Shown here: positions 1 through 64,000 of the stretch, piece after piece
Numbering within the stretch: the first letter of the stretch is position 1
Layout of the letters: each line of letters starts with the position of its first letter
NCBI RefSeq assembly: GCF_900167435.1
Contig: NZ_FUWS01000004.1
Location: 124,001-188,000 of the forward strand
Reading direction: 5' to 3'
Length of the DNA: 64,000 bases
Source of the DNA: Marinactinospora thermotolerans DSM 45154
Lineage (GTDB): Bacteria; Actinomycetota; Actinomycetes; Streptosporangiales; Streptosporangiaceae
Notes under the pieces: generated by a model
The model's database searches: none
The model's input: the letters and a program-made list of their open reading frames with translations, nothing else
What the model was told of the DNA's origin: nothing
Program-made: the position numbers and the translations under genes

Positions 1-717
1 CGCGCGGTCGGCGCGCGGTATCACCCAGGCGGGCGTGCGCTGGAACAGCGTCAGGCGTTCCACCTCGGGTTGGATGCTGGGGACGATCTGGATGGCCGAG
101 GCCCCGGTGCCGACCATCGCGACGCGCTTGCCGGCCAGGTCGTAGTCGTGGTCCCAACGGGCGGAGTGGAACACCCGGCCGGTGAAGGAGTCCAGGCCCG
201 GGATGTCGGGGATCGAGGGGTCGGCCAGCGCGCCCGCGGCGCTGACGAGCACGTCGCAGGTCAGTTCGGTCCTGCTGGTGCGTACCAGCCAGCGGGCGTG
301 CTGCGCCTGCCATCTGGCCTCCAGCACCTCGTTGCCGGTCTCGACATGGGGGCGGACCCCGAACCGGTCGGTGACCTCCTCCAGGTAGGCGCGGATGTGC
401 GGCTGTCCGGAGAAGCTGCGCGGCCAGTCGGCCTTGGGGGCGAAGGAGAAGGAGTACAGGTGGGAGGGGACGTCGCAGGCGCACCCGGGGTAGGTGTTGT
501 CGCGCCAGGTGCCGCCGACGTCCTCGGCGCGTTCGAGGATGACGAAGTCGGTCTCACCGGCCTGGCGCAGCCGGATGCCCAGGCCGATCCCGCCGAATCC
601 GGCGCCGATGATCGCGATGCGGACGTGCCGTCGTGTGCCCTCGTCGGGTTCGGGGTTTGGGGTAGGCGCCGGTGTGTCGGCACGCGGGGGAGTGAGGGGG
701 TCCTGTCCCGGGCTCAT
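1..717 (-). CDS. Flavin-containing (Baeyer-Villiger-type) monooxygenase, 3' end cut by window edge
   Basis: The visible 239 N-terminal residues belong to a class B flavoprotein monooxygenase, which uses FAD and NADPH to oxidise ketones or similar substrates. The Rossmann FAD motif GAGFGG is at residues 38-43 after a Pro/Asp-rich tail of about 30 residues. A Baeyer-Villiger fingerprint (F-x-G-x3-H-x3-W, read as FTGRVFHSARW) lies near residues 178-188; its usual final Pro is Asp here. The second dinucleotide-binding motif GTGASA follows. The start is the ATG at 717. The gene is divergent from a MerR regulator and has a palindrome just upstream. The rest of the gene lies beyond position 1. The substrate cannot be inferred. 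Confidence 0.9.
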   Translation of the reverse strand, partial: MSPGQDPLTPPRADTPAPTPNPEPDEGTRRHVRIAIIGAGFGGIGLGIRLRQAGETDFVILERAEDVGGTWRDNTYPGCACDVPSHLYSFSFAPKADWPRSFSGQPHIRAYLEEVTDRFGVRPHVETGNEVLEARWQAQHARWLVRTSRTELTCDVLVSAAGALADPSIPDIPGLDSFTGRVFHSARWDHDYDLAGKRVAMVGTGASAIQIVPSIQPEVERLTLFQRTPAWVIPRADRA

Positions 718-746
718 GGCACCGCCTCTCATCACGGAACATTGAG

Positions 747-760
747 CCAGTGTTCACTGG
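747..760. promoter_or_regulatory. Palindromic operator candidate CCAGTG-TT-CACTGG
   Basis: A perfect inverted repeat with 6-bp arms and a 2-bp centre lies 30 bp upstream of the monooxygenase ATG in an A+T-richer patch. The spacing suits a dimeric repressor, most often TetR-type. The adjacent regulator is MerR-type, so which protein binds here is unknown. Confidence 0.5.
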
Positions 761-975
761 CGTAATGAGAGAGTAAACCATGACAATGCTCATTGGAAGA
801 GATAGGTCACATTGCGGACGGTGATCAGGCCGTGGCGAAGCGGTGTTTCGGGCGTCCTTCCCGGATACCGCCCCCGGTCACACCGGGGGAGGCCGGCGTC
901 CAGCCGGGACGGGGAGCCGCGGCCACAACGTGCGCGGTCGGGCAGCGCAGGCGCCCACGACCTAAGCTGAGCGGC

Positions 976-1749
976 GTGGTCGACGACGACGCACCCCAGC
1001 CGCACCGTGAATACCGTATCGACGAGCTGGCCGAAGCGGCCGGACTGCCCAACCGGACCGTCCGCTACTACCGGGAACGCCGCCTGCTCCCGCCACCACG
1101 GCGCGAGGGCAGGATCGGCTGGTACTCCGACGCCCACCTGGCCCGGCTGCGCGTCATCACCCGCCTGCTGGAGCGCGGCCACACCCTGGAGGGTGTGGCC
1201 GAACTCCTCGCGGCCTGGGAGAGGGGACGCGACGTCGCCGACCTGCTCGGACTGGAATCCGCCCTCGCCGCCCCATGGTCGGACCCCACCCCGGTCACCA
1301 TGACCTGGGCCGAGCTCGCCCGGACCTACGCCGGCCAGGTCGACGCCGACACCGTGCGCAGCGCGCAGGAGCTCGGATACCTCGAGGACGGCGAGGACGG
1401 CACCGTCCACGTCGACCGCGCCATCCTGCACTCCTCGTCCGGACTGGTGCGCGAGGGGATCCCCCTGGAGGCGGTCCTGGCGGCCAGCCCGGAGGTGCAG
1501 CGTCACGCCGACGACCTCGCCGGGCTGTTCGTCGACCTGGTACGGCGCCACCTGACGCCCAGGCCGGGGGAGGGGCTCAAGGACCTCGCCCGGCGGGTGG
1601 AACGGCTGCGTCCTCTGGCCCAGGCCACCGTCCTGGCCGAATTCGCCCGCGCCATGGACCGCCGCGTCGGCGCGGAGCTCGGCTCGCTCCTGGCCGAACT
1701 GCGCGAACGCGCGGCCGGCGACCAGGAGGACGACCCGCACACGCGATGA
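976..1749 (+). CDS. MerR family transcriptional regulator
   Basis: A 257-residue regulator. The N-terminal winged HTH contains the typical TVRYYRERRLLPPP element at about residues 22-35, and a long helical effector region follows. An open frame continues upstream to 793, but the GTG at 976 is preferred because TAAGCT, a plausible -10, ends 7 nt before it, which would give a leaderless transcript. The C-terminal half is helical with no obvious ligand-binding Cys. The gene is divergent from the Baeyer-Villiger monooxygenase across about 260 bp, so control of that gene is the natural inference. Confidence 0.85.
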   Translation: MVDDDAPQPHREYRIDELAEAAGLPNRTVRYYRERRLLPPPRREGRIGWYSDAHLARLRVITRLLERGHTLEGVAELLAAWERGRDVADLLGLESALAAPWSDPTPVTMTWAELARTYAGQVDADTVRSAQELGYLEDGEDGTVHVDRAILHSSSGLVREGIPLEAVLAASPEVQRHADDLAGLFVDLVRRHLTPRPGEGLKDLARRVERLRPLAQATVLAEFARAMDRRVGAELGSLLAELRERAAGDQEDDPHTR

Positions 1750-1819
1750 TCCCGGCCCCGGCATGCGCTAGCGTCACCAGGAGAAAGCCCTGATAGACCT
1801 CGAAGGCGGGGAGCCCGAC

Positions 1820-2359
1820 GTGGACGACGGTACGACGGAGCCGAGAGGGGACGGCGACTTCGCGCGGCCCACCGACCTGCTCACGGCGATCCCCGCATAC
1901 GGTCCGGCCCGCGAGGAGGCCAAGGGGCGCATCACCGCCACCACGGTCCGCCCGGGAGAGGACCGGCCGGTCAAGATCGTCGTGGAGTTCGAGGGCGCCG
2001 CCGGCGGTCACCTCGAGATCGCCACCCGACGTTGGGAGGACGGCCCCAGCGCGGGCGAACAGTCCGTCCGGGCCTTCTGCGTCGAACGCGACTACATGCA
2101 GCGCCGGATGAACGGCGACCCCGGCGCCCTTCCCCTCCCGCTGCCCGAGGGCTCCGCCTGGTCCCGCCAGGAGATCCAGGTCGACGGGACGGCCCGCGTC
2201 TTCACCGTGCTGACCACCCCCTTCTCCTGGGTGGCCGGCACGGAACTGCCCGGACCGTTCCTGCTGCGCGTCTTCGCCACCGCGCCCCGGCCGGATCTCG
2301 TCTCCCTGAGCCGCATCACCACCGAGGCCCGGCTGGAGCCGATGCGCGGACGGCCCTGA
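1820..2359 (+). CDS. Conserved hypothetical protein, 179 aa
   Basis: I do not recognise this family. The GTG at 1820 follows GGGGAG, and the frame has strongly biased actinobacterial codon use to a TGA at 2359. The protein is soluble, has no signal peptide or membrane segment, and looks mostly beta with short acidic stretches. It starts 70 bp after the MerR gene on the same strand and may be co-transcribed with it. It ends 10 bp before the convergent SoxR gene. Confidence 0.7.
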   Translation: MDDGTTEPRGDGDFARPTDLLTAIPAYGPAREEAKGRITATTVRPGEDRPVKIVVEFEGAAGGHLEIATRRWEDGPSAGEQSVRAFCVERDYMQRRMNGDPGALPLPLPEGSAWSRQEIQVDGTARVFTVLTTPFSWVAGTELPGPFLLRVFATAPRPDLVSLSRITTEARLEPMRGRP

Positions 2360-2368
2360 AGCCGCGCC

Positions 2369-2863
2369 TCACTCCTCCACGGACTCGGCGGCCCCTCCCT
2401 CGGGCATGGGGGAGACCAGCAGGCGGCGAGGACCGGGCCCCTCCGAGCCGAGGACGTCATAGGGGTTGGACAGCACGCAGTGCTCCAACGACAGGCAGCC
2501 GCAGCCGATGCAGTCGGTGAGGTCGTCGCGGAGCCGCTGCAACTGCAGGATGCGCGCGTCCAGGTCCCCGCGCCAGGCCCGCGACAGCCGCGCCCAGTCC
2601 TCCCGCGTGGGGGTACGGCCCTCGGGCAGCGTGGCGAGCGCCGCGCGGATCCGGCTCAAGGGGATGCCCACCCGCTGGGAGACGCGGATGAAGGCCAGCC
2701 TGCGCAGCACGTCACGGTGGTAGCGGCGCTGGTTTCCGGCCGTGCGACGGCTGGAGATCAGTCCCTGCCGCTCGTAGAAGTGCAGTGCGGAGACCGCGAC
2801 GCCGCTGCGTTCGGCGACCTGACCGACCGAGAGCTCCTTGGACTTCCATGAGATCGAGGCCAC
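2369..2863 (-). CDS. soxR: Redox-sensitive transcriptional activator SoxR
   Basis: A 164-residue MerR-family protein. The N-terminal HTH reads GVAVSALHFYERQGLISS. The [2Fe-2S] cluster motif C-x2-C-x-C-x5-C is complete at C118, C121, C123 and C129, matching the known SoxR spacing. In actinomycetes SoxR senses redox-active metabolites and activates oxidoreductases and exporters; the targets here are unknown. The start is the GTG at 2863. A TAGGAT -10-like hexamer lies 6 nt upstream, so the mRNA is probably leaderless. The C-terminal tail is Pro/Gly/Glu-rich. Confidence 0.93.
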   Translation of the reverse strand: MASISWKSKELSVGQVAERSGVAVSALHFYERQGLISSRRTAGNQRRYHRDVLRRLAFIRVSQRVGIPLSRIRAALATLPEGRTPTREDWARLSRAWRGDLDARILQLQRLRDDLTDCIGCGCLSLEHCVLSNPYDVLGSEGPGPRRLLVSPMPEGGAAESVEE

Positions 2864-2875
2864 CCGGCGATCCTA
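2864..2875 (-). promoter_or_regulatory. -10-like TAGGAT giving a leaderless soxR start
   Basis: TAGGAT on the minus strand (2875-2870) is followed by 6 nt and the GTG, which places the predicted transcription start at the start codon. Confidence 0.45.
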
Positions 2876-3102
2876 GCCCCGTCCTCCCGGATGTCAGGCG
2901 GCCGAAGACGCGCCCGCCGGGACCACGACGACGGCGCCGGGAAGGCGCCGTTGCCGCCCCTCCCCGGGTGTCAAGACGGGCTCGTGGCCGGGGCGGGCCG
3001 GTGACGCGCCGACTGGTAGGCCGCCTCCCCGTACGCCTCGGGGACGGCGCCGGGCCGGCCGCCCACGCGGCTTCCCGGCTCGGCACGGCGCGGCGCCGCC
3101 CC

Positions 3103-3702
3103 TCAGGCCGGCCGCTCGCGATCACCCCGAGCGCGCCCGCGTAGGTGGACGCGCTCGCCGTGGCTGCCGAAGAGGCTCAGGATCTCCACCGCGCCCTCGC
3201 CGGTGCTGCCGAACCAGTGCGGCAGCCGGGTGTCGAACTCCGCCGCCTCGCCGGGGTTCATGACCACGTCCTGCTCGGCCAGCAGCAGGCGCAGCCGGCC
3301 CGACAGGACATACAGCCACTCGTGCCCCTCGTGGGCGCTCGGCTCCGGAACGAACCGGGAGGAGGGGATCACCATCCGGTAGGCATGCTGACGGTCCGGC
3401 CGGCGGGACAGGGGGAGCACGGTCATCCCGTTCACACTGCGGGGGGAGACCCTGACCCGGGGATCCTCGGTCTCGGCGGCGCCGACCAGCTCGTCCAGGG
3501 GGATCTGGTGGGCGCGGGCGATGGGCAGGAGCAGTTCCAGGCTGGGCCGGCGTCGCCCGGACTCCAGGCGGGACAGGGTGCTGGTCGAGATCCCGGTGGC
3601 CTGCGACAACGACGCCAGGGTGACGTCCCGCCGGACGCGGACGCGCCTGAGGCGCGGACCGATCTCGGCGAGGAGACGGTCGGTGGCTGCTGAATGCTCC
3701 AT
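3103..3702 (-). CDS. XRE-family regulator with C-terminal cupin domain
   Basis: A 199-residue two-domain regulator. The Cro/C1-type HTH (about residues 15-70) contains the motif TGISTSTLSRLESGRRRPS. The cupin sensor (about residues 105-185) includes HEGHEWLYVLSGRLRLLL and GEAAEFDTRLPHWFG. Proteins of this type sense small ligands and usually repress a neighbouring enzyme gene. The start at 3702 is chosen because TTGACA, 17 bp and TGCAAT end 7 nt upstream, giving a leaderless start; an in-frame ATG at 3711 overlaps the -10. It is a close paralogue of the gene at 47997, sharing most of both domain motifs, but no partner enzyme sits beside this copy. Confidence 0.9.
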   Translation of the reverse strand: MEHSAATDRLLAEIGPRLRRVRVRRDVTLASLSQATGISTSTLSRLESGRRRPSLELLLPIARAHQIPLDELVGAAETEDPRVRVSPRSVNGMTVLPLSRRPDRQHAYRMVIPSSRFVPEPSAHEGHEWLYVLSGRLRLLLAEQDVVMNPGEAAEFDTRLPHWFGSTGEGAVEILSLFGSHGERVHLRGRARGDRERPA

Positions 3703-3709
3703 GCCCCCC

Positions 3710-3738
3710 ATTGCAGAAACAGCGTGGGGGGATGTCAA
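3710..3738 (-). promoter_or_regulatory. Promoter TTGACA-17-TGCAAT of the XRE-cupin gene
   Basis: A perfect -35 TTGACA (3738-3733), a 17-bp spacer and the -10 TGCAAT (3715-3710) on the minus strand. The predicted start of transcription coincides with the ATG at 3702. Confidence 0.6.
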
Positions 3739-4067
3739 CCGTGGTGTCGCGCGGAGCAGGCCCTGTGGGGCCGTGTGCCTGACGGCGCACATTGTCGCGC
3801 CCTCGGACCTCCGCGGTGTCGCGGCCCGCGGGGCGCGACAGGGGGCGCGAGGCGTCGGGTGACGCGGCCCCGGTGCCGGTCCTGCGGGCGGCACCGGACC
3901 CGGGGCCGGCCGGAGCTGCCGAACGGGCTGGACGACCTTTCGCGCAACCGTGGTCAGCGGCCCCGCGCCGCTGCCGTCTCTCCTCGCGTGGGCGCCTGTT
4001 CGCGCGCGGACGAGCGGGGCCGGGCGACACCTGTTCGGCGTCGCCCGGCCCCGCCGGCGCGAAGGTC
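3739..4067. other. Intergenic, no gene seen
   Basis: A very G+C-rich stretch. Long frames on both strands lack coding character and no RNA gene or clear hairpin terminator is visible. Confidence 0.5.
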
Positions 4068-4418
4068 CTACCGTTCCTCGCCCGTCGCGTCGCCCTCGAC
4101 GCGGCCGATCGTGTTGAGAACCCAGCCTCGCGCCTGTCCACTGGCCAGCGCGAACTTGGCCTGGGACAGCGGGCGGGTCAGCGGACGGTCGCGGTAGCCC
4201 AGCGCGGCCCTCTCCGCCCTGCGCACCGCGTGGAAGGCCATCGCCAGCCGTTCGCGGACGTCATCGGGTGCCCCTTCGGCCTCCAGCTCCGCCGCGCACC
4301 GGGGGAGCGTGGCGGCGATGCGGCCCAGTTCGTCCACGCGCCGGATGCTGTCCGGGTGATCGAAGAGGGCGAGGTCGTCGTGCAGTTGACGGAGTCCGGC
4401 CAGCGCCCCGCTGGTCAT
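4068..4418 (-). CDS. Hypothetical protein, 116 aa, alpha-helical
   Basis: I do not recognise this family. The protein begins MTSGALAGLRQLHDDLALF and is predicted to be almost entirely helical, with Arg, Glu and Ala patches and no Cys pair, signal peptide or membrane segment. Third codon positions are strongly G/C, unlike the opposite strand. It stands alone, divergent from the gene at 4703 across about 280 bp. Confidence 0.65.
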   Translation of the reverse strand: MTSGALAGLRQLHDDLALFDHPDSIRRVDELGRIAATLPRCAAELEAEGAPDDVRERLAMAFHAVRRAERAALGYRDRPLTRPLSQAKFALASGQARGWVLNTIGRVEGDATGEER

Positions 4419-4702
4419 GCGGCGTTCACATCCCCACGTGTTCGGTCGATCGCGATATGACTCCTCACCCTAATGAGGGGATCGGGGCCACGGTAGGGCG
4501 TCGGGTCATCCTCTGACGTGGTGTTTCCCATGGAACCGGTTCCGGCTTCCGACCGTCCCCGTCCAGGACCCCTCGAACCGCCATGGCTCTCCAGTGGCCG
4601 GAACCACCGTGTGGCGGGAGACTGGTGGGAGGAGGAGGGCCGGCCCGGCCGGTGGACGCGCGGGGCAAGCCCGTCACGGGAACCAGGTGGAGGGAGCGAG
4701 CG

Positions 4703-5302
4703 GTGATCACACCGGATCACGCGGGGCTCACCGGAGTCGTGCACGGACTCACCCGGATCGGCGCCGCGACGCCACCCCGCCTGTGCTGCGTGCGGCAGAA
4801 CGCCTCGGGGGCCTCCGCCACGACACCGGTGGAACTCCCCGATCCGGGGTGGGGCGCGTGGTCCACCGAGGAGATCGCCCTCGCCGTCCAGGGGTTCGCC
4901 GAACACCTGGTCCGCCCCTCGGCGGCGACACGGGCGTTGCTGGCCGAGGCCGGGGGCGATCGGATCACCGCCGTCGGGTTGAGTTACCCGGCCGCCGTGC
5001 TGACCGTGGACGACCCGGCCTTCGCCGAGCGCGAGCGGCGCAGGGCGGTGGGCGGCAGTGTCGCTCCCATCCAGGAGCTGGAACGGCACCGTTCGGCCCG
5101 GGCCGGACTCGTCGCGGCGATCGACGGCCGCGTGCACATGGCGCTGTGCTTCGAGAACGGCCCCGTCGCCGATCTCGACCCCTCTCGGGAGGAGGCCGTG
5201 GCCCCCCGACTGGTCCGCGCGTTGGTGGCGGTGGCGGTCGGGGTCGCGACCGTCACGCGGGGCGAGGGCTACGCCCATCACCTGCCCGATCCGCGCCTGT
5301 GA
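4703..5302 (+). CDS. Hypothetical protein, 199 aa
   Basis: I do not recognise this family. The GTG at 4703 is supported by GGAGGGA a few bases upstream; a longer open frame to 4583 has no ribosome-binding site. The sequence looks like a small soluble enzyme or binding protein: alternating hydrophobic segments, two Cys near residue 30, and a Gly-rich C-terminal stretch VAVGVATVTRGEGYAHHL. No known catalytic motif is evident. It is convergent with the ABC exporter operon, with a strong hairpin between. Confidence 0.6.
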   Translation: MITPDHAGLTGVVHGLTRIGAATPPRLCCVRQNASGASATTPVELPDPGWGAWSTEEIALAVQGFAEHLVRPSAATRALLAEAGGDRITAVGLSYPAAVLTVDDPAFAERERRRAVGGSVAPIQELERHRSARAGLVAAIDGRVHMALCFENGPVADLDPSREEAVAPRLVRALVAVAVGVATVTRGEGYAHHLPDPRL

Positions 5303-5470
5303 CGCGCGTTCGCGGACGGGGCCGCAACCGCTGTCTCCCCTCTCCCGCAGCATGGGCCCTCCTGGCAGGCACGGGGTGGATGTGACTCAGTACGGCTCGG
5401 GCGGACCGGTGATGGCCGACCGGTCGGTGATGACCTCGGCCGGCGCTCAGAGAGGCCGATCGGGTGGAAC

Positions 5471-5516
5471 CGGGTGGTGCGGCGGGCCGAGGTGCCCCTG
5501 CCCGCCGCACCACCCG
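5471..5516 (-). terminator. Hairpin terminator after the ABC exporter operon
   Basis: Perfect 17-bp arms (5471-5487 and 5500-5516) around a 12-nt loop, 11 bp beyond the permease stop. There is no T-run, as is usual in high-G+C actinobacteria. Confidence 0.75.
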
Positions 5517-5526
5517 GGCCGTGGGG

Positions 5527-6282
5527 TCACCCCGTGGCGCGGCGCATGGCACGGGTGCCGATGAACAGGCCCACCGCCGCCACCGCGACGGCCGCCACCA
5601 CCCCCGCGGCGACCTCTGGTGCCAACAGCCGGCCGTCGAACAGCGCCCGTTCCGCCTCGACGACGTGGGTCAGCGGATTGAACCGGGACAGCACGCGCAG
5701 CCATTCGGGGCCGTTGTCGACCGGCAGCAGCATCCCGGCCAGCAGCAGAAGCGGGAACAGCAGGGTCTGCTGCACCCCCCAGAACACCCACTCCTGGTTC
5801 CGTGACGCCAGCGCCAGGGTGTAGGAAAGCGCGCCGAGCCCGACACAGAACACGCACAGGAGCAGCAGACCGAGGATCGCGCCCACGGGGTCGGGCCGGA
5901 ACCCGAACGGGATGGTGACCGCGATGAGCAGCGCCGCCTGGGCGAACGTCGGCACGATCTCTTTTAGCGCCCGGCCGATGATCAGCGCCGGACGGCGCAA
6001 CGGGGAGACGAGCATCCGCTCGTGCGCCCCGGTCTGCATCTCGAATTGCAGGTTGGACCCGGTGCTCGACGTCGCGAACAGGCACGACATCACGATCAGG
6101 CCGGGGACGAACCATTGCAGGGTCTCAGCGGTCCCTCCGGCCGCGGGGATCAGCGGCGCGAACAGGGCGAGGAAGAACAGCGGTTGCGCCAGGGAGAAGA
6201 CCACCGAGAACGGGTCGCGCAGCACGGGCCGCAGTTCGCGGCCGAAGACGATGAGGGTATCGCCGATGAGGGTGGTGTTCAC
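5527..6282 (-). CDS. ABC-2 type exporter permease, DrrB-like
   Basis: A 251-residue integral membrane subunit of a drug-type ABC exporter. About six hydrophobic segments are visible; the loop HERMLVSPLRRPALIIGRAL and the C-terminal NPLTHVVEAERALFDG element are typical of DrrB/NodJ-like ABC-2 permeases. It acts in the cytoplasmic membrane with the ATPase encoded just upstream; the genes overlap by 4 bp (ATGA), which implies translational coupling. The substrate is unknown. A C-terminal portion of this gene (5608-5714) is duplicated as a relic at 10148-10253. Confidence 0.92.
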   Translation of the reverse strand: MNTTLIGDTLIVFGRELRPVLRDPFSVVFSLAQPLFFLALFAPLIPAAGGTAETLQWFVPGLIVMSCLFATSSTGSNLQFEMQTGAHERMLVSPLRRPALIIGRALKEIVPTFAQAALLIAVTIPFGFRPDPVGAILGLLLLCVFCVGLGALSYTLALASRNQEWVFWGVQQTLLFPLLLLAGMLLPVDNGPEWLRVLSRFNPLTHVVEAERALFDGRLLAPEVAAGVVAAVAVAAVGLFIGTRAMRRATG

Positions 6283-7286
6283 GCCACTTCGTCCTTTCCG
6301 CCGGTGGTGCCGGGCAGGTCCGCGCCGTCCTCGCGCAGGCTGCGCCCGGTCAGGTTGAGGAACACGTCGTCGAGGGTCGGGCGGACGACCTCGACCGAGA
6401 CCACCGCGCTGTTCTCCTTCTCCAGGATCCGCAGCAGTTCGGGGACGAGCCGGGCGCCGCCGGTGGCCTCGATGACGACCCGGGTGCCGTCGTGTTCGAT
6501 GCGGGCTCCCTCGATAAGGCCCGGGGGGTGGGCGGCGACGCGGCGGGCCTCCTCCGCGTGGTCGAAGGTCAGGGTGATGCGGTCGCCGGCGTGCTCGGAT
6601 CTGAGACGTTCCGGGGAGGCGTCGGCGATGATCCGCCCGTGGTCGATGACGACCACCCGCTCGGCGAGGTGGTCGGCCTCGTCGAGGTAGTGGGTGGTCA
6701 GCACGATCGTGGTGCCGTGTTCGGCCCGTAGCCGGCGGATGTGCTCCTGGAGGTTGGCCCTGTTCTGCGGATCCAGTCCGGTGGAGGGCTCGTCCAGGAA
6801 GAGCAGGCCGGGCGCGTGGATCAGCCCCATCGCGATGTCCAGCCGCCGCCGCTGGCCTCCCGACAGTGAGGACACGATCCGGTCGGCGACCTCCGTCAGG
6901 CCGAGGGAGGCGATGAGCTCGCCGGCCCGCTCACGCGCCGCGGCGGCGCTCAGCCCGTAGGCGCGGCCCTGGGTGATCAGCTCGTCGCGGCCCCGCTGGC
7001 TGTGCCCGGCCCCGTTGCCCTGTCCGATGTAGCCGATCCGCCGGCGCACCTCGCGGTCCTGGGTCGTCACGTCGAATCCGGCGACCCGCGCGGTGCCCGA
7101 GGTCGGGGGGAGGAGGGTGGTGAGCATGCGCAGGGTGGTGGATTTCCCGGCGCCGTTAGGACCCAATAATGCGACCATCTCGCCGGCCTCGACCCGCAGG
7201 TCGATTCCGCGGACCGCCTCCACTGTCTTCTTATTGACCGTGAAATGCCTGGTCAGGTTCTGTGTTTCGATCATTGTGGTGCTCAC
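6279..7286 (-). CDS. ABC exporter ATP-binding subunit, DrrA-like
   Basis: A 335-residue ATPase that powers the adjacent ABC-2 permease. It has the Walker A GPNGAGKST, the signature LSGGQRRRLD, the Walker B LLFLDEPSTGLDP and the switch His in TTHYLDEAD. A C-terminal extension of about 90 residues (VVSVEVVRPTLDDVFLNLTG) is diagnostic of the DrrA drug-resistance subgroup. Upstream, the control region merges into a 75-bp relic of the start of a WYL regulator gene, suggesting the operon once had its own divergent regulator. Confidence 0.93.
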   Translation of the reverse strand: MSTTMIETQNLTRHFTVNKKTVEAVRGIDLRVEAGEMVALLGPNGAGKSTTLRMLTTLLPPTSGTARVAGFDVTTQDREVRRRIGYIGQGNGAGHSQRGRDELITQGRAYGLSAAAARERAGELIASLGLTEVADRIVSSLSGGQRRRLDIAMGLIHAPGLLFLDEPSTGLDPQNRANLQEHIRRLRAEHGTTIVLTTHYLDEADHLAERVVVIDHGRIIADASPERLRSEHAGDRITLTFDHAEEARRVAAHPPGLIEGARIEHDGTRVVIEATGGARLVPELLRILEKENSAVVSVEVVRPTLDDVFLNLTGRSLREDGADLPGTTGGKDEVA

Positions 7287-7296
7287 CGGCGAAACG

Positions 7297-7371
7297 CTAG
7301 GGCGCTTTCAGGTCAGTTCCCGTCCGCAATGTCGGGGATGCCGTCACCACGGCGAACACGAGTGCGCGGAT
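7297..7371 (+). pseudogene. Stub of a WYL-regulator gene: promoter plus first codons
   Basis: These 75 bp match 12479-12553 with only 8 mismatches and no gaps. In the second copy the segment holds the promoter and the first eight codons of the intact WYL regulator. Here the start codon ATG reads ACG, and similarity ends after the eighth codon. The stub is divergent from the ABC ATPase, the position expected for the exporter's original regulator. Confidence 0.85.
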
Positions 7372-7479
7372 ACGGAGGTCGAGGAGGATCGCCAAAGGAT
7401 TCGGCGGTGGTTCCTCGCCGGTCGGTGGTGATCCTGGCCGTTGTGGCGGCCTTGTCGGCGTGGCCGCGCGCGGGGTCGG

Positions 7480-7684
7480 CGTCGAAGGTGTGCGAAGCAC
7501 GTGCGGACCGGACGCCTCGCCGTCGCTGGCCGGGCCGACCCCGCCGTGGTGCCGAGGGCGGAGACGGCGGTGTCGGCGGCCCGGGCGGACAGCCGCCCGC
7601 CGTCGTGGGTGCGGATCAGCGGCGCCGAGCCGGGTCGGCCGGGCTCGCCCAGGAATTCCTCAAGGGCGTGCGGGGCCGGAGTGC
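7480..7684 (-). pseudogene. Possible tyrosine-recombinase remnant
   Basis: Minus-strand translation over about 7690-7500 gives a stretch resembling the region before the catalytic HxxR box of phage-type integrases: ...APLIRTHDGGRLSARAADT, followed by RRPVRTCFAH where family members read LRHTFAT. It has no start, runs into frame breaks and lacks the catalytic residues. The match is by eye and weak. Confidence 0.3.
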
Positions 7685-8878
7685 TCAGGCCGGCGGGTGA
7701 GCCGCCGGCGCGGACGCCGCGTTGGCCGACTGGGCCTGCCCGCCACAGAAGACCTCCGTGACGAGCCGCTGCTTCGCCTTCTCGAACGCCTGGGCCGCGG
7801 CGGCGAAGTCGAGCTCGGCGTCCCCGACGGTCAGCGACGCGGTGAGGGTCGTGCCGCCGTCGGGCGTGCTGTACATCAGCGCCGCCCAGCCGGGGAAGCC
7901 GCCGTTGTGGTGGAAGACCGTGCCACCGCAGGCGGTGTCCTCAACAAACAGCCCCAGGCCGTAGCGGAAGTCGCGGCTCTTGGGGTGGGGCGTGCGCATT
8001 TCGGCCAGCAGTGGGGCCGGCAGGAGCCGGCCGCCCATGAGCGCGGAGATGAACGTGTGGAGGTCCTTGGTGGTCGAGATCATGTCACCGGCGCTGGAGA
8101 CCCAGGAGGGGTTCATGCGGGTCACGTCGGCCACCTTCGGTCGGCCAGCGTCCTCGTAGCGGTAATAACCGTGGGCGTGCGGTTCGGGGATCTCCGATGA
8201 GGCCTCCGGCAGCACGGTGTTCGACAGCCCCAGCGGTTGCAGGATCAGTCGCCGCATCTCGGCGGCCAGCGATCGGCCGGTGACCTGCTCGATCAGTAGC
8301 CTGGCCAGCACGTAGTTGGTGTTGGAGTAGCTCCAGTCCGTTCCGGGCTCGAATCGGGCCGGCTTGGACAACGCCAGCCGGACCAGCTCCTGCGGCTGGT
8401 AGGTGCGGGACAGGCCGTCCACGTACTCCTGGCCCTGCACCGGGATCCCCGGCAGGAGGGTCCCATCGGGGTCGAACTCGCCGGTGAAGTTGAACACCCC
8501 GCTGGTGTGCTGCAACAGCATGCGCACCGTGATCCGCCCGTCCAGCCCGAATCCGGGCAGGGAGTCGGCCACCGGGTCGTCCAGTCCGATCCTGCCCTCG
8601 GCCACCAGTCGCAGGACCACGGTCGCGACCAGGGTCTTGGTCGTGCTGCCGATCCGGAAATGCCCATTGGTCGGTGGTTTGGCGGTCTCGCCCAGCTTGC
8701 GCACCCCGGCGCTGCCGACCCACTCGCGCCCCTGTTCGTTCACCCGCAGCTGCATCCCGGCAAATCCGGAATCGACGATCTCCTGGATGGCCGTCTGCAA
8801 TTCCGGACGATCCTGCCCGCTGGCGGCGGAATTGTTCTGGTTGACGCTGTTCGTTCTGCTCATGGCCTGAGCGTTCAC
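7685..8878 (-). CDS. Serine hydrolase, beta-lactamase / D-Ala-D-Ala carboxypeptidase fold
   Basis: A 397-residue class C-type serine hydrolase. All three active-site elements are present: STTK (78-81), YSN (184-186) and HNG (324-326, replacing KTG). There is no signal peptide; the N-terminus is polar, so it may be cytoplasmic and act on small esters or amides rather than peptidoglycan. The start is ATG 8878, with an alternative ATG at 8863. It is divergent from the MerR gene at 9164, with a MerR-type operator between, so it is the likely target of that regulator. Esterase, peptidase and beta-lactamase activities cannot be told apart by sequence. Confidence 0.88.
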   Translation of the reverse strand: MNAQAMSRTNSVNQNNSAASGQDRPELQTAIQEIVDSGFAGMQLRVNEQGREWVGSAGVRKLGETAKPPTNGHFRIGSTTKTLVATVVLRLVAEGRIGLDDPVADSLPGFGLDGRITVRMLLQHTSGVFNFTGEFDPDGTLLPGIPVQGQEYVDGLSRTYQPQELVRLALSKPARFEPGTDWSYSNTNYVLARLLIEQVTGRSLAAEMRRLILQPLGLSNTVLPEASSEIPEPHAHGYYRYEDAGRPKVADVTRMNPSWVSSAGDMISTTKDLHTFISALMGGRLLPAPLLAEMRTPHPKSRDFRYGLGLFVEDTACGGTVFHHNGGFPGWAALMYSTPDGGTTLTASLTVGDAELDFAAAAQAFEKAKQRLVTEVFCGGQAQSANAASAPAAHPPA

Positions 8879-8995
8879 CCTGACCTCGGGGCAAGGTCAA
8901 ATCGCGATCTTCGCATCACCTCGGCGGCTCATGAGCGAAGAGCGACGCGGTGGGTCGCGGGTCCGTGCGCGCCCTTCGCTCCGCAGTCGCGCAGG

Positions 8996-9026
8996 TTGAC
9001 CCTGCCCTAAGGGCAGGGTGCACAAT
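8996..9026 (+). promoter_or_regulatory. MerR-type promoter with 19-bp spacer and 21-bp dyad
   Basis: TTGACC (8996-9001) and CACAAT (9021-9026) are separated by 19 bp, the long spacer typical of MerR-activated promoters. Arms ACCCTGCCCT and AGGGCAGGGT (8999-9019) form a perfect dyad around one base and fill the spacer. It reads towards the MerR gene; control of the divergent hydrolase is also plausible. Confidence 0.7.
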
Positions 9027-9030
9027 CACC

Positions 9031-9096
9031 ATGTGGTCACGGCAAACCCGGTCCATCCGGAGAGATCTTCCGATTCAACCTGGAGCATGGCGCTGA
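9031..9096 (+). CDS. Possible 21-codon leader ORF
   Basis: An ATG 4 nt after the CACAAT -10 opens a 21-residue frame (MWSRQTRSIRRDLPIQPGAW...) ending in TGA at 9096. If transcription starts near 9031-9033 this would be a leaderless leader peptide in the 130-nt 5' region of the MerR mRNA. It may be coincidental. Confidence 0.25.
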   Translation: MWSRQTRSIRRDLPIQPGAWR

Positions 9097-9163
9097 ATAA
9101 CGACACGCCGGCCGAGGCCATAGGCGAACCGGCCGATTGCGATAACACGCTCGGGCCGAGCCG

Positions 9164-9949
9164 ATGACAGGGAGCCGGGCCGGCGGCCTCACGATCGGGC
9201 AGGCGGCGGCATTCGCAGATGTCACGGTCAAGACCGTGCGGCACTACCACCGGCGCGGCCTTCTCGCCGAACCGCGGCGTGACAGCTCCGGCTACCGCCG
9301 GTACGGATCGGCCGACCTGTTGCGGCTGGTCCAGGTCCGGACGCTGGCCACCGCAGGCGTACCGCTGTCGGAGATCGCGCCCCTGCTCGACGCCGGCCCC
9401 GAGCAGTTCGCTGCCGCCCTCACCGACGTCGAACGGCGTCTGACCGATCAGATCACGGATCTGATCGCCCGGCGGGACAGACTGCATCGGGTCGCCGACG
9501 ACCGGGCCCTACTGCCCGACCGCGCCCTCGCGGTCCTGGACCGGATGACCGGCCTCGGTTTCAGTCCCGACTATGTGGCCACCCAACGTGAGGCCCTGGT
9601 GCTGTTCCGAGCGCTGACGCCGGAGGGGTTGGACCATTTCCTGACCAACCTCGAACACCGGTTGGCCGACCCCGAGTACGTCGACCTGATCAAGCGCAGC
9701 GTGGCGGCAGCGTCCTGGGAACCCGACGACCCCCGGATCGAGGAACTCGCCACAGCCTTTGCCGCCAACCTGCTGACCCATCGCGAGCTGCTGGTAGTAC
9801 CGGCAGGCATCAGGATCGGGCCCGACGTCGCCACCCGGTACGGGCTGATCGACCACCACCGCGAAGATCAATCGCCGGCCTGGGCCCGGCTCAACGCGCT
9901 GGTCGAAACCAAACTCCGATCCGCGGGTGTCCCCATCCCGCACCATTGA
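9164..9949 (+). CDS. MerR family transcriptional regulator
   Basis: A 261-residue regulator with the N-terminal MerR HTH TIGQAAAFADVTVKTVRHYH and wing GYRRYGSADLLRL, a dimerisation helix near residues 85-115, and a C-terminal helical domain of about 130 residues. The size suggests a TipA-like or other multidrug-sensing regulator. The start is the ATG at 9164; an SD is not obvious. The operator at 8996-9026 lies in its own leader region and between it and the divergent serine hydrolase, so autoregulation and control of the hydrolase are likely. Confidence 0.88.
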   Translation: MTGSRAGGLTIGQAAAFADVTVKTVRHYHRRGLLAEPRRDSSGYRRYGSADLLRLVQVRTLATAGVPLSEIAPLLDAGPEQFAAALTDVERRLTDQITDLIARRDRLHRVADDRALLPDRALAVLDRMTGLGFSPDYVATQREALVLFRALTPEGLDHFLTNLEHRLADPEYVDLIKRSVAAASWEPDDPRIEELATAFAANLLTHRELLVVPAGIRIGPDVATRYGLIDHHREDQSPAWARLNALVETKLRSAGVPIPHH

Positions 9950-10147
9950 CGGTCGGCTGAAGGCGACACGGCGACCTACAGAGGCGGGGGCCGAGCGTCC
10001 ACGTGGCCATCGACGCCGCCAAGACCGAGGCCGACGCGAACACGTTGCGCATACGCGCTCGACCAGTTCACCGATCGGGGTGGACGGTCAGGTGTTCTCG
10101 CGCAGGAAGCCGGCGCGCTCCTTGAGGAAAACATGGCCGCCCCCTGC
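9950..10147. other. Intergenic, no gene seen
   Basis: About 200 bp after the MerR stop with no supported frame. It borders the permease relic. Confidence 0.5.
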
Positions 10148-10253
10148 GGCGACGTCCGGCGTCAGCAGCCGGCCGTCGAACGTGTCTGTTCCGCCTCGAC
10201 GACGTGGGTCAGCGGATTGAACCGGGACAGCGCGCGCAGCCGTTCGGGGTCGT
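10148..10253 (-). pseudogene. ABC-2 permease relic (C-terminal fragment)
   Basis: This stretch aligns with 5608-5714 inside the intact permease gene at high identity with one single-base indel, covering the codons for the RFNPLTHVVEAE region. No flanking permease sequence is recognisable on either side. It is in the same orientation relative to the WYL gene at 12531 as the intact exporter is to the WYL stub at 7297, so it is read as what remains of a second exporter. Confidence 0.85.
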
Positions 10254-10364
10254 CGCGCGCTGGGCGTCGGGAACTCTTTCCGGGCTCTGTCCCGACTTTC
10301 CCCGAAACCTTGGCGCGCATACGCGGGCCTGGCCGCCAGGGTTGTGCCCCGTCCCGGATATACC

Positions 10365-10406
10365 GAAGCCCCGGCCGATGGACCAGTGAGGGGCCGGGGC
10401 TTCTTC
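10365..10406 (-). terminator. Hairpin terminator after the XRE-DUF397 pair
   Basis: GAAGCCCCGGCC and GGCCGGGGCTTC form 12-bp arms (10365-10376 and 10395-10406 with an extra paired G at the loop side). It lies 15 bp beyond the DUF397 stop. Confidence 0.7.
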
Positions 10407-10420
10407 GAAGCGATCCGGGG

Positions 10421-10618
10421 CTACAGGCGGTCGGCCTTGACGTCCTCCACGAACGCCGCGAACGCGGCCGGGGTGAACCCGAGGGCGCCCAGGTCACGGT
10501 TCTGCGTGTCGCGCACGTAGACCGTCTTCGGCGTCTCGGCCACCTCGACACACTGGCCTCCCTGGTTGCCACTGTAGGTGGACTTGTGCCAGCGCAAGCC
10601 GAGCGGTGGGGTGTTCAT
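10421..10618 (-). CDS. DUF397 domain protein, 65 aa
   Basis: A short actinobacterial DUF397 protein: RWHKSTYSGNQGGQCVEVAE followed by VYVRDTQNRD and the C-terminal FTPAAFAAFVEDVK motif. Family members are encoded next to WhiJ/Scr1-type XRE proteins and behave as their partner or antagonist in a module that resembles a toxin-antitoxin pair. The ATG at 10618 overlaps the stop of the upstream XRE gene (ATGA), so the two are translationally coupled. A longer in-frame extension to 10705 lies inside the XRE gene and is rejected. Confidence 0.93.
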   Translation of the reverse strand: MNTPPLGLRWHKSTYSGNQGGQCVEVAETPKTVYVRDTQNRDLGALGFTPAAFAAFVEDVKADRL

Positions 10619-11430
10619 AGGACTCCTATCGTGGTGACGATGAGGTCGGCGGACTCTTCCGGCGACAGTGCCAGACCAATCAGCGCACTCATCCGTTGGT
10701 CGCATTTTGCCACTTCATCTCCATCGGCGGTGACATGGCCGCTTCCGGGACGCTCTGTGTAAAGCACCTTTTCACGGGTGCTCAGTTCAAGGACGGTGAA
10801 GCCCCCGTCCATGGCCGCGTGCGCCCCCTTACTGAACGGGAGGACTTGTAGGCGAACACGGGGGCGCTCCGCCATCTTGATGAGGTGCCTGAGCTGGTCG
10901 ACCATCACGTCCCTGCCGCCGACCGGGCGACGGATGACCGATTCCTCCAGAACAACCCACAGCAGGGGCGGCTGTGGGCGGTCCATGATCTTCTGTCGCT
11001 CCAACCGGGCCGACAGTTGCCGCTCTACCTCGTCAGGGTCCGGCGGAGGCCAGTTGGCTCCGAGAACGGCGCGCGCGTAGTCTTCGGTCTGGAATAAGCC
11101 GGGGACCGACTGAACCTCGAATTCCCGAATGCTGACCGCGTCGCCCTCCAACTCCACGAATGGCCGGAACCAATCCGGATAGCTCTCCCGGTTGATGAGA
11201 GGCCACAGGTCCATGAGCGCGCCAGCGGCATCCAGGTGCTCCTCGCACGCCATGATGAACTTCTTGGAGGGAATTCGTCGGGCATTCTCGACATACCCGA
11301 CCATCGCGCCTGTATAGCCGATCTTGGCACCGAGCTGGTCTTGGGTGAGGTCCTTTTCGTTGCGGAACCTCTTCAATTGGGACCCGAAGTAGGCGACGAC
11401 CGGAGAAGAGGGCGGGGGTAGGCCGCTCAT
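10615..11430 (-). CDS. WhiJ/Scr1-type XRE regulator (HTH plus DUF5753)
   Basis: A 271-residue regulator. The N-terminal Cro/C1 HTH (residues 10-70; DLTQDQLGAKIGYTGAMVGYV) is followed by a DUF5753 domain of about 170 residues with characteristic motifs VPGLFQTEDYARAVL, RQKIMDRPQPP and PFSKGAHAAMDGGFTVLEL. Such proteins are numerous in streptomycete-like genomes and act in development or with DUF397 partners. It forms a two-gene operon with the DUF397 gene and is divergent from two small genes at 11558 and 11857. Confidence 0.93.
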   Translation of the reverse strand: MSGLPPPSSPVVAYFGSQLKRFRNEKDLTQDQLGAKIGYTGAMVGYVENARRIPSKKFIMACEEHLDAAGALMDLWPLINRESYPDWFRPFVELEGDAVSIREFEVQSVPGLFQTEDYARAVLGANWPPPDPDEVERQLSARLERQKIMDRPQPPLLWVVLEESVIRRPVGGRDVMVDQLRHLIKMAERPRVRLQVLPFSKGAHAAMDGGFTVLELSTREKVLYTERPGSGHVTADGDEVAKCDQRMSALIGLALSPEESADLIVTTIGVL

Positions 11431-11557
11431 AGCGGGAGCTCCGATGTTCTCAACTGGGCCAACGAGAAACGTGGCGCCTCATAACCAGGGATAAGCAGCC
11501 CCCAACAGAACGGGGCTTTGACTAGCAACGATACGGCCAGACCTCGACGCTGTAAGT

Positions 11558-11860
11558 ATGATCACAGAAATCGAGGACTGCGAGAACGGTCTGACTCCCG
11601 CCCTATGGCGACTCGTTCAGCGGAGCCGTGCCGAGGCACCCCGTCGATTCGTCCTGTGGGGCGTCTCCGAGAACGGCGACTTCACCGATCCCCTCTATTG
11701 GGGCTTGGAGTTTCCCGGGGGCGGCGCCATCTGCGCCAACGCCGGGGGCGCCTACGCCCGCTGCGCAAGCGCGGAGCGGACGCTCAACATGTTGAGCCTC
11801 GCTCGCCCTCTCACCCTGGTTTGGATTGACCGCGCTGTCTCAACCCCTTCTGGAGAATGA
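11558..11860 (+). CDS. Hypothetical protein, 100 aa
   Basis: I do not recognise this small soluble protein. It begins MITEIEDCENGLTPALWRLV and carries a central WGVSENGDFTDPLYWGLEF segment. It is divergent from the XRE-DUF397 pair, and its stop overlaps the start of the next gene (ATGA at 11857-11860), indicating an operon. Small genes of this kind often accompany WhiJ-type regulators; a functional link is inferred from position only. Confidence 0.65.
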   Translation: MITEIEDCENGLTPALWRLVQRSRAEAPRRFVLWGVSENGDFTDPLYWGLEFPGGGAICANAGGAYARCASAERTLNMLSLARPLTLVWIDRAVSTPSGE

Positions 11861-12222
11861 CCATGGACACCACGATCCCGCGGAACACGGCCGGCACGGC
11901 CGTCGCCAACGACAACGCCGCGTCCGACAGGGAGCCGTCCAGGCGGAAGCAGGCCGCCGCGAACCTGGTCAAAGCGATCACCGCGAAGGGAATGAGGGCG
12001 ACCGCGGACGGCAAGCGGCTGTCTGTGACGGCTCACCTCAACGGAGCGTCGCAAGCCGTGGTGCTCCGCGGTGAGTCGGGCGACGTCCGGTGGTGCATGG
12101 TGTGGGAGCCCTTCCGCGCCGAGGAGGCTCCCGAGATCGAGCCGATCCTTCCCATCGGCCAGGAGCAGGTGCTAGCCGGTCGGCTCCTGAAGGTCTTGGA
12201 GCTGGCGCAGATCCAGGTGTGA
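11857..12222 (+). CDS. Hypothetical protein, 121 aa
   Basis: I do not recognise this family. It starts at ATG 11857 (or 11863), overlapping the previous stop by 4 bp. A polar N-terminus of about 35 residues precedes a compact domain (KRLSVTAHLNGASQAVVLRG, then WCMVWEPF) that looks like a small beta-rich fold, and a C-terminal helix (AGRLLKVLELAQIQV). No enzymatic motif is visible. It is the second gene of the pair divergent from the WhiJ-type operon. Confidence 0.65.
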   Translation: MTMDTTIPRNTAGTAVANDNAASDREPSRRKQAAANLVKAITAKGMRATADGKRLSVTAHLNGASQAVVLRGESGDVRWCMVWEPFRAEEAPEIEPILPIGQEQVLAGRLLKVLELAQIQV

Positions 12223-12241
12223 CCGGGGTGCGGTACTGGAC

Positions 12242-12385
12242 GTGCTTCCGCTGCTCCGCACGTTCACTGCGAAGGACGCGCACCGGGTTCACCAGCGCCC
12301 CAAGGAGGGCGCAGCGCAGCCGGAGCCGCCCTCTGAGCCGCCACGAGCGACACCGGAGACCAACCAGGAAAGGGGCGCGCCGTAA
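12242..12385 (+). CDS. Possible small protein, 47 aa, Pro/Glu-rich
   Basis: GTG 12242 to TAA 12385 encodes a frame with favourable codon use (LLRTFTAKDAHRVHQRPKEG, then a Pro/Glu-rich tail), 20 bp after the previous gene. The upstream SD is weak. It could be a real third cistron or chance. Confidence 0.3.
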   Translation: MLPLLRTFTAKDAHRVHQRPKEGAAQPEPPSEPPRATPETNQERGAP

Positions 12386-12407
12386 GAGGGGACGGCACGG
12401 CTCCACC

Positions 12408-12438
12408 GAGCCCCGACCGCCATCCGGCGTCGGGGCTC
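12408..12438 (+). terminator. Hairpin terminator
   Basis: GAGCCCCGAC (12408-12417) and GTCGGGGCTC (12429-12438) form perfect 10-bp arms followed by TTCC, closing the small-gene operon. Confidence 0.7.
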
Positions 12439-12530
12439 TTCCCTGTCCAGGTACCAGACAGGTACTAGACCGATGCAACTAGGGTGCCTTCAGGTCAATT
12501 TCCGTCCGCAATGTCGGGGATGCTGTCGTC

Positions 12531-13523
12531 ATGGCGAACACGAGTGCGCGGATGCTGCGGTTGCTCTCCCTGCTCCAGACCCACCGGTACTGGCCCGGCA
12601 CCGAACTGGCCGGGCGTCTGGGGGTGAGCCAGCGGACACTGCGCCGTGACGTCGATCGGCTGCGCGAACTGGGGTACCCGGTCGACGCCAACCGTGGTGT
12701 GGCCGGTGGCTACCAGCTGCGGCCGGGCACGGCGATGCCGCCGCTGCTGCTCGACGACGACGAGGCGGTCGCGATCGCCGTCGGCCTGCGCGCGGCGGCC
12801 GGTGGCGCGGTGGGCGGGATCGGGGAGAGCGCGGTGCGGGCGCTGGCCAAGGTCGTCCAGGTCATGCCGGCGCGACTGCGGCGCCGTGTCGACGCGCTGC
12901 GCTCCTTCACCGTGCCCGACCCGGGGAACGAGGGGCCGGCGGTCGACGCGGAGGCCCTGACCAGGATCGCCCAGGCCTGCCGGGACGGGGAGCGGCTGAG
13001 GTTCACCTACACCGCCCGCGGCGGTGAGCGCAGTTCGCGCCTTGTCGAACCGCACTGGCTGGTCGCGCGAGGACGGCACTGGTACCTGCTCGCCTGGGAC
13101 GTCGAGCGCGACGACTGGCGCACCTTCCGGACGGACCGTCTCTCGGAGCCGCGCGCGACCGGCGTGCGCTTCCCCGCGCGCGAGGTTCCCGGGGGCGACG
13201 CCGCCGCCTTCCTGCGACAAAGGATCGCGGCGATCCCCACACGTCACCGCGTCGTGGTGGAGGTGCAGGCGCCCGCCGAGGAGGTGAAGCGGGTCGTGGC
13301 GGAATGGGGCGAGGTCGAGGCGACCGGCGAGCAGAGCTGCCGGCTGCGGATGAGCGTCGACGAACTGCACTGGCCGATACTGATCCTGGCCGCCCTGGAG
13401 GCGGAGTTCTCCGTGGTCGAGCCTTGCGAGCTGCGCGACCGGCTGCGCGACACGGGAAGACTGTTCCTGCGTTCCGTCGAGTCGACGGAAACCCCCTCTT
13501 CCGCGATAACGGACGGAAAGTGA
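12531..13523 (+). CDS. WYL-domain transcriptional regulator (HTH-11 plus WYL)
   Basis: A 330-residue regulator. The N-terminal winged HTH (RWPGTELAGRLGVSQRTLRRD-like element, residues 19-39, and the wing GVAGGYQLRPG) is followed by a linker and a WYL sensor domain (about residues 140-320) with PHWLVARGRHWYLLAWD. WYL proteins bind nucleic acids or small ligands. ATG 12531 sits about 7 nt after a GATGCT -10-like sequence, suggesting a leaderless mRNA. Its promoter and first eight codons occur again as a dead stub at 7297-7371. The VOC gene 25 bp downstream is probably co-transcribed. Confidence 0.9.
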   Translation: MANTSARMLRLLSLLQTHRYWPGTELAGRLGVSQRTLRRDVDRLRELGYPVDANRGVAGGYQLRPGTAMPPLLLDDDEAVAIAVGLRAAAGGAVGGIGESAVRALAKVVQVMPARLRRRVDALRSFTVPDPGNEGPAVDAEALTRIAQACRDGERLRFTYTARGGERSSRLVEPHWLVARGRHWYLLAWDVERDDWRTFRTDRLSEPRATGVRFPAREVPGGDAAAFLRQRIAAIPTRHRVVVEVQAPAEEVKRVVAEWGEVEATGEQSCRLRMSVDELHWPILILAALEAEFSVVEPCELRDRLRDTGRLFLRSVESTETPSSAITDGK

Positions 13524-13548
13524 CCGCTTTATCGGCCACGGTTCTGCC

Positions 13549-13992
13549 ATGACACAGCTCAACGAACAGACCGCGACGCTGCACGCCTACTTCGGCTACC
13601 GTGACGCGCCCGCCGCCCTGCGCTGGCTCGAAAAGGCCTTCGGGTTCGTCACGACCCTGGAGTTCCCCGACGACAACGGTGGCGTCATGCACGCCGAGCT
13701 GCGGCGTGGCGACGCGGCGATCATGGTGTTCTCCGACGACGAGGGCTATGAACGCGCTCCTCGCAAGGGGCCCACCTGCGGGCAGGGCACCTATCTCGTT
13801 CTCGCGAGCCCGGCCGAGGCGGACGAGGTGTTCGCCGCGGCGGTGGCGGCCGGCGCCGAGGTGATCTGGGAGCCCACCGACACCGAGTGGGGCAACTACC
13901 GTTGCCGGGTGGCCGACATCGAGGGGTACGAGTGGACCTTCGGTGTCCACCGGCCCGGCGAGCCGGTCTCGGGGGAGTGGGATCAGGACTGA
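13549..13992 (+). CDS. VOC-family (glyoxalase/bleomycin-resistance fold) protein
   Basis: A 147-residue protein with the paired beta-alpha-beta-beta-beta units of the vicinal oxygen chelate fold. Marker stretches are YFGYRDAPAALRWLEKAFGF near residue 15, GTYLVLASPAEADEVFAAAV near 82, and the C-terminal DIEGYEWTFGVHRP. Members are metal-dependent lyases or dioxygenases, or drug-binding proteins; the function is not predictable here. It follows the WYL regulator by 25 bp. Confidence 0.88.
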   Translation: MTQLNEQTATLHAYFGYRDAPAALRWLEKAFGFVTTLEFPDDNGGVMHAELRRGDAAIMVFSDDEGYERAPRKGPTCGQGTYLVLASPAEADEVFAAAVAAGAEVIWEPTDTEWGNYRCRVADIEGYEWTFGVHRPGEPVSGEWDQD

Positions 13993-14591
13993 TCTTCGCT
14001 GGGCGTGGTCGAGGAGAACCCCGAGGCCACGCCCACCGGGCGGGCGTCGTCGCTCTCCGGCGTGCTCCGTGGTCTTCCCCGGGGGACGGTCACGCTTCCG
14101 GTGAAGCCGCCGACCTCCCTCCCCGCACTGGACGCTGCGCGGTGGAGGTCGCACGGCCGTTGTCTCCGCCCGCAGGTTCCGGCCGGCCGTGGCCGGCGGC
14201 CCCGTTATACCCGGCCACCGGCCGGCTCGGCCGGAACCATAGCCCTTGGGAAGACGGGGCACCGACGGTCACCACGTCGCGCAGACGGTCTCCAACGGCA
14301 TCGCCGCCGCGCACGGGGGAGCGGATGACGTCGACCACCCGGGCGAGGACGGCATCGGACGCGGTGGTGTGCCCAAGGGGACGGAGCGAGCGGTCCCCGC
14401 CCGGCCAACGGGGAGGGGTCGGCCCGGAGGCGCTGGTGGAGCGTACCGGCGCAGGACACGGAAAACGCCCCACCGCGTCGCGGGGGGCGTTCGACGTCAT
14501 CGTCGGAGGCGAACTCCCCGAGCGTCCCCTCCCCGGGGCTAGCAGGGAGGGAGCCTTCGGTGAAGTCACGCCTCGTGGACGGCGGGCCGTC
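13993..14591. other. Intergenic, about 600 bp, no gene supported
   Basis: Extremely G+C-rich; frames on both strands are long because stops are rare. Nothing resembles a known family. Confidence 0.5.
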
Positions 14592-14702
14592 TCACAGGTC
14601 GATGCCGAAGGTCATCTCCAGGGCCTCTTCGACCATTTCCTCGGCGTCGCCTTCGACGACGGCTTCGGCGAACTCGCCCAGGTCCTCGAAATCAGGGTCC
14701 AT
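14592..14702 (-). CDS. Small acidic protein, 36 aa
   Basis: A perfect Shine-Dalgarno AGGAGGA (14713-14707) lies 4 nt before ATG 14702, which opens a 36-codon frame ending in TGA. The peptide is strongly acidic: it starts MDPDFEDLGEFAEAVVEG, continues with a Glu-rich helix and ends in MTFGIDL. It has 14 Asp/Glu and no basic residues, Cys or Ser. I do not recognise it. It could be a regulator of an adjacent product, an anti-factor, or the leader of a modified peptide, but no modification enzyme is nearby and there is no evident core. Confidence 0.65.
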   Translation of the reverse strand: MDPDFEDLGEFAEAVVEGDAEEMVEEALEMTFGIDL

Positions 14703-14999
14703 TTCGTCCTCCTATGGGGGGTCAGCGGTACAGGTATAGCCCCTCGCGGGCCCTTGCGCCAGCCCGGTACCGGGGAGCCGCGGGATAGGTCCGGTCCGCA
14801 ATGGAGGAAGCAGGGCGCGGGGAGAAACGCGCCTTCCCCAGCGCCCTTCACGGCCGCCCCCTTCCCGCCCGTAAACGGTGCCCGGCCGGGCCGCCCCACG
14901 GCGGGGCCTGCCCCGAAGACGCCGCCCCGTCGCGCGGTCCGTGCCGACGCCGGAATCATCCTTGACCGGCGGGCACGTGGCGCCGGCTGCGGCGGGAGT

Positions 15000-16175
15000 T
15001 CAGGCCAGCATGTCCTCGATGAGGTCGGCGGCGCGCCGCGTGCCGCCCTCGGCCCGCGCGTCGGCACGCAACCGTGCCGAACGGTGGGCGACCTCCGCGT
15101 CGGTGACCAGGTCGTTCAGGGCCGCCCGGAGGGCCTCGGGCGTGGCCTGCGCGGTGTCGATGCGGCGGGCCACGCCCAGGTGCACGAGCCGGTCGGCGTT
15201 CGTGAACTGTTCGGCGGCCTGCGGTACGGCGATCATCGGGACGCCGGCCAGCAGGCCCTCGCCGCAACCGCCCATACCGGCATGGGTGACGAAGGCGTCG
15301 GCCTGCTCCAGGATCGCCCGTTGCGGCACCCAGGAGTGCACCTCGAAGTTGGCCGGGATGTCGCCGAGTTCCCGCGGGTCGGTGTACTTACCGATCTGGA
15401 GCACGACGTGCCAGCCGGGCAGGTCGCCGTAGGCCGCCAGGCAGCGGCGGTAGAACTCCGGCTGGCGGGTGTAGGCCGAGCCCAGGGAGATCAGCAGCAC
15501 GTTCTCCGCGTCCGCCGGGCGGACCCACCCGTCCGCGTTCGCCTCCGCGTCCAGACAAGGACCCACGAAGGTGACCGCGTCGGTGTCGACGCGGTCGGCG
15601 TGCGGCTGCATCGCTCGGGGGATGAGCGCCAGGGCCCGCGCGGGAGGACCGGAGAAGGCGTCCACGTCGGTGGTGGACGCCCCGCAGTCGGCGAGCCACC
15701 GCGCGAACTTCGCCCGGTAGGCGTCGGCGCCCGGTAGCCGGCGCAGGTGTGCCGCGACGTCCTGGTCGTAGCCGTCCCAGGCCACGAACGTCGGCGAGAG
15801 CTGGAGGAGGGGGCGGCCCTGTGACTCGGCGAGGGCGCGTGCGGCATAAGCCCCGATGTCGTACAGGTACACATCCGCCGGGTCGTGGTCGTAGGCCGCG
15901 CGCAGCCGGGGGAGCGCCTGGATGGCGTCGTCGAGGAAGAGCTCCATCGCGGCGATGGGGTCGTCGGGCCAGTCGTTGTCGGCGACCGGTAGTTGGGAGG
16001 GGCAGGGGAGCAGATCGGCGCCGGTGGCCGTGATCAGGTCGGCCACCGCCGGATCGTTGGCGTAGGTCACCCGGTGACCGCGGGCCACCAGCTCGCGGAT
16101 GATCGCGATGCTGGGCAGGACGTGGCTGACGGCGGGGATGCCGACCATTGCGATGTGGGCGCGGCGACGGGCCAT
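15000..16175 (-). CDS. Macrolide-type glycosyltransferase (MGT/OleD family)
   Basis: A 391-residue GT-B enzyme of the MGT family, which inactivates macrolides by transferring a sugar from a UDP-sugar to the antibiotic. The N-terminal acceptor domain begins AHIAMVGIPAVSHVLPSIAI (His of SHV at the catalytic position). The C-terminal donor motif is clear: SWVPQRAILEQADAFVTHAG, then GGCGEGLLAGVPMIAVPQAAEQ. ATG 16175 is chosen because family members start just before this segment; an in-frame ATG at 16211 lacks an SD. A Vat-type acetyltransferase pseudogene lies upstream on the same strand, suggesting a former macrolide/streptogramin resistance pair. Resistance is inferred, not shown. Confidence 0.87.
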   Translation of the reverse strand: MARRRAHIAMVGIPAVSHVLPSIAIIRELVARGHRVTYANDPAVADLITATGADLLPCPSQLPVADNDWPDDPIAAMELFLDDAIQALPRLRAAYDHDPADVYLYDIGAYAARALAESQGRPLLQLSPTFVAWDGYDQDVAAHLRRLPGADAYRAKFARWLADCGASTTDVDAFSGPPARALALIPRAMQPHADRVDTDAVTFVGPCLDAEANADGWVRPADAENVLLISLGSAYTRQPEFYRRCLAAYGDLPGWHVVLQIGKYTDPRELGDIPANFEVHSWVPQRAILEQADAFVTHAGMGGCGEGLLAGVPMIAVPQAAEQFTNADRLVHLGVARRIDTAQATPEALRAALNDLVTDAEVAHRSARLRADARAEGGTRRAADLIEDMLA

Positions 16176-16325
16176 GGGAGTTCGCTCGTTTCGGGAGAGG
16201 GGAGGGGACATGGCGGGCCGGTTGGCCCCTTCGGGGAGGCTGTGACGCGCGTGGCGGGCCGGGCACCGCGTCTCGCCTCGAGCGCCAGGGCGGCGCCGCG
16301 GACGGACGGGTGCCCGGCCGGGGTG

Positions 16326-16976
16326 TCAGGTGCGCGGGCCGTCCGGGGCGGCGGCCTCCAGGTCGGCGATGCTGCCCGACATGATCGTCCGCACGTGTTC
16401 GGTGATGTGCTCCGCGGGCCAGTCCCACCAGGCCACGGCCAACAGCCGGGCGATGTCCCGGTCGTTGTAGCGGGTGCGGATGAGGCGGGCCGGATTGCCC
16501 CCGACGATGCCGTAGTCGGGTACGTCGCGGGTCACCACGGAGCCGGCGCCGATGATCGCGCCGTGTCCGATCCGCACACCGGGCAGGATCGTCGCGCCGT
16601 AGCCGAACCAGACGTCGTTGCCGACGACGGTGTCGCCTCGGTTGGGCAGGCCGGTGAGCAGGTCGAAGTGTTCGGCCCAGGAGCCTCCCATGCTGGGGAA
16701 GGGGAAGGTCGAGGGGCCGTCCATGCGGTGGTTGGCGCCGTTCATGATGAACCGCACCCCCGTGCCCAGCGCTCAGAACCTGCCGATGACCAGCTTCTCC
16801 GGTCCGTAGTGGTAGAGCACGTTGCGGGTCTCGAACGCGGTCGCGTCGTCCGGGTCGTCGTAGTAGGAGTACTCCCCGACCTCGATCAGTGGGGACCGCA
16901 CCAGGGGTTTGAGGAGCACCACCCGGGGCTGTCCGGGCATCGGGTGGAGGATGGTCGGGTCGGCGGGTAGGGGCAT
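16326..16976 (-). pseudogene. Vat-type xenobiotic acetyltransferase interrupted by one in-frame TGA
   Basis: The frame from ATG 16976 to 16326 is 217 codons, the normal length for a streptogramin/xenobiotic acetyltransferase. The fold is a left-handed beta-helix with the hexapeptide repeat region [19 protein letters not shown] and the family motif [12 protein letters not shown]. It is interrupted at 16775-16773 by TGA after ...EKLVIGRF. Family members usually read KFCS/RFCA there, so the stop stands where a Cys codon is expected (TGC to TGA, one base). A GTG at 16757 could restart a fragment lacking the N-terminal 72 residues. Possible explanations are a nonsense mutation or a sequence error. 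Confidence 0.85.
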
Positions 16977-17563
16977 GGGGCGAGGATTCCTTGTCGCTGG
17001 CGGGTCGCTGTCCGGTCCATGATCGCGACTCGAAGCGTTTCAGGACACTCGTTTATCACCTGCGCGAACGCGGTCGGCCGAGACATCGGCGCGGGTCAGG
17101 GGCGTAGGTGGCCGCGCGCGGGGCGGTGACGGATCCCGTCACCACCGTCGAGGTCCGTCTCCCGCTTCTCCTCGGTACGACCCCCTCCCACCGCGGGATC
17201 GACTCCCGGCCCGGTGCCCCGCCGAGAAGACGGGATCCGGGCAAATGAGGGCGGAAAATGCTTTGCTGCGGTGAAGAACCGGCCGCTAAGGTCATTCCGT
17301 GACTGCCGGGTCGGCCATGGGCCAGAAACGAGTGAGGCGCCCGGCCACGCCGTGAGCGACCGGCGGGCCAGAGGTCCGCCCTCTCTTCTCCGCGTGTCCC
17401 ATCGCGATATCTCCACCGACGGCGTTGAACGCCGTGCGCCATGACGCGCCCTTTCCCCATGCCGCTCACCGCGCCCGTGGCCGAACCCTTCCCAGGTCTC
17501 CGGCCCCCGCCCGCCTCCGGGACGGTCCGCGCGAGCACGACCACGCAGAAGAGAGACCGACAC
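16977..17563. other. Intergenic, about 590 bp, no gene supported
   Basis: No frame with convincing coding bias or family resemblance. It includes the control regions of the divergent acetyltransferase and reductase genes. Confidence 0.5.
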
Positions 17564-18397
17564 ATGCCCACCCCCTTCAACCAGCAGGTCATCGAGGAGT
17601 TCCGAGCCAACAACGGCCGGGTCGGAGGTCCCTTCGAAGGAGCCCGCCTGCTCCTGTTGACCACCACCGGCGCCCGCTCCGGCTCCCCGCACACCACCCC
17701 TCTCGGATACCTCCACGACGAGGGAGACCGCGTCCTGGTCATCGCCTCGGCCGGTGGCGCGCCCAGGCATCCGGCCTGGTACCACAATCTGGTCGCCAAC
17801 CCCCGTGTCACCGTCGAGGACGGCGTCTTCACCTACGAGGCCAAGGCCATCGTCCTGGAGGGGAGGGAACGCGACGACGCCTTCGCCCGCGCGGTCGAGG
17901 CCGATCCGGGTTGGGCCGAGTACCAGGCCAAGGCCGGGCGCCTCATCCCCGTGGTCGCCCTCCAGCAGGTCGCCGGCGGACCTCCCCAGGCGTCGTCGTG
18001 GGGAGCCGCCCTCAAGATGATCCACGGTGTCTTCCGGCGTGAACTCGCCCTCATCCGCGCCGAGGCGGCCACAGCGGGGCCCCGGCTCGGCGCCCAGCTC
18101 AAAATCAACTGCCTGACCGTCTGCCGGGGACTGCACTACCACCACACCAGCGAGGACACCGGGATGTTCCCCGCCCTCGCCGAACAGCACCCCCACCTCG
18201 CGCCGGTCCTGGAACGGCTGGACCGGGAGCACCAGAGCATCGCGGTGCTCCTGGAGGAGCTCCAGAAGGTCGTCTCCGCCGAGGGCGCCGACCCGGACGA
18301 CGTGCTCGCCGAGGTCGAACGGCTCACCGAGCAGCTCGAACGCCACCTGGACTACGAGGAGGAACAGCTGATCCCGATCCTCGACGCCACCGCCTGA
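17564..18397 (+). CDS. Ddn-like F420-dependent nitroreductase/quinone reductase fused to hemerythrin HHE domain
   Basis: A 277-residue fusion. Residues 1-140 match the deazaflavin-dependent nitroreductase (Ddn) family: RLLLLTTTGARSGSPHTTPL, SAGGAPRHPAWYHNLVANP and a VEDG...A segment, which bind F420H2 and reduce quinones or nitro compounds. Residues 145-277 form a four-helix HHE cation-binding domain with iron ligands in HYHHTSEDTGMFPAL, REHQSIAVLLEEL and HLDYEEEQLIPIL. The fusion suggests a redox enzyme coupled to an oxygen/iron sensor. ATG 17564 follows GAGAGACC. It is convergent with the RraA gene. Confidence 0.88.
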   Translation: MPTPFNQQVIEEFRANNGRVGGPFEGARLLLLTTTGARSGSPHTTPLGYLHDEGDRVLVIASAGGAPRHPAWYHNLVANPRVTVEDGVFTYEAKAIVLEGRERDDAFARAVEADPGWAEYQAKAGRLIPVVALQQVAGGPPQASSWGAALKMIHGVFRRELALIRAEAATAGPRLGAQLKINCLTVCRGLHYHHTSEDTGMFPALAEQHPHLAPVLERLDREHQSIAVLLEELQKVVSAEGADPDDVLAEVERLTEQLERHLDYEEEQLIPILDATA

Positions 18398-18414
18398 ACC
18401 GCGTGCCCCCGCTA

Positions 18415-18447
18415 GGCCGCCGTTCGCGCACCGCGCGGGCGGCGGCC
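18415..18447. terminator. Bidirectional hairpin between convergent genes
   Basis: GGCCGCCG (18415-18422) and CGGCGGCC (18440-18447) pair between the stops of the reductase fusion and the RraA gene. Confidence 0.45.
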
Positions 18448-18460
18448 CGGCGAAGGGTCC

Positions 18461-19168
18461 TCACTCCTCGATGGCCCCGCCCACGGCCCGCAGGTGGTCG
18501 CGGAAGGACAGGGAGGGCGTCTCCCGCCGCTGCTCCAGGTAGTCGGCGAAGCGCACCTGGGAGCGGAGGGAGACCCCGGCGCGGATCAGCTCGGCCTGGC
18601 GGCGTTCGGTGTCGCGGATCGTCTCGGCGAGGCCGAACAGCTCTTCGGCGTGGGCGGCCGGCAGCAGGAGGACGCCGTCGTCGTCGCCCGCGATCAGGTC
18701 GTCGCGTCCGGTCACCCACTCGCCCAGGGCGGCGCGCTCCAGCGCGTCCCCGGGGCGAGGGTCCAGTCGTTGCGGACCGGTGGGAAGCGACCCCAGGCTG
18801 AAGACCGGAAGTCCGATCTCGCGTATGTCGGCCGTGTCGCGGTGCAGTCCCCAGATCACCACGCCCGCCATCCCCGCGGCCTGGGCCTCCAGCACCACCA
18901 GGTCGCCCACGCAGCTCTCGTCACGGCGTCCGCCGTTGTCGACCACCAGGACGTCACCGGGGCCGGCCGTCTCGAACGCCTCAAGGAAGACGTCGACGCT
19001 GCCGGCGTGACGGGCCGGGCACACCCGCCCGACCAGCCGGCCTCCCGAGACCACGGCGTTCGTGCCCGCGGGGGCGCAGCGCACCGGAACCCCCGCGCGG
19101 ATGCAGGCGTCGGCCAGATGCGCGGTGGTCAGTGTCGAGAAGCGGGCCACGAGTTCCTGCTGGTCCAC
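18461..19168 (-). CDS. RraA-family protein (HMG/CHA aldolase or RNase E inhibitor-like fold)
   Basis: A 235-residue RraA-like protein. Markers are the Gly-rich core VLVVDNGGRRDESCVGDLVV and the downstream GVVIWGLHRDTADIREIGLPVF, which form the metal/oxaloacetate site of class II 4-hydroxy-4-methyl-2-oxoglutarate aldolases. The catalytic Arg-Asp is conserved in the Gly-Arg-Arg-Asp stretch. A C-terminal helical extension (residues 185-235) is longer than in RraA proper. It probably acts as a pyruvate aldolase or oxaloacetate decarboxylase in the cytoplasm. Neighbours give no pathway. Confidence 0.85.
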   Translation of the reverse strand: MDQQELVARFSTLTTAHLADACIRAGVPVRCAPAGTNAVVSGGRLVGRVCPARHAGSVDVFLEAFETAGPGDVLVVDNGGRRDESCVGDLVVLEAQAAGMAGVVIWGLHRDTADIREIGLPVFSLGSLPTGPQRLDPRPGDALERAALGEWVTGRDDLIAGDDDGVLLLPAAHAEELFGLAETIRDTERRQAELIRAGVSLRSQVRFADYLEQRRETPSLSFRDHLRAVGGAIEE

Positions 19169-19468
19169 CTTCTGCCTCCTTACCGGCCGCGGGGCCGGGC
19201 GTCGTTCGAGCGAGGGGCCGGGCCGCGCGGCGCAAGAGCCCTGGTCCTCGGGGTGCCCTGGACGGCCCGGTCTTCGACCCTAACCGCGTGGCCCCCTGGG
19301 CGCGAGGTCCTTCGACGTGGAAGGCGCCTCCTCGTCGCGGGAGCGTCCCACGCCCAGGCAACCGCGGGAGCAGCGCGGCGGGGCGCCGCGCTTTTCGGCG
19401 CCGGGGTGATCGCCCGGCCGGGGCTTCGCTCGCCCCGTCCCGTAGGGAGGGAGCGGGGCGGGAGGGCG
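19169..19468. other. Intergenic, 300 bp, no gene seen
   Basis: High-G+C spacer between two minus-strand genes; no hairpin or frame stands out. Confidence 0.5.
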
Positions 19469-20047
19469 TCAGGAGGAACCCGCCAGGACGCGCTCGACCA
19501 CTTCGGCGACGAGGGAGTCGAACTGCTCCTCGGGGAAGACGTCGGGCAGGGTGAGCCGTTCCAGGATCAGCCAGTTCAGGGCCAGGTAGAGCACGACCAC
19601 ACTGGTCGCGTCACCCGGCAGGCCCGAGCGCGTGTGGTGGGAGATGTTGAAGTCGACGTCGGCGCGGATGCGTTCGGTGAGCAGGCGTCGCAGCTCCGGG
19701 CGGCGGGTGGCCTCCAGACGCAGCTCCAGCAACGCCAGGTACCCGGACCGGAACCGGGTCACCCGGCCCACCACCTCGCGCATCAGTTCGGTGACCCTGT
19801 CGCGGTCGCGAGGGCCGTCCAACGAGGCGGCGATCACGGCGGGGTCGGGTTCCAGCCGTTCGTAGAAGCGGTGCCCGACCTGGGTGAACAGGTCGTCACG
19901 GTTGTTGAAGTAGTTGGAGGCCGTGCCCGTGGGGACCCCCGCCTCGGTGTCCACCGCGCGGAAGGTCAGCCCGCGCGCCCCGTCGCGCGCGAGGACCTCG
20001 ATGGCGGCGTCGAGCAGGGCCGCCCGCCGCTCGGGATTTCGCCGCAT
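19469..20047 (-). CDS. TetR/AcrR family transcriptional regulator
   Basis: A 192-residue repressor. The HTH region AALLDAAIEVLARDGARGLT, then EAGVPTGTASNYFNNRDDLF, occupies residues 10-55, and an all-helical ligand domain follows. ATG 20047 has AGGAGAGGGGG a few bases upstream; an earlier in-frame GTG at 20080 is less likely. A perfect palindrome lies 40 bp upstream and would cover its promoter. It is divergent from the APH-like kinase gene, the likely co-regulated target. Confidence 0.88.
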   Translation of the reverse strand: MRRNPERRAALLDAAIEVLARDGARGLTFRAVDTEAGVPTGTASNYFNNRDDLFTQVGHRFYERLEPDPAVIAASLDGPRDRDRVTELMREVVGRVTRFRSGYLALLELRLEATRRPELRRLLTERIRADVDFNISHHTRSGLPGDATSVVVLYLALNWLILERLTLPDVFPEEQFDSLVAEVVERVLAGSS

Positions 20048-20086
20048 CCGTCCCCCTCTCCTGGCCTCACCTCTTTCCACGTTACC

Positions 20087-20098
20087 CGTAGTACTACG
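20087..20098. promoter_or_regulatory. 12-bp palindrome CGTAGTACTACG, TetR operator candidate
   Basis: A perfect 12-bp palindrome midway between a TetR gene and the divergent kinase gene, in a locally A+T-richer patch. Confidence 0.55.
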
Positions 20099-20283
20099 TT
20101 TCCCGTGGTCGGGGAGGAGCGGGTGGCCGGAGCGGAGGAACCTCCCTCTCCCATGGGAGGTGAGGGAGGAGGGGCACCTTGGTCGGGCGGAGAGTGGGCG
20201 AGCGGAAAACCGCTCGACACGGACCCTGCGGCGCGCTGTGATGGGAGCGATCCCAGTCAGGGCGGGTCGAATACGAGGAGACG

Positions 20284-21186
20284 GTGGTGTCTGACGAGGA
20301 GAACACGAGTGGACGCCCCGACGTCTCCACCACGCTGGCCAGGAGGCTCATCGAGTCCCAGTTTCCGCAGTGGGCGGGACTGCCCCTGGAGCCGGTCCTG
20401 CCCGGAGGGTCGGACCACGCGATCTTCCGGCTCGGACGCGACCTGTCCGTCCGGCTTCCCCGCCACGCGGGAGCCATCAGTCAGGCCGAGAAGGAGTACC
20501 GGTGGTTGCCCCGACTCGCCCCCCACCTGCCGCTGGCCGTGCCGGAGCCGGTGGGCGTGGGCAGACCGGACTTCGGTTACCCATGGCCCTGGGCGGTGTC
20601 CCGCTGGCTTGACGGCGCGACCGCGACCGTCGAGGGGCTGTCGGAGTGCGCCGACACCGCGATCCGGCTGGCCGGGTTCCTGTCCGCCCTGCAACGGTCC
20701 CTCCCCGAGGAGATGAGGAGGGCGGAGGCCCATGACGGCCTGGACGCCCCCTCCCTGTCCCAACGAGACCGGTCGACGCGGGCCGACATCGCGCTGACCG
20801 GCGACGTGTTCGACGCCGGGGCCATGACCGAACTGTGGGAGGCGGCGCTGGAGGCTCCCGCATGGGACCGGGAGCCGGTCTGGTTCCACGGCGACTTCCA
20901 CACCGGCAACCTCCTGACCGTGGGGGGACGCCTCAGCGCGGTCATCGACTTCGGTGGGCTCGGCATCGGCGACCCCGCGTGTGATCTCATCGTCGCCTTC
21001 ACCCTGATGTCGGCCGAGAGCCGGGCCGTCTTCCGCTCCGAGCTCGGTGTGGACGAGGCCACCTGGCTACGGGGGCGTGGCTGGGCGCTGAGCACGGGCC
21101 TCAACGCCTACACCTCCTACGCCGCCACCCACCCCCGGGTCGCCGCGCAGACCACCCGACAGATCGTCCAGGCCCTCGCCGGCTAG
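20284..21186 (+). CDS. Aminoglycoside phosphotransferase (APH)-family kinase
   Basis: A 300-residue APH-fold kinase. The phosphate-binding lobe ends in VLPGGSDHAIFRLGRDLSVR. The catalytic loop is WFHGDFHTGNLLT and the metal-binding motif is VIDFGGLGIGDPACDL, both complete. Many such proteins phosphorylate macrolides, amino sugars or metabolites rather than aminoglycosides, so the substrate is open. GTG 20284 follows GAGGAGA; a second GTG is adjacent. It is divergent from a TetR gene with an operator between and is followed by a hairpin. Confidence 0.85.
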   Translation: MVSDEENTSGRPDVSTTLARRLIESQFPQWAGLPLEPVLPGGSDHAIFRLGRDLSVRLPRHAGAISQAEKEYRWLPRLAPHLPLAVPEPVGVGRPDFGYPWPWAVSRWLDGATATVEGLSECADTAIRLAGFLSALQRSLPEEMRRAEAHDGLDAPSLSQRDRSTRADIALTGDVFDAGAMTELWEAALEAPAWDREPVWFHGDFHTGNLLTVGGRLSAVIDFGGLGIGDPACDLIVAFTLMSAESRAVFRSELGVDEATWLRGRGWALSTGLNAYTSYAATHPRVAAQTTRQIVQALAG

Positions 21187-21190
21187 GCCG

Positions 21191-21221
21191 CCGGGCCTTC
21201 CCGATGGACGGGGAGGCCCGG
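21191..21221 (+). terminator. Hairpin terminator after the kinase gene
   Basis: CCGGGCCTTCCC pairs with GGGGAGGCCCGG (one wobble) across a 7-nt loop, 5 bp after the stop. Confidence 0.6.
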
Positions 21222-21505
21222 ACCGCTGGTGCGCCATCCGCGTCTTCGGCCGGTTCCTCTCGCGGCTCCGACCTCCCGGTCCTCTCCTGACTCCGGCCCC
21301 GACAGGAGGGAAACGGTTTCGCCTGCCTGTCGATGGCCGGGGAGACGCCCTGGAGCCTCGCGCGTCACTCGGCGCGCGGAAGCCGCGTGGAGGGTTCCGT
21401 CGGCGCCGGCGAAACGGGGTGCCGCGCGTCTTCGCGCCGCTGGACGGGCAAGGCCCGGCCGACACTTCGGCCACCGCCGTACGATACGTGCCCCATCCTG
21501 GAGGA

Positions 21506-22213
21506 ATGCACGTTCCCGAAGCGACACGCCTGGCCACCCTGGCCTCACTGCTGGCCGACCCCACCCGGGCCGGGATGTGCCTGGCCCTCTTGGACGGGCG
21601 TGCCTGGACCGCCGGCGAACTCGCCCGGCACACCGGGGTGGGCGCCCCCACCGTCAGTGAGCACCTGACCCGCCTGGTCGAAGGGGGACTGCTCGCCCAG
21701 GAACGGCAGGGACGCCACCGCTACGTCCGCCTGGCCGACGAGACGGCGGCGCAGCTGGTGGAGTCCCTGGCCGCACACGCCGCCCCCGTCCCGGACGGCG
21801 AACGTCCCCGCACCCTGCGCGCCGTGCGCGCCGGACAGGCCCTGGCCCGGGCCCGCACCTGTTACGACCACCTGGCCGGACGGCTCGGCTGTGCCGTCAC
21901 CGAGGCCATGATCCGGCGGGGACTGCTCACGCGGGAGACCGGGTTCGCGCTCACCGATGCGGGCCTGGCCTGGTTCGCCGAACACGGGGTGGGACTGGAA
22001 CAGCGGGGCAGACGCCCGCTGGTGCGGGCCTGTCTGGACTGGACCGAGCGCCGGCAGCATCTGGCCGGGGTGGCCGGTGCCGCCCTGTGCCGCCACGCGC
22101 TCGCCGCGGGATGGTGCGTGCGGTCGGGGTCGGGCCGGGCACTGCGCGTCACCGAGCAGGGGGAGACGGCCTGGCGGGAGCTGTTGGGAATCGACGCCGA
22201 GGCGCTTGGGTGA
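21506..22213 (+). CDS. ArsR-family winged-helix regulator
   Basis: A 235-residue regulator. The ArsR HTH is at residues 5-75 (LADPTRAGMCLALLDGRAWT, then HTGVGAPTVSEHLTRLVEGG). The C-terminal 150 residues form a second helical region with three Cys, longer than classical ArsR metal sensors, which lack such a tail; the CxC metal site is absent. It is more likely a regulator of a drug or metabolite gene. ATG 21506 follows GGAGG closely; a GTG at 21488 is an alternative. TACGAT at 21480-21485 is a likely -10. It stands alone. Confidence 0.85.
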   Translation: MHVPEATRLATLASLLADPTRAGMCLALLDGRAWTAGELARHTGVGAPTVSEHLTRLVEGGLLAQERQGRHRYVRLADETAAQLVESLAAHAAPVPDGERPRTLRAVRAGQALARARTCYDHLAGRLGCAVTEAMIRRGLLTRETGFALTDAGLAWFAEHGVGLEQRGRRPLVRACLDWTERRQHLAGVAGAALCRHALAAGWCVRSGSGRALRVTEQGETAWRELLGIDAEALG

Positions 22214-22329
22214 CCGCCCTCTCTCCCACCACTCGGCCTCGGGACGATGGGTGCGGAGAGGCCCCGTCGTCCGAGTCGAAGGCGGTTCCACCCCGCTCCT
22301 CCCGCGCCTGGTGCGGTGGTCATCGAGGG

Positions 22330-23110
22330 GCCTCGCCCCGGAGCGCGGTGCGCGCTTTCCAGGCCGAGCGCGGGTTTCCCCAGCCAGGAGCAGCGCCACA
22401 CACTGGCGCGGATACTGGTGGGCGGCCACGGGATCGACGCGGGCATCGGCGTGGCGGGCGCGGGCAAGTCCACGATCATGGCGGCTGAGCCCACGCCGGT
22501 CCCTGAGCACGCCAGCACCCACCGGGCCCCGGCTCCGGAGCCGGGGCCCGTGACGGCGCTCAGTGAGAAGCAGGCCCGCGCCGGACACGGACCGGCGGCC
22601 GCCGCGGTGGAGAAGGTCGAGCAGTACCGGTTCTGGGCGCGAGGCCACCCAGCGCGTGCAGGAGCTACGCCAGGAGCTGGAGGCGCTGGGCGGGAGCGGA
22701 AGGAATCTCGGTGAGTGTTGCTGCGCCAGGGCACCAGCCGTTGGGAGGCCGAGCAGCAGTGGGTCTGCGCCAGCGCGGAGCTGGTCGACGCCCTCACCTG
22801 GCAGGAGCGGGCCGAGTCGGTGGCGCGCGCGTGTACCAAGAGGCGGTCGAGGCCGACGTGGCTCAGGCCTGCGCCGAACAGGTGGGTGCCCGGCGGGCCG
22901 CACACGAACAACGCGCGCTACGGGCTGCGGTGGAGCTGGGGGATCTCGCGTGAGGACGCCGAGCGGCTTCCCGAGTAGACGCTGGACCTGGGAGCGCGGC
23001 AGGCGATGCGCAGGTCCGAAATGGGGCGCGGGGGCAGACGTCGGGGACCAGGAGGCCGACGTGGTCGCCAGGATCGAATGTCTCGCCGGAACCGGAACGG
23101 CGATCGCATA
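22330..23110 (+). pseudogene. Decayed MobF-type conjugative relaxase/helicase gene
   Basis: Near 22378-22488 the plus strand encodes SQEQRHTLARILVGGHGIDA followed by GIGVAGAGKSTIMAA, the Walker A region of the helicase half of TrwC/TraA-type relaxases. Downstream, pieces continue in shifting frames (a coiled-coil-like EVGARRAAHEQRALRAAVEL-type stretch around 22870-22950), with several stops. Neither the relaxase Tyr-His motifs nor later helicase motifs are found. It marks the left part of a degraded conjugative element. Confidence 0.7.
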
Positions 23111-23127
23111 AGGAACTACTAGATCGA

Positions 23128-23166
23128 ATGTGTGCGGAGGCGTACTCTTTTATGTGTACGGAGGCG
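23128..23166 (+). promoter_or_regulatory. Direct repeats upstream of the toxin-antitoxin operon
   Basis: ATGTGTGCGGAGGCG (23128-23142) and ATGTGTACGGAGGCG (23152-23166) are 15-bp direct repeats with one mismatch, spaced 24 bp apart. The sequence after the second copy, CACACAT, is inverted relative to ATGTGTG. They sit just before the first gene, with TTTTAT between them as a possible -10. Probable autoregulatory operator. Confidence 0.55.
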
Positions 23167-23185
23167 CACACATCCGGGAGGGGTC

Positions 23186-23914
23186 ATGGAACCGGATACC
23201 AACATCCGGTACCTGGCCTCAGAACAGGTCCGGGATGCGCTCGGCGCACATGTCACCTGGGTATCCAGTACCGCTGGAGTGGTGGCCATCACCGATGACG
23301 GCGCCCCGGACGGCGCGCTCGTGCACCCCGATCTGATCACCCGGGCCGGGCTGGAGGTAGTCGCAGTCCACGGCGTGCGCGACGCACGCGCCCTGTGGGG
23401 CACGGTGCGCACCAGTGCCGCGACCGACGGCCCGCAGGGCATGACCTACCACGGCGCCCTGACCGCGGTCCTGGTCGATCACCCCACCCTGACCGCGCTC
23501 ATGCGGGGCCTGCCCGTGCTGGCGTTCGAGGAACTCGAGCTGACCAGCACCGGCTTCGCTCTGGCCGACGGTGTACCGGTGCCGCCCGGGGACTACGCGG
23601 TGCATGACGGGCGGGTCCTGCGTATCCACGCCCCCCAACAACCGGAGGAGACGGCAGTGAACGAAACCACCCTGTTCGACCCGGAGACCCCCGATGAGGT
23701 CATCCGCGAGACGCTGACCGGAATCGCCAACCGCCTCGTGGGCGCATACATGCGGGCGGCTCAGGCCGCCACCACTCCGGAGGCCAAGGAGGAGGCCAAG
23801 GCGAAGATGCGGCAGATGTGGGAGGTCAAGAACGACCTGGATATGGGCCGCGACGCGATGGTCGCCGAAATCCAGCGCCTCCAGGACGTGCTTGCCGAGA
23901 TGAGAGAGGCCTGA
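23186..23914 (+). CDS. Putative antitoxin of a zeta-type system, 242 aa, with extra N-terminal domain
   Basis: The gene precedes the zeta toxin by 4 bp. Residues 1-155 form an unrecognised alpha/beta domain (NIRYLASEQVRDALGAHVTW, later VPVPPGDYAVHDGRVLRI). Residues 158-242 form a helical segment (ETLTGIANRLVGAYMRAAQA, then KNDLDMGRDAMVAEIQRLQD) about the size of epsilon antitoxins, which cap the zeta ATP/UNAG site. ATG 23186 follows GGGAGGGG. An in-frame GTG at 23657, preceded by GGAGGAG at 7 nt, could give the 85-residue antitoxin alone. The antitoxin role is inferred from position and size. Confidence 0.7.
   Translation: MEPDTNIRYLASEQVRDALGAHVTWVSSTAGVVAITDDGAPDGALVHPDLITRAGLEVVAVHGVRDARALWGTVRTSAATDGPQGMTYHGALTAVLVDHPTLTALMRGLPVLAFEELELTSTGFALADGVPVPPGDYAVHDGRVLRIHAPQQPEETAVNETTLFDPETPDEVIRETLTGIANRLVGAYMRAAQAATTPEAKEEAKAKMRQMWEVKNDLDMGRDAMVAEIQRLQDVLAEMREA
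23644..23659 (+). promoter_or_regulatory. Internal ribosome-binding site and GTG start within the antitoxin gene
   Basis: GGAGGAG (23644-23650) and, after a 6-nt gap, GTG (23657-23659), in frame with the long gene. The quality is as good as that of the upstream start and it coincides with the domain boundary. Confidence 0.55.
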
Positions 23915-23918
23915 AACA

Positions 23919-25148
23919 TTGGCCGACCCCTATGAGGTCCCCAAGGGAGAGCTTCAAGACATCTTCGATGAGTACATCAAGGGACTGGTCTTCGGCGGTG
24001 TCACCCCGACCCCGCGCGGGGAGCGGCCAGTGATGGTGCAGTTGGGAGGTCAGCTTGCCGCGGGCAAGACCCGAGCTCTCAAAGCCATCATCAGCCGCCA
24101 CGGTGACCGGGTCGCCCGGGTCAGCCCCGACGACTTCCGCGACTACCACACCAAGATCGATGAGATCATGCGCGAGCACCCCCAGGAGAAGGTGGCGCTG
24201 ACCAACCAGGCGATGTACGCCTGGTCCGACATGGTCCGCGAGTATGCCCACGCCAACGGCTACGGACTCGTGACGGAGGGCACCTTCCGTGAGGTTGACT
24301 ACCTATTGGAGTACGCCGAGGAGATGGCGCAGCCGATGGAGGGCGTGCACCCGGGGTTCGTCAACGAGGTAGTCGTGGTCGCGACTCCCGGGGACCGCAG
24401 CTGCCTGGACATGGTCGGGCGTTATCTGGCCGACCCCCCTGGGGAGGGCCGGTGGGCTGATGCGCCAGGACATGACGCCTCCTACGAGCAACTGCCGTTG
24501 TCGGTGGAGGCTCTGGAGGCCAGCCCGCACATTCACCGGGTAATCGTCATTGACCGCTCCGGCACCGTCCACTACGACAACTCCCGCGGCGCCGATGGCC
24601 AGTGGGCTCAGGAGCCCCGAGCAAGCCAGGTCCTGCGGGACACGCGCGGCGAAGGACGTGTGCCTTTCGACCAGCAGGAGGCGGCTGCGTGGCTGTCCTC
24701 CTACTGGAAGCATGCTGAGAAGCTCCTCAAGCGCGGCGAGTTAGGGCCGGTAACCGTGCCCACGATGCTGGCCCTGCACGAGCGCGCCGACCGGGTGGCG
24801 CAGGTCGCTTACGCGGGTGATACGGACCGGCTCGCCCAGCACGCGCAGTGGCAGAAGGTACAGAAGGTGGTGTTCATGGCGGCCAATCGGGGTGCGCTGA
24901 ACTCCGAACTGCCGCACCACCCGGAGAAGTTCCTCAACGCCGATGCCGTGGAGAAAGCCCGGTTCATGACGGCACTGCGGTCTGTAGAGAAACCCGCACC
25001 AGGCCTGCCGAAGGATGTTGTGGAAGCGGTGAAGCGCGCGCAGCAGGGTGTGGCCCCGCCGACGATCCACGCGTCGCCCTCGTTGTCCTCTCCGGCTTCT
25101 TCTGAGCACCGCCAGGGAAGAGGAAAAGGTCCTGACATCGAACGTTAG
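23919..25148 (+). CDS. Zeta-toxin family kinase (UDP-GlcNAc kinase-type toxin)
   Basis: A 409-residue P-loop kinase of the zeta/PezT family, which phosphorylates UDP-N-acetylglucosamine and so blocks wall synthesis. Walker A is GGQLAAGKTRALKAI (residues 42-56). The substrate Asp is in RVSPDDFRDYH, and the TEGTFR motif supplies the conserved Glu and Arg. An extension of about 150 residues follows the kinase core. The start is a TTG at 23919, 4 bp after the antitoxin stop. Codon 275 is TTA (24741), a rare codon in such genomes. It is intact, unlike its decayed neighbours, as expected of an addiction module. Confidence 0.88.
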   Translation: MADPYEVPKGELQDIFDEYIKGLVFGGVTPTPRGERPVMVQLGGQLAAGKTRALKAIISRHGDRVARVSPDDFRDYHTKIDEIMREHPQEKVALTNQAMYAWSDMVREYAHANGYGLVTEGTFREVDYLLEYAEEMAQPMEGVHPGFVNEVVVVATPGDRSCLDMVGRYLADPPGEGRWADAPGHDASYEQLPLSVEALEASPHIHRVIVIDRSGTVHYDNSRGADGQWAQEPRASQVLRDTRGEGRVPFDQQEAAAWLSSYWKHAEKLLKRGELGPVTVPTMLALHERADRVAQVAYAGDTDRLAQHAQWQKVQKVVFMAANRGALNSELPHHPEKFLNADAVEKARFMTALRSVEKPAPGLPKDVVEAVKRAQQGVAPPTIHASPSLSSPASSEHRQGRGKGPDIER

Positions 25149-25178
25149 TGGCCATGAGGGCGGTTTTGGGCACGGTCA

Positions 25179-25208
25179 CCCCCATGACCAGAACAGTGGT
25201 CATGGGGG
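25179..25208 (+). terminator. Hairpin terminator after the zeta toxin
   Basis: CCCCCATGACC (25179-25189) and GGTCATGGGGG (25198-25208) form perfect 11-bp arms followed by CTTTGATT. Confidence 0.8.
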
Positions 25209-25259
25209 CTTTGATTGGCTCTGTCTCATGGGAGACGAGGGGCAGCAGGCACTGGATTT

Positions 25260-25862
25260 CGACGCGATCGCCGTCCTTCATCCCAAGCCGATCTGGCCCA
25301 GTCCGGGGAGCGGCGGCATATCCGCAACAACATCGCGATGTTCCACCTGCTCTGTGTCCTGGAGGACGAACAGCGTCCAGCCACGGTCGAGGAGCAGGTT
25401 CTGACCCGCTGGACGAGGCGGGGCGGCGCCGAAAGTGTCCGACGCCCGCACAAGCGACTTCGCCGCTGAGCTGCTCAGCCCCGAGGAGTACGAGGCTGCC
25501 GAAATCAACACGCTCAACGCGCACTACACCCGCTTCTCCCTGCTGGAAGGGATCTGAGAGGGGAGGCGCGGCCTGGGCTTCGAGGGCGGCAACATGCTGG
25601 AACCCGGGTGCGGCAGCGGGAACTTCATCGGCGCCGCTCCCACCGACACCTCGCCCCCGACCCGCATAGTCGGGGTCGAGCTCGATCCGACCAGCGCGGC
25701 GATTGCCCGCCACCTATACCCCGACGCTCAGATCCCCACCGAGTCGTTCACGGCCGCCGCTCCCGATCATGCCTTCGACGCCGCGGTCGGCAACGTCCCC
25801 TTCGGGGACTACTGGCTCTACAACCCTTCCCAGGAGTCCATCCACAACCACTTCATCTCCAG
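25260..25862 (+). pseudogene. Decayed DNA methylase-helicase gene of a conjugative element
   Basis: Pieces in successive frames match the N-terminal part of very large methyltransferase/helicase proteins of mobile elements: RRHIRNNIAMFHLLCVLEDE (about 25311), FAAELLSPEEYEAAEINTLN (25462), then the N6-adenine methylase core with motif I MLEPGCGSGNFIGAAP and motif IV VGNVPFGD (25591-25815), ending in SIHNHFIS. At least two frame breaks occur, and the whole helicase half is missing after about 25860. It pairs with the relaxase relic at 22.3-23.1 kb. Confidence 0.8.
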
Positions 25863-26189
25863 CGGAAACACACGAGCGGGACGGCAGAGCACAGCGGTCC
25901 CCGCTGCTCGAATCGCCCGCACGCCGAGCCGGCGACCGGCCGACACGTTGACTCCAGGGGCAGATCAAGGTTCCTCGAAGCCCACGGCCAGGGCAATGCT
26001 TAGCGCCGGATCCGGTTCCGTTGTTCCAAGGAACCGCTATTTCATCGGATGAAGTCAGCGACCACCTGACACATCCACGGGGATGCGCTGATCTGGAGGG
26101 CTTCCCGCGCTGCTCCAGGAGAAGGACAGCCAGCGTAGCGCCCCCGTGAGACCCCCATGAAGGCCCTTCTCGCCTGCACGTTTGCCAAT
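25863..26189. other. Non-coding junction, no gene seen
   Basis: Lower G+C than its surroundings; no frame is supported. It lies between the truncated methylase gene and the recombinase operon and may hold an element end. Confidence 0.45.
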
Positions 26190-26230
26190 CGATTACATCT
26201 AATGAAAGATCCTTTCGTTTGATGTAATCG
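26190..26230. repeat. Nested inverted repeat before the recombinase operon
   Basis: Outer arms CGATTACATC (26190-26199) and GATGTAATCG (26221-26230) are perfect; inside them GAAAG-ATC-CTTTC (26204-26216) forms a second dyad. The 41-bp block is A+T-rich in a G+C-rich setting, 17 bp before the GTG of the first recombinase. It could be an operator for the HTH partner or a recombination core site. Confidence 0.65.
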
Positions 26231-26247
26231 GTGGAAGGTGGCGGAGC

Positions 26248-27393
26248 GTGACCCGAGACGGGACGGTGCCCGGGGCAGCGGGGCTGCATCTGGTCGGAGG
26301 GACCGCGCTGTTGCGCCCTCAGGAGCAGGTCGCCGAGGCGATGCTGGAGGGCTGGCGCAACCAGCAACTGGCCCGCAACCTGGCCCTGTCCACGATCGAG
26401 GGCCGCCTCAACGCGGTGAAGGCCTTCACCCGCCATGCCGACGCCTTCCCCTGGGACTGGGCACCGCAAATGGTCGACGAGTGGCTCGGGGACCTGCGGG
26501 CCGTCCACCACCTGAAACAGTCCACCCTGCGCAACTACGCCGAGGCCGTCCGCTCCTTCTGTGCCTTCCTCACCGACCCCGCCTATGGGTGGGCCGCCGA
26601 GTGCGAGAAGAGGTTCGGCACCCACCCCATCCAGGTCTGCCACGAGTGGAACACTGCCCACCACCTGCAAGAATCCGAAGCCGACCCTTCGAAGAGGGCG
26701 TTCACCCGCGCCGAGTTGCAGGCCTTCTTCGACTACGCCGACGACCAGGTCCACCGGGTGCGTGGGGCCGGCCGCAAGGGCTGGCTGCCCGCCTTCCGCG
26801 ACGCCGCCCTGTTCAAGACCGCCTACGCCTACGGGCTCCGTCGCCGCGAGACGCGGATGCTCGACCTGGCCGACTTCGGCCCCAACCCTCATGCCCGCGA
26901 GTTCGGTGCCTACGGCGTCTGCTACGTGCGCTGGGGCAAGGCCATGAAGGGCTCACCGCCCAAGCGCCGCAGCGTCCTGACCGTTGGCCCGCGCGAGGGC
27001 ATCGGCGGGATGGACTGGATCGTGGACGTGCTGGCCCAGTGGATCGAGGAAGCCCGCCCGGCCTGCGCCCACGCCGGCTCCCCGGCGCTCTGGCCTTCTG
27101 AGCGCGGGCCGCGCATCGGGTTCTCCCAGATGAACACCCGCTTCGCCTCCTACCGCGACGCCATCGGACTCGACAAGGGCCTGGACCTGCACTCCTTCCG
27201 GCGCTCCTACGTCACGCACCTGATCGAGGACGGCTGGGACCCCCGGTTCGTCCAGGAACAGGTCGGCCATGAACACGCCTCCACCACCTCCCTCTACACC
27301 TGCGTCTCCTCGGACTTTCGCACCCGGACCTTGCGCAAGGCGATGGATGCCACGATGAGAGCGGCCTTGGACACCGGAAGGACGAAGCGATGA
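26248..27393 (+). CDS. Tyrosine recombinase/integrase
   Basis: A 381-residue phage-type recombinase. The N-terminal SAM-like core-binding domain (LARNLALSTIEGRLNAVKAF) precedes the catalytic domain: Arg in KTAYAYGLRRRETRMLDL, His-x2-Arg in DLHSFRRSYVTHLIED, His in EQVGHEHASTTSLY, and Tyr 3 residues later. The set is complete, so it is likely active in strand exchange. GTG 26248 follows GGTGGAAGGTGGCGGAG. It overlaps the next gene by 4 bp (ATGA) and forms a three-gene unit resembling in layout the TnpA-TnpC-TnpB set of Tn554-like elements. Confidence 0.9.
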   Translation: MTRDGTVPGAAGLHLVGGTALLRPQEQVAEAMLEGWRNQQLARNLALSTIEGRLNAVKAFTRHADAFPWDWAPQMVDEWLGDLRAVHHLKQSTLRNYAEAVRSFCAFLTDPAYGWAAECEKRFGTHPIQVCHEWNTAHHLQESEADPSKRAFTRAELQAFFDYADDQVHRVRGAGRKGWLPAFRDAALFKTAYAYGLRRRETRMLDLADFGPNPHAREFGAYGVCYVRWGKAMKGSPPKRRSVLTVGPREGIGGMDWIVDVLAQWIEEARPACAHAGSPALWPSERGPRIGFSQMNTRFASYRDAIGLDKGLDLHSFRRSYVTHLIEDGWDPRFVQEQVGHEHASTTSLYTCVSSDFRTRTLRKAMDATMRAALDTGRTKR

Positions 27394-27725
27394 AGCGGCA
27401 GGTCAGCTACCAATGGCGGTTGCGGGAGGTCATGGCCGAACACGGTATGTTCACCGCCACCGACCTCGCCCGCCCCCTGGTCGAACGGGGCATCGAGCTC
27501 TCCTCCGTCCAGGTCTGGCGCCTGGTCACCCAAAGCCCCGAACGACTCTCCCTACCAGTCCTGGCCGCGCTCTGCGACATCTTCGAGTGCACCCCCGCCG
27601 ACCTCATCGCGACCCGGGCCGAGAACGCCGCCCCGCGGCGCACTGCCACTGGTGAGACCGGAGGATCCACGTCCGGAGTCGCTCCGCTGCGTCCCAAACG
27701 CGCCCGGATCGACCCCGACCGGTGA
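27390..27725 (+). CDS. Cro/C1-type HTH protein of the recombinase unit
   Basis: A 111-residue protein. An XRE-type HTH fills residues 8-75 (AEHGMFTATDLARPLVERGI, then LSSVQVWRLVTQSPERLSL and VLAALCDIFECTPADLI). A basic, Thr/Pro-rich tail follows. It overlaps both flanking recombinase genes (ATGA and GTGA), so the three are translated together. It probably binds near the recombination site or the dyad at 26190 to control recombination or transcription; this is inferred. Confidence 0.88.
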   Translation: MKRQVSYQWRLREVMAEHGMFTATDLARPLVERGIELSSVQVWRLVTQSPERLSLPVLAALCDIFECTPADLIATRAENAAPRRTATGETGGSTSGVAPLRPKRARIDPDR

Positions 27726-29200
27726 GCGCCTACCGCACCCGGGAGCAATACGAGCGCTGGCACATGGGCACCTGCGTTCGCTGCGGCCGGAAGGGAGCAA
27801 GCAGGGCCGCGTTCTGGGAAGGCCTGATCTGCCGGACCTGCTACGAGAAGGCCGCCAACACTCACGGCACCTGCCCCGAATGCGGAGCCGACCGGCTTCT
27901 GCCCGGCCGTCACGACCGGACGGCGATCTGCCGGGACTGCGCCGGCATCACCCGCGACTTCCACTGCGATCGCTGCGGCACCGAAGCCCACCTGCTCGGC
28001 GGACGTCTCTGCGAACGCTGCACCCTGGCCGACCGGCTCGATGAGTTCCTCGACGACGGCACCGGGCACCCGAACCCACAGTTGGGACTGCTTCGGGAAA
28101 CGGTTCTGGCCATGCCCCGACCCAAGAGCGCTCTGGCCTGGCTACACAGGCCCAAGGCCCGTCTCCTCCTCCGGGAACTGGCCACTGGGAGCTTGCCGCT
28201 CACCCACGACGCCTTCCGCCGGCACCCCGAGTGGCGGGCCGCCGCGCACCTGCGCGACCTGCTCATGACCTGCGGGCTCCTACCTCAGGCCGACAAGTAC
28301 CTGTTGCACCACGAGAGCTGGCTGCACCGCCGCCTCGGTGAACTCCACGACCAGGCGCACCTGCCGACCCTGGAACAGTTCGCCACCTGGCACCAGCTCC
28401 CCAAGCTCCGCACACGAGCTGAGCGCCGACCCTTGACCCCCAGTGCGAGCAGCCACGCCGCCCAGCAGTTCAACCGAGCCCACGAGTTCCTCACCTGGCT
28501 GAACGGGCAGGGCACGACCCTGGAGAAGGTGGGCCAAGCCGGAATCGACCGCTGGCACGCCATCCACAAACCTCACGAACAGCGCGCCCTCCGGGCATTC
28601 CTGACCTGGGCACGCGACACCGGCCGACTCCCCTCGCGGCCGGCCTTCCCCCGCCTGGCCATCACCGAAGGGCCGCAGCTCACCCAGCACCGACGCCTCG
28701 AACTCCTGCGCCGGGTCCTGGACGAGAGCGCGGGGCCGCTGCGCTCCCGGGCAGCGGCCTGCCTGATGCTGCTCTTCGCTCAACCCGCGAGCCGCATCGT
28801 CCTGCTGACCACCGACGACATCTCCCAGGACACCGGCGGCCAGGTGCTCATCCGTCTCGGCGACCCACCGGCTCCGGTCCCCGAACCCTTCGCCGACCTG
28901 CTGCTCCAAGCCAGGGACCAGCGGACCAACATGAACACCACCAACCGGGATGCGGCCTGGTTGTTCCCCGGCCGCAGGGCCGGGCGCCCCATGCACCCGC
29001 ACAGCCTTGCCGACCTGATTCGCGATATCGGCATCCCCGGAACGGCGGTGCGCACCTCCGCGCTGCGCCAACTCGTTCTCCAAGCTCCCGCTCCGGTCAT
29101 CGCCCGGGCGCTGGGGTTCCACGACAAGACCACCACCCGGGTCGTTGCCCAGGCGGGAGGGACCTGGAACCGCTACGCCCCCAGCGACCACGCACAGTGA
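27722..29200 (+). CDS. Zinc-ribbon tyrosine-recombinase-like protein
   Basis: A 492-residue partner recombinase. The N-terminal 110 residues hold three Cys4 zinc-ribbon-like units: CVRC...CRTC, CPEC...CRDC and CDRC...CERC. A middle helical domain (residues 230-330) resembles a core-binding domain (FLTWARDTGRLPSRPAFPRL), and the C-terminal part resembles an integrase catalytic fold (Arg in QPASRIVLLTTDD, RTSALRQLVLQ, GFHDKTTTRVV). The Tyr nucleophile is not clear, so it may be an accessory subunit. GTG 27722 overlaps the previous stop. A decayed homologue is at 61.3-61.6 kb. Confidence 0.85.
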   Translation: MSAYRTREQYERWHMGTCVRCGRKGASRAAFWEGLICRTCYEKAANTHGTCPECGADRLLPGRHDRTAICRDCAGITRDFHCDRCGTEAHLLGGRLCERCTLADRLDEFLDDGTGHPNPQLGLLRETVLAMPRPKSALAWLHRPKARLLLRELATGSLPLTHDAFRRHPEWRAAAHLRDLLMTCGLLPQADKYLLHHESWLHRRLGELHDQAHLPTLEQFATWHQLPKLRTRAERRPLTPSASSHAAQQFNRAHEFLTWLNGQGTTLEKVGQAGIDRWHAIHKPHEQRALRAFLTWARDTGRLPSRPAFPRLAITEGPQLTQHRRLELLRRVLDESAGPLRSRAAACLMLLFAQPASRIVLLTTDDISQDTGGQVLIRLGDPPAPVPEPFADLLLQARDQRTNMNTTNRDAAWLFPGRRAGRPMHPHSLADLIRDIGIPGTAVRTSALRQLVLQAPAPVIARALGFHDKTTTRVVAQAGGTWNRYAPSDHAQ

Positions 29201-29297
29201 CCGGAGCTGGGGGAACCATGGAGAACACAGATCACTGGATCAACGACTCCTGCCAGTCACAGCCCCGAACCCCCTGCGCTCGCGGCCGGCGATGATC

Positions 29298-29342
29298 GTC
29301 AACTTGGGGTTGACGCAGGAAGGGCGTCAACTTATGGTTGAC
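29298..29342 (+). promoter_or_regulatory. Tandem GTCAAC-N5-GTTGAC operators over a leaderless promoter
   Basis: Two copies of GTCAAC-N5-GTTGAC lie at 29298-29314 and 29326-29342, 28 bp apart. The -35 TTGACG (29310-29315), a 17-bp spacer and the -10 TATGGT (29333-29338) are embedded in them, and the expected start of transcription falls on ATG 29345. Binding would block the promoter, which suggests autorepression by the downstream HTH protein. Confidence 0.75.
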
Positions 29343-29344
29343 GC

Positions 29345-30088
29345 ATGGAGAAGCCCGTCACCCCAACAGGACAGATCCGTCTCGACGACCTGATCGAGGC
29401 CATCAAGAAGAGCAACCCCGACGCCCTGGAACAGCTCTCCAGCGCCGTCATCGCCGCGGACCACCTCGGCGAGGTGGCCGACCACCTGATCGGCCACTTC
29501 GTGGACCAGGCACGGCGTTCCGGCGCCTCCTGGACCGAGATCGGCCGGAGTATGGGGGTCAGCAAGCAGGCGGCCCAGAAGCGCTTCGTCGCCAAGGGGG
29601 CGGCACCCGACCTCGACCCCTCCCAGGGGTTCAGCCGGTTCACCCCGCGGGCGAAGAACGTCGTGATGGCCTCCCAGAACGAGGCGCGCGCGGCCGGCAA
29701 CAACGAGATCGGCCCCGAACACCTGATGCTGGGACTGCTGAGCGAGCCCGAGGCGTTCGCGGCCAAGGCGATCGCGGCGCAGGGGGTCACCCCCGAGGCC
29801 GTCCGCGAGGCAGTGACCGGTGTCCTCCCGCCCGCCGCGAAGGACGTCCCCGACCTCATCCCCTACGACCAGCGGGCGCGCAAGGCCCTGGAGCTGACCT
29901 TCCGGGAGGCCCTGCGGCTGGGGCACAACTACATCGGCACCGAACACGTCCTGCTCGCGCTGTTGGAGCTGGAGAACGGGACCGGCCCCCTCTCGGGACT
30001 GGGGCTGTCCAAGGCCGCGGCCGAAGCCTACGTCGTCGAGGCCCTGGCCGCCTTCACCGCCAGCATGAAGGACGACGACCAGGAGTAG
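29345..30088 (+). CDS. Clp N-terminal-domain protein with HTH segment
   Basis: A 247-residue protein without a AAA+ module. Residues 50-80 form an HTH-like stretch (SGASWTEIGRSMGVSKQAAQ). Residues 90-240 hold two Clp-N repeats: RFTPRAKNVVMASQNEARAA...EIGPEHLMLGLL and KALELTFREALRLGHNYIGT...EHVLLALLEL. Clp-N repeats bind substrates or adaptors of ClpC-type machines. An HTH fused to them suggests a regulator that senses the proteolysis machinery or misfolded protein. The leaderless start and tandem operators support autoregulation. A hairpin follows. Confidence 0.88.
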   Translation: MEKPVTPTGQIRLDDLIEAIKKSNPDALEQLSSAVIAADHLGEVADHLIGHFVDQARRSGASWTEIGRSMGVSKQAAQKRFVAKGAAPDLDPSQGFSRFTPRAKNVVMASQNEARAAGNNEIGPEHLMLGLLSEPEAFAAKAIAAQGVTPEAVREAVTGVLPPAAKDVPDLIPYDQRARKALELTFREALRLGHNYIGTEHVLLALLELENGTGPLSGLGLSKAAAEAYVVEALAAFTASMKDDDQE

Positions 30089-30113
30089 GACCCCGCCCCT
30101 TCGGGAGCTCCTC

Positions 30114-30152
30114 GCGGTCCGCCCGCCCGAAAACCGGTGGCGGGCGGACCGC
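30114..30152 (+). terminator. Hairpin terminator after the Clp-N gene
   Basis: Perfect 14-bp arms GCGGTCCGCCCGCC and GGCGGGCGGACCGC around an 11-nt loop. Confidence 0.7.
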
Positions 30153-30173
30153 CGGACCTGTCACCATCGGCCC

Positions 30174-31004
30174 GTGTCCCACGCGATCACCGTCCTGTCC
30201 CCACGCGACCTTCCCGGCTGCCTGCGACTCGCGCAGGACCGCGAGTGGTCGCGGGAAGAGGACAAGTGGCGGCTCCTGTTCGAGGTCGGCACCGGCTATG
30301 GGGTGCGCGACGACGCCGGCGAGCTGATCGGCAGCGCGGTCCTGACCCGCTACGGCACCGAGGCGGCGGCCGTCAGCATGGTCCTGGTCGCGCGCCGCCA
30401 CGGCGGTCGGGGAATCGGCCGCGCCCTCATGACCCACGTGCTGGCACAGGCCGGAGACGCGACCGTCTTCCTCAACGCCACCGGCTACGGCCGCCCCCTC
30501 TACGAGAAGCTGGGCTTCGTCCAGGTGGGCGTGACCCACACCCACACCGGCCACCTCGCCCCCACCCGGGTCGAGCCGTCCACCCGGCCGGCGCGACCCG
30601 ACGACCTTCCCGCGATCCGCCGGCTCGACGCGCAGGCCAACGGCGCCGACCGCACCGACGTGCTGGACCGCCTGCCGGACTTCGCCGAGCGGCTACACGT
30701 CCTCGAACGCCACGGGCGCGTCACCGGCTACGCCGGCGTGTGGCGCAACCCGGACCACGCCGTCGTCGGCCCGGTCATCGCGGACGACACCGACGACGCC
30801 ATCGCGTTGATCGTCGGCCTGGCCCGTGAGACCGACGGGCCCCTGCGGCTCGACCTCGACGGCCGCCACCCGCAACTGCGCGCCTGGGCGACACAACACG
30901 GGGTCACCGAGTGGTTCACGACGGACGTCATGGTCCACGACGGACGCCCGCTGCCCGGCGACCGCGAACGCTGGTTCGTCCCCTTGATGCAGGCGCTCGG
31001 CTGA
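30174..31004 (+). CDS. GNAT-family N-acetyltransferase, two-domain
   Basis: A 276-residue protein. The N-terminal GNAT domain is complete, with the acetyl-CoA motif VARRHGGRGIGRALMTHVLA (residues 72-91) and the YEKLGF C-terminal motif near 110. A second, divergent GNAT-like half (residues 135-276) lacks a clear CoA loop and ends in FTTDVMVHDGRPL, like Eis-type or tandem GNAT proteins. GTG 30174 is used. The substrate is unknown; aminoglycosides, amino acids or protein N-termini are possible. Confidence 0.85.
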   Translation: MSHAITVLSPRDLPGCLRLAQDREWSREEDKWRLLFEVGTGYGVRDDAGELIGSAVLTRYGTEAAAVSMVLVARRHGGRGIGRALMTHVLAQAGDATVFLNATGYGRPLYEKLGFVQVGVTHTHTGHLAPTRVEPSTRPARPDDLPAIRRLDAQANGADRTDVLDRLPDFAERLHVLERHGRVTGYAGVWRNPDHAVVGPVIADDTDDAIALIVGLARETDGPLRLDLDGRHPQLRAWATQHGVTEWFTTDVMVHDGRPLPGDRERWFVPLMQALG

Positions 31005-31143
31005 GCACGGCGTCGCCCCGAACACCCCCGGATACGCCGCGGGCAGGGGGACGAACCGTCGCTGGGAACGCCCATCCGGCCCGGTGGCCGCCGCCCGCGT
31101 AACACCACCCTCGACACCGTGGCCGGACCCGGACCCGCGTACT

Positions 31144-31182
31144 CGAGGGCTTTGCGCGACGAGTCGCCGCGCAAAGCCCTCG
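31144..31182. terminator. Bidirectional hairpin terminator
   Basis: Perfect 15-bp arms CGAGGGCTTTGCGCG and CGCGCAAAGCCCTCG around a 9-nt loop, followed by TTCTTC on the plus strand, between two convergent genes. Confidence 0.75.
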
Positions 31183-31263
31183 GCGTTCTTCACGCGGCCT
31201 TGCGCCGGTCCGAGCACCGAAGCCCAGGGCGGTACTTTGTCGCGTTGCCCGCGTTGCCCGCGC

Positions 31264-32229
31264 CTACGGCGTTCCCAGTTCGGCGCGGATCTGCGGGAGC
31301 ACTTTGGTGCCGAGCAGTTCGATACCGCGCAGGAAGTCACGTTGGGGCATACCACCGACGTCCATCTGCAGGATCTGGCGGGTGTGGCCAAGCAACCCGT
31401 GCAGATGCAGGATCCGGTCGGCGATCTCGTTCGGGTCGCCGACGAAGACCATGCCGCCGGCTCCCAAGGCCGCGGCGCGGTCGGTGCGCGCCGGGACGGG
31501 GCGACCGAGTTCGGCGGCACCGTCGGCCATCATCCGGTGCTCGTAGTCCAGATAGGTAGCCCGCGCCCGGTCCCCGGACTCGGCGACGAACCCGTGCACG
31601 GCCACGGCGATATCGGCCTTCTCGGCAGGGTGCCCGGCCTGGGCCCAGGCGTCGCGGTAGACGTGCCCGTACCGCGCCCAGTACTCGGGGGTGCCGCCCA
31701 GGATGCCCAGGAACATCGGCAGCCCCAATTCGGCGGCGCGGTGGACCGAGTTCGGGCTGCCGCCGGTGCCTAGCCAGATCTTCAGCGGCTCCTCGGGCCG
31801 CGGGACGATGGTGAGGTCCCGCAGCGGCCGATTCCGGTGCGGGCCATCAAAGGTGGGGCTCTCGTCGGTGTTGACGGCCATGAGCAGGGCGAGCTTGGAG
31901 GCGTAGAGCATGTCATAGTCGCGCTCGTCGTAGTCGAAGAGCGGGAACGTGATCGTCGAGGACCCGCGTCCGGCGACCAGCTCGATGCGTCCGGGGGCCA
32001 GGGCCGAGGCGGTGGCCAGCTGCTGGAACACCCGGATCGGATCGTCGGTCGACAGGACGGTGACCGCGGTGCTCAGCTTGATCCGGTTCGTGGACGCGGC
32101 GGCGGCGTTGATCACGGCGGTGGGCGAGGACAGCGGCATGGCGCGCAGGTGGTGCTCGCCCACCCCGAAGAAGTCCAGGGTGAATTCGAGGGGTCGTTGC
32201 AACACCCCTTCAGAGACGGGGTGTTGCAA
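31264..32229 (-). CDS. Luciferase-like (LLM) oxidoreductase, N-terminally truncated
   Basis: A 321-residue frame of a bacterial-luciferase-like, FMN- or F420-dependent monooxygenase. Core motifs are DFFGVGEHH near residue 19, RIKLSTAVTVLSTDDPIRVF near 49, GRIELVAGRGSSTITFPLFD near 79 and KIWLGTGGSP near 149. Family members have about 35-45 further N-terminal residues forming the first beta-alpha unit; these are missing. The frame starts within a large palindrome at 32192-32234, and no SD precedes the ATG. It is probably a truncated, possibly inactive gene. Confidence 0.8.
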   Translation of the reverse strand: MQHPVSEGVLQRPLEFTLDFFGVGEHHLRAMPLSSPTAVINAAAASTNRIKLSTAVTVLSTDDPIRVFQQLATASALAPGRIELVAGRGSSTITFPLFDYDERDYDMLYASKLALLMAVNTDESPTFDGPHRNRPLRDLTIVPRPEEPLKIWLGTGGSPNSVHRAAELGLPMFLGILGGTPEYWARYGHVYRDAWAQAGHPAEKADIAVAVHGFVAESGDRARATYLDYEHRMMADGAAELGRPVPARTDRAAALGAGGMVFVGDPNEIADRILHLHGLLGHTRQILQMDVGGMPQRDFLRGIELLGTKVLPQIRAELGTP

Positions 32230-32234
32230 CGACC
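32192..32234. repeat. Large perfect palindrome at the broken 5' end of the LLM gene
   Basis: 17-bp perfect arms (32192-32208 and 32218-32234) flank 9 nt; pairing continues outward for 11 more bp with three mismatches. Each arm, read outward in its own direction, encodes LQRPLE, so it is an inverted copy of part of the gene rather than a simple terminator. Confidence 0.75.
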
Positions 32235-32266
32235 TCTAGAACTCAAGCTCCCTGAAGGGGGTTTGT

Positions 32267-33193
32267 TCAGGAGTGGGGCCTCGGCCTCCTCAGTGACCCG
32301 CCCACGACCAAGGCTTCCGCAAGGGTCTCATGGGTCGGCAGGCAAGCGTGCATGCCCGTGATGTCCAGGACCTTTCGGGTCTGGGGGCTGGGGGCGGCCA
32401 GCCTGAAGTCGATGCCCAGCCGGTCGGCCTGGGACTGTCCTGCCACCAGGAGGGCGATGCCGGCCGCACCGAAGAAGGTGACGTCGGACAGGTCCACAGC
32501 CACCAGGCCCGCTCCGGGACGGAGAGCTTCGAACAGGCGCTTTCGGAGCTGCGGGACGGTGTACAGGTCCACCTCGCCCGACAGTCTGACGACCGTGGGG
32601 GTCGGCTCCACACCTCTGGGCCGGTTCGAGGTGCGGTGACTATGCCTCTGTGATGAGGCCGGGCCCAAATTCCGGGCGCCCGCGGCGTAGAGGGGGCCTC
32701 CCTCCGACTCCCAGTCCGTCTCGGGAGATGACAGAGGAGGACGGGGGGCCAGGCTCGCGGTGTCCATGATCTGTGCGGCCTGGTCGGTGTTCGTCGTCTG
32801 TGCGGCGATCTCCATGGCCGAGTGGGCCACAAAGTCGTTCACACCGGGAGGCACCACGAGCAATCTCGTGCGCGCTCCAGTACTCCCGATGGCGACGAGC
32901 AGGTCGGAGGGGGTTGAAAGCGACCAGGAGAGTCTGATCGCGCGCCCGGCGACCTCCAGGAGTTCAGGTCGGCTCCTCCAACCGGTCGCACTAAGTTCAA
33001 GCCTTTGGACGGTTCCCCGGTACTCGTCGAGTGCGAGGACCAGACCTGGCAACTCCGCGACGGGGTTCCCGGATCGGGGCCACCATCCTCCGTCGAGCAC
33101 GCTGCTGTGGCCCGGAACCGGGTGCAGGCGCAGTCGGGGAACCGATGGGGGTGTGGCGGAAACGGCGGGCGGATATGAAGTGAAGCGTGGCAT
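32267..33193 (-). CDS. DUF5994-STAS fusion (anti-sigma antagonist-like)
   Basis: A 308-residue protein. The N-terminal part (residues 15-130) matches DUF5994: RLRLHPVPGHSSVLDGGWWP, later LLVVPPGVNDFVAHSAME. A linker of about 60 residues is Ser/Pro-rich. The C-terminal 100 residues are a STAS domain: VVRLSGEVDLYTVPQLRKRL and the phosphorylatable Ser/Thr region near VDLSDVTFFGAAGIALLVAG. STAS proteins act in partner-switching with anti-sigma kinases; which Ser would be phosphorylated is uncertain because the usual DSSG reads FGAAG. It therefore may be a constitutive or non-phosphorylated antagonist. Confidence 0.85.
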   Translation of the reverse strand: MPRFTSYPPAVSATPPSVPRLRLHPVPGHSSVLDGGWWPRSGNPVAELPGLVLALDEYRGTVQRLELSATGWRSRPELLEVAGRAIRLSWSLSTPSDLLVAIGSTGARTRLLVVPPGVNDFVAHSAMEIAAQTTNTDQAAQIMDTASLAPRPPLSSPETDWESEGGPLYAAGARNLGPASSQRHSHRTSNRPRGVEPTPTVVRLSGEVDLYTVPQLRKRLFEALRPGAGLVAVDLSDVTFFGAAGIALLVAGQSQADRLGIDFRLAAPSPQTRKVLDITGMHACLPTHETLAEALVVGGSLRRPRPHS

Positions 33194-34033
33194 GGGTCAG
33201 TGCGTCCGTAACTCCGGGAAGCCGTGCCCTGGACACACTTCCAGGCGAGAGATGGATGGGCGATCTTCCTGCTGTTTTTACAGGAAATGGGGAACCCGCC
33301 TTCGGATAGGGGACAGGACCGCGTGCCTGCCGCTGATTCGGCAGAAGCCGACGACGGAGGCGATCCCTCCACCCACCGGGTTTCCCGGCACCACCATGTC
33401 GGGTGCCGGCGGCTCCGCAGAGCCACTTCTGTCCTCCCCCACGGTATGCCGGCAAAGGCCATGGCAGGGCCACGGAAGGTGCAAGTTTCGAGGGGCGGGT
33501 TTCCAGAAGACGCCCCTGCGACGGTGAGGGCACGTGCAGCGGCCGCGCCGAGGTTGGCCTCCAGCGAACTATGGACAGGCCGCGTGTTCGATCGAGGCGA
33601 CGGGCAGCCCTGTCGGTTTGGGAGTCAGAGGTTGCCGCCTCCGGCCGGGGAGAGCGGTACCACAGGAAACCGGACCGATCCCCGAAGGCCGATCCCTCTG
33701 GGAGTCTCTTCCAATACCCGGGCGCGGTCGGCAGAGTGTCCGACACCGCTTCCCGGCACGTCGCCTCGTGCCGGCAGCGCTACACGGTGGGCGCCGAGGA
33801 ACCCGCCACCGCCGTCCCCGCGGATCGGCCGGCACCACGACCCGGCCGAGCCGGACGACGAAGCCGGGGGACGGTGAGGTCGGTGGGCGCCCTGACGCAT
33901 CGGCACCGGTCGCACCCGCCACTCCTGCCCCTGGGACTCCCGCAGACCCGAGTCGAAGGGGCCTCCTCCCAGGACAGGAGCCGAAGGACGGTCCTGAACC
34001 CGGAAACGGGGGCGCCCGTCGTGGGGCGCGGGG
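33194..34033. other. Intergenic, 840 bp, no gene supported
   Basis: Locally lower G+C (33200-33500). Frames exist on both strands but none has coding periodicity or a recognisable motif. It may be relic DNA. Confidence 0.45.
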
Positions 34034-34846
34034 TCAGGAGAAGGGAGAGGCCGCCGAGGACAGGACCTCGCGCAGCAGCCCGCCGAACTCCTCGGGCCAC
34101 TTGGCGTAACCGACGTGCCCGCCCGGGAACTCCACCAGGTCCCGAGACAGGTGCTCGGCGAGGACGACGGCCGGGCGGCGCACGATCTGCGCGCGCGAAT
34201 CGCGTCCGCCGGCCACCACGACGCGATCCGCCACGGGGGCGAGCGCCGCCAGGTCGGGGGTGAAGCGGACAAAGGGGTGGATCACGTGGGCCAGGAAGAA
34301 GGCCGTGTTGTCCCGCGCCTCGGGCAGCACCGGCGCGGGGCGCCCCCCGAAGACCGCGCCGAGCCGCTCCAACGCCGCCGCGGCCCCCTCGTTCTGGAAG
34401 GCCGCGCGGACGGTGTCGAGGAAGGCCAGATGCTCCTCGGCGTCGGGAAGCAGTCGGAACGCGGGCGGTTCGTGGACGACGAGCGCCGCGATCCGCTCCG
34501 GGTATCGGGCGGCGAAATGCAGCGCGACGAGCCCGCCCGAGCAACTGCCGAACACCCGGACCGCGGCACCGGACGGATCCAGGTGGTCGAGCAGGCGGCG
34601 GACGTCGTCGGAGTGTTCCTCGACGCGCTGGTCGACCAACGGTCCCCGCAGCGGACTGCGTGAGTTGCCGCGCGGATCGAAGGAGACGACCCGGTGATCG
34701 GCGGCGAGGACGGCCGCGAGCCGTTCGAAGATGACCGCGTCCGAGTTGGCGCCCGCGATCAGGAGGAGGAGCGGGCCCCGGCCACGCGTCTCATAGTGCA
34801 GCGTCGCCCCGGGCACCGCCAGCGCGCCGGTCTCTACCCCGTCCAT
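34034..34846 (-). CDS. Alpha/beta hydrolase
   Basis: A 270-residue alpha/beta hydrolase. The oxyanion region is LLLLIAGANSDAVIFERLAA, the RGNSRSP turn follows, the nucleophile elbow is GSCSGG (Ser about residue 95), an Asp lies late in the fold and the catalytic His is in FPGGHVGYAKWPEEF. ATG 34846 has GGAGGAG 5 nt upstream. It is probably an esterase or related hydrolase; no substrate can be assigned. It is divergent from the glycosyltransferase-like gene at 34991. Confidence 0.88.
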   Translation of the reverse strand: MDGVETGALAVPGATLHYETRGRGPLLLLIAGANSDAVIFERLAAVLAADHRVVSFDPRGNSRSPLRGPLVDQRVEEHSDDVRRLLDHLDPSGAAVRVFGSCSGGLVALHFAARYPERIAALVVHEPPAFRLLPDAEEHLAFLDTVRAAFQNEGAAAALERLGAVFGGRPAPVLPEARDNTAFFLAHVIHPFVRFTPDLAALAPVADRVVVAGGRDSRAQIVRRPAVVLAEHLSRDLVEFPGGHVGYAKWPEEFGGLLREVLSSAASPFS

Positions 34847-34892
34847 GCTCCTCCAGAACACGATCGATGTCGTGACAGATCGCCCTTTTGTT

Positions 34893-34920
34893 GTTACCCA
34901 AGGTAGTCGACCTGTGTAAC
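34893..34920. promoter_or_regulatory. Imperfect dyad in the divergent promoter region
   Basis: GTTACCCAAGGT and ACCTGTGTAAC are near-inverted around AGTCG in an A+T-richer stretch between the divergent starts at 34846 and 34991. No regulator gene is adjacent. Confidence 0.4.
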
Positions 34921-34990
34921 ATGCGTGATGGAAACGGCGGAGAACGTGCATCTCGCCTCAGCGTCCATCCTCATCGGAGGAGTGATCGAC

Positions 34991-36129
34991 ATGGCGGACG
35001 AGACCGCCACCGGGCCACGCCTCCTCCTGAACGCCGAACCGTTCGGGTTCGGACCCGCGGCGGCGACGGCGATCCTCGCCGGGGAACTGTCCCCCTTCTG
35101 CGCGGGGCTGGGTTATTTCGGCGGCGGCCACACCCTCGACCTGCAACACAGTCCCCCCTACGACACCATCCACGCGACAACGGGCCTGCCCGACGGGCAA
35201 CGGCTGTCCCTCCTGCGCCGGCTGGCGCCCCACTACGACCTGTTCGTCACGGCCATGGATTTCGAGATGGCCGCGCTGGCCCGGCGCGCGGGCCTGGACG
35301 TGGCGGTCTACGACGCGCTCGCCTGGTACTGGCCCGCCGTCCCGCCGGTGGCCTTCGAGGCGGTGCTGTACCTCGCGCAGGACTTCTTCGGAGTCCGGGA
35401 ACGGATCGCGGCGGAACCCGGACTGGAGGGGCGCGCCGTCGTCGTCCCCCCGCTCATCCCACCGCGACGCGCCCGAACGGCCGGCGACCACGTCCTGGTC
35501 AACCTGGGGGCCTGCAAAACCCGTTCTGGCGGCCGGCAGACGCGGTCGCCTACGCGCGCCTCATGGTGGCGACGGTCCGCGCGGCGCACCCCGCAGGGCC
35601 ACCCCTGATCGTGACGGCGAGCCAGGATGTCGCCGCCGCGCTCGACGATCCCGCGGTCGCCACCTACGACCACGAGACCGTGCTCGACCTCATGAGCGGT
35701 GCCGTCTACGCCTGCATGACCCCTGGGCTGGGCAACATCTACGACGCCGCGGCGACCGATGTGCCCACCCTGTGGCTGCCGCCGGTCAACGACACCCACC
35801 CCCGCCAGGTGGGCCTGCTCCGCGACCACGGCTGCTGTGACGCGCACCTGGATTGGGCGCACATCGGCCACCCCGTCGACTACGACGCCCCGATCCCCGA
35901 CATCCTGGCGGCGGTCACCCGTGTGGTGCGCCAGGTTTCGAAGCGGCGGTGCGCCAGGGACCTGTTGACGGCGCGGCTGAGGGCGCTCGCGGACGGCCTG
36001 GGACCTGCTCCCGGGAGGGCTCGGAAGCTGACCGACCGGTTCGGTCAGGACGGCACACGCCACGCCGCCACCGCGCTGCTGGGGTGCGCCGGAGGCGGGC
36101 AGAGCGGTCGGTCTCCGTCGCCCACGTGA
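34991..36129 (+). pseudogene. Glycosyltransferase-like gene with a single frameshift
   Basis: The GT-B-like protein reads continuously as two frames. The first runs from ATG 34991 (GGAGGAG 8 nt upstream) to DHVLVNLG at 35505; the second continues GLQNPFWRPADAVAYARLMV to ATALLGCAGG and a stop at 36129. Joining needs one extra G in the run at 35506-35510. The C-terminal half has the donor-domain signature ACMTPGLGNIYDAAATDVPT and LWLPPVNDTHPRQ, similar to the cytosylglucuronate-synthase-related group; the annotation is tentative. Real mutation or homopolymer error is undecided. Confidence 0.7.
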
Positions 36130-36770
36130 TGGCGGAACCGGACCGGCCCCAGGGGAGGACCGGCCGGCCTCCCGGTGAGCGAGGGGCGGATCCCGTTCCC
36201 GAAGGATGGCCCGTCAGGGCGGGCGGGGCCGAGACAACGTCCCTTGGACGGCGCCGTTTTGGCCGGGCGGCGTCGACCAAGGGCGGCGAGACGCCGAAGG
36301 CCACGCCGAGAACACCCGCCCCAAGGGCGTAGGGACCGGGATCGGGCCGGCCTGGCCGGGTGAGACCGGGCAGATTCGCGCGGCCGGGGGCGAGGGCACC
36401 GGTCGCCGGCGCCGACATGCTCACCGGTCGGTCCCGGCGCACCGAGGACGCACCCACATCAGCGCGGGATGACAGAGGTGTGAGGATGCGGCGGCCGGGC
36501 TCCGGGTGACCTCCTCCCCTCACCGGCTCCCTACGCGACACGGCCGGCGGGACCCCGGGTGGTGACCGCGGGGATGGGCGGGCACGGCCGCCGTCTTCCC
36601 CGGCCTCCGCCGGAAGGAGAGGCCGCCTCCGCCAAAGGTCGTAGATCGAGTGTGGACCTCGGCGAGATGTGCCGGAAGTGCCCTCCCCGGCAGGGTGGTG
36701 AGCACACCACCGGATGCCACACACGGGCAGGCCCCGAGCATCCGGTACGACCACAGACAGGAGAGGTCTC
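36130..36770. other. Intergenic, 640 bp, no gene supported
   Basis: G+C-rich, with short frames only. It contains the promoter region of the downstream lipoprotein gene but no evident -35/-10 pair. Confidence 0.5.
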
Positions 36771-38777
36771 GTGACCGCCCCCGCCCCACCCCGCGTCAGC
36801 ACCCCGCCCGATCGGCGACCACGAGTGTTCCCGGGGGGCCTGGCCGCCATCGTCGCCACCGGTGTGCTCGCCACCGGCTGCGCCGTCCCGGCGACCGACA
36901 CGGTCGCACCCCCGCCGACCCCCTCCGGCGCCACCGCGGACCTCACCCGAGAGGACCTGGAGACCTGGCTGGACGGGCTGGTTCCGGCCGCCCTGGACCA
37001 GACGGGGATTCCGGGAGCGGCGGTCAGTGTCGTCCACGATGGAGAACTCCTCACCGCGCGCGGTTACGGCTACGCCGACACCGGCGCGGACGGGTCCGAA
37101 CCGGTCCCGGTCGATCCACAGGAGACGCTCTTCCGGGTCGGGTCGGTCTCCAAGCTGTTCACCGCCACCGCGGTGATGCGGCTCGTCGAGGAGGGCCGGG
37201 TCGACCTCGACGCCGACGTCCACGAGTACATCGACTTCACCGTGCCGACCTCCTTCGACGAGCCCGTGACCCTCCGTCACCTGCTGACCCACACCCCCGG
37301 TTTCGAAGAGCGGGTCGCCGGGATGATCCTCCCCCCAGACGCCGAGGACGACCTGCGCGCGCACCTGGTCACCGACCCCCCGGAGCAGGTGTTCCCACCC
37401 GGTACGGTCCCCGCCTACTCCAACTACGGCAACGCCCTCGCCGGGTACGTCGTCGAGCGGGTCAGCGGCGTCCCGTTCGAGGAATACGTCCAGGAGAACG
37501 TGCTCGAACCGCTGGGCATGGACTCCTCCACCTTCGCCCAGCCCCTGCCCGACGGCCTCGCGCAGCGCGTCGCCGAGGGCTACACCGTCGACACCGCCGC
37601 GGCCGGCCCCTTCGAGGTCGTCGCGGGCGCCCCCGCGGGGTCGCTGACCGCCTCGGCGACCGACATGGCCCACTTCATGCTCGCCCACCTGGGGCAGGCG
37701 GACCGGCCCCTGCTGGAGCCCCAGACGCTCGATCTCATGCACGCGCCGGGGCTGGACGAGGAGACCCTGGGAACGCTGGCCCAGGGACCGCGCATGGCCC
37801 TGGGCTTCTTCGAGGAGGACCGCAACGGGCGGCGCATCCTCGGGCACGGTGGGGACACCCAGTACTTCCACTCCCACCTGCAGATCTACCCGGACGAGGG
37901 CACCGGCGTCTTCGTGGCCCTCAACGGCGGCGGCCACGGGGGGATCGAGAGCCTCCGGCTGCGCGAGGAGATCCTGTTCGGCTTCGCCGACCGTTACTTC
38001 CCCGCCGAAGACGCCCCCGCATCCAAGGCCGAGCCGACGGCGGTCGAACACGCCGCCATGGCCGAGGGCGTCTATGAGAGCTCGCGGTCGATGTACAGCA
38101 CCTTCCTGTCCGTCCTGGGCGTGGCCGGCGGACAGACCCGGGTCATCGCCCGCGAGGACGGCACGATCCTGGTCACCCCGGGACCCGAGACCATGGAGCC
38201 CACGGTCTATGAGGAGGTCGAGCCGTGGGTGTGGCGCGAGGTCGGCGGTCAGCGCCTGCTGGCGATGCGCGTGGCCGGTGACCAGGTGGAGGCGATCGGT
38301 TTCGGCTCGGCCTTCACCCTGCTGCCCGTCGACACCGTGCGCACGGCGTCCCTGGCGCTCCCGGTGGTCGCCGTCTCCGTCGCGATCCTGCTCGCCGCCG
38401 CGCTGTCATGGCCTCTCGGCGCGCTGATGCGCCGCGGACGGTCCCTGCCGGCCCCCCAGCCGGCCGGGCGTCCGGCCCGGATCCTGGCCCGGGCGGGCGT
38501 GGCCTGCGCCCTGGCCGCGCTCGCGGGCTGGACCGTGGTCGTCAGCCTGGTCATGGGTTTCCAGGAGGTGCCCAAGGGAGTCCTGTACGCCCTGCTGGGC
38601 GCCCAGTGGGCCGGCGTCGCCGCCATCATCCCGGCCGCCGTGGCGCTGGTCGGCGACATCCGCCGCCGCGCGGGTTGGCGGCGCTGCCTGGGCGGCCTGC
38701 TCGTGTTGTCGGCGCTGATCGGCGTGGCCGGGTTCGCCGCCCTCTTCGGCCTGCTCTCCCCGGACATGTCCTACTGA
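36771..38777 (+). CDS. Membrane-anchored beta-lactamase-like serine hydrolase lipoprotein
   Basis: A 668-residue protein. The lipobox LATGC places the lipidated Cys at residue 37. The serine hydrolase domain (about 60-410) has SVSK (S125), YSN (216-218) and HGG (359-361). A linker domain follows, and four membrane segments occupy about residues 520-668 (LPVVAVSVAILLAAALSWPL, then three more). Such proteins act on the outer face of the membrane, as peptidases, esterases or signal-processing enzymes. GTG 36771 follows AGGAGAGG. A hairpin follows, and a two-component system is encoded next. Confidence 0.88.
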   Translation: MTAPAPPRVSTPPDRRPRVFPGGLAAIVATGVLATGCAVPATDTVAPPPTPSGATADLTREDLETWLDGLVPAALDQTGIPGAAVSVVHDGELLTARGYGYADTGADGSEPVPVDPQETLFRVGSVSKLFTATAVMRLVEEGRVDLDADVHEYIDFTVPTSFDEPVTLRHLLTHTPGFEERVAGMILPPDAEDDLRAHLVTDPPEQVFPPGTVPAYSNYGNALAGYVVERVSGVPFEEYVQENVLEPLGMDSSTFAQPLPDGLAQRVAEGYTVDTAAAGPFEVVAGAPAGSLTASATDMAHFMLAHLGQADRPLLEPQTLDLMHAPGLDEETLGTLAQGPRMALGFFEEDRNGRRILGHGGDTQYFHSHLQIYPDEGTGVFVALNGGGHGGIESLRLREEILFGFADRYFPAEDAPASKAEPTAVEHAAMAEGVYESSRSMYSTFLSVLGVAGGQTRVIAREDGTILVTPGPETMEPTVYEEVEPWVWREVGGQRLLAMRVAGDQVEAIGFGSAFTLLPVDTVRTASLALPVVAVSVAILLAAALSWPLGALMRRGRSLPAPQPAGRPARILARAGVACALAALAGWTVVVSLVMGFQEVPKGVLYALLGAQWAGVAAIIPAAVALVGDIRRRAGWRRCLGGLLVLSALIGVAGFAALFGLLSPDMSY

Positions 38778-38789
38778 TCCGTCACGACT

Positions 38790-38817
38790 GGGCCGGTGGG
38801 CGGACTCCCACCGGTCC
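38790..38817 (+). terminator. Hairpin terminator after the hydrolase gene
   Basis: GGGCCGGTGGG and CCCACCGGTCC pair (one wobble) across a 6-nt loop, 12 bp after the stop. It separates the hydrolase from the two-component genes. Confidence 0.6.
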
Positions 38818-38875
38818 ACTCCTCTCACGGCGTTACGCTCGCAATCCAGCACAGATCAAGGAATCGGTGGACGCG

Positions 38876-40327
38876 ATGACCGAGAGCAGCCCTTCTACCG
38901 GCGCCCCCGGGGACATCCTCGGATCCGGCGGCGCGGCCGGGCCACCGTGGACGGGCGCCTTCGACGCGACGCTCAACCGTCTGGGATTGCGCTCCGCGCT
39001 CGCCCGCGACTGCCTTCTCGCGGTGGTCATGGCGGTGGCCTCCGGCGTTCTGCTCCGGTTGGCGATGGACTTCCTGGGAAGCGCGGAGGGCATCGAGATC
39101 CCCTCCTCCGCCGCGACCGCGGTCACCGTCGCGGCCTGCGCGCAGTCGTTGATGCTGTGCGTCCGGCGCAGCAACCCGGTCCTGTGCCTGGCCGCCACCG
39201 CGCTCGCCCAGGTGGCGATCGCGGCGTTCCTGCCGCCTCATGTGGCGGCGCAGGGCGTCGCGCCGCTCATCGCCGCCTACACCTGCGGGATCCTCGTGCC
39301 GCAGAACCGGTTGGTGCGGCTGCTCGCCGCCGTCATCCTCCTGCACACCGCCCTCGCGACGCTGGTGACCGGCACACTGTCGGATCCGGCCCTGTGGCTG
39401 GAGGCCCTCCCGTCCGTCCGGCCCTCGACTTCGGGGGAGTACCTGGTATTGGCCGCGGGGCTGCTGGTGTCGACCGTGCCCGTCTACGCGGGGCCGGCGT
39501 TCCTGGGGGCCTACGCGGGAACCCGGCGACGCTACACGGACCTGCTCCGCGCCCGCGCGGCCGACGCGATCCAAAGGCAGCACGAGAGGGCCGAGGCCGC
39601 GATCAAGGCCGAACGGACGCGCATGGCGCGCGAACTCCACGACATCGCGGCCCACCACCTGTCCGGCATGGTGGTGCAGGCGGCCGCCGCGGAACGCCTC
39701 ATCGGCCGCGACGACCAGGCGGCCCGCGAGGCGACGGCGTGGGTGCGCGCGCAGGGACGGAGAACGCTCGACAGCCTGCGCCTGGTCGTGGGCGCCCTGC
39801 GCGATCCCGGGGAGGACCCCGCCCCGGCCGGCACCGACCTCATGCACAGCGGGGACCCGAGCGCCAGGGGCGCTCCCGTCCCCGGGGCCGGCGAGGTGGA
39901 GACGCTGGTGCGCATCGAACGCGAACTGGGCGCCCAGATCTCCTTCGGACGTGAGGGAGCGGTCTACCCGCTTCCCCCCGTCGCCGACGTCACGGTCTAC
40001 CGTGTGGCCCAGGAGGCGCTGTCCAACGCGCGCGAGCACGCGGCGGGCGCCGAGGTGCGCCTGCTCCTGCACTACGGCACCTCACGCCTGGTCCTCCAGG
40101 TCGACAACGAGGAGGGCGCCGGCAGGGCGGAGCGGACCGGGCAGACCGCAGGGGCCCCGCGGGGGCTGGGACTGCTCGGCATGAGGGAACGGGCCCACCT
40201 GGTCGGCGCGACGTTGGAGACGGGACCGATGGACGGGGGCGGGTGGCGGGTGAGGCTGTCCCTGCCCGTTGACAGGGAGATCTCCGCGGCCGCGGGCCGG
40301 GAGGCGGCTGAGGGGAGCGGCGTGTGA
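38876..40327 (+). CDS. Sensor histidine kinase, HisKA_3 type
   Basis: A 483-residue NarL-type kinase. Five to six hydrophobic segments fill residues 30-220. The dimerisation/phosphoacceptor box is MARELHDIAAHHLSGMVVQA (His near 263), and the ATPase domain has VYRVAQEALSNAREHA and GLGLLGMRERAHLVGATLET. ATG 38876 follows GGTGG. Its stop overlaps the start of the response-regulator gene (GTGTGA). Its signal is unknown; the preceding hydrolase lies behind a terminator, so it is not necessarily co-transcribed. Confidence 0.9.
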   Translation: MTESSPSTGAPGDILGSGGAAGPPWTGAFDATLNRLGLRSALARDCLLAVVMAVASGVLLRLAMDFLGSAEGIEIPSSAATAVTVAACAQSLMLCVRRSNPVLCLAATALAQVAIAAFLPPHVAAQGVAPLIAAYTCGILVPQNRLVRLLAAVILLHTALATLVTGTLSDPALWLEALPSVRPSTSGEYLVLAAGLLVSTVPVYAGPAFLGAYAGTRRRYTDLLRARAADAIQRQHERAEAAIKAERTRMARELHDIAAHHLSGMVVQAAAAERLIGRDDQAAREATAWVRAQGRRTLDSLRLVVGALRDPGEDPAPAGTDLMHSGDPSARGAPVPGAGEVETLVRIERELGAQISFGREGAVYPLPPVADVTVYRVAQEALSNAREHAAGAEVRLLLHYGTSRLVLQVDNEEGAGRAERTGQTAGAPRGLGLLGMRERAHLVGATLETGPMDGGGWRVRLSLPVDREISAAAGREAAEGSGV

Positions 40328-40977
40328 TCCGGGTGCTTTTAGTGGACGACCAGTCCGTCGTCCGGGCGGGCTTTCGCGTCATCCTCAACCTCGCAGAGGA
40401 CATCGAGGTCGTCGGAGAGTGCGGTGACGGCCCCACGGCCGTCACCCTCGCCGCGCGTCTCCGACCGGACGTGATCTGCATGGACGTGCGCATGCCCGGC
40501 GGTGACGGACTGTCGGCCACCCGGCGGATCCTGGAATCCTCCTCCGAGCCGCCCGCCATCCTCATCGTGACCACCTTCGACCTGGACGAGTACGTCTTCG
40601 GCGCGTTGGAGGCAGGGGCGAGCGGATTCGCCCTCAAGGACACCGAGCCCGACGAGCTGATCGACGCCGTGCGCAGGCTCGCCAGGGGGTACGGGCTGGT
40701 GGACCAGGCCGTGACCCGACGGGTGATGGCGGAGTTCGCGCGCCGCAGGCCGGCCGCGCGCCCCCGCCCCGAGGCCCTGGACCTGCTGACCGCGCGCGAG
40801 GCCGACATCGTCCGGCTCCTCGCCCAGGGCATGTCCAACGCCGAGATCGGCCGGGCACTGTTCATCGAGGCGAGCACGGTCAAGTCCCACCTGGGGCGGG
40901 CCATGGCCAAGATCGGCACCCGCGACCGCGTACAGACCGTGGTCTGGGCGTACCGGAACGGCGTGGCCGAGGTCTAG
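40324..40977 (+). CDS. NarL-family response regulator with an early TTA codon
   Basis: A 217-residue regulator. The receiver (residues 1-120) starts MIRVLLVDDQSVVRAGF with Asp8/Asp9 and the phospho-Asp in VICMDVRMPGGDGLS, and has the Lys in GFALKDTEPDEL. The LuxR HTH is at 150-210 (LTAREADIVRLLAQGMSNAE). The GTG start overlaps the kinase stop. Codon 6 is TTA (40339-40341), the codon read by the bldA tRNA in streptomycete-like bacteria, so translation may be developmentally limited. A hairpin follows the stop. Confidence 0.92.
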   Translation: MIRVLLVDDQSVVRAGFRVILNLAEDIEVVGECGDGPTAVTLAARLRPDVICMDVRMPGGDGLSATRRILESSSEPPAILIVTTFDLDEYVFGALEAGASGFALKDTEPDELIDAVRRLARGYGLVDQAVTRRVMAEFARRRPAARPRPEALDLLTAREADIVRLLAQGMSNAEIGRALFIEASTVKSHLGRAMAKIGTRDRVQTVVWAYRNGVAEV

Positions 40978-41004
40978 GCCGCCCCTGTCGCGGTAGGGGC
41001 GGCC
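40977..41004 (+). terminator. Hairpin terminator after the two-component genes
   Basis: Perfect 10-bp arms GGCCGCCCCT and AGGGGCGGCC around an 8-nt loop, starting at the last base of the stop codon. Confidence 0.75.
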
Positions 41005-41030
41005 GGGGCAGTGTCGGGCATCATGATCCG

Positions 41031-41438
41031 ATGGACTCGGATCCGCCACTGCCGCGTGAGGTCAAGGTCATCGATGCGGCGTCGCTGCTCGGCCTGGAGG
41101 AACAGGCACACGACCTCGACCTCAACCAGCGGTTGGACCCCGCCTGGGTGAGGGCCCACGCGGCGCCCGACGGGGCCCACTACCTGTGGCCCGCCCTGTG
41201 GAACACCGCCTACCACCGGCCGGACCTCCCGCGTCAGTTGAGGTGCGAGCTGCTGCTCTCGCTGCGTACGGGAGGGTACGTGATGAGCCTGCTCGACATG
41301 CTCCCCGACGCCTTCGCCCCGCTACCGCGGGTGACCTCGCGTGAAGAGGGGATGCGGGTCAGCGGACTGTTGGACCGCGTCCCCTCGGTCAGGGAGTGGT
41401 CGTTGCGCGCGGAGGAGAGGGCCGGGGAGGAGGGGTGA
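41031..41438 (+). CDS. Hypothetical protein, 135 aa
   Basis: I do not recognise this protein. It is soluble and helical, beginning MDSDPPLPREVKVIDAASLL and containing DGAHYLWPALWNTAYHRPDL, with several Trp and Arg. It has no signal peptide or Cys. The ATG at 41031 follows the terminator of the two-component operon by 27 bp, so it has its own promoter or uses read-through. It ends 370 bp before the ABC-F gene. Confidence 0.6.
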   Translation: MDSDPPLPREVKVIDAASLLGLEEQAHDLDLNQRLDPAWVRAHAAPDGAHYLWPALWNTAYHRPDLPRQLRCELLLSLRTGGYVMSLLDMLPDAFAPLPRVTSREEGMRVSGLLDRVPSVREWSLRAEERAGEEG

Positions 41439-41584
41439 GGCGCGAGCGGTACCCGGTTCTCCCCACCGCCGTGGAGGAGAGACCGGCGCCCAACGCGAAC
41501 GCCCCGTCGAGGCGCGGTTTATTCAGGAGCGTCCGGCAGAGCGATGGGGTACAGTCACACACGTCCTTGTCGTCTCCGATAGAG

Positions 41585-41656
41585 GTGGACGTTGCGCATC
41601 TGAGGTTCGCGATCACCGCGCGGTACGGCGCCGGCCGTATCCCCGCCACGACGTAG
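41585..41656 (+). CDS. Possible leader peptide 1, 23 aa
   Basis: GTG 41585 to TAG 41656 encodes a 23-residue peptide ending ...ITARYGAGRIPATT. The sequence just upstream is GATAGAG; the SD is weak. It lies early in the ABC-F leader, where ribosome stalling could control what follows. Confidence 0.4.
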   Translation: MDVAHLRFAITARYGAGRIPATT

Positions 41657-41674
41657 CAGGCTTCTCAGTCTCCC

Positions 41675-41782
41675 GTGGCCCGCGTGGACGCAACCTCGGT
41701 GCATGAGCCGTCCTTCTTCCCGGAGGGTCTCCTCCGCCTTACGGCCGACCACCGCGTGGTGCTCGCACACGAAGTCACCTGA
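41675..41782 (+). CDS. Possible leader peptide 2, 35 aa
   Basis: GTG 41675 to TGA 41782 encodes a peptide with protein-like composition (ARVDATSVHEPSFFPEGLLR, ending in RVVLAHEVT), closing 24 bp before the ABC-F ATG. Confidence 0.4.
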   Translation: MARVDATSVHEPSFFPEGLLRLTADHRVVLAHEVT

Positions 41783-41806
41783 CTCACTTCGAACGCGAGG
41801 ATCACC

Positions 41807-43468
41807 ATGACAGAGTCCACCACGTCCGGCGTGACCGTCTCCTGCTCCGACCTGTCCTTCCAATGGTCGGACGGCACCCCCGTCCTCGACGGGCTGTCCC
41901 TGACCGTCGGCCGGGGCCGTACCGGCCTCATCGGGGCCAACGGCACGGGCAAGTCCACCCTGTTGCGCCTGCTCGCCGGACGGCTACGCCCCTCCCGGGG
42001 GTCGGTGACCGTGACCGGCGCGATCGCCTACCTGCCCCAGGACATCACCTTGGACACGGAGCTGCGAGTCGACCAGGCCCTCGGCATCGCCGAACGGCGC
42101 GCGGCCCTGCGCGCCATCGAGTCCGGCGACGTGGCCGAGCAGCACTTCGAGACCGTCGGCGACGATTGGGACGTCGAGGAGCGCGCCCAGGCCACGCTGG
42201 GTTCGCTCGGACTCGGCGGTCTCGACCTGGACCGCACCGTGGGCCGGATGTCAGGAGGGGAGACCGTCCTGCTGCGCCTGGCGGCGCTGCTCCTGCAACG
42301 CCCCGACGTCCTGCTGCTCGACGAGCCCACCAACAACCTCGACCTGTTCGCTCGGCGCAGGCTCTACGACGCCGTCGACTCCTGGCGTTCCGGCGTCATG
42401 ATCATCGTCAGCCACGACCGTGACCTGCTGGAACGGGTGGACCGTATCGCCGAGCTGCGGGCGGGGACGGTGAACTGGTATGGGGGCGGCTGGTCCGCCT
42501 ACGAGGAGGCCGTCGCCACCCAGCAGGAGGCGGCCGAGCGCATGCTGCGCGCCGCCGAAGCCGACGTCCGCCGTCAAAGGCGGGAACTGGAGGAGACCCA
42601 GACCAAACTGGCCCGCCGCCAGCGGCACAGCAAGAAGATGGACGTCCAACGGCGGGTGCCCAGGATCGTCGCCGGCGCGCGCAAGCGTTCGGCGCAGGAG
42701 TCGGCGGGCAAACTGCGCGGCCTCCATGAGGAACGTCTCACCGAGGCCCGCGAGCGACGGGAGGAGGCCGCCGACGCGATCCGCGACGACGCCGAGATCA
42801 AGGTGAGCCTTCCCCACACCGAGGTGCCCGCGGGGCGGACCGTCCTGACCGTTCGCGGGCTGAGCCTGCCCCACGCCCGGTTGCGTGACGCCGACCTCGA
42901 CGTTCGAGGCCCCGAGCGCATCGCCCTGGTCGGGCGCAACGGGGCCGGGAAGACCACGCTGCTGCGGACCATCGCCGGGGAGCTCGCCCCCGTGGCCGGC
43001 TCGGCCGAGACGTTCGTGCCGACCCGGTTCCTGCCCCAGCGTCTGAACGTGCTGGACGAGGGGTCGAGCATCGCGCACAACGTGGCGCGTATGGCCCCGG
43101 ACGCCACCGACAACCACGTCCGCGCCCAGCTCGCGCGCTTCCTGTTCCGGGGCGCGCGTGCCGAACAGCCCGTGGGCACCCTCTCAGGGGGCGAGCGCTT
43201 CCGCGCCACCCTCGCGGCACTGCTGCTGGCCACCCCGGCCCCCCAGCTGCTGATGCTGGACGAGCCCACCAACAACCTCGACCTGGCCAGCATGCGCCAG
43301 CTGACCGGGGCGTTGGAGTCCTACGAGGGGGCGCTGCTGATCGCCGGCCACGATCTGGCCTTCCTCGAATCGGTGGGGGTCTCCCGGTGGCTGTTCCTGG
43401 GGGAGGAGCTCCAGGAGACCGACGCGGAGCAGGTGCGCGGGCTGCTCCAGGGGGTGGACGCCGACTGA
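41807..43468 (+). CDS. Antibiotic-resistance ABC-F protein (ribosome protection)
   Basis: A 553-residue protein with two ABC domains and no membrane segments, i.e. ABC-F. Domain 1 has Walker A IGANGTGKST, signature MSGGETVLLRLA and Walker B LLLDEPTNNLD. The interdomain linker (about 235-330) is long, charged and predicted coiled coil (RQRRELEETQTKLARRQRHS), the drug-site probe of resistance-type members. Domain 2 has GRNGAGKTT, LSGGERFRATLAA and MLDEPTNNLD. It probably dislodges macrolide, lincosamide or similar drugs from the ribosome. The long leader suggests drug-induced control. Confidence 0.92.
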   Translation: MTESTTSGVTVSCSDLSFQWSDGTPVLDGLSLTVGRGRTGLIGANGTGKSTLLRLLAGRLRPSRGSVTVTGAIAYLPQDITLDTELRVDQALGIAERRAALRAIESGDVAEQHFETVGDDWDVEERAQATLGSLGLGGLDLDRTVGRMSGGETVLLRLAALLLQRPDVLLLDEPTNNLDLFARRRLYDAVDSWRSGVMIIVSHDRDLLERVDRIAELRAGTVNWYGGGWSAYEEAVATQQEAAERMLRAAEADVRRQRRELEETQTKLARRQRHSKKMDVQRRVPRIVAGARKRSAQESAGKLRGLHEERLTEARERREEAADAIRDDAEIKVSLPHTEVPAGRTVLTVRGLSLPHARLRDADLDVRGPERIALVGRNGAGKTTLLRTIAGELAPVAGSAETFVPTRFLPQRLNVLDEGSSIAHNVARMAPDATDNHVRAQLARFLFRGARAEQPVGTLSGGERFRATLAALLLATPAPQLLMLDEPTNNLDLASMRQLTGALESYEGALLIAGHDLAFLESVGVSRWLFLGEELQETDAEQVRGLLQGVDAD

Positions 43469-43770
43469 TCCGAAAAGAGGGGCGCGGGGCGCCGTGGCCC
43501 GTGCGGCCGCCCCGGCCTCGGGGCTTCGCCATCGCGGTGCTGATGGCCATGGAGTTCTCGTGGTGGCCGCACCCGATCGCGCTCATCGTCATCGGATCGG
43601 TTATGCGGGCGCCGGCGGCCAGCCCGTTCGGAAAGGCCACGGTGTTCTCGCGGGATGAAAAAGACCCGATATGGCCCTCGGCCCGGGCTCTCCGGTCATC
43701 CGGTCCTCCAGGCGATCGCGGCTAGGCGGCCGTGCCGGTCGGCGCCTCGCCGAACAACGACGTGATCGCG
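43469..43770. other. Intergenic, no gene supported
   Basis: Between the ABC-F stop and a strong hairpin; no supported frame. Confidence 0.5.
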
Positions 43771-43807
43771 CGCGTCGCCCACCCTCGGCCCACGGGTGGG
43801 TGACGCG
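43771..43807. terminator. Strong hairpin between convergent ABC-F and MFS operons
   Basis: CGCGTCGCCCACCC pairs with GGGTGGGTGACGCG (one G-T) across a 9-nt loop. Confidence 0.6.
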
Positions 43808-44123
43808 CGCCCACCCGGCCGGGGCGGCTCGGCGGGGATCTTCTCGCTCTCCCACGCTCCCCGGTTCGGGGCCTGTCCAGGGCCGGGCCCATTCACGGGT
43901 GCCCGTTTCCCCGGCCCCGATCACCTTCAGGACCTCGATGGGCGGGGCGTCATGAGCCGCCGGACGGTCAGCGCGGGAACCGGACCCGCTGACCGCGATG
44001 CCGCCGTGGGGATTCCTCGTTGTGGCCGCGTGGCCGCGCCCACGTCCTTCTCGGTGTGCGCGGCCACGCTCCTTCCCCGAGGTCGTGCCTGCCACCGGCG
44101 GGGATTCCGGGTCCGGCCCTACC
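43808..44123. other. Intergenic, no gene supported
   Basis: 316 bp of G+C-rich sequence after the MFS stop, without convincing frames. Confidence 0.5.
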
Positions 44124-45335
44124 TCATCTGTCCCCTGGGGAGACGGCCGGCGATATGGGGGAGGGGGCCGGGCGCGGTAGCCGCCGGGCCGAGAACAGGC
44201 CCGTCACCACGACGGCCACCGCGATGACGCCCATCGCCGGGCCGAATCCCGCCACACCCGTGGCCGCGCCGCTCAGCAGCGGGCCCAGGGCCAGCCCACC
44301 CGCGTAAGCCAGGTTGTACAGGGCGTAGGTGCCGCCCAGGGTCGGCGGGTCACAGCGCTGCCCCTGGTAGCCGATCAGGGCGGTGGTCGGGGCTAGCAGC
44401 AGGGCGATCGCGATCCCGAGGCCCGCCATGGCCACGGCGGCCTGCCACACCGTCGCCGCCCAGCCCAGCCCGGCCAGGCTCGCCGCGCCCACCAGGGCGC
44501 CGGCGGTGACGAGCCGGCGGGCGGGGACCTTCACCGACAGCGCCCCGGCGGCCGGGTTGGCGACGGCGGCGGTGAGCACGGTCAGCGCGAACAGCAGCCC
44601 GATCCCGGTCGGGCCGACGCCGAGCTCGTCCCGCAATCGCACGGGCAGCACGGGTTCGATCGCCGCCATGACCGCCGAGCCGAGGGCGACCACGGTCACG
44701 AGCGCGGCCGACCCCGGTACCCGCAGGACCGCCATGGGGCCGGAGGTGTCGTCGGTCACCCGGCCGGGATCTTTGACCAGCAGGATCCGGGCCAGACCGT
44801 CGGCGAGTGCGAGGACGGCCGCCAGGATGAAGGGGGAGCGGACCCCGACGTGCTCGACCATGATCCCGGCCAGCGGCGGGCCGATGAGCGTGCCCAGGGA
44901 GATGGCGCTCAACGCGATCCCCATCGAACGCGCGCGGGTGCTCATCGGTGTGGAGGCCGCGATCAGCGACAGGGCGGCCACCCAGGACATCCCTCCGGCG
45001 AGCCCCTGGAGCGCGCGGGCCGTCATGAGGAGCCAGACCGGTTCGGCGACGGCGAACAACAGGGTCGCGGCGGCCAGCCCGAGCAGGCCGACCAGCAGGG
45101 GCGTGCGCGCCCCTTTGCGGTCGGTCAGCCATCCGGCCAGCGGGGTGACGGCGACCATCGCCACCGCGTAGGCCGCGAACAGGGCGCCGCCGGCCGCCGG
45201 TCCCGCCGCCGTCACCGAGGGGAGCAGCGGGAGGACGGGAACCGCGAGGCCGTACACCAGCATGTCGGTGAACAGGGCGAGGCAGGCCACGGTGACGGCG
45301 GCCCCGGAGGAGTGGCGGGGTGCCGGGGGCGTCAT
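44124..45335 (-). CDS. MFS multidrug exporter
   Basis: A 403-residue major facilitator with 12 hydrophobic segments. The first loop carries the MFS motif A-like GWLTDRKGARTPLLVGLLGL, and motif C-like GTLIGPPLAGIMVEHVG lies in segment 5, as in drug antiporters. ATG 45335 overlaps the stop of the upstream TetR gene (ATGA), so the pair is one transcript controlled by the repressor. The exported drug is unknown. Confidence 0.9.
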   Translation of the reverse strand: MTPPAPRHSSGAAVTVACLALFTDMLVYGLAVPVLPLLPSVTAAGPAAGGALFAAYAVAMVAVTPLAGWLTDRKGARTPLLVGLLGLAAATLLFAVAEPVWLLMTARALQGLAGGMSWVAALSLIAASTPMSTRARSMGIALSAISLGTLIGPPLAGIMVEHVGVRSPFILAAVLALADGLARILLVKDPGRVTDDTSGPMAVLRVPGSAALVTVVALGSAVMAAIEPVLPVRLRDELGVGPTGIGLLFALTVLTAAVANPAAGALSVKVPARRLVTAGALVGAASLAGLGWAATVWQAAVAMAGLGIAIALLLAPTTALIGYQGQRCDPPTLGGTYALYNLAYAGGLALGPLLSGAATGVAGFGPAMGVIAVAVVVTGLFSARRLPRPAPSPISPAVSPGDR

Positions 45336-45949
45336 GCCTCCTCCTGGCCGGGGATCAGGCCGGATACGACGGCGTGGGCGATGCCCGACGCCGCGCCGGG
45401 GGAGGGGAGGTCGTGGGGGGCGGTGGCCGCGGCGACGGTGACGCCGTGCAGGAAGGCCATCACGGCGAACAGGGCGTCCCGGCTCTCCAGGCCCCGGCGC
45501 TCTTGGGCCTTGGAGCCGAGCAGCGGGAGGATCAGGTCCGCCCACCGGTCGGTCTGCCGGCTCTTCTCCTCGATCCCCGCGCCCACCTCCAGGACCTGGG
45601 GGGCCACCAGGACGGAGGTGACCGCCAGCGCCCGGAACGCGTCGTCCTGGGCGAGCAGCCGAAGGTAGGTGGAGAGGAATCCGGTGAGCCGCCGGGCGGG
45701 GGGCTGGTCCTCGCGGGTCAGTTCCTCCAGGGCGGGTGCGGCGTGCCGCCGCCATCCGGTGGCGATCGCCTCTTCCAGCAACCGGGTCTTGTCCCGGAAG
45801 TGGTGGTGGACGGCTCCACGGGTGACGCCGGCCCGTGCGCCGATGGCCTCGTAGGTCGCCTCCTTCCAGCCCTTCTCCGCGAACACCAGGATGGCGGCCT
45901 CCAAGACGCGGGCACGGGTGGCCGCGGCTTCTTCAGCGGTGCGTTTCAT
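45332..45949 (-). CDS. TetR/AcrR repressor of the MFS exporter
   Basis: A 205-residue AcrR-type repressor: HTH RVLEAAILVFAEKGWKEATY, then ARAGVTRGAVHHHFRDKTRL (residues 16-58), then a ligand-binding helical domain of the TetR_C (AcrR/MtrR) type. It is translationally coupled to the MFS gene. A 20-bp dyad upstream (45953-45972) resembles AcrR-type operators. A drug-induced exporter operon is the natural reading. Confidence 0.9.
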   Translation of the reverse strand: MKRTAEEAAATRARVLEAAILVFAEKGWKEATYEAIGARAGVTRGAVHHHFRDKTRLLEEAIATGWRRHAAPALEELTREDQPPARRLTGFLSTYLRLLAQDDAFRALAVTSVLVAPQVLEVGAGIEEKSRQTDRWADLILPLLGSKAQERRGLESRDALFAVMAFLHGVTVAAATAPHDLPSPGAASGIAHAVVSGLIPGQEEA

Positions 45950-45952
45950 GGA

Positions 45953-45972
45953 TACATGCTGACACGTATGTA
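45953..45972. promoter_or_regulatory. AcrR-like operator TACATGC-N6-GTATGTA
   Basis: TACATGC and GTATGTA are inverted with one mismatch, 4 bp upstream of the repressor ATG, in an A+T-rich patch, as in acrR/acrA control regions. Confidence 0.65.
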
Positions 45973-46248
45973 AAATTGCGCAACCGCCATCCGGAACGAG
46001 GAGGGGAGCCGCCCCGGGATGCCGGGACGGCTCCCCGAGTATGGGGCGTGACCCGCTCCTCGTCCCTGACGACAGGCGGGGCGAGAAAGGAGGGGGCCGG
46101 TCCCCGGCGGCACCTGCCCCGGAACGGCGGTCCGCACCGTGGCCCCGCGCTCCTCCCCGCCCCGAGTCTCGGCCGTTCCCGTACCTGCTGACAGAGGAGC
46201 GGGCGAGCGGTCGGGGCCGCAGGCGCCCTCTACCGGGCGGCCCCGGGG

Positions 46249-46878
46249 TCAAGACCGCCTGCGGGCGCGCAGGACCGTGTCACGCATGATCACCTCGCGG
46301 CCGTGGGGGTCGGTGATCGTTCGAGGCCGGGCCTCGGCGACGACGATCTCCCATTCATTGGAGGGCGGGCCGGCCGCCACCTTCTCGGGGGTGAAGCGCA
46401 TGTGCGCCACCGCGGCGTGTGCCACGCCCGTCCGCGGATGTGCGGGATGGTGGCCGGCGATGAGCAACGTGCCGCCCGGGGCGACCACCGCCGCCAACCC
46501 GCGGAACAGGGAGTCGCGCGACGTCGCCGGGTGCACGTAGTGCGAGGAGACGAGGTCGAGGCGCTCCTCGGGCGGGGTCCACTCCGCCAGGCCGGCCCGC
46601 GCCCAGTCGATCCGTCCCGCGACGTCGTCCCCCTGGACCGCGACGCGTTCGCGCGCGACGCAACGCGGCGTCGGCGATGTCCACCGCCGTCACCCTCCAG
46701 CCGCGCGTGGCCGGCCAGACGGCGTCGGCCCCCTCGCCGCGGCCCGCCTCCAGGGCCGTGCCGGGGGGAGGTCCACGGTTTCGGCCACCAGGTGCGGACC
46801 GGGGTCGCCGGTGCCGGGGGCACCGTGGTGGCCGCGGTACCGCTCCTCCCAGCACTCTCGGGCGGATTTCCCGGTCAT
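46249..46878 (-). pseudogene. Class I SAM methyltransferase, frame broken in two places
   Basis: The protein starts MTGKSARECWEERYRGHHGA at ATG 46878 and continues HLVAETVDLPP. After the C-run at 46763-46768 it is readable only in a second frame (GTALEAGRGEGADAVW, then GWRVTAVDIADAALRRA), and after the CG tract at 46651-46657 in a third (ERVAVQGDDVAGRIDWARAG to the stop at 46249). One C and two further bases would restore a 210-residue TehB-like methyltransferase. Motif I has Arg for the usual Cys. It follows the oxidoreductase gene by 17 bp. Confidence 0.75.
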
Positions 46879-46895
46879 GCCGTCCTCCTCCAGTC

Positions 46896-47918
46896 TCACA
46901 GCCCGTGACCGCGCTCGCCCATCGCGAGCTCGCCGACCCGCGCCTCCGCCTCGGCCGAGAAAGGGGTCCGGTAGGAGGTGACGGCCTGTCGGGTCTCCTC
47001 CTCGACCAGGTCGGCGTTGATCTGGGCGCCGGCGGCGGCACCGGCCGCGGCCGAGGCGCCCACCTGCGCCATCAGGTCGGTGACGTTGCCGGCGGCCCAC
47101 ACCCCGGGCACCTCCGTGCGGCCGGTCGGGTCGGTGGGAATGTGCTCTCCGACCCCCGCCGGGTGCTCGACCGGATGGAGACCGAGCGTCGACAGGAAGC
47201 CCGCGCGCGCCACCATCCGCGGGGAGACCGCCAGCGCCTCGCGGCCGACCGTCGTGCCGTCGGCCATCCGCACCCCCACGAGCCGATCCTCGACGACCTC
47301 CAGGCGGGCCACCTCGCCGGTCACCACCCGGATCCCCCGGGCCGCCAGCTTCTCCGCCTCCTCGGCGGAGGGCGCCGGCCGGGTGTGGGAGAAGAAGGTG
47401 ACGTCGTCGCTCCACTGCCGGAACAACAACGCCTGGTGGACGGACATGGGACCGCTCGCCAGCACCCCGATGGCCTGGTCGCGGACCTCCCAGCCGTGGC
47501 AGTAGGGGCAGTGCAGCACGTCTCGGCCCCAGCGGTCCCCGAGCCCGGGCACGTCCGGCAGTTCGTCGACCAGCCCGCTGGTCACCAGCAGCCTGCGGGC
47601 CCGGACCGAGCCGCCGCCCGCCAGTGTCACGGTGAACCCGTCGGCGTCGCGGGATGCCGTCGCGACCTCTCCGGACACCACGTGGCCGCCGTAGCGACGG
47701 ACCTCGGCGCGACCGCGCTCCAGCAGCTCGGCGGGGGGAGTCCCGTCCAGGGCCAGCAGTCCGTGCACGCCCGAGGCCGGACGGTTGCGCGGGGCGTCCG
47801 CGTCGATCACCACCACCGATCGTCGTGCCCGGGCGAGCATCAGCGCTCCGTTCAGTCCCGCGGCCCCGCCGCCGACCACCACCACGTCGTAGTGGTCTCT
47901 CATCTGGTCATTGGTCAC
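46896..47918 (-). CDS. Thioredoxin-reductase-like FAD/NAD(P) oxidoreductase
   Basis: A 340-residue flavoprotein of the low-molecular-weight thioredoxin-reductase type. The FAD motif is VVVGGGAAGLNGALMLARAR, the redox pair is CPYC (C137, C140), and the GVWAAGNVTD FAD-closing motif is near residue 290. The CPYC form, rather than CATC, is typical of FAD-dependent oxidoreductases of antibiotic clusters. GTG 47918 follows GGAGGTGG. It is divergent from an XRE-cupin gene with overlapping dyads between, so it is the likely repression target, and it forms an operon with the broken methyltransferase. Confidence 0.88.
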   Translation of the reverse strand: MTNDQMRDHYDVVVVGGGAAGLNGALMLARARRSVVVIDADAPRNRPASGVHGLLALDGTPPAELLERGRAEVRRYGGHVVSGEVATASRDADGFTVTLAGGGSVRARRLLVTSGLVDELPDVPGLGDRWGRDVLHCPYCHGWEVRDQAIGVLASGPMSVHQALLFRQWSDDVTFFSHTRPAPSAEEAEKLAARGIRVVTGEVARLEVVEDRLVGVRMADGTTVGREALAVSPRMVARAGFLSTLGLHPVEHPAGVGEHIPTDPTGRTEVPGVWAAGNVTDLMAQVGASAAAGAAAGAQINADLVEEETRQAVTSYRTPFSAEAEARVGELAMGERGHGL

Positions 47919-47962
47919 TTCGACCACCTCCACGACGAATATGCGGACCTGCGGTGAATATC

Positions 47963-47988
47963 GCAAAGTTCTTTGCCGCTATGGCAAA
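47963..47988. promoter_or_regulatory. Overlapping operators of the XRE-cupin/oxidoreductase pair
   Basis: GCAAAG-TT-CTTTGC (47963-47976) is a perfect palindrome; sharing its right half, TTTGCC-N5-GGCAAA (47972-47988) is a second perfect inverted repeat. They lie between the divergent genes, 9 bp upstream of the XRE-cupin ATG. Confidence 0.7.
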
Positions 47989-47996
47989 CTGGCGGT

Positions 47997-48602
47997 ATGG
48001 GCGACGACCTGAACCAGGCACTCGACGCGGTCGGCCCCCGGCTGCGCGCGCTGCGCCGGCAACGCGAGATCACGCTGGCGGAGCTGTCCGCGGCGACCGG
48101 CATCTCGGTGAGCACCCTGTCCCGGCTGGAGTCCGGTAGCCGTCGGCCGACCCTCGAACTCCTGCTCCCCCTCGCCAAGGCGCACGGGGTCACCCTCGAC
48201 GAACTGGTCGACGCCCCGCTCACCGGCGACCCGCGCGTCCATCTGCGGCCGGTCACCCGCAACGGCATGACCATGCTGCCCCTGACCCGCCGGGCCGGGG
48301 GCATCCAGGCCTACAAGCTCGTGATCCAGGCCGCCGACCGGACGGGCGAACCCGATCCGCAGAGCCACGAGGGATACGAATGGCTCTACGTCCTCAACGG
48401 TCGCCTCAGGATCATCCTCGGCGACCACGACCTCGTGCTCTCCCCCGGTGAAGCGGCCGAGTTCGACACCCGCGTGCCGCACTGGTTCGGCCCCGCCGCC
48501 GAGGATGCGGTCGAGATCCTCAGCCTGTTCGGCCGGCAGGGCGAACGCGCGCACCTGCGCGCCCGTCCCAAGACGGACCGTTCCTCCGACCGTCTCGACT
48601 GA
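47997..48602 (+). CDS. XRE-family regulator with C-terminal cupin domain (paralogue)
   Basis: A 201-residue regulator built like the gene at 3103-3702. The HTH is ATGISVSTLSRLESGSRRPT; the cupin has HEGYEWLYVLNGRLRIIL and GEAAEFDTRVPHWFG. ATG 47997 has the overlapping dyads immediately upstream. It very probably represses the divergent thioredoxin-reductase-like gene and itself. The first copy has no enzyme neighbour, so this locus looks the more complete. Confidence 0.92.
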   Translation: MGDDLNQALDAVGPRLRALRRQREITLAELSAATGISVSTLSRLESGSRRPTLELLLPLAKAHGVTLDELVDAPLTGDPRVHLRPVTRNGMTMLPLTRRAGGIQAYKLVIQAADRTGEPDPQSHEGYEWLYVLNGRLRIILGDHDLVLSPGEAAEFDTRVPHWFGPAAEDAVEILSLFGRQGERAHLRARPKTDRSSDRLD

Positions 48603-48900
48603 GGCGTCCCCGGGCGGTGGTGGTCGGCCCGCGCGCCGCCGAGGCCCCCACGTTTCTCCCGCTGAACCGGTTCGGCGCCGGAGGCGGGCTCCGCGGCGAC
48701 CGCGGGGTGGCGCCCACCCGCCTCCACCAGGGACGGAACACGCGGACGGACGGCCTGGCGGCCGCGGAGCCGACCTCCGGAGGCGCCGGGACGCCTTGAC
48801 GCGGGGGAACCGGTGTGGGGAACATCGGGACGTCGACGACCGTCCCGTCCGTGGGGCGGACGGACCGATCGGCGCCAGAGCCGAGAAAAGGGGTGTCGCC
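48603..48900. other. Intergenic, no gene supported
   Basis: No frame with coding bias in 298 bp. Confidence 0.5.
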
Positions 48901-48951
48901 GTGAAGCTGCGAACCTAGCCGCCCGCCCGGAGGGTCCGGGAGTTCGGGCGG
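48901..48951 (+). promoter_or_regulatory. Five-codon ORF plus hairpin leader before a Cys-rich small gene
   Basis: GTG AAG CTG CGA ACC TAG (48901-48918, preceded by AAGGGG at 7 nt) is followed by CCGCCCG (48919-48925) pairing with CGGGCGG (48945-48951), then the SD of the downstream gene. It could be a translation-coupled attenuator. Confidence 0.35.
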
Positions 48952-48970
48952 CGGTTCCAGAAGGAACGAG

Positions 48971-49276
48971 ATGTCTCGTACGGACAAGACGAAGCCGCTG
49001 TGGGTCCGCCACGCGGAGCACCGCCCTCGGCCGGTTCACGATCACCGTTACGGCCCCTGCGACCTGCCGCCGAGGCCGACACGGGAGGAACCGGACACGC
49101 GTTGTCGGTGGGAGCACCCCGGCGTGCTGCTGTTCGGCCACACCTGCTGTTCGGGGTGTAACGTGCGCTCCTGCGTGAAGGAGTGGCAGCGGATGACCAG
49201 GGCCGACAATCGCCGGGAGCGTTACGCGGGCCGGCGCGAGGCCCACCGTCATCTCACCGGAGAGATCGACGACTGA
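48971..49276 (+). CDS. Cys-rich small protein, 101 aa
   Basis: A basic protein starting MSRTDKTKPLWVRHAEHRPR. Six Cys occur: C30 and C45, then a cluster HTCCSGCNVRSCVKEW (C59, C60, C63, C68). With nearby His this suggests a zinc-binding fold. ATG 48971 follows AAGGAA by 4 nt. Proteins of this look are common and uncharacterised in actinomycetes. A hairpin with a T-rich tail follows. Confidence 0.75.
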   Translation: MSRTDKTKPLWVRHAEHRPRPVHDHRYGPCDLPPRPTREEPDTRCRWEHPGVLLFGHTCCSGCNVRSCVKEWQRMTRADNRRERYAGRREAHRHLTGEIDD

Positions 49277-49301
49277 CCTCTCCCCACGTCCATCGTGGCC
49301 C

Positions 49302-49330
49302 GGCCCGTTCCCCAAGGAAGGGGACGGGCC
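49302..49330 (+). terminator. Hairpin terminator with T-rich tail
   Basis: GGCCCGTTCCCC and GGGGACGGGCC pair with one bulged T, followed by TCTTTCC. Confidence 0.65.
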
Positions 49331-49510
49331 TCTTTCCGGTCTCCGCCATGACCGCGCGCTCGGCCCCGGCGGGCGGGGTGGGCAAGACGCCGAAGGAACC
49401 GACGCGCCTCCTCCCGGGTGCGGTCCCGGCTCGTAGAACCTCGGGCCGGCGGACGCCGCGAGCCCACGCCGGTTGCCCACGCGCCCCGTCCACGGGCACG
49501 GCGCGGGGGA

Positions 49511-50048
49511 TCAGCGCAGTGACACGTCCAACCGACGGATCAGCTCCCCGACCCGCCCGCCACCGGCCGGGGCGGGTGGATAGCGCCGCAAGACGTCCAC
49601 CACGATGGGACGCGCGTGAGCCCGTGCCCGCGCGATGTGCTCGGCCGCGACGGCGGGATCGTCCCCGACGGACAGCTCGAACGCCCGCGCGGCATGGGCC
49701 GCCGACCCGAGGATGTGCTTGACCTGCGTGGCCTTCGCCAAGGGATGGAGGAACGCCGCGCCGCACGCGTTGGCGGCCGCGCGCGGCGTCACTCGCCGCG
49801 GCCTGTCCCGCGTCGCGGGTCTCCTGAGCCGCCCGATGCGCCGCCCAGGCGTTGTCACGCAGCACCCTGGTCCGCTCGGCTCCGTCCGCGAACGCCTGCG
49901 CGGCGTCGATCGCGGCCCGTGGACGCCGGTCGTCGGGGCGTTCACGTTCGAAGATCGCCAGCGCGGGCCGCGCGCACGCCACCGCGTAGCCGGTGATCTC
50001 GTGGAGTTCGCAGCGGCTGAGCTCGATGGCCGGGGAGCCATCCGTCAT
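49511..50048 (-). pseudogene. Imm5-like putative immunity protein, single frameshift
   Basis: ATG 50048 starts MTDGSPAIELSRCELHEITG, continuing through WAAHRAAQETRDAGQAAASDAA. The frame then breaks in the CG tract at 49778-49785 and resumes in another frame as ANACGAAFLHPLAKATQVKH to VDVLRRYPPAPAGGGRVGEL and a stop at 49511. Adding one CG dinucleotide joins them into a protein of about 178 residues of the helical family usually annotated as putative immunity protein. Mutation or sequence error is undecided. It is divergent from a MerR gene. Confidence 0.7.
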
Positions 50049-50144
50049 GGCGCGGTCCTTCCAAGTGGGGGGGCTGAATTCACTTCAACGGTATCTTTGA
50101 AACCTCGGTGTAAACTTCTGAGGCGTTTTCCCTCGTAGGTGAGG

Positions 50145-50846
50145 ATGAACCTTAAAACACGGTTGCGGCCTGTCGATCTGGCGCGTGAGCACGGCCTGTC
50201 CACGCAGGCGGTGCGCAACTACGAGGAGGCCGGATTCCTGCCTCCGGCCGAGCGTTCACCGCACGGCTATCGTCGCTACACTCCGCGCCACGCGGCGGCG
50301 CTGCGGGCGTTTCTGGCCTTGATCCCCGCGCACGGTCACGCGACCGCGGGGGCGATCATGCGGGCCGCGAACGGCGGCGCCGTCGAGGAGGCGTTGCGGC
50401 TCATCGACGACAGCCACGCGCAACTGGCCGAGGATCGGCGCACGCTGGAGGCCGTGGAACGGGCGCTGGACGATCCGATGCCGCCACGCGAACCGGCGGA
50501 GCCGGGGGTGACGTTCATCGGGCCGTTGGCGCGCAGGATCGGTGTCCGCCCGGCGACGCTGCGCGCCTGGGAGCGGGCCGGACTGGTCACGCCCCGCCGC
50601 GATCCGCGAACCGGGTACCGGATCTACACCTCCGCCGAGGTGCGCGACGTACTGCTGGCCCACCAGCTACGGCGGGGCGGGTACGGGGTGGAGCGGATCG
50701 CGCTGGTGTTGGAGCGGGTGCGGGCGGCCGGCGGGCCATACCCGCTCCAGGCGACGCTGGGGGAGTGGCGCGACCGGCTGACGGCGCGGGGCCTGGCGAT
50801 GCTGGCGGGCGCGGCCGCGCTCGACACCTATCTGGGGACGCCGTAG
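50145..50846 (+). CDS. MerR-family regulator with two HTH domains (TioE-like)
   Basis: A 233-residue protein with two MerR-type winged HTHs. The first is RPVDLAREHGLSTQAVRNYE at residues 9-28; the second is GPLARRIGVRPATLRAWERA at about 127-146, followed by GLVTPRRDPRTGYRIYTSAE. The tandem arrangement is typical of TioE-like regulators. ATG 50145 is chosen after GGTGAGG; GTG 50139 is possible. A dyad CCTCGG-N9-CTGAGG lies upstream. It is divergent from the immunity-like pseudogene. Confidence 0.85.
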   Translation: MNLKTRLRPVDLAREHGLSTQAVRNYEEAGFLPPAERSPHGYRRYTPRHAAALRAFLALIPAHGHATAGAIMRAANGGAVEEALRLIDDSHAQLAEDRRTLEAVERALDDPMPPREPAEPGVTFIGPLARRIGVRPATLRAWERAGLVTPRRDPRTGYRIYTSAEVRDVLLAHQLRRGGYGVERIALVLERVRAAGGPYPLQATLGEWRDRLTARGLAMLAGAAALDTYLGTP

Positions 50847-50879
50847 CGCGACCCGCGCGGAGACGGCGGTGCTCTGTTC

Positions 50880-51032
50880 CTCGGCGCCGGCCAGCTGATG
50901 GCCGACCTCATCAAGCAGATCGACGCACTGCGCTCGGAGGACATCGCCGAGACGGTGGCGTTCGTGGCGGCGGTGCCCGAACACGTCAACCTCGCCGAGA
51001 CCACCGTTCTACCGACCGAGCAGGTCATCTGA
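50880..51032 (+). pseudogene. C-terminal tail of a short-chain dehydrogenase gene
   Basis: The plus strand after the MerR stop encodes GQLMADLIKQIDALRSEDIA, then VAFVAAVPEHVNLAETTVLP and TEQVI before a TGA. This is the conserved C-terminal end of SDR proteins (SEDIA...V...RHVN...VRPTEQ). The Rossmann core and active site are absent. A terminator hairpin remains behind it. Confidence 0.75.
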
Positions 51033-51036
51033 GCGT

Positions 51037-51078
51037 GGTGCCGTGCCGGCCGGAGGCAACCGCGGCCGGCACGGCACC
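51037..51078 (+). terminator. Hairpin terminator behind the SDR tail
   Basis: Perfect 15-bp arms GGTGCCGTGCCGGCC (51037-51051) and GGCCGGCACGGCACC (51064-51078) around a 12-nt loop, 4 bp after the stop. Confidence 0.8.
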
Positions 51079-51360
51079 GCAGGGAAGCGTGCGGTGTTGA
51101 GGGGACCAGGCGACCATCTGATCGATCGGCGCGAATGACGACGTTCGCTTCGTCGTGAGCGGTCGGTCCGCGGGGGTCGGGTCGACCAGGGACAGGTAGG
51201 GACGGCCACCGCACATCTCCGGGCACCGGTCGTGCTCGGAGCGACGCGCGGTGGCCGTTCCCCTCGAGATTCCCCGCTCGGCCGCGTACGCGAAGCCGGG
51301 GGCGGGTGCCGTGGGAGGGCGCCGGTCACCAGAAGGTGCGCCCTCGAAGAGCGGGCGCCG
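51079..51360. other. Intergenic, no firm gene
   Basis: A minus-strand frame near 51216-51025 (starts MCGGRPYLSLVDPTPADRPL) has protein-like composition but overlaps the terminator and lacks an SD; it is not called. Confidence 0.4.
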
Positions 51361-51759
51361 TCAGAGAGGGGCGGCGCGTCTCTCCGAATGGCCGCCACAT
51401 GACTGAGCGATGGTCATGATGGTGCTGGGGGTGTCGAGCTGGATCCGGTGCCACTGTCCGCGCGGGACGATGGCGGCGGTGCCGGCCGTCAGTCTGATCT
51501 CTTCCTCTTCCCCCTGCCGTCCCGGCCATTCTGGACGCAGGTAGAGGCGGATCATGCCGATGATGCAGAACACGATCCCGTCGGCCTCGGTGTTCACCTG
51601 CCAGTGGTCGGCGTGGACGTCGGCATCGGTCCTGGCGTGGAACGCCTTCAGGTGCCAGCCATCTCGCTCGGCGTCCGCCGACCGGGCGCCGGCGTGGATC
51701 CTGCCGCCCCGGGCCAGGTGGATGCCGGACACGGAGAGCTCGATCGGGGTCACGGTCAC
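51361..51759 (-). CDS. Small cupin-domain protein, 132 aa
   Basis: A single-domain cupin: the first motif region HADHWQVNTEADGIVFCIIG, then IRLYLRPEW, and the second motif region GTAAIVPRGQWHRIQLDTPS. The metal-ligand His/Glu set is incomplete compared with canonical cupins. The GTG at 51759 overlaps the stop of the PEBP gene (GTGA), so the two are coupled. Its role is unknown, perhaps a small-molecule binding or isomerase protein acting with the PEBP protein. It is divergent from the GntR regulator via that operon. Confidence 0.8.
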   Translation of the reverse strand: MTVTPIELSVSGIHLARGGRIHAGARSADAERDGWHLKAFHARTDADVHADHWQVNTEADGIVFCIIGMIRLYLRPEWPGRQGEEEEIRLTAGTAAIVPRGQWHRIQLDTPSTIMTIAQSCGGHSERRAAPL

Positions 51760-52280
51760 GGGGTTTCGGCGGTGGCGGTCAGGACCGCGCGGCCGAGGAG
51801 GTGGCCGGCGATGGTGAAGCCGAGGTACGCGGGGGTGGCACTGGCCGGGACGCCGATGGTCTCGGTGTCGAGGGCGTGCACCACGATGAAGTAGCGGTGC
51901 GGGCCGTGCCCCGCCGGCGGGGCCGCGCCGAGGTAACGCGCCACCCGGGCGTCGTTGGGCAGCTGGTAGGCACCGTCGGGGAGGCCGGAGCCGGTGTCGT
52001 CGCCCGCGCCTTCGGGCAGCTCGGTGACGGTGGCGGGGATGTCGGCCACGGCCCAGTGCCAGAACCCGGAGCCGGTCGGCGCGTCCGGGTCGTACACCGT
52101 GACGGCGTAGCTCTTCGTCCCTTCGGGGGCGCCGCTCCATGACAGCTGTGGCGAGATGTCCTTGCCGCCCGGGACGCCTGCGGACATCTGCTCGGCGGGC
52201 CAGGGAGCGCCGTCGGCCAGCGTGGTGCTGGTGACGGTGAAGGAGGGCACTTGGGGGAGACGGGCGAAGGGGTTGTTCAT
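51756..52280 (-). CDS. YbhB/YbcL-family (PEBP/Raf kinase inhibitor-like) protein
   Basis: A 174-residue phosphatidylethanolamine-binding-protein fold. Family motifs are DISPQLSWSGAPEGTKSYAV, VYDPDAPTGSGFWHWAVADI (the DPDAP and HW signature) and PPAGHGPHRYFIVVHALD, with a final TIAGHLLGRA. ATG 52280 is the start. In bacteria these proteins bind small phosphate or lipid ligands; functions are poorly defined. It heads a two-gene operon with the cupin and is divergent from the GntR gene across a palindrome. Confidence 0.93.
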   Translation of the reverse strand: MNNPFARLPQVPSFTVTSTTLADGAPWPAEQMSAGVPGGKDISPQLSWSGAPEGTKSYAVTVYDPDAPTGSGFWHWAVADIPATVTELPEGAGDDTGSGLPDGAYQLPNDARVARYLGAAPPAGHGPHRYFIVVHALDTETIGVPASATPAYLGFTIAGHLLGRAVLTATAETP

Positions 52281-52380
52281 GTCTGTTCCTTCATAGAGGT
52301 GGCGAAGGGCCGGCCGATGAGCCGGCATACGTGGACAGCGCCATCGGAAGCACCGTCCAGACATCATCGACTCTAACACG

Positions 52381-52394
52381 AATAATCGATTATT
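52381..52394. promoter_or_regulatory. 14-bp palindrome AATAATCGATTATT, GntR operator candidate
   Basis: A perfect palindrome of unusually A+T-rich sequence midway between the divergent PEBP and GntR genes, covering the likely promoters of both. Confidence 0.75.
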
Positions 52395-52418
52395 TTGCGG
52401 ATGGTCTATCATGAGGGC

Positions 52419-53111
52419 ATGACGCGGACGGTCGATCCCTCGACGAAACAGATGCTCTCCGAGCGTGTTCACACCCGGCTTCGGGAAGCGATCCTGAGGG
52501 GCGAGTACGCCCCCGGTGAGGCGCTCAAGCCGCAGCAACTGGCCCAGCAGCACCAGGTCAGCCTGGCCGTCGTGCGCGAGGCCCTGGTGCTGCTGGTCGG
52601 CGAGGGCATCGCGGTGCGGCTGCCCAACCGCGGCTTCGCCGTCCCCGACTTCTCCGACCGGCGATGGCAACAGATTGCGGAGGCCCGCCGTACGATCGAG
52701 CCGGTCATGCTGCGCCTGGCGATCGAGCGCGGTGACCTCGACTGGGAGGCGCGGGTGCGCGCGGCCCACCACCGCCTGGCCCGCACACGGCCGTACGCGC
52801 CGGAGGAAGGCGAGTACTACACCAGCGCGTGGTCGGAGGCGCACCGCCTCTTCCACCGGACGCTGCTGGAGGGGTGCGGCAACCCCGTGCTGCTGGACAC
52901 GTTCGACAGGCTGTGGACGGCCGGCGAGCTGGCCCGCCGCTGGTCGGCGCAGCGCACGCCCGACCGCGACGGCGTCGCGGAGCACCGTCGCCTGGAGGAA
53001 GCTGCGCTGGCCCGTGACGCCGACACCGCCACCGAGGTGCTGGTCCAGCACCTGACGCTGACCGTCGCCGCCCTCACATCCGCGCCCGACCAGGTCGGGC
53101 GACGGTCGTGA
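52419..53111 (+). CDS. GntR/FadR-type regulator with FCD domain
   Basis: A 230-residue GntR-family protein. The winged HTH spans residues 14-75 (RVHTRLREAILRGEYAPGEA, then HQVSLAVVREALVLLVGEG). The C-terminal FCD ligand domain carries the metal/ligand His and Asp residues around ARRTIEPVMLRLAIERGDLD and WSEAHRLFHRTLLEGCGNPV. ATG 52419 follows ATGAGGGC; an earlier in-frame ATG at 52401 is less likely. It very probably represses the divergent PEBP-cupin operon through the palindrome. Confidence 0.9.
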   Translation: MTRTVDPSTKQMLSERVHTRLREAILRGEYAPGEALKPQQLAQQHQVSLAVVREALVLLVGEGIAVRLPNRGFAVPDFSDRRWQQIAEARRTIEPVMLRLAIERGDLDWEARVRAAHHRLARTRPYAPEEGEYYTSAWSEAHRLFHRTLLEGCGNPVLLDTFDRLWTAGELARRWSAQRTPDRDGVAEHRRLEEAALARDADTATEVLVQHLTLTVAALTSAPDQVGRRS

Positions 53112-53154
53112 CCTTCCACGGGCAGCGGTTGGGGAAGCCGAAGTAGCCGGCCCG

Positions 53155-53270
53155 CTCAACGCCGCCGTCCCTTGACGGCCGTGCCGCCGACAACCACCGC
53201 GGCCCACATGACCTCGTTCGCCTCGCCCCGGAAGTCGGTGACAAAGTGGAACGAGAGATGCCGCGTATGC
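53155..53270 (-). pseudogene. Possible C-terminal gene fragment
   Basis: The minus strand from about 53260 to the TGA at 53155 encodes HLSFHFVTDFRGEANEVMWA, then AVVVGGTAVKGRRR. Codon bias is coding-like, but no start or upstream domain is seen and I do not recognise the family. Confidence 0.25.
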
Positions 53271-53489
53271 CCGCCTCCCTGGGGGGGGAGACGATGGGCG
53301 ACCGGCATCAGAACGAAAGGTCCCGTTGGTGGACCTGGAGGGGGCGGCGCAGCGCGGATGGTCGTTCCGATGCGCCTGAGCCGCGTGTTTGGACTGACCA
53401 GCCCGCTGTATCGGGTGTAGCTCGGTAACGGTCTGGTCTTTGGTGGGGTTCGTCCTCCGGGCGGGTCCTCCTTTCCGGGGCCGCGCCGG
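53271..53489. other. Intergenic, no gene seen
   Basis: No supported frame or repeat. Confidence 0.5.
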
Positions 53490-53870
53490 TTGTGTCCTCG
53501 AGTGGTGAGGAGGCCGCCGTCCACGGTCGGTACGCCGGGTCGCCGTCGCGGGCGGAGCTGGAGAAGCCGTTCTTTCTGGACGCCGCCTGCCGGGGTCCGC
53601 GCTGCAGGTGACCACGGCGCGGTTCGTGGGCCGCTTCCTGTTCGATCCGGTGGATGTGCCGACCGAGGTGGTGGACTACCTGGCGACCCGACTGCAGATC
53701 GCCGATGCCTCGGCGGCCAAGGTCGACGCCGAGCAGCGGCAGACGCCGTTCGACCATCAGGAGGAGGTCGGGAAGGCCCATGGGCTGCGGCACTTCGCCG
53801 AGGCCGAGTTCGCGGCGTGGGTGGATACGGGACACCGGGGACGGCGCGGCCGCCCGACGCGCCTTTTCGC
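53490..53870 (+). pseudogene. Tn3-family transposase relic (DUF4158 region)
   Basis: Two pieces in different frames match the N-terminal DUF4158 domain of Tn3-type transposases: SPSRAELEKPFFLDAA near 53535, then after a small deletion TARFVGRFLFDPVDVPTEVV, DYLATRLQIADAS, HQEEVGKAHGLRHFAEAEFA (53611-53825). The catalytic DDE domain, about 700 residues, is gone. No terminal inverted repeats were recognised. Confidence 0.75.
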
Positions 53871-54103
53871 TCCGATGCCGGTCGACCTCCGTCCCCGGCC
53901 ATACGAGGGCGGGGCGATTCCGCGGCCCGGCGAGCGTGGAGTGGGGAGCGCCGTCGCGGCCTGGTTTCCCCGGCGGACCTCGCGCCGTGCCTCCCGGGTG
54001 GACCGCCCCGCCCCATCCGGCCAGCCCATCCTGAAGCACTAGATCATTTTCCTAAAAGCATTAGCCTTCTGTATAGTCGTTTATGGAAGTTGAGGGAAGT
54101 GTT
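53871..54103. other. Intergenic with promoter-like TATAGT
   Basis: TATAGT at 54072-54077 in an A+T-rich patch is a good -10; transcription would start near ATG 54083 of the TetR gene. Confidence 0.45.
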
Positions 54104-54673
54104 ATGCCACGAGCGGGACTCACCACGGAACGACTGACCAGAGCGGGGGCGGAGCTGGCCGACGAGGTCGGTTTCGACCAGGTCACCGTCTCGGCGCTGG
54201 CCAGGCGGTTCGACGTCAAGGTCGCGAGCCTGTACTCACACCTGAGGAACTCTCAGGACCTCAGGACCAGGATCGCCCTGCTCGCCCTGGAGGAACTCGC
54301 CGATCGCGCCGCCGAGGCCCTGGCCGGCCGGGCCGGCAAGGACGCCCTGACGGCCCTCGCGAACGTCTACCGCGACTACGCCCGCGAACACCCCGGACGC
54401 TACGCCGCGGCCCAGTTCCGCCTGGACCCGGAGACGGCGGCCGCCAGCGCCGGGGTCAGGCACGCCCAGATGACCCGGGCGATCCTGCGCGGCTACGACC
54501 TGGCCGAACCGGAGCAGACCCACGCGGTCCGGCTCCTGGGCAGCGTCTTCCACGGTTACGTGTCCCTGGAGATGGGGGGAGGGTTCAGCCACAGCGCGCC
54601 CGACACCCAGGAGACGTGGACACGGACCCTGGACGCCCTCGACACCCTGTTGCGGAACTGGCCCGCTGCCTGA
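54104..54673 (+). CDS. TetR/AcrR regulator with WHG-type C-terminal domain
   Basis: A 189-residue repressor: HTH TTERLTRAGAELADEVGFDQ, then ARRFDVKVASLYSHLRNSQD (residues 5-48), and a C-terminal domain with SVFHGYVSLEMGGGFSHSAP, the WHG/TetR_C_33 pattern. ATG 54104 follows GAGGGAAG. The in-frame ATG 54083 would be leaderless behind TATAGT. It precedes the SGNH esterase gene by 81 bp in the same direction and is likely its regulator. Confidence 0.88.
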   Translation: MPRAGLTTERLTRAGAELADEVGFDQVTVSALARRFDVKVASLYSHLRNSQDLRTRIALLALEELADRAAEALAGRAGKDALTALANVYRDYAREHPGRYAAAQFRLDPETAAASAGVRHAQMTRAILRGYDLAEPEQTHAVRLLGSVFHGYVSLEMGGGFSHSAPDTQETWTRTLDALDTLLRNWPAA

Positions 54674-54754
54674 CCGTGACGCGCGCCCGGCACGGCCCCG
54701 TGCCGACGTGGCGAACCAGAGCGACCCGAACGATCTCGAACAGCAGGCGACACG

Positions 54755-55915
54755 ATGCACATCACCACACCCGTCACCACCGATCTCCTCCGCGGCGCGC
54801 TCGACCTGGAGCACACCGAACGCGGTGTGCTCCCACACCGGTTGCCCTCCTGGGCCCGGGCCCAGTGCGCCGACCCGCAACTGGCCATGGCGGAGTCCCA
54901 GCCCTCGGGGGTGCGCCTGGCCTTCCGCACCAGGGCCACCGTCGTGGAACTCGACACGCTTGCCACCAAACGCGCCTACGTGGGCGCCCCTCCCCGCCCG
55001 GACGGCGTATACGACCTGGTCATCGACGGCCGTCTCAGCGACCAGGCCGTCGTGGACGGCGGAAACACCCTGTCCATCGACATGGTCACCGGCAGCGTCG
55101 AGAAACGGCCCGGGCCGGCCGGCACCGTGCGGTTCGCCGGTCTGCCCGACCGCGTCAAGGACGTCGAGGTCTGGCTCCCGCACAACGAGACCACCGAGCT
55201 CCTCGCCCTGCGCACCGATGCCCCCGTCGCGCCCGTGCCGGACCGGGGGCGGCGGGTGTGGCTGCACCATGGCAGTTCGATCAGTCACGGCTCCGACGCC
55301 GCCAGTCCCACCACCACCTGGCCCGCACTCGCCGCGTCCCTCGGCTCCGTGGAACTGGTCAACCTCGGTCTGGGCGGCAGCGCCCTGCTCGACCCCTTCA
55401 CCGCGCGCACCATACGGGACGTCCCCGCCGACCTGATCAGCCTCAAAATCGGTATCAACATCGTCAACGTGGACCTGATGAGGCTGCGCGCCTTCACCCC
55501 CGCGGTCCACGGTTTCCTCGACACCGTCCGCGAGGGGCACCCCACCACGCCCCTGCTGGTCGTCTCTCCGATCCACTGCCCCACCCACGAGGACACCCCA
55601 GGCCCCGGCGCCCCGGTCTTCACCGACGGGAAGGTGGAGTTCCGGGCCGTGGGCGACCCGGCGGAGCGCGCCGCGGGCAAGCTGACGCTCACCGTCATCC
55701 GCGGGGAACTCGCCCGCATCGTCGAGCAGCGGGCCGCCGACGATCCGAACCTGTACTACCTCGACGGCCGTGACCTCTACGGCGAGGCGGACTTCGCCGA
55801 GCTGCCGCTCCCCGACGGGCTCCACCCGGACGCGGCCACCCACCGCCGCATCGGCGAACGCTTCGCCGACCTCGCTTTCGGCGCCGGCGGTCCGTTCGCC
55901 CCCCGGCACCCCTGA
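54755..55915 (+). CDS. SGNH/GDSL hydrolase with N-terminal jelly-roll domain
   Basis: A 386-residue esterase. Residues 1-170 form a beta-rich accessory domain. The SGNH blocks follow: GSSISHG (Ser about 175), NLGLGGSALLDP (Gly), LKIGINIVN (Asn) and DGLHPDAATH (Asp, His). This GxSxxHG variant is typical of the SGNH_hydro_N family. Cytoplasmic; no signal peptide. It probably hydrolyses acyl or acetyl esters of sugars. It follows a TetR regulator, which suggests substrate-induced expression. Confidence 0.9.
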   Translation: MHITTPVTTDLLRGALDLEHTERGVLPHRLPSWARAQCADPQLAMAESQPSGVRLAFRTRATVVELDTLATKRAYVGAPPRPDGVYDLVIDGRLSDQAVVDGGNTLSIDMVTGSVEKRPGPAGTVRFAGLPDRVKDVEVWLPHNETTELLALRTDAPVAPVPDRGRRVWLHHGSSISHGSDAASPTTTWPALAASLGSVELVNLGLGGSALLDPFTARTIRDVPADLISLKIGINIVNVDLMRLRAFTPAVHGFLDTVREGHPTTPLLVVSPIHCPTHEDTPGPGAPVFTDGKVEFRAVGDPAERAAGKLTLTVIRGELARIVEQRAADDPNLYYLDGRDLYGEADFAELPLPDGLHPDAATHRRIGERFADLAFGAGGPFAPRHP

Positions 55916-56290
55916 GGGGAGCACCGCGAAATCCGGGGGAGCGGCGTTTCGAAGGCGCCGCCCCTTCCCGCCCGACGGCGCGACCGGCCGATGGGCGCCC
56001 CCGCGCGTCCCGTTCGAAGCCGTCTGCCCCGGCCAAGCGCGGTCCGGTGGACGGGGTGGGCAGAAGGGGACCGCGGTGGTCTGCGACGCCCCACGGGGCG
56101 AAGGCGCCTGCCGCCGGCTCCACGGCCGTGGCCGGGAATCCCCTTCTCCTCGACGCCCGGTGGCCTCCCGCCACGGCGCGATGCCGTCACCGCTGCCCCG
56201 GACCCGTCCACGGAGCGTCGTCCCGGGGTGCAGGCCGCCGGCACCGGTGGTGCTGGCACCGAAGGCGCGAGAACCCCGTCGCCACGGTCA
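55916..56290. other. Intergenic, no gene supported
   Basis: 375 bp without supported frames between convergent genes. Confidence 0.5.
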
Positions 56291-56326
56291 CGCCCCCGCC
56301 CCGGCAGGTGCCGGAGGGCGGGGGCG
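56291..56326 (-). terminator. Hairpin terminator after the phosphotransferase gene
   Basis: CGCCCCCGCCC and GGGCGGGGGCG form perfect 11-bp arms around 14 nt, 4 bp beyond the minus-strand stop. Confidence 0.7.
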
Positions 56327-56330
56327 GGGC

Positions 56331-57290
56331 TCACCCGTGTCGGCCGACCACGCCGCCGGCGAACGGCATCGCCCGCCACTGCTCGATGGACGGTTCCAGG
56401 TATCCCAGCAACGAGGGAAGCTGCGAAGTGAGCGTGAGACAGGCGATGACCCGCAGCATCCCCACGGCGTTCACGAAACCCAGGACGTCGCCGTTCAACG
56501 TCCTCATGCCGTTGCGCCGCGCGCCACGGTCGTAGGCGGATTCGAGGGCGGGGCCGAGCGCGGCCAGGTCCCATTCGACGGGACCCAACGTGACCAGCTC
56601 GAAGTCGGAGTAGAGGTCCCCGTCCACCCCGGGGAAGATGTTCGCGGGCGGAGAGTCGCCGTGGACGGGCTGGACGTCGATCCCCGGAAACGCCTCCTCG
56701 AACGCCGCGCGCGAGCGGACGAGGGGTTCCAGAACCTGCCACTCTCGGCGCGCGCGGTCCAGATCATCCGGGCCGATGAGGTCGCGACGCTTGTCGAGCA
56801 GGGTGAGGCTTTCCGCGACGAACTCGGGTTCGGCCGACGACAGGAACGACAGCCGGCCGGGGTAGTCGCGCATCGCGGCGTGCAGGTCGGCGACGCTCTC
56901 GGAGTTCGCCTCGTAGTCGGGCTCCCCCTCCCGCCTCTCCTCGACGAACCGCCAGAACGTCATCGAGAACCCGTCGCGCTGAACAGGTTCTCGGGGCACG
57001 AGGGGGCTGGGAGGGATCACGGGAGTTCCCCGCGCCGCGAGCCACCGCGTCACGTCCAGTTCCGCCCGCTGGCGGTGCGCCAGGGAGGCGAGGTCCGTGC
57101 AGTGCGGCAGGACGGTGGGCACCCGGGCCACGACCGGTGAGGGGGCGAGGTGGACGACGACGGAGAAGAGATCATGGAGCACCACGGCGTCGGTCACGGC
57201 GAGCCCGAGATCACGCCCCGCCCCGACCGCGGCGTCGACCGCGGCGGAGGTGCGGCGGGCGATCTGCGATGGTGTCACGGAATCGGTCAT
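56331..57290 (-). CDS. APH-family phosphotransferase
   Basis: A 319-residue APH-fold protein. The catalytic loop is VHGDSPPANIF (about residue 211) and the metal site is SDFELVTLGPVEWDLA, slightly divergent from canonical APHs. The nucleotide-binding lobe lacks an obvious Gly-rich loop. The substrate is unknown; it may be a metabolite kinase. It is followed at 57490 on the same strand by the true streptomycin-type APH(3''), but the two share little beyond the catalytic motifs. Confidence 0.8.
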   Translation of the reverse strand: MTDSVTPSQIARRTSAAVDAAVGAGRDLGLAVTDAVVLHDLFSVVVHLAPSPVVARVPTVLPHCTDLASLAHRQRAELDVTRWLAARGTPVIPPSPLVPREPVQRDGFSMTFWRFVEERREGEPDYEANSESVADLHAAMRDYPGRLSFLSSAEPEFVAESLTLLDKRRDLIGPDDLDRARREWQVLEPLVRSRAAFEEAFPGIDVQPVHGDSPPANIFPGVDGDLYSDFELVTLGPVEWDLAALGPALESAYDRGARRNGMRTLNGDVLGFVNAVGMLRVIACLTLTSQLPSLLGYLEPSIEQWRAMPFAGGVVGRHG

Positions 57291-57489
57291 GGGGTGATCG
57301 TTCCATGCCGCGGCGCGGGAGTGACGGCGGCTCCCGGGGCGCGGTACTCACCGGTTCGGGTTCCTCGGCGCCCCGACGAGCCGTCGAACGCCGGGGGCGA
57401 ATCCCGGGGCGTGTTGTCCCGGCCGTCTCGGCGGGCTCGGACGGCCGGAGGACACCGCCGGGTCCACCCCGGCCGACACCTCGATCCCC

Positions 57490-58296
57490 TCACCCCCAGG
57501 TGAGGGGATCGAGGTGGAGGTAGAACCGTTCCCGGTCACGGTCGAGGACGAGGCCGTACCGATCGGCGAAGTCCTTCTCGGCCGCCTCCGCCTGCCGTTC
57601 GTCGTCCCACCTCTCCCGGGCGGTGGCGAGGAGGAGCGCGATGTCGGCGTAGGGGTCGGCCCGTCCGAGCCGCCCCAGGTCGATGAAGCCGGCCACGTCC
57701 AGGGTCTCCGGATCGAGGATGATGTTGGGCAGGCACAGGTCCCCGTGGCAGACGACACTCTCGTCGGCCTCCTGCTCCAGGCGGTGTCCGAGCTGTGGCT
57801 CCAACCGCGCGAGCAGCCGCTCGGGTGGGGTCCGCTGCTGTTCCACGGGCAGGAACTCCGGGTTGACCGCGCCCCGCGCCACAACGTCACGGGCCGCGGC
57901 GAACATGCGGGTGAGGTCCCGGGAGAACGGACAGCGGGACGGGGGAAGGTCGTGCAGCCGGCGTACGGCGTCCGTGATCGTCCCCCACGCCGCCCGGAGC
58001 CTCGAAGCGGAGAGGGTGTCGGCGCCCACTCCCCGGACGGCGCTGGTGACCAGGCAGGCCCCTTCGTCGGTGGCCCGCCAGTCGAGCACGCGTGGTCCGG
58101 GAACCGCCTGCGCGCTCAGCCACTCGACCCGATCGCGCTCCGCCTCCAACGAGACCGCCTGGTCGCCCCGGACGCACTTGGCGTACCGCGACCCGTCAGC
58201 GGAGCGGAAGACGGCGGCCCCCGACTCGCCCACCGTCACCGCCGTCCAGCCGTCGCCGGGCAACCGCGCCCACGGGGGAGGGACCGATTCGACCAT
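57490..58296 (-). CDS. aph(3'')-I: Streptomycin 3''-phosphotransferase, APH(3'')-I family
   Basis: A 268-residue enzyme that matches StrA/AphE-type APH(3''), which phosphorylates the 3''-OH of streptomycin using ATP. Diagnostic positions are VGESGAAVFRSADGSRYAK at the N-terminus, LEAERDRVEWLSAQ, GAVNPEFLPVEQQRTPPERL, the catalytic VVCHGDLCLPNIILD, IDLGRLGRADPYADIALLLA and the C-terminal FYLHLDPLTWG, which family members share almost exactly. ATG 58296. Full length and intact. It is likely to confer streptomycin resistance. Confidence 0.93.
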   Translation of the reverse strand: MVESVPPPWARLPGDGWTAVTVGESGAAVFRSADGSRYAKCVRGDQAVSLEAERDRVEWLSAQAVPGPRVLDWRATDEGACLVTSAVRGVGADTLSASRLRAAWGTITDAVRRLHDLPPSRCPFSRDLTRMFAAARDVVARGAVNPEFLPVEQQRTPPERLLARLEPQLGHRLEQEADESVVCHGDLCLPNIILDPETLDVAGFIDLGRLGRADPYADIALLLATARERWDDERQAEAAEKDFADRYGLVLDRDRERFYLHLDPLTWG

Positions 58297-59038
58297 GGCC
58301 GTCAGCCTAGCGCCCAAGCGTCCCGCCTCGACGGTCGACGTGGGAACCCGCGACCCCCTCGACAAGGGGGAGCGGTCGTCCGGTCGGCCTCGACCGTGGT
58401 GAGGCGAACCCTTGACGTCCGCGTGCCGACGTTTCCCGCCCGGTCCCGATGACGCAAGGACTCCCGGGTTCCTCCGCTTTGGGGAGAACACCGCCCGAGC
58501 GTCCCCCTCACAGCACCGGCCAGGCGGAGCGGGCGTGTTCGAGCGGTCTCGCCCCCGCTCACCGATCGGCCCGGTCTCAGACCCACGCCGGCGCCGCGGT
58601 GGCCGCCTGGAGTACCGGAGCCGTCGCGGCGGGACGGGCGCGGCCCTACCCGGCCGGCGGTCCAAGGCGACGCGAGTGGAACAGCGCTTACACGCCTGTC
58701 GGGCCGGCACCGCCGCGTTTCCACGGCGTGGTCGGTGTCCGCACCGTGTTCGGGAGGGTCTCCTCGCCCACCGCTGAAGCGGTGTCCTGGGGCCGCGCCC
58801 TGGACGGCCCCAGGCCGGGGCTGCGCCGCCGACCTGCCGTCCGTCTCCTGCGGGGCCACCTCGACCAGCGATCGAGTTGGTGTCGGTGCCCGGTTTGGGG
58901 AAGCGCCCACGCGGCCCGCCCATCCGCGCGCAATGCCCTCACCGTGGCCGTTCGCCCCCGGGCCCGGGCAGCGCCCATCTTCGAGGCGGGCCTTCTCACG
59001 TGGGAACCTCCCTGCCGGGACCAGGAGGGGCATCCCGG
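58297..59038. other. Intergenic, about 740 bp, no gene supported
   Basis: Long frames on both strands lack coding bias and family resemblance. No RNA gene was seen. Confidence 0.45.
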
Positions 59039-59341
59039 TCAACCGCCCTGGAAGGCCGCTCCCGGATCCGACGCCGAGGTGGGGAGGAAGCCCTGGAAGA
59101 CCCACGTGTAGCGGTCGTCCTCGCTCTCGGGGCCGTAGAGCGCGCGGGGGTTCTCGTCCTCGCCCTCGGGCTGCTCGGGCACTCCCACCCCGTCCGGCAC
59201 CAACAGCATGACACCCAGCTCGTCCAGCGGGACGCCCTCGATCTCATTGCGGTTGTAGACCTTGTCCAGGCTTTTCCCGGCCCAGTAGGGCGGACCGCCA
59301 CGCAGGCGGATGCTCACGTAGTCGTCGGTCATGTCTGCCAT
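59039..59341 (-). CDS. Hypothetical acidic protein, 100 aa
   Basis: I do not recognise this protein. It starts MADMTDDYVSIRLRGGPPYW and contains DELGVMLLVPDGVGVPEQPE and WVFQGFLPTSASD. It is strongly acidic, soluble and beta-rich by appearance. ATG 59341 follows AGGATCG; ATG 59332 is possible. It is a single gene. Confidence 0.65.
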   Translation of the reverse strand: MADMTDDYVSIRLRGGPPYWAGKSLDKVYNRNEIEGVPLDELGVMLLVPDGVGVPEQPEGEDENPRALYGPESEDDRYTWVFQGFLPTSASDPGAAFQGG

Positions 59342-60216
59342 GAAGCGATCCTGCCGCGCTCGACGTTGGTCCGCAGGCGTTCCCGGCAACGAGGCTGGCC
59401 GATCCCGGCCGGTGAGCGGGAGCGGGGCCGATGAAGGGGGCGGGCCGGGGTGTGACCGCCGATCGCCTGGCCGGCCACCGGGTGGCGGCCGGATTCAGGG
59501 GACAGGAATCCGAGTCGGCGCGGATCGTGGCCGGGCGAGCACATGGCGGACGCGAGGTGCGCCGACGTCGGTCCGGTGATCTCGGGTCCCCCTGCCGTCG
59601 AGGACCGGTCCGGGCTCTTGGCGGTGGCCTCCCCGCCCCGCGTGAGGCGGGCGCGGCCCCGTTGGGCCTGGGGGCGGACCATCAACGGAACCCCGTTCCA
59701 AGGGGTTCGCCTCTGCCCGCGGCATCTGGGGCATGGCGGTGGGGTTCCGCGCAGATGAGCAGGCGGGGAGGTCAGGGGGCTCGGGGGCGTGACCGCAGGC
59801 CTTGCCGGCGAAGACACGGGTGTCCCCGGCCGCAGGGAGGGGGCGAGCCGACGTCGAGCGCTGACCCTGGGGAGAGCCGGGCGTGCCCGATCAGCGCCCC
59901 GCCGACGGCCGGGGCGAGCGGGTCATCGGGTGGGACGAGGACGGCGTCCAACCGGAGAGCGCGGGAGAAACGCCGCCCCCGCTTGTCGGACACCCGGGGT
60001 TTCCGGCCACGTTTTCTCGACGCTTTGCCGATGCTCGACCTGCCCGCGTCGATCGTTTCCGAGGGCGAAGAGCGGTTCTTCCACCAGCCGCCGGCCCAAG
60101 CGCGCGTCACGGGCTGCTTCGCGGATCGCCGAGGCTTCGGGAAACCCGGGCAGGATAGAGTCGATCCGTCCATGTGATCACCGACGCCTTGGGGTCGGTG
60201 CGCCGAGGAGCCGTCA
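59342..60216. other. Intergenic, 875 bp, no gene supported
   Basis: No frame on either strand resembles a known protein. Lower G+C occurs near 60000-60180, before the next start. Confidence 0.45.
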
Positions 60217-61290
60217 ATGCGCCGCTTCGATTCCACGTACGCGGCGCGGCTCGCCGCCTATGAGACCGTGGCCGCTCGTCTGTCGTTGTCGAGCGACCGG
60301 CGGCTCGGTGACGTCGTGGCGTCGGCCGCCGCGGTCGGATCCGGCATCGGCGGCAGGTCCGCGGAAGTGGACATCGACGGGACGCGGGTCTTCGTCAAGA
60401 GGGTGCCGTTGACCGACGTCGAGGCCCGGCCGGAAAACGTCCGGTCCACGGCGAACCTCTTCGGCCTGCCGTTGTTCTACCAGTACGGAGTGGGGTCGGC
60501 CGGGTTCGGTGCCTGGCGGGAGCTGGCGGTCCATACCATGACCAGCGCCTGGGTCCTGGACGGGGAGCACGAGGGGTTCCCCCTGATGTACCACTGGCGT
60601 GTCCTGCCCGATTCCCCTCCCGAGGGTTTCGTGGACGAGTTCGGCGGCATCGACGGCGCGGTCGCCCACTGGGAGGGCTCACCGGCCGTGCGCGAACGGC
60701 TGGAGGCCATCGGCCGTTCCTCCCACAGCCTGGTGCTTTTCCTTGAGCACGTGCCGCAGACCCTCGGCGCGTGGCTGAGCGAACACCGGGAGAACGCGGC
60801 GCCGGCCGGTGCCGGCTCTCCCTGTCCGCGGGTGGAGGACGCCTTGGCGCGGGGAGCGGCGTTCATGAGCTCTCACGGGCTCGTGCACTTCGACGCCCAT
60901 TTCAACAACCTCCTGACCGACGGACAACTGATCTGCTTCGCGGACTTCGGACTGGCGCTGAGCTCGGACTTCGAGCTCTCAGCAGCCGAGAGGCGGTTCC
61001 TTTCGGATCATCTCGCCTACGACCGCCACTACATCGCGAGCCATCTGCTCCACCACCTCGTCGACCGCCTTCGGGGCGATGTGGAAAGAGACGTGTTCCT
61101 GCACAAGTGGAGCGCGGGGCGCAGGCCCGGCGGTGTTCCACCGGAGACCGCGGCGATCATCGAGCGGCATGTCCGAAGCACCGTTGTCCTGGACGACTTC
61201 CACCGCCGGCTGCTCACGGAGAGCAAGCAGACACCCTTTCCGGCCGCCGAGCTCGACCGTGCCGCGGCCGCCGGGGCAGCACGCGGTTGA
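60217..61290 (+). CDS. Protein-kinase-fold protein of unknown substrate
   Basis: A 357-residue protein with a kinase-like C-lobe: the catalytic loop GLVHFDAHFNNLLTDG (His-x-Asp...Asn) and the metal motif CFADFGLALSSDFELS. The N-lobe has VFVKRVPLTDVEARPENVRS with a plausible ATP-binding Lys. It belongs to the wider APH/ChoK/kinase clan, but no close family is recognised. ATG 60217 follows GAGGAG. Phosphotransfer to a small molecule or protein is inferred. Confidence 0.8.
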   Translation: MRRFDSTYAARLAAYETVAARLSLSSDRRLGDVVASAAAVGSGIGGRSAEVDIDGTRVFVKRVPLTDVEARPENVRSTANLFGLPLFYQYGVGSAGFGAWRELAVHTMTSAWVLDGEHEGFPLMYHWRVLPDSPPEGFVDEFGGIDGAVAHWEGSPAVRERLEAIGRSSHSLVLFLEHVPQTLGAWLSEHRENAAPAGAGSPCPRVEDALARGAAFMSSHGLVHFDAHFNNLLTDGQLICFADFGLALSSDFELSAAERRFLSDHLAYDRHYIASHLLHHLVDRLRGDVERDVFLHKWSAGRRPGGVPPETAAIIERHVRSTVVLDDFHRRLLTESKQTPFPAAELDRAAAAGAARG

Positions 61291-61309
61291 GGGATCCGGA
61301 TCTCCCTCC

Positions 61310-61640
61310 TCCTGAGAGGTGAGGAGGCCGGGGACCGGGGCCGACGGATCGCCGAGGCGGATGAGGACACGGCCGTCGTCTTGAACGATGTCGTCGCCGG
61401 CCAGTGGGGTGATGCGGATCAGGCGGAGGGCGGCGCCGGGCATGCCGCGGCCTGAGCGCGCGGTAGCCCACCGTCTCATCGAGGACGCGGTGCAGGGGTT
61501 CGAGGCGGCGGTGTCGGGCGGGCCGCTGCCCTCCGGTGATGGTCGGGCGGGGGAACGTCGGCCGCGAGGAGAGCGGGCCGCTGTCGCACGCCCAGGCCCG
61601 GCCTTGGCGCGGGATTTCGTTCCGTTGCTCGCGCACCCCC
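61310..61640 (-). pseudogene. Relic of a zinc-ribbon recombinase gene
   Basis: On the minus strand, pieces in two frames match the middle and C-terminal part of the protein encoded at 27722-29200: SRPTFPRPTITGGQRPARHR, RLEPLHRVLDET, then RLIRITPLAGDDIVQDDGRV and LIRLGDPSAPVPGLL. The order and spacing are those of the intact protein. The zinc ribbons and C-terminus are missing. It signals a former second copy of the recombinase unit. Confidence 0.8.
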
Positions 61641-61737
61641 AGGTTGGCGGGGAGTTTGCCCCCGGCTTGGCATGGGCCGACGGGGCCGCAGGGAACGACC
61701 AGGCATGTCGCCTGTCGTGGTGGAAGGGGGCACGGGC

Positions 61738-62997
61738 ATGCCGGGCAGCACGGACATCCTCGCGGGTCTGAGCCGGATCGGACCCGAGCTGGAGGCGTTG
61801 TACAGGGACCTGCACTCCCATCCCGAACTCGGCCACGCCGAGCATCGCACATCCAACCGGGTCGCGCGGCTGCTGACCGACTGCGGCTACGACGTGCGCG
61901 ACGGGATCGGCGACACCGGAGTGGCGGGTGTGCTCGCCAACGGCGACGGGCCGGTGGTACTGGTCCGGGCGGACATGGACGCCCTCCCGATCGAGGAGCG
62001 GACCGGCCTGTCCTATGCCAGCGCCACCACCGCGCCCGGGGAGGGAGGCACGCCACAGCCGGTCATGCACGCCTGCGGGCACGACGTCCACGTCACCTGC
62101 CTGCTCGGCGCCGCCCGGCTCATGGCCGAGTCCCGCGACGCCTGGAACGGCACCCTCGTCGCGCTGTTCCAGTGCGCAGAGGAAACCGGCGACGGCGCCG
62201 ACGCCATGGTCGCCGACGGCCTGACCGACCGCGTTCCCCGTCCCGAGGTGTGCCTGGCCCAGCACGTCCTGCCCATGCCGGCGGGCCGTGTCGGCACCCG
62301 ATCCGGCCCGGTCCTGTCGGCGGCCGACAACTACCGGATCACCGTACACGGGCGAGGCGCCCACGGCTCACAACCACAGGCGAGCGTCGACCCGGTGGTG
62401 ATCGCGTCGATGATCGTCGTGCGGTTGCAGACCATCGTCTCCCGCGAGATCGGCATGCTCACCCCCGCCGTGGTGACCGTGGGCAGCGTGCACGCCGGCA
62501 CCAACCCCAACAACGTCCCCGAGTCCGCCAGGATGGAGATCAACGTCCGCACCTACGACGAGGACACCCGGGCGAAGGTGCGCGCGGCCATCGAACGGAT
62601 CGCCAAGGCCGAGTGCGCGGCGGCGGACACGCCGAAACCGCCGGACATCGAGCGGTTCGGCGGCTTCCCGCCGACCGTCAACGACGAGGCGACCACCGGG
62701 AAGGTCGCCCGCGCGTTCGCCCGGCACTTCGGCGACCGGGCCACCACCCTCGACCTACAGACCGCCAGCGAGGACTTCAGCGAGATCCCGAAAGCGTTCG
62801 GCGTGCCCTACACCTACTGGGGCATCGGTGGCACCGACCCCGACCAGTACGCTCGGGCGGTGAAGAACGGCACCCTCGACAGCGACGTCCCGGTCAACCA
62901 CAGCGCCCGGTTCGCCCCGGTGGTCCAGCCCACCATCGACACCGGCGTGCGGGCCATCGTGGTCGCCGCCGCGCAGTGGCTCACCCGTGCTCCGTGA
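61738..62997 (+). CDS. M20 metallo-amidohydrolase (N-acyl-amino acid hydrolase/hippurate hydrolase type)
   Basis: A 419-residue peptidase M20D-type enzyme. Metal ligands are in MHACGHDVHV (His-Asp), FQCAEETGDG (Glu-Glu) and the C-terminal NHSARF. The first Asp is in LVRADMDALPIEE. The dimerisation insert is near residues 185-295. It is a typical cytoplasmic di-metal hydrolase that removes acyl or aminoacyl groups from amino acids or indole-acetyl conjugates. ATG 61738 follows GGAAGGGGG; ATG 61705 is an alternative. It lies close to a recombinase relic. Confidence 0.92.
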   Translation: MPGSTDILAGLSRIGPELEALYRDLHSHPELGHAEHRTSNRVARLLTDCGYDVRDGIGDTGVAGVLANGDGPVVLVRADMDALPIEERTGLSYASATTAPGEGGTPQPVMHACGHDVHVTCLLGAARLMAESRDAWNGTLVALFQCAEETGDGADAMVADGLTDRVPRPEVCLAQHVLPMPAGRVGTRSGPVLSAADNYRITVHGRGAHGSQPQASVDPVVIASMIVVRLQTIVSREIGMLTPAVVTVGSVHAGTNPNNVPESARMEINVRTYDEDTRAKVRAAIERIAKAECAAADTPKPPDIERFGGFPPTVNDEATTGKVARAFARHFGDRATTLDLQTASEDFSEIPKAFGVPYTYWGIGGTDPDQYARAVKNGTLDSDVPVNHSARFAPVVQPTIDTGVRAIVVAAAQWLTRAP

Positions 62998-63181
62998 CGT
63001 CCCCACGGGCGCGATGGGAGCGGACCATCGGCCCCGGGCGGCGGGCGTCATCGTGGGCGGACGCCCCCGAGGACTCCGGAAAGGCCGGCCCGACGGGATG
63101 GCGGGACAGCCGCGAAGCACCGGCCACGACGGGACCGGACGATGGCGTTCCGCCCGTACCTCGACGAAGCGCGCCGCCGGT

Positions 63182-63212
63182 TTGACCCTGACGCTACGTC
63201 AGTTTCTAGCAT
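63182..63212 (+). promoter_or_regulatory. MerR/TipA-type promoter with 19-bp spacer
   Basis: TTGACC (63182-63187), 19 bp, TAGCAT (63207-63212). The spacer holds the perfect dyad CTGACG-CTA-CGTCAG (63188-63202). The predicted start of transcription is ATG 63220, so the mRNA would be leaderless. The controlling regulator is not in the window; a MerR/TipA-type protein is expected. Confidence 0.75.
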
Positions 63213-63219
63213 CGGGCCC

Positions 63220-64000
63220 ATGCCGATCACTGTTCTCGACACCTACTCCGTCATGAGGCGGATCCTGCTGGCCCCGGCCGCAGACCGCGTCGACCTGCTG
63301 CGTTCGATGCTGGAGCCCAGCAGGGGGATGTACCGCTACCAGCCCGGTGAGGTCGACCTGCCGGCCGTGCACGTCGAGACGTCCGGGTTCCCCATCGACC
63401 GGGACGAGGAGCGTTGCCTCGACGCGCTCGAAACCCTGGCGGCGGCCGGGGCCTGGGAGCGGATGCAACGCGCCTTCGACGACGCTCTCGCCGTACTGCT
63501 GGAGGCGACACCGGGGCTGGAGGATCCGGACATCACCGTGCTGTTCGTGCTCGGCGATCCGGGGGACGAACACTTCATGGGTCCCTGCCAAGGCGTGACC
63601 GGGTTCGGCGGCATCTCGGGCCACATCGCGATCACGCTGTGGCCCTACCCCGAGAACGTGGAGCGGCTGGAGGCCACCTGCGTGCACGAGCTCCACCACA
63701 ACCTGCGGTTCGGCCCCGGCGGGGTCGTGTGGGACCCGATGTCCGTCACGGTCGGCGAACACATCGTCTCCGAGGGGCTGGCCGACGCCTTCGCCCGACA
63801 GCTCTACGGCGACGAGCTCGGCCCCACCCGCATCGGTGTACCGCACCTGCGCGACGACGAGGTCTTCGCCAAGGTACTCACCGGGCTCGACGTGACAGGC
63901 ATGCAGAACTTCACCGCCTGGGTGCACGGCGACCCCAGCGCCGAGCGCTTCGGCCTCACCCCGGTGGGACTGCCGATGGGCGCCGGGTACGCCGCGGGCA
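63220..64000 (+). CDS. DUF2268-family putative zinc protease, 3' end cut by window edge
   Basis: The visible 260 residues match DUF2268, a predicted zinc metallopeptidase family. The HExxH motif is in CVHELHHNLRFG (residues about 154-158), with a third ligand Glu in EGLADAFARQLYG. MPITVLDTYSVMRRILLAPA is the N-terminus. The gene stands under a MerR-type promoter and is predicted leaderless. In actinomycetes such genes are often linked to MerR regulators; the regulator may lie beyond 64000. The C-terminus is not seen. Confidence 0.88.
   Translation, partial: MPITVLDTYSVMRRILLAPAADRVDLLRSMLEPSRGMYRYQPGEVDLPAVHVETSGFPIDRDEERCLDALETLAAAGAWERMQRAFDDALAVLLEATPGLEDPDITVLFVLGDPGDEHFMGPCQGVTGFGGISGHIAITLWPYPENVERLEATCVHELHHNLRFGPGGVVWDPMSVTVGEHIVSEGLADAFARQLYGDELGPTRIGVPHLRDDEVFAKVLTGLDVTGMQNFTAWVHGDPSAERFGLTPVGLPMGAGYAAG

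Follow-up and report, generated by a model that had tools for sequence, protein, structure and literature searches.

The window analysed here, a stretch of DNA of 64 kb, raises the question of why the beginning of a WYL regulator gene is repeated some 5 kb away, in front of the genes of an ABC exporter, and whether the regulator that survives may still act on this exporter. We suggest, with a probability of roughly 0.7, that a whole module was duplicated in tandem, that its copies suffered complementary losses, and that the surviving WYL protein likely controls the exporter in trans.

Two decayed copies of one module

The segment 7297-7371 recurs at 12479-12553 as a gapless repeat of 75 bp with 67/75 identical positions; all eight mismatches are transitions, and one of them turns the ATG of the WYL gene (12531) into ACG at 7349. 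Alignment and self-search of the 64-kb window (E 6.7e-23) agree on this repeat as originally predicted. The permease segment predicted to recur at 5608-5714 and 10148-10253 was recovered with slightly longer best limits (5601-5714 and 10141-10253; 88.6% identity, one 1-bp gap, E 6e-36 in the self-search), and the orientations proposed for the fragments are correct. Divergence is equal in both pairs (8/75 vs 12/113), and the 12 mismatches of the permease pair fall 5/4/3 on codon positions 3/1/2, the spread expected if 10141-10253 is a dead fragment. Within 7372-12480 the self-search of the window gave no other match to the ATPase, permease or WYL genes that exceeded chance.

The left copy has kept its exporter, encoded on the reverse strand by an ABC-2 permease (5527..6282; PF01061, E 1e-28; about 60-77% identical to the permeases of intact modules) and a DrrA-like ABC ATPase (6279..7286, GTG start at 7284-7286; PF00005 and PF13732), which scores 301.4 bits with the DrrA model TIGR01188 and so fails its curated cut-off of 312.45 bits. 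Upstream lie the exporter -10 box TAGCGT (7294..7299, reverse strand) and a predicted operator palindrome (7306..7330) that includes the exporter-facing half-site TGACC (7311-7315). Of the divergent WYL gene only the forward-strand stub 7297..7371 is left, comprising the shared promoter region, codons 1-7 and two bases of codon 8. Its dead -10 box GATGCC (7337..7342, forward) has lost the final T, 98% conserved at -7 in 41 relatives, and its dead start codon ACG (7349..7351, forward) departs from a column that is 100% T in the same 41. The place of the lost gene is taken by a serine hydrolase of the beta-lactamase fold (7685..8878, reverse; PF00144), below every NCBIfam cut-off shown, and a MerR-family regulator follows (9164..9949, forward; PF13411, PF00376).

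In the right copy the regulator was kept and the exporter lost. The remnant of the second permease (10141..10253, reverse) is followed, at the place of the lost exporter, by a DUF397 plus XRE/DUF5753 pair (10421..11430, reverse; PF04149, PF19054). Homology ends in a broken exporter -10 box, TAGTTG (12476..12481, reverse), as judged from the sequence and the comparison with 41 relatives. Beyond it are the second predicted operator palindrome (12488..12512) with the WYL-facing half-site CGTCC (12503-12507), the WYL -10 box GATGCT, kept (12519..12524, forward), and the HTH-WYL-WCX regulator itself (12531..13523, forward). All domains of the latter exceed their curated cut-offs (PF13280, 79.1 bits against 21.8; PF08279, 55.1 against 25; PF25583, 37.3 against 23.9), and its HTH region is the same as in the orthologs of relatives. 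A VOC/glyoxalase-fold protein (13549..13992, forward; PF00903) is encoded downstream, and four other WYL matches are present in the genome. The reciprocal decay of two module copies, as first proposed, is supported, the losses being complementary down to the promoter elements: the exporter copy lacks the -10 T and the start codon of the WYL gene, and the WYL copy lacks the exporter -10 box.

The intact module in relatives

Close relatives with the genes side by side, which the original prediction called for, were looked for and found. The permease-ATPase pair with a divergent WYL gene is intact in 43 of the 80 best genome loci selected by the WYL protein (382 confirmed). Exporter matches at E up to 1e-100 came from 139 genomes, and at the 33 other exporter orthologs whose WYL neighbourhood was examined the divergent WYL gene was always present (33/33), across a short gap in 32. 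Intact modules of relatives show the gap of 62 bp that the window stub implies. Unlike the relatives, with their divergent spacing of about 62 bp, the window has its WYL gene 5.2 kb from the exporter and only the WYL stub at the ancestral place.

Partial parallels exist. In G241, which belongs to another genus, the module is split similarly and both parts have an operator (27.2 and 18.7 bits), and in G023 an intact WYL gene stands beside a truncated ATPase. WYL genes without an exporter but with an operator-like upstream site are common (by eye, most of the 16 read; absent in L066). The relatives searched included no genome of the same genus, hence no intermediate was seen, and a comparison of flanking genes aimed at placing the ancestral location revealed no consistent synteny. 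A second DrrAB-like exporter (C20:29400) was considered as a third copy and rejected: it belongs to a group of roughly 60% identity, of which the 14 members fetched (loci of 3.3-4 kb) gave no WYL match.

Trees of the WYL, ATPase and permease proteins were compared over the 31 rows that the three sets share; L168 was excluded for its truncated ATPase. G080 is nearest to the window in each tree, and no starred set contains the window. The end branches of the window proteins exceed the medians (ATPase, 0.23 vs 0.12; WYL, 0.38 vs 0.13; permease, 0.33 vs 0.14), which could reflect weaker constraint on all three.

Operator and promoter geometry

In the 41 relatives with 62-bp spacing, the palindrome lies between two outward promoters, and each half-site stands 16 nt ahead of a -10 box. 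At this spacing TANNNT is found on the exporter side in 40/41 and NANNNT on the WYL side in 40/41, while at none of ten other spacings do these counts exceed 1 and 5, respectively. The half-site is centred at -26, and by eye no good -35 is present. The promoter code proposed from this arrangement consists of the palindrome half-site, 11 nt and TANNNT.

In the window the two units are separated: the exporter-facing unit alone is found in the exporter copy and the WYL-facing unit alone in the WYL copy, so that each surviving gene keeps a half-site 16 nt before its own -10 box, on separate operator copies. Both genes are predicted to have leaderless transcripts, starting at 7286 and 12531. At operator columns with at least 80% conservation among relatives, the two window copies are identical. 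The shared operator that the prediction entailed between 7287-7350 and 12440-12530 was recovered by model R1, built from the sites of 29 relatives with the window excluded. In the 5.66-Mb own genome, where the ranking covers 150 out of 1,985 first-look candidates, it places the WYL copy first (18.8 bits, E 0.008) and the exporter copy second (18.6 bits, E 0.0096) among five matches at E 10. Two points weigh against the proposal: the WYL-facing half is CGTCC in both window operators, and in 11 of the 15 other genomes the module site scores higher than either (22.5-30.9 bits), while it scores lower in G344 (14.8) and G351 (13.0).

How the two copies may have arisen

We suppose that an ancestral module, with permease and ATPase genes divergent from a WYL regulator over a shared promoter/operator of 62 bp, gave rise to two tandem copies. 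In the left one, a Tn3-like transposon would have broken the WYL gene at codon 8-9, after which the remainder of the gene disappeared and its promoter decayed, the exporter and its promoter staying in place. In the right one, a DUF397/XRE cassette would have replaced the exporter with a break inside its -10 box, leaving the WYL gene and its promoter. In this presumed order of events, both copies would have kept the palindromic operator.

The break of the stub coincides with a Tn3-like transposon terminus (7374..7410, forward; 30/37 match). Its 27-base core, at up to three mismatches, was found in 27 of 341 family genomes, the own one included, and a reversed-pattern control gave 0. The terminal inverted repeats of the Tn3 family measure about 38 bp. 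In L268 two termini face each other and a 5-bp target duplication is present, the frame beside the terminus having no Pfam match there, and in L135 the terminus adjoins a DUF4158 frame (PF13700, E 7e-16), a domain which we take to be linked to Tn3 transposons. The search of the 64 kb for a second terminus gave none, and a target duplication and a Tn3-type transposase are likewise absent from the window. The relic of a tyrosine-recombinase tail (7415..7549, reverse) lies 44 bp beyond the stub end: 7454-7549 is 81% identical over 98 nt to L172, whose translation matches PF00589, and 7415-7453 was assigned by eye. The relic was missed by a search at the protein level. Tn3-family elements with a tyrosine recombinase (Tn4430/TnpI type) share the terminus of about 37 bp starting with GGGG, the DUF4158 frame and the 5-bp duplication seen in L268, whereas the window retains a single terminus and the recombinase relic.

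The recombinase relic so near the stub, and a stub ending exactly at the element terminus, led us to weigh seriously whether the repeat of 75 bp could be a duplicated attachment site or target, produced when a mobile element inserted into the 5' part of the WYL gene. We dropped this idea in favour of the Tn3-like terminus and regard it as highly improbable: Tn3-type elements generate target repeats of 5 bp, not 75 bp, the same terminal sequence precedes the DUF4158 frame elsewhere and is paired around a 5-bp duplication in L268, and the order, orientation and divergence of the permease remnant would be left unexplained. It is less improbable, though still rather unlikely, that recombination brought in the second copy from a close relative whose module already lacked the exporter, so that reciprocal losses in two lineages were united here. 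A divergence of about 10.6% fits a congener, and the frequency of exporter-less WYL genes with an operator-like site, together with the WYL gene beside a truncated ATPase in G023, shows that such donors are conceivable. However, the pieces lie in precisely the order that a tandem copy would give, and the permease remnant has no excess of third-position changes (5/12), which indicates that much of the divergence postdates the loss of function. Two tandem copies with complementary loss are the more probable reading.

Probable control of the exporter

Since the operator is kept in both copies, the WYL protein probably still runs the exporter from 5 kb away; its dimer would most likely bind both predicted sites and so regulate its own gene as well as, in trans, the exporter. 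Such action at a distance is plausible because unlinked genes for an AlkZ-like glycosylase and a mycothiol transferase have this operator in front of them in relatives. The placement of the half-site at -26, together with a -10 box that has no good -35, leads us to infer activation of the SiwR/PafBC kind, probably in response to a genotoxic or nucleic-acid signal.

It is unlikely, if not negligibly so, that the exporter copy is instead constitutive or under another WYL protein of the genome, 7294-7330 being retained as a promoter only. The exporter -10 box is intact, any of the four other WYL matches could act here, and the DNA upstream of two of these paralogs holds similar half-sites by eye; conservation in the exporter copy could thus reflect promoter conservation alone. 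Nevertheless, even the half of the palindrome turned towards the dead WYL gene has been preserved with the rest, none of the five R1 matches at E 10 is a site of these two paralogs, and the surviving WYL protein retains the HTH region of its orthologs.

Relation to known systems and biological meaning

The closest parallel to the proposed regulation in trans by the surviving WYL protein is SiwR with the msmeg_1357-56 operon of Mycobacterium smegmatis. According to PMC10693628, SiwR is an HTH-WYL-WCX regulator divergent from its target over about 60 bp, with a palindrome between the promoters, and is dependent on its own -26 region; here the half-site is placed at -26 by promoter geometry. The SiwR palindrome is given there as 19 bp and was compared by description, not by letters. 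The SiwR targets named in that text include the DUF664/mycothiol-transferase family, and such genes follow the operator described here in two relatives as well as, at a weak site, in the own genome. Our system differs in having an ABC exporter as target and in the 5-kb separation of regulator and target, with one operator copy each. PafBC, as portrayed in PMC11804915 and PMC6789036, shares the WYL protein family and the -26 element, PafB binding a -26 motif (PMC11804915), but it works as a heterodimer on a non-palindromic site, while a palindromic predicted site and one gene are found here. The exporter resembles those of the DrrAB type in its ABC-2 permease and in an ATPase with the DrrA C-terminal domain (PF13732), although it stays under the curated cut-offs for DrrA and DrrB, and its substrate would be of the drug type. 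We found no description of the promoter code in the openly licensed PubMed Central literature, and none of AlkZ together with WYL.

There is about an even chance that a regulon for genotoxin defence is governed by this WYL subfamily through the -26/-10 code, both divergently and in trans, comprising the DrrAB-like exporter, an AlkZ-like DNA glycosylase, a mycothiol S-transferase and VOC/NmrA proteins. In the own genome its predicted members are the exporter, the WYL gene, a mycothiol-transferase gene on C26 and a VOC-like gene on C22. The locus offers a testable predicted binding site and a promoter code for the subfamily, and would connect an exporter of the drug type with DNA-glycosylase and mycothiol enzymes. 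The window may be read as a fossil of a local regulator-target pair becoming regulation at a distance, with the lost promoter bases legible on each side. If this is true, duplication followed by the loss of complementary promoter halves detached a regulator from its target without loss of the operator, and G241 would represent a similar case in another genus.

Intact and Decayed Copies of the Module

As the original prediction anticipated, relatives carry the module intact: a divergent WYL gene is present at all 33 other exporter orthologs examined, which comprise 15 loci of the family set (E < 1e-130) and 18 of the class set (E no higher than 1e-128); no congener genome was among the relatives searched. 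The strict operator pattern was found in 32 of these loci (all except L153), and among 34 exporter loci only the window has no WYL gene in the fetched stretch. An ATPase gene diverges from the WYL gene within 400 bp in 43 of the best 80 genome loci (382 confirmed WYL-protein matches), and in 46 of 118 loci when those of the G-numbered genomes are added and own loci counted, some places being present in both collections. The exporter-to-WYL gap is about 90 bp or less in 32 of the 33 orthologs and usually 62 bp, and the WYL stub of the exporter copy (exporter 5527-7286, minus strand; stub 7297-7371) implies the identical spacing (7287-7348).

Both proposed repeat pairs exist. The 75-bp pair (7297-7371 and 12479-12553) has 8 mismatches; every one is a transition, and one removes the WYL start codon. 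The permease pair is wider on re-alignment (5601-5714 and 10141-10253), with 12 mismatches, 11 of them transitions, plus a 1-bp gap; divergence is about 10.6% in both pairs. Since the permease mismatches are spread over third, first and second codon positions as 5, 4 and 3, the remnant decayed largely without coding constraint. No further module remnants above chance level were found between 7372 and 12480.

The claim of reciprocal decay holds down to the promoter elements, because each copy retains only its own promoter unit. The exporter copy has TGACC-N11-TAGCGT on its exporter side, while its WYL side reads GATGCC (the conserved last T is gone), followed by ACG in place of ATG. In the WYL copy (gene 12531-13523, plus strand), CGTCC-N11-GATGCT is present on the WYL side and the exporter-side hexamer reads TAGTTG. 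None of the operator columns at least 80% conserved in relatives differs between the copies, and all 4 mismatches from -52 to -8 fall within the 22 variable columns of 45, which is suggestive only since the chance, calculated by hand, is about 0.05. At three positions within the 75 bp (-28, -26 and -4) both copies share a departure from a conserved column, so these changes are older than their split. Which step came first, and where the second copy came from, are matters that we infer.

A similar arrangement occurs in genome G241, the ortholog with a gap of about 1.06 kb: a 188-aa reading frame lies between exporter and WYL gene, an operator stands at each side (27.2 and 18.7 bits), and by eye each side retains its own -10 box alone, as in the window. 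In genome G023 (L168 11234-11617), the WYL gene and operator are intact, and the ATPase match stops after 128 residues; by eye, the truncated ATPase adjoins an apparent MFS gene.

Operator and Promoter Arrangement

From 99 intact loci (duplicates counted) we obtained 62 distinct intergenic sequences, of which 41 with an ATG/GTG start and exact 62-bp spacing were kept and 21 dropped. The 41 share an inverted repeat, about ATTnnGGnCA-N5-TGnCCnnAAT, with a -10 hexamer 16 nt on from the start of each half-site: TANNNT for the exporter and NANNNT for WYL, each in 40 of 41. When the 11 nt between half-site and hexamer were exchanged for any other gap from 6 to 16 nt, at most 1 (exporter) and 5 (WYL) sequences fitted. 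Because the hexamer lies at -12 to -7 relative to the WYL start and the half-site is centred at -26, the WYL transcript probably starts at the ATG itself. The first nine WYL codons (12531-12557) are largely conserved at the nucleotide level in the 41 relatives, several synonymous positions included, possibly reflecting constraint on a leaderless start.

SiwR is described as a homodimeric WYL activator that is encoded divergently from genes of the DinB superfamily, with about 60 bp in between, and requires the -26 region (PMC10693628). In sigma adaptation, PafB is reported to make contact with a -26 motif (PMC11804915); SiwR and PafBC are both known to have ssDNA as their ligand (PMC10693628, PMC11804915). 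The module has the geometry of SiwR/PafB promoters, and by this analogy activation by the WYL protein is slightly favoured over repression. The permease, ATPase and WYL protein look functional, since their frames and domains are intact and the HTH region of the WYL protein agrees with relatives; however, their end branches exceed the median lengths roughly two- to threefold.

Possible Causes of Breakage

The WYL stub ends at 7371 (7373 if one more mismatch is allowed), and a 37-bp terminus begins at 7374 (7374-7410), its core being found in 27 of 341 family genomes, where the DNA to its left looks unrelated from place to place. A simple text test of 30 terminus loci, the window's own (L240) counted, gave a transposase-like start in 6 and a recombinase tail in 7, one of these being L240; the other 17 showed neither. 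The frame at the terminus is DUF4158 (PF13700) in L135, and L269 has a full tyrosine recombinase (PF00589). L268 (2063-6450) has two facing termini with a 5-bp target duplication; the frame beside one terminus there had no Pfam match. Termini that have this length and begin with GGGG are marks of the Tn3 family, as are DUF4158 and a target duplication of 5 bp, and the element at 7374 may be called Tn3-like. The window has one terminus (30/37 matches) and a recombinase relic detected at the DNA level, for which a protein-level search gave no match; a second terminus of this genome lies at C20:293549.

In the WYL copy, a DUF397/XRE pair now occupies the exporter's place; two reading frames adjoining it (11558-12222) have no Pfam match. 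The serine hydrolase at 7733-8816 has a paralog about 93 kb off on the same contig (L175 9107-10190, 78% DNA identity). A second DrrAB-like exporter with no WYL partner (L173 7401-9178) and a second WYL gene (L174 7659-8594), with a similar half-site upstream by eye, share a contig at a distance of about 72 kb from each other.

Probable Regulation at a Distance

The predicted shared operator was recovered by a model built on sequence alone from 29 sites in relatives (26 exporter-adjacent, 3 from orphan WYL genes), with the window left out. Among 150 scored of 1,985 first-look candidates in this genome, the top score went to the WYL copy (18.8 bits, E 0.008), and the exporter copy followed in second place (18.6 bits, E 0.0096). 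The next sites do not have significant scores: contig C26, ahead of a mycothiol-transferase gene (13.0 bits, E 0.59); C23, with no clear target (12.2 bits, E 1.0); and C22, ahead of a gene VOC-like by eye (11.7 bits, E 1.5). TANNNT is correctly spaced at the C26 site (computed; L182 5984-6011, TAACCT, gene 6054-6611) and, by eye, at the C22 site (L306 2190-2212, TACCTT). The mycothiol-transferase family is also represented among SiwR targets.

The model was also run on 16 genomes, with 150 candidates scored per genome. Fifteen of them gave a module or WYL site at an E of 1 or below, and in 11 this site was top-scoring; none was found at that threshold among the 150 of G346. We inspected 30 of the 62 matches listed, and several, including the top match of G010, were without a clear target. 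The operator precedes mycothiol-transferase genes in G074 (E 7e-6) and G023 (E 1e-4). In G351 it stands ahead of an NmrA-like gene (E 0.019). In 6 of the 16 genomes, from three genera, genes for AlkZ-like DNA glycosylases lie downstream of model matches (L281, L282, L288, L294, L295 and L296; E 7.5e-6 to 0.0025); a Pfam scan covered five of these proteins, those of L281, L282, L288, L294 and L296. Since the operator precedes unlinked genes in relatives, action at a distance, by this or another WYL protein, looks ordinary for operators of this type, and its position ahead of AlkZ-like genes in six relatives suggests a genotoxin-defence regulon.
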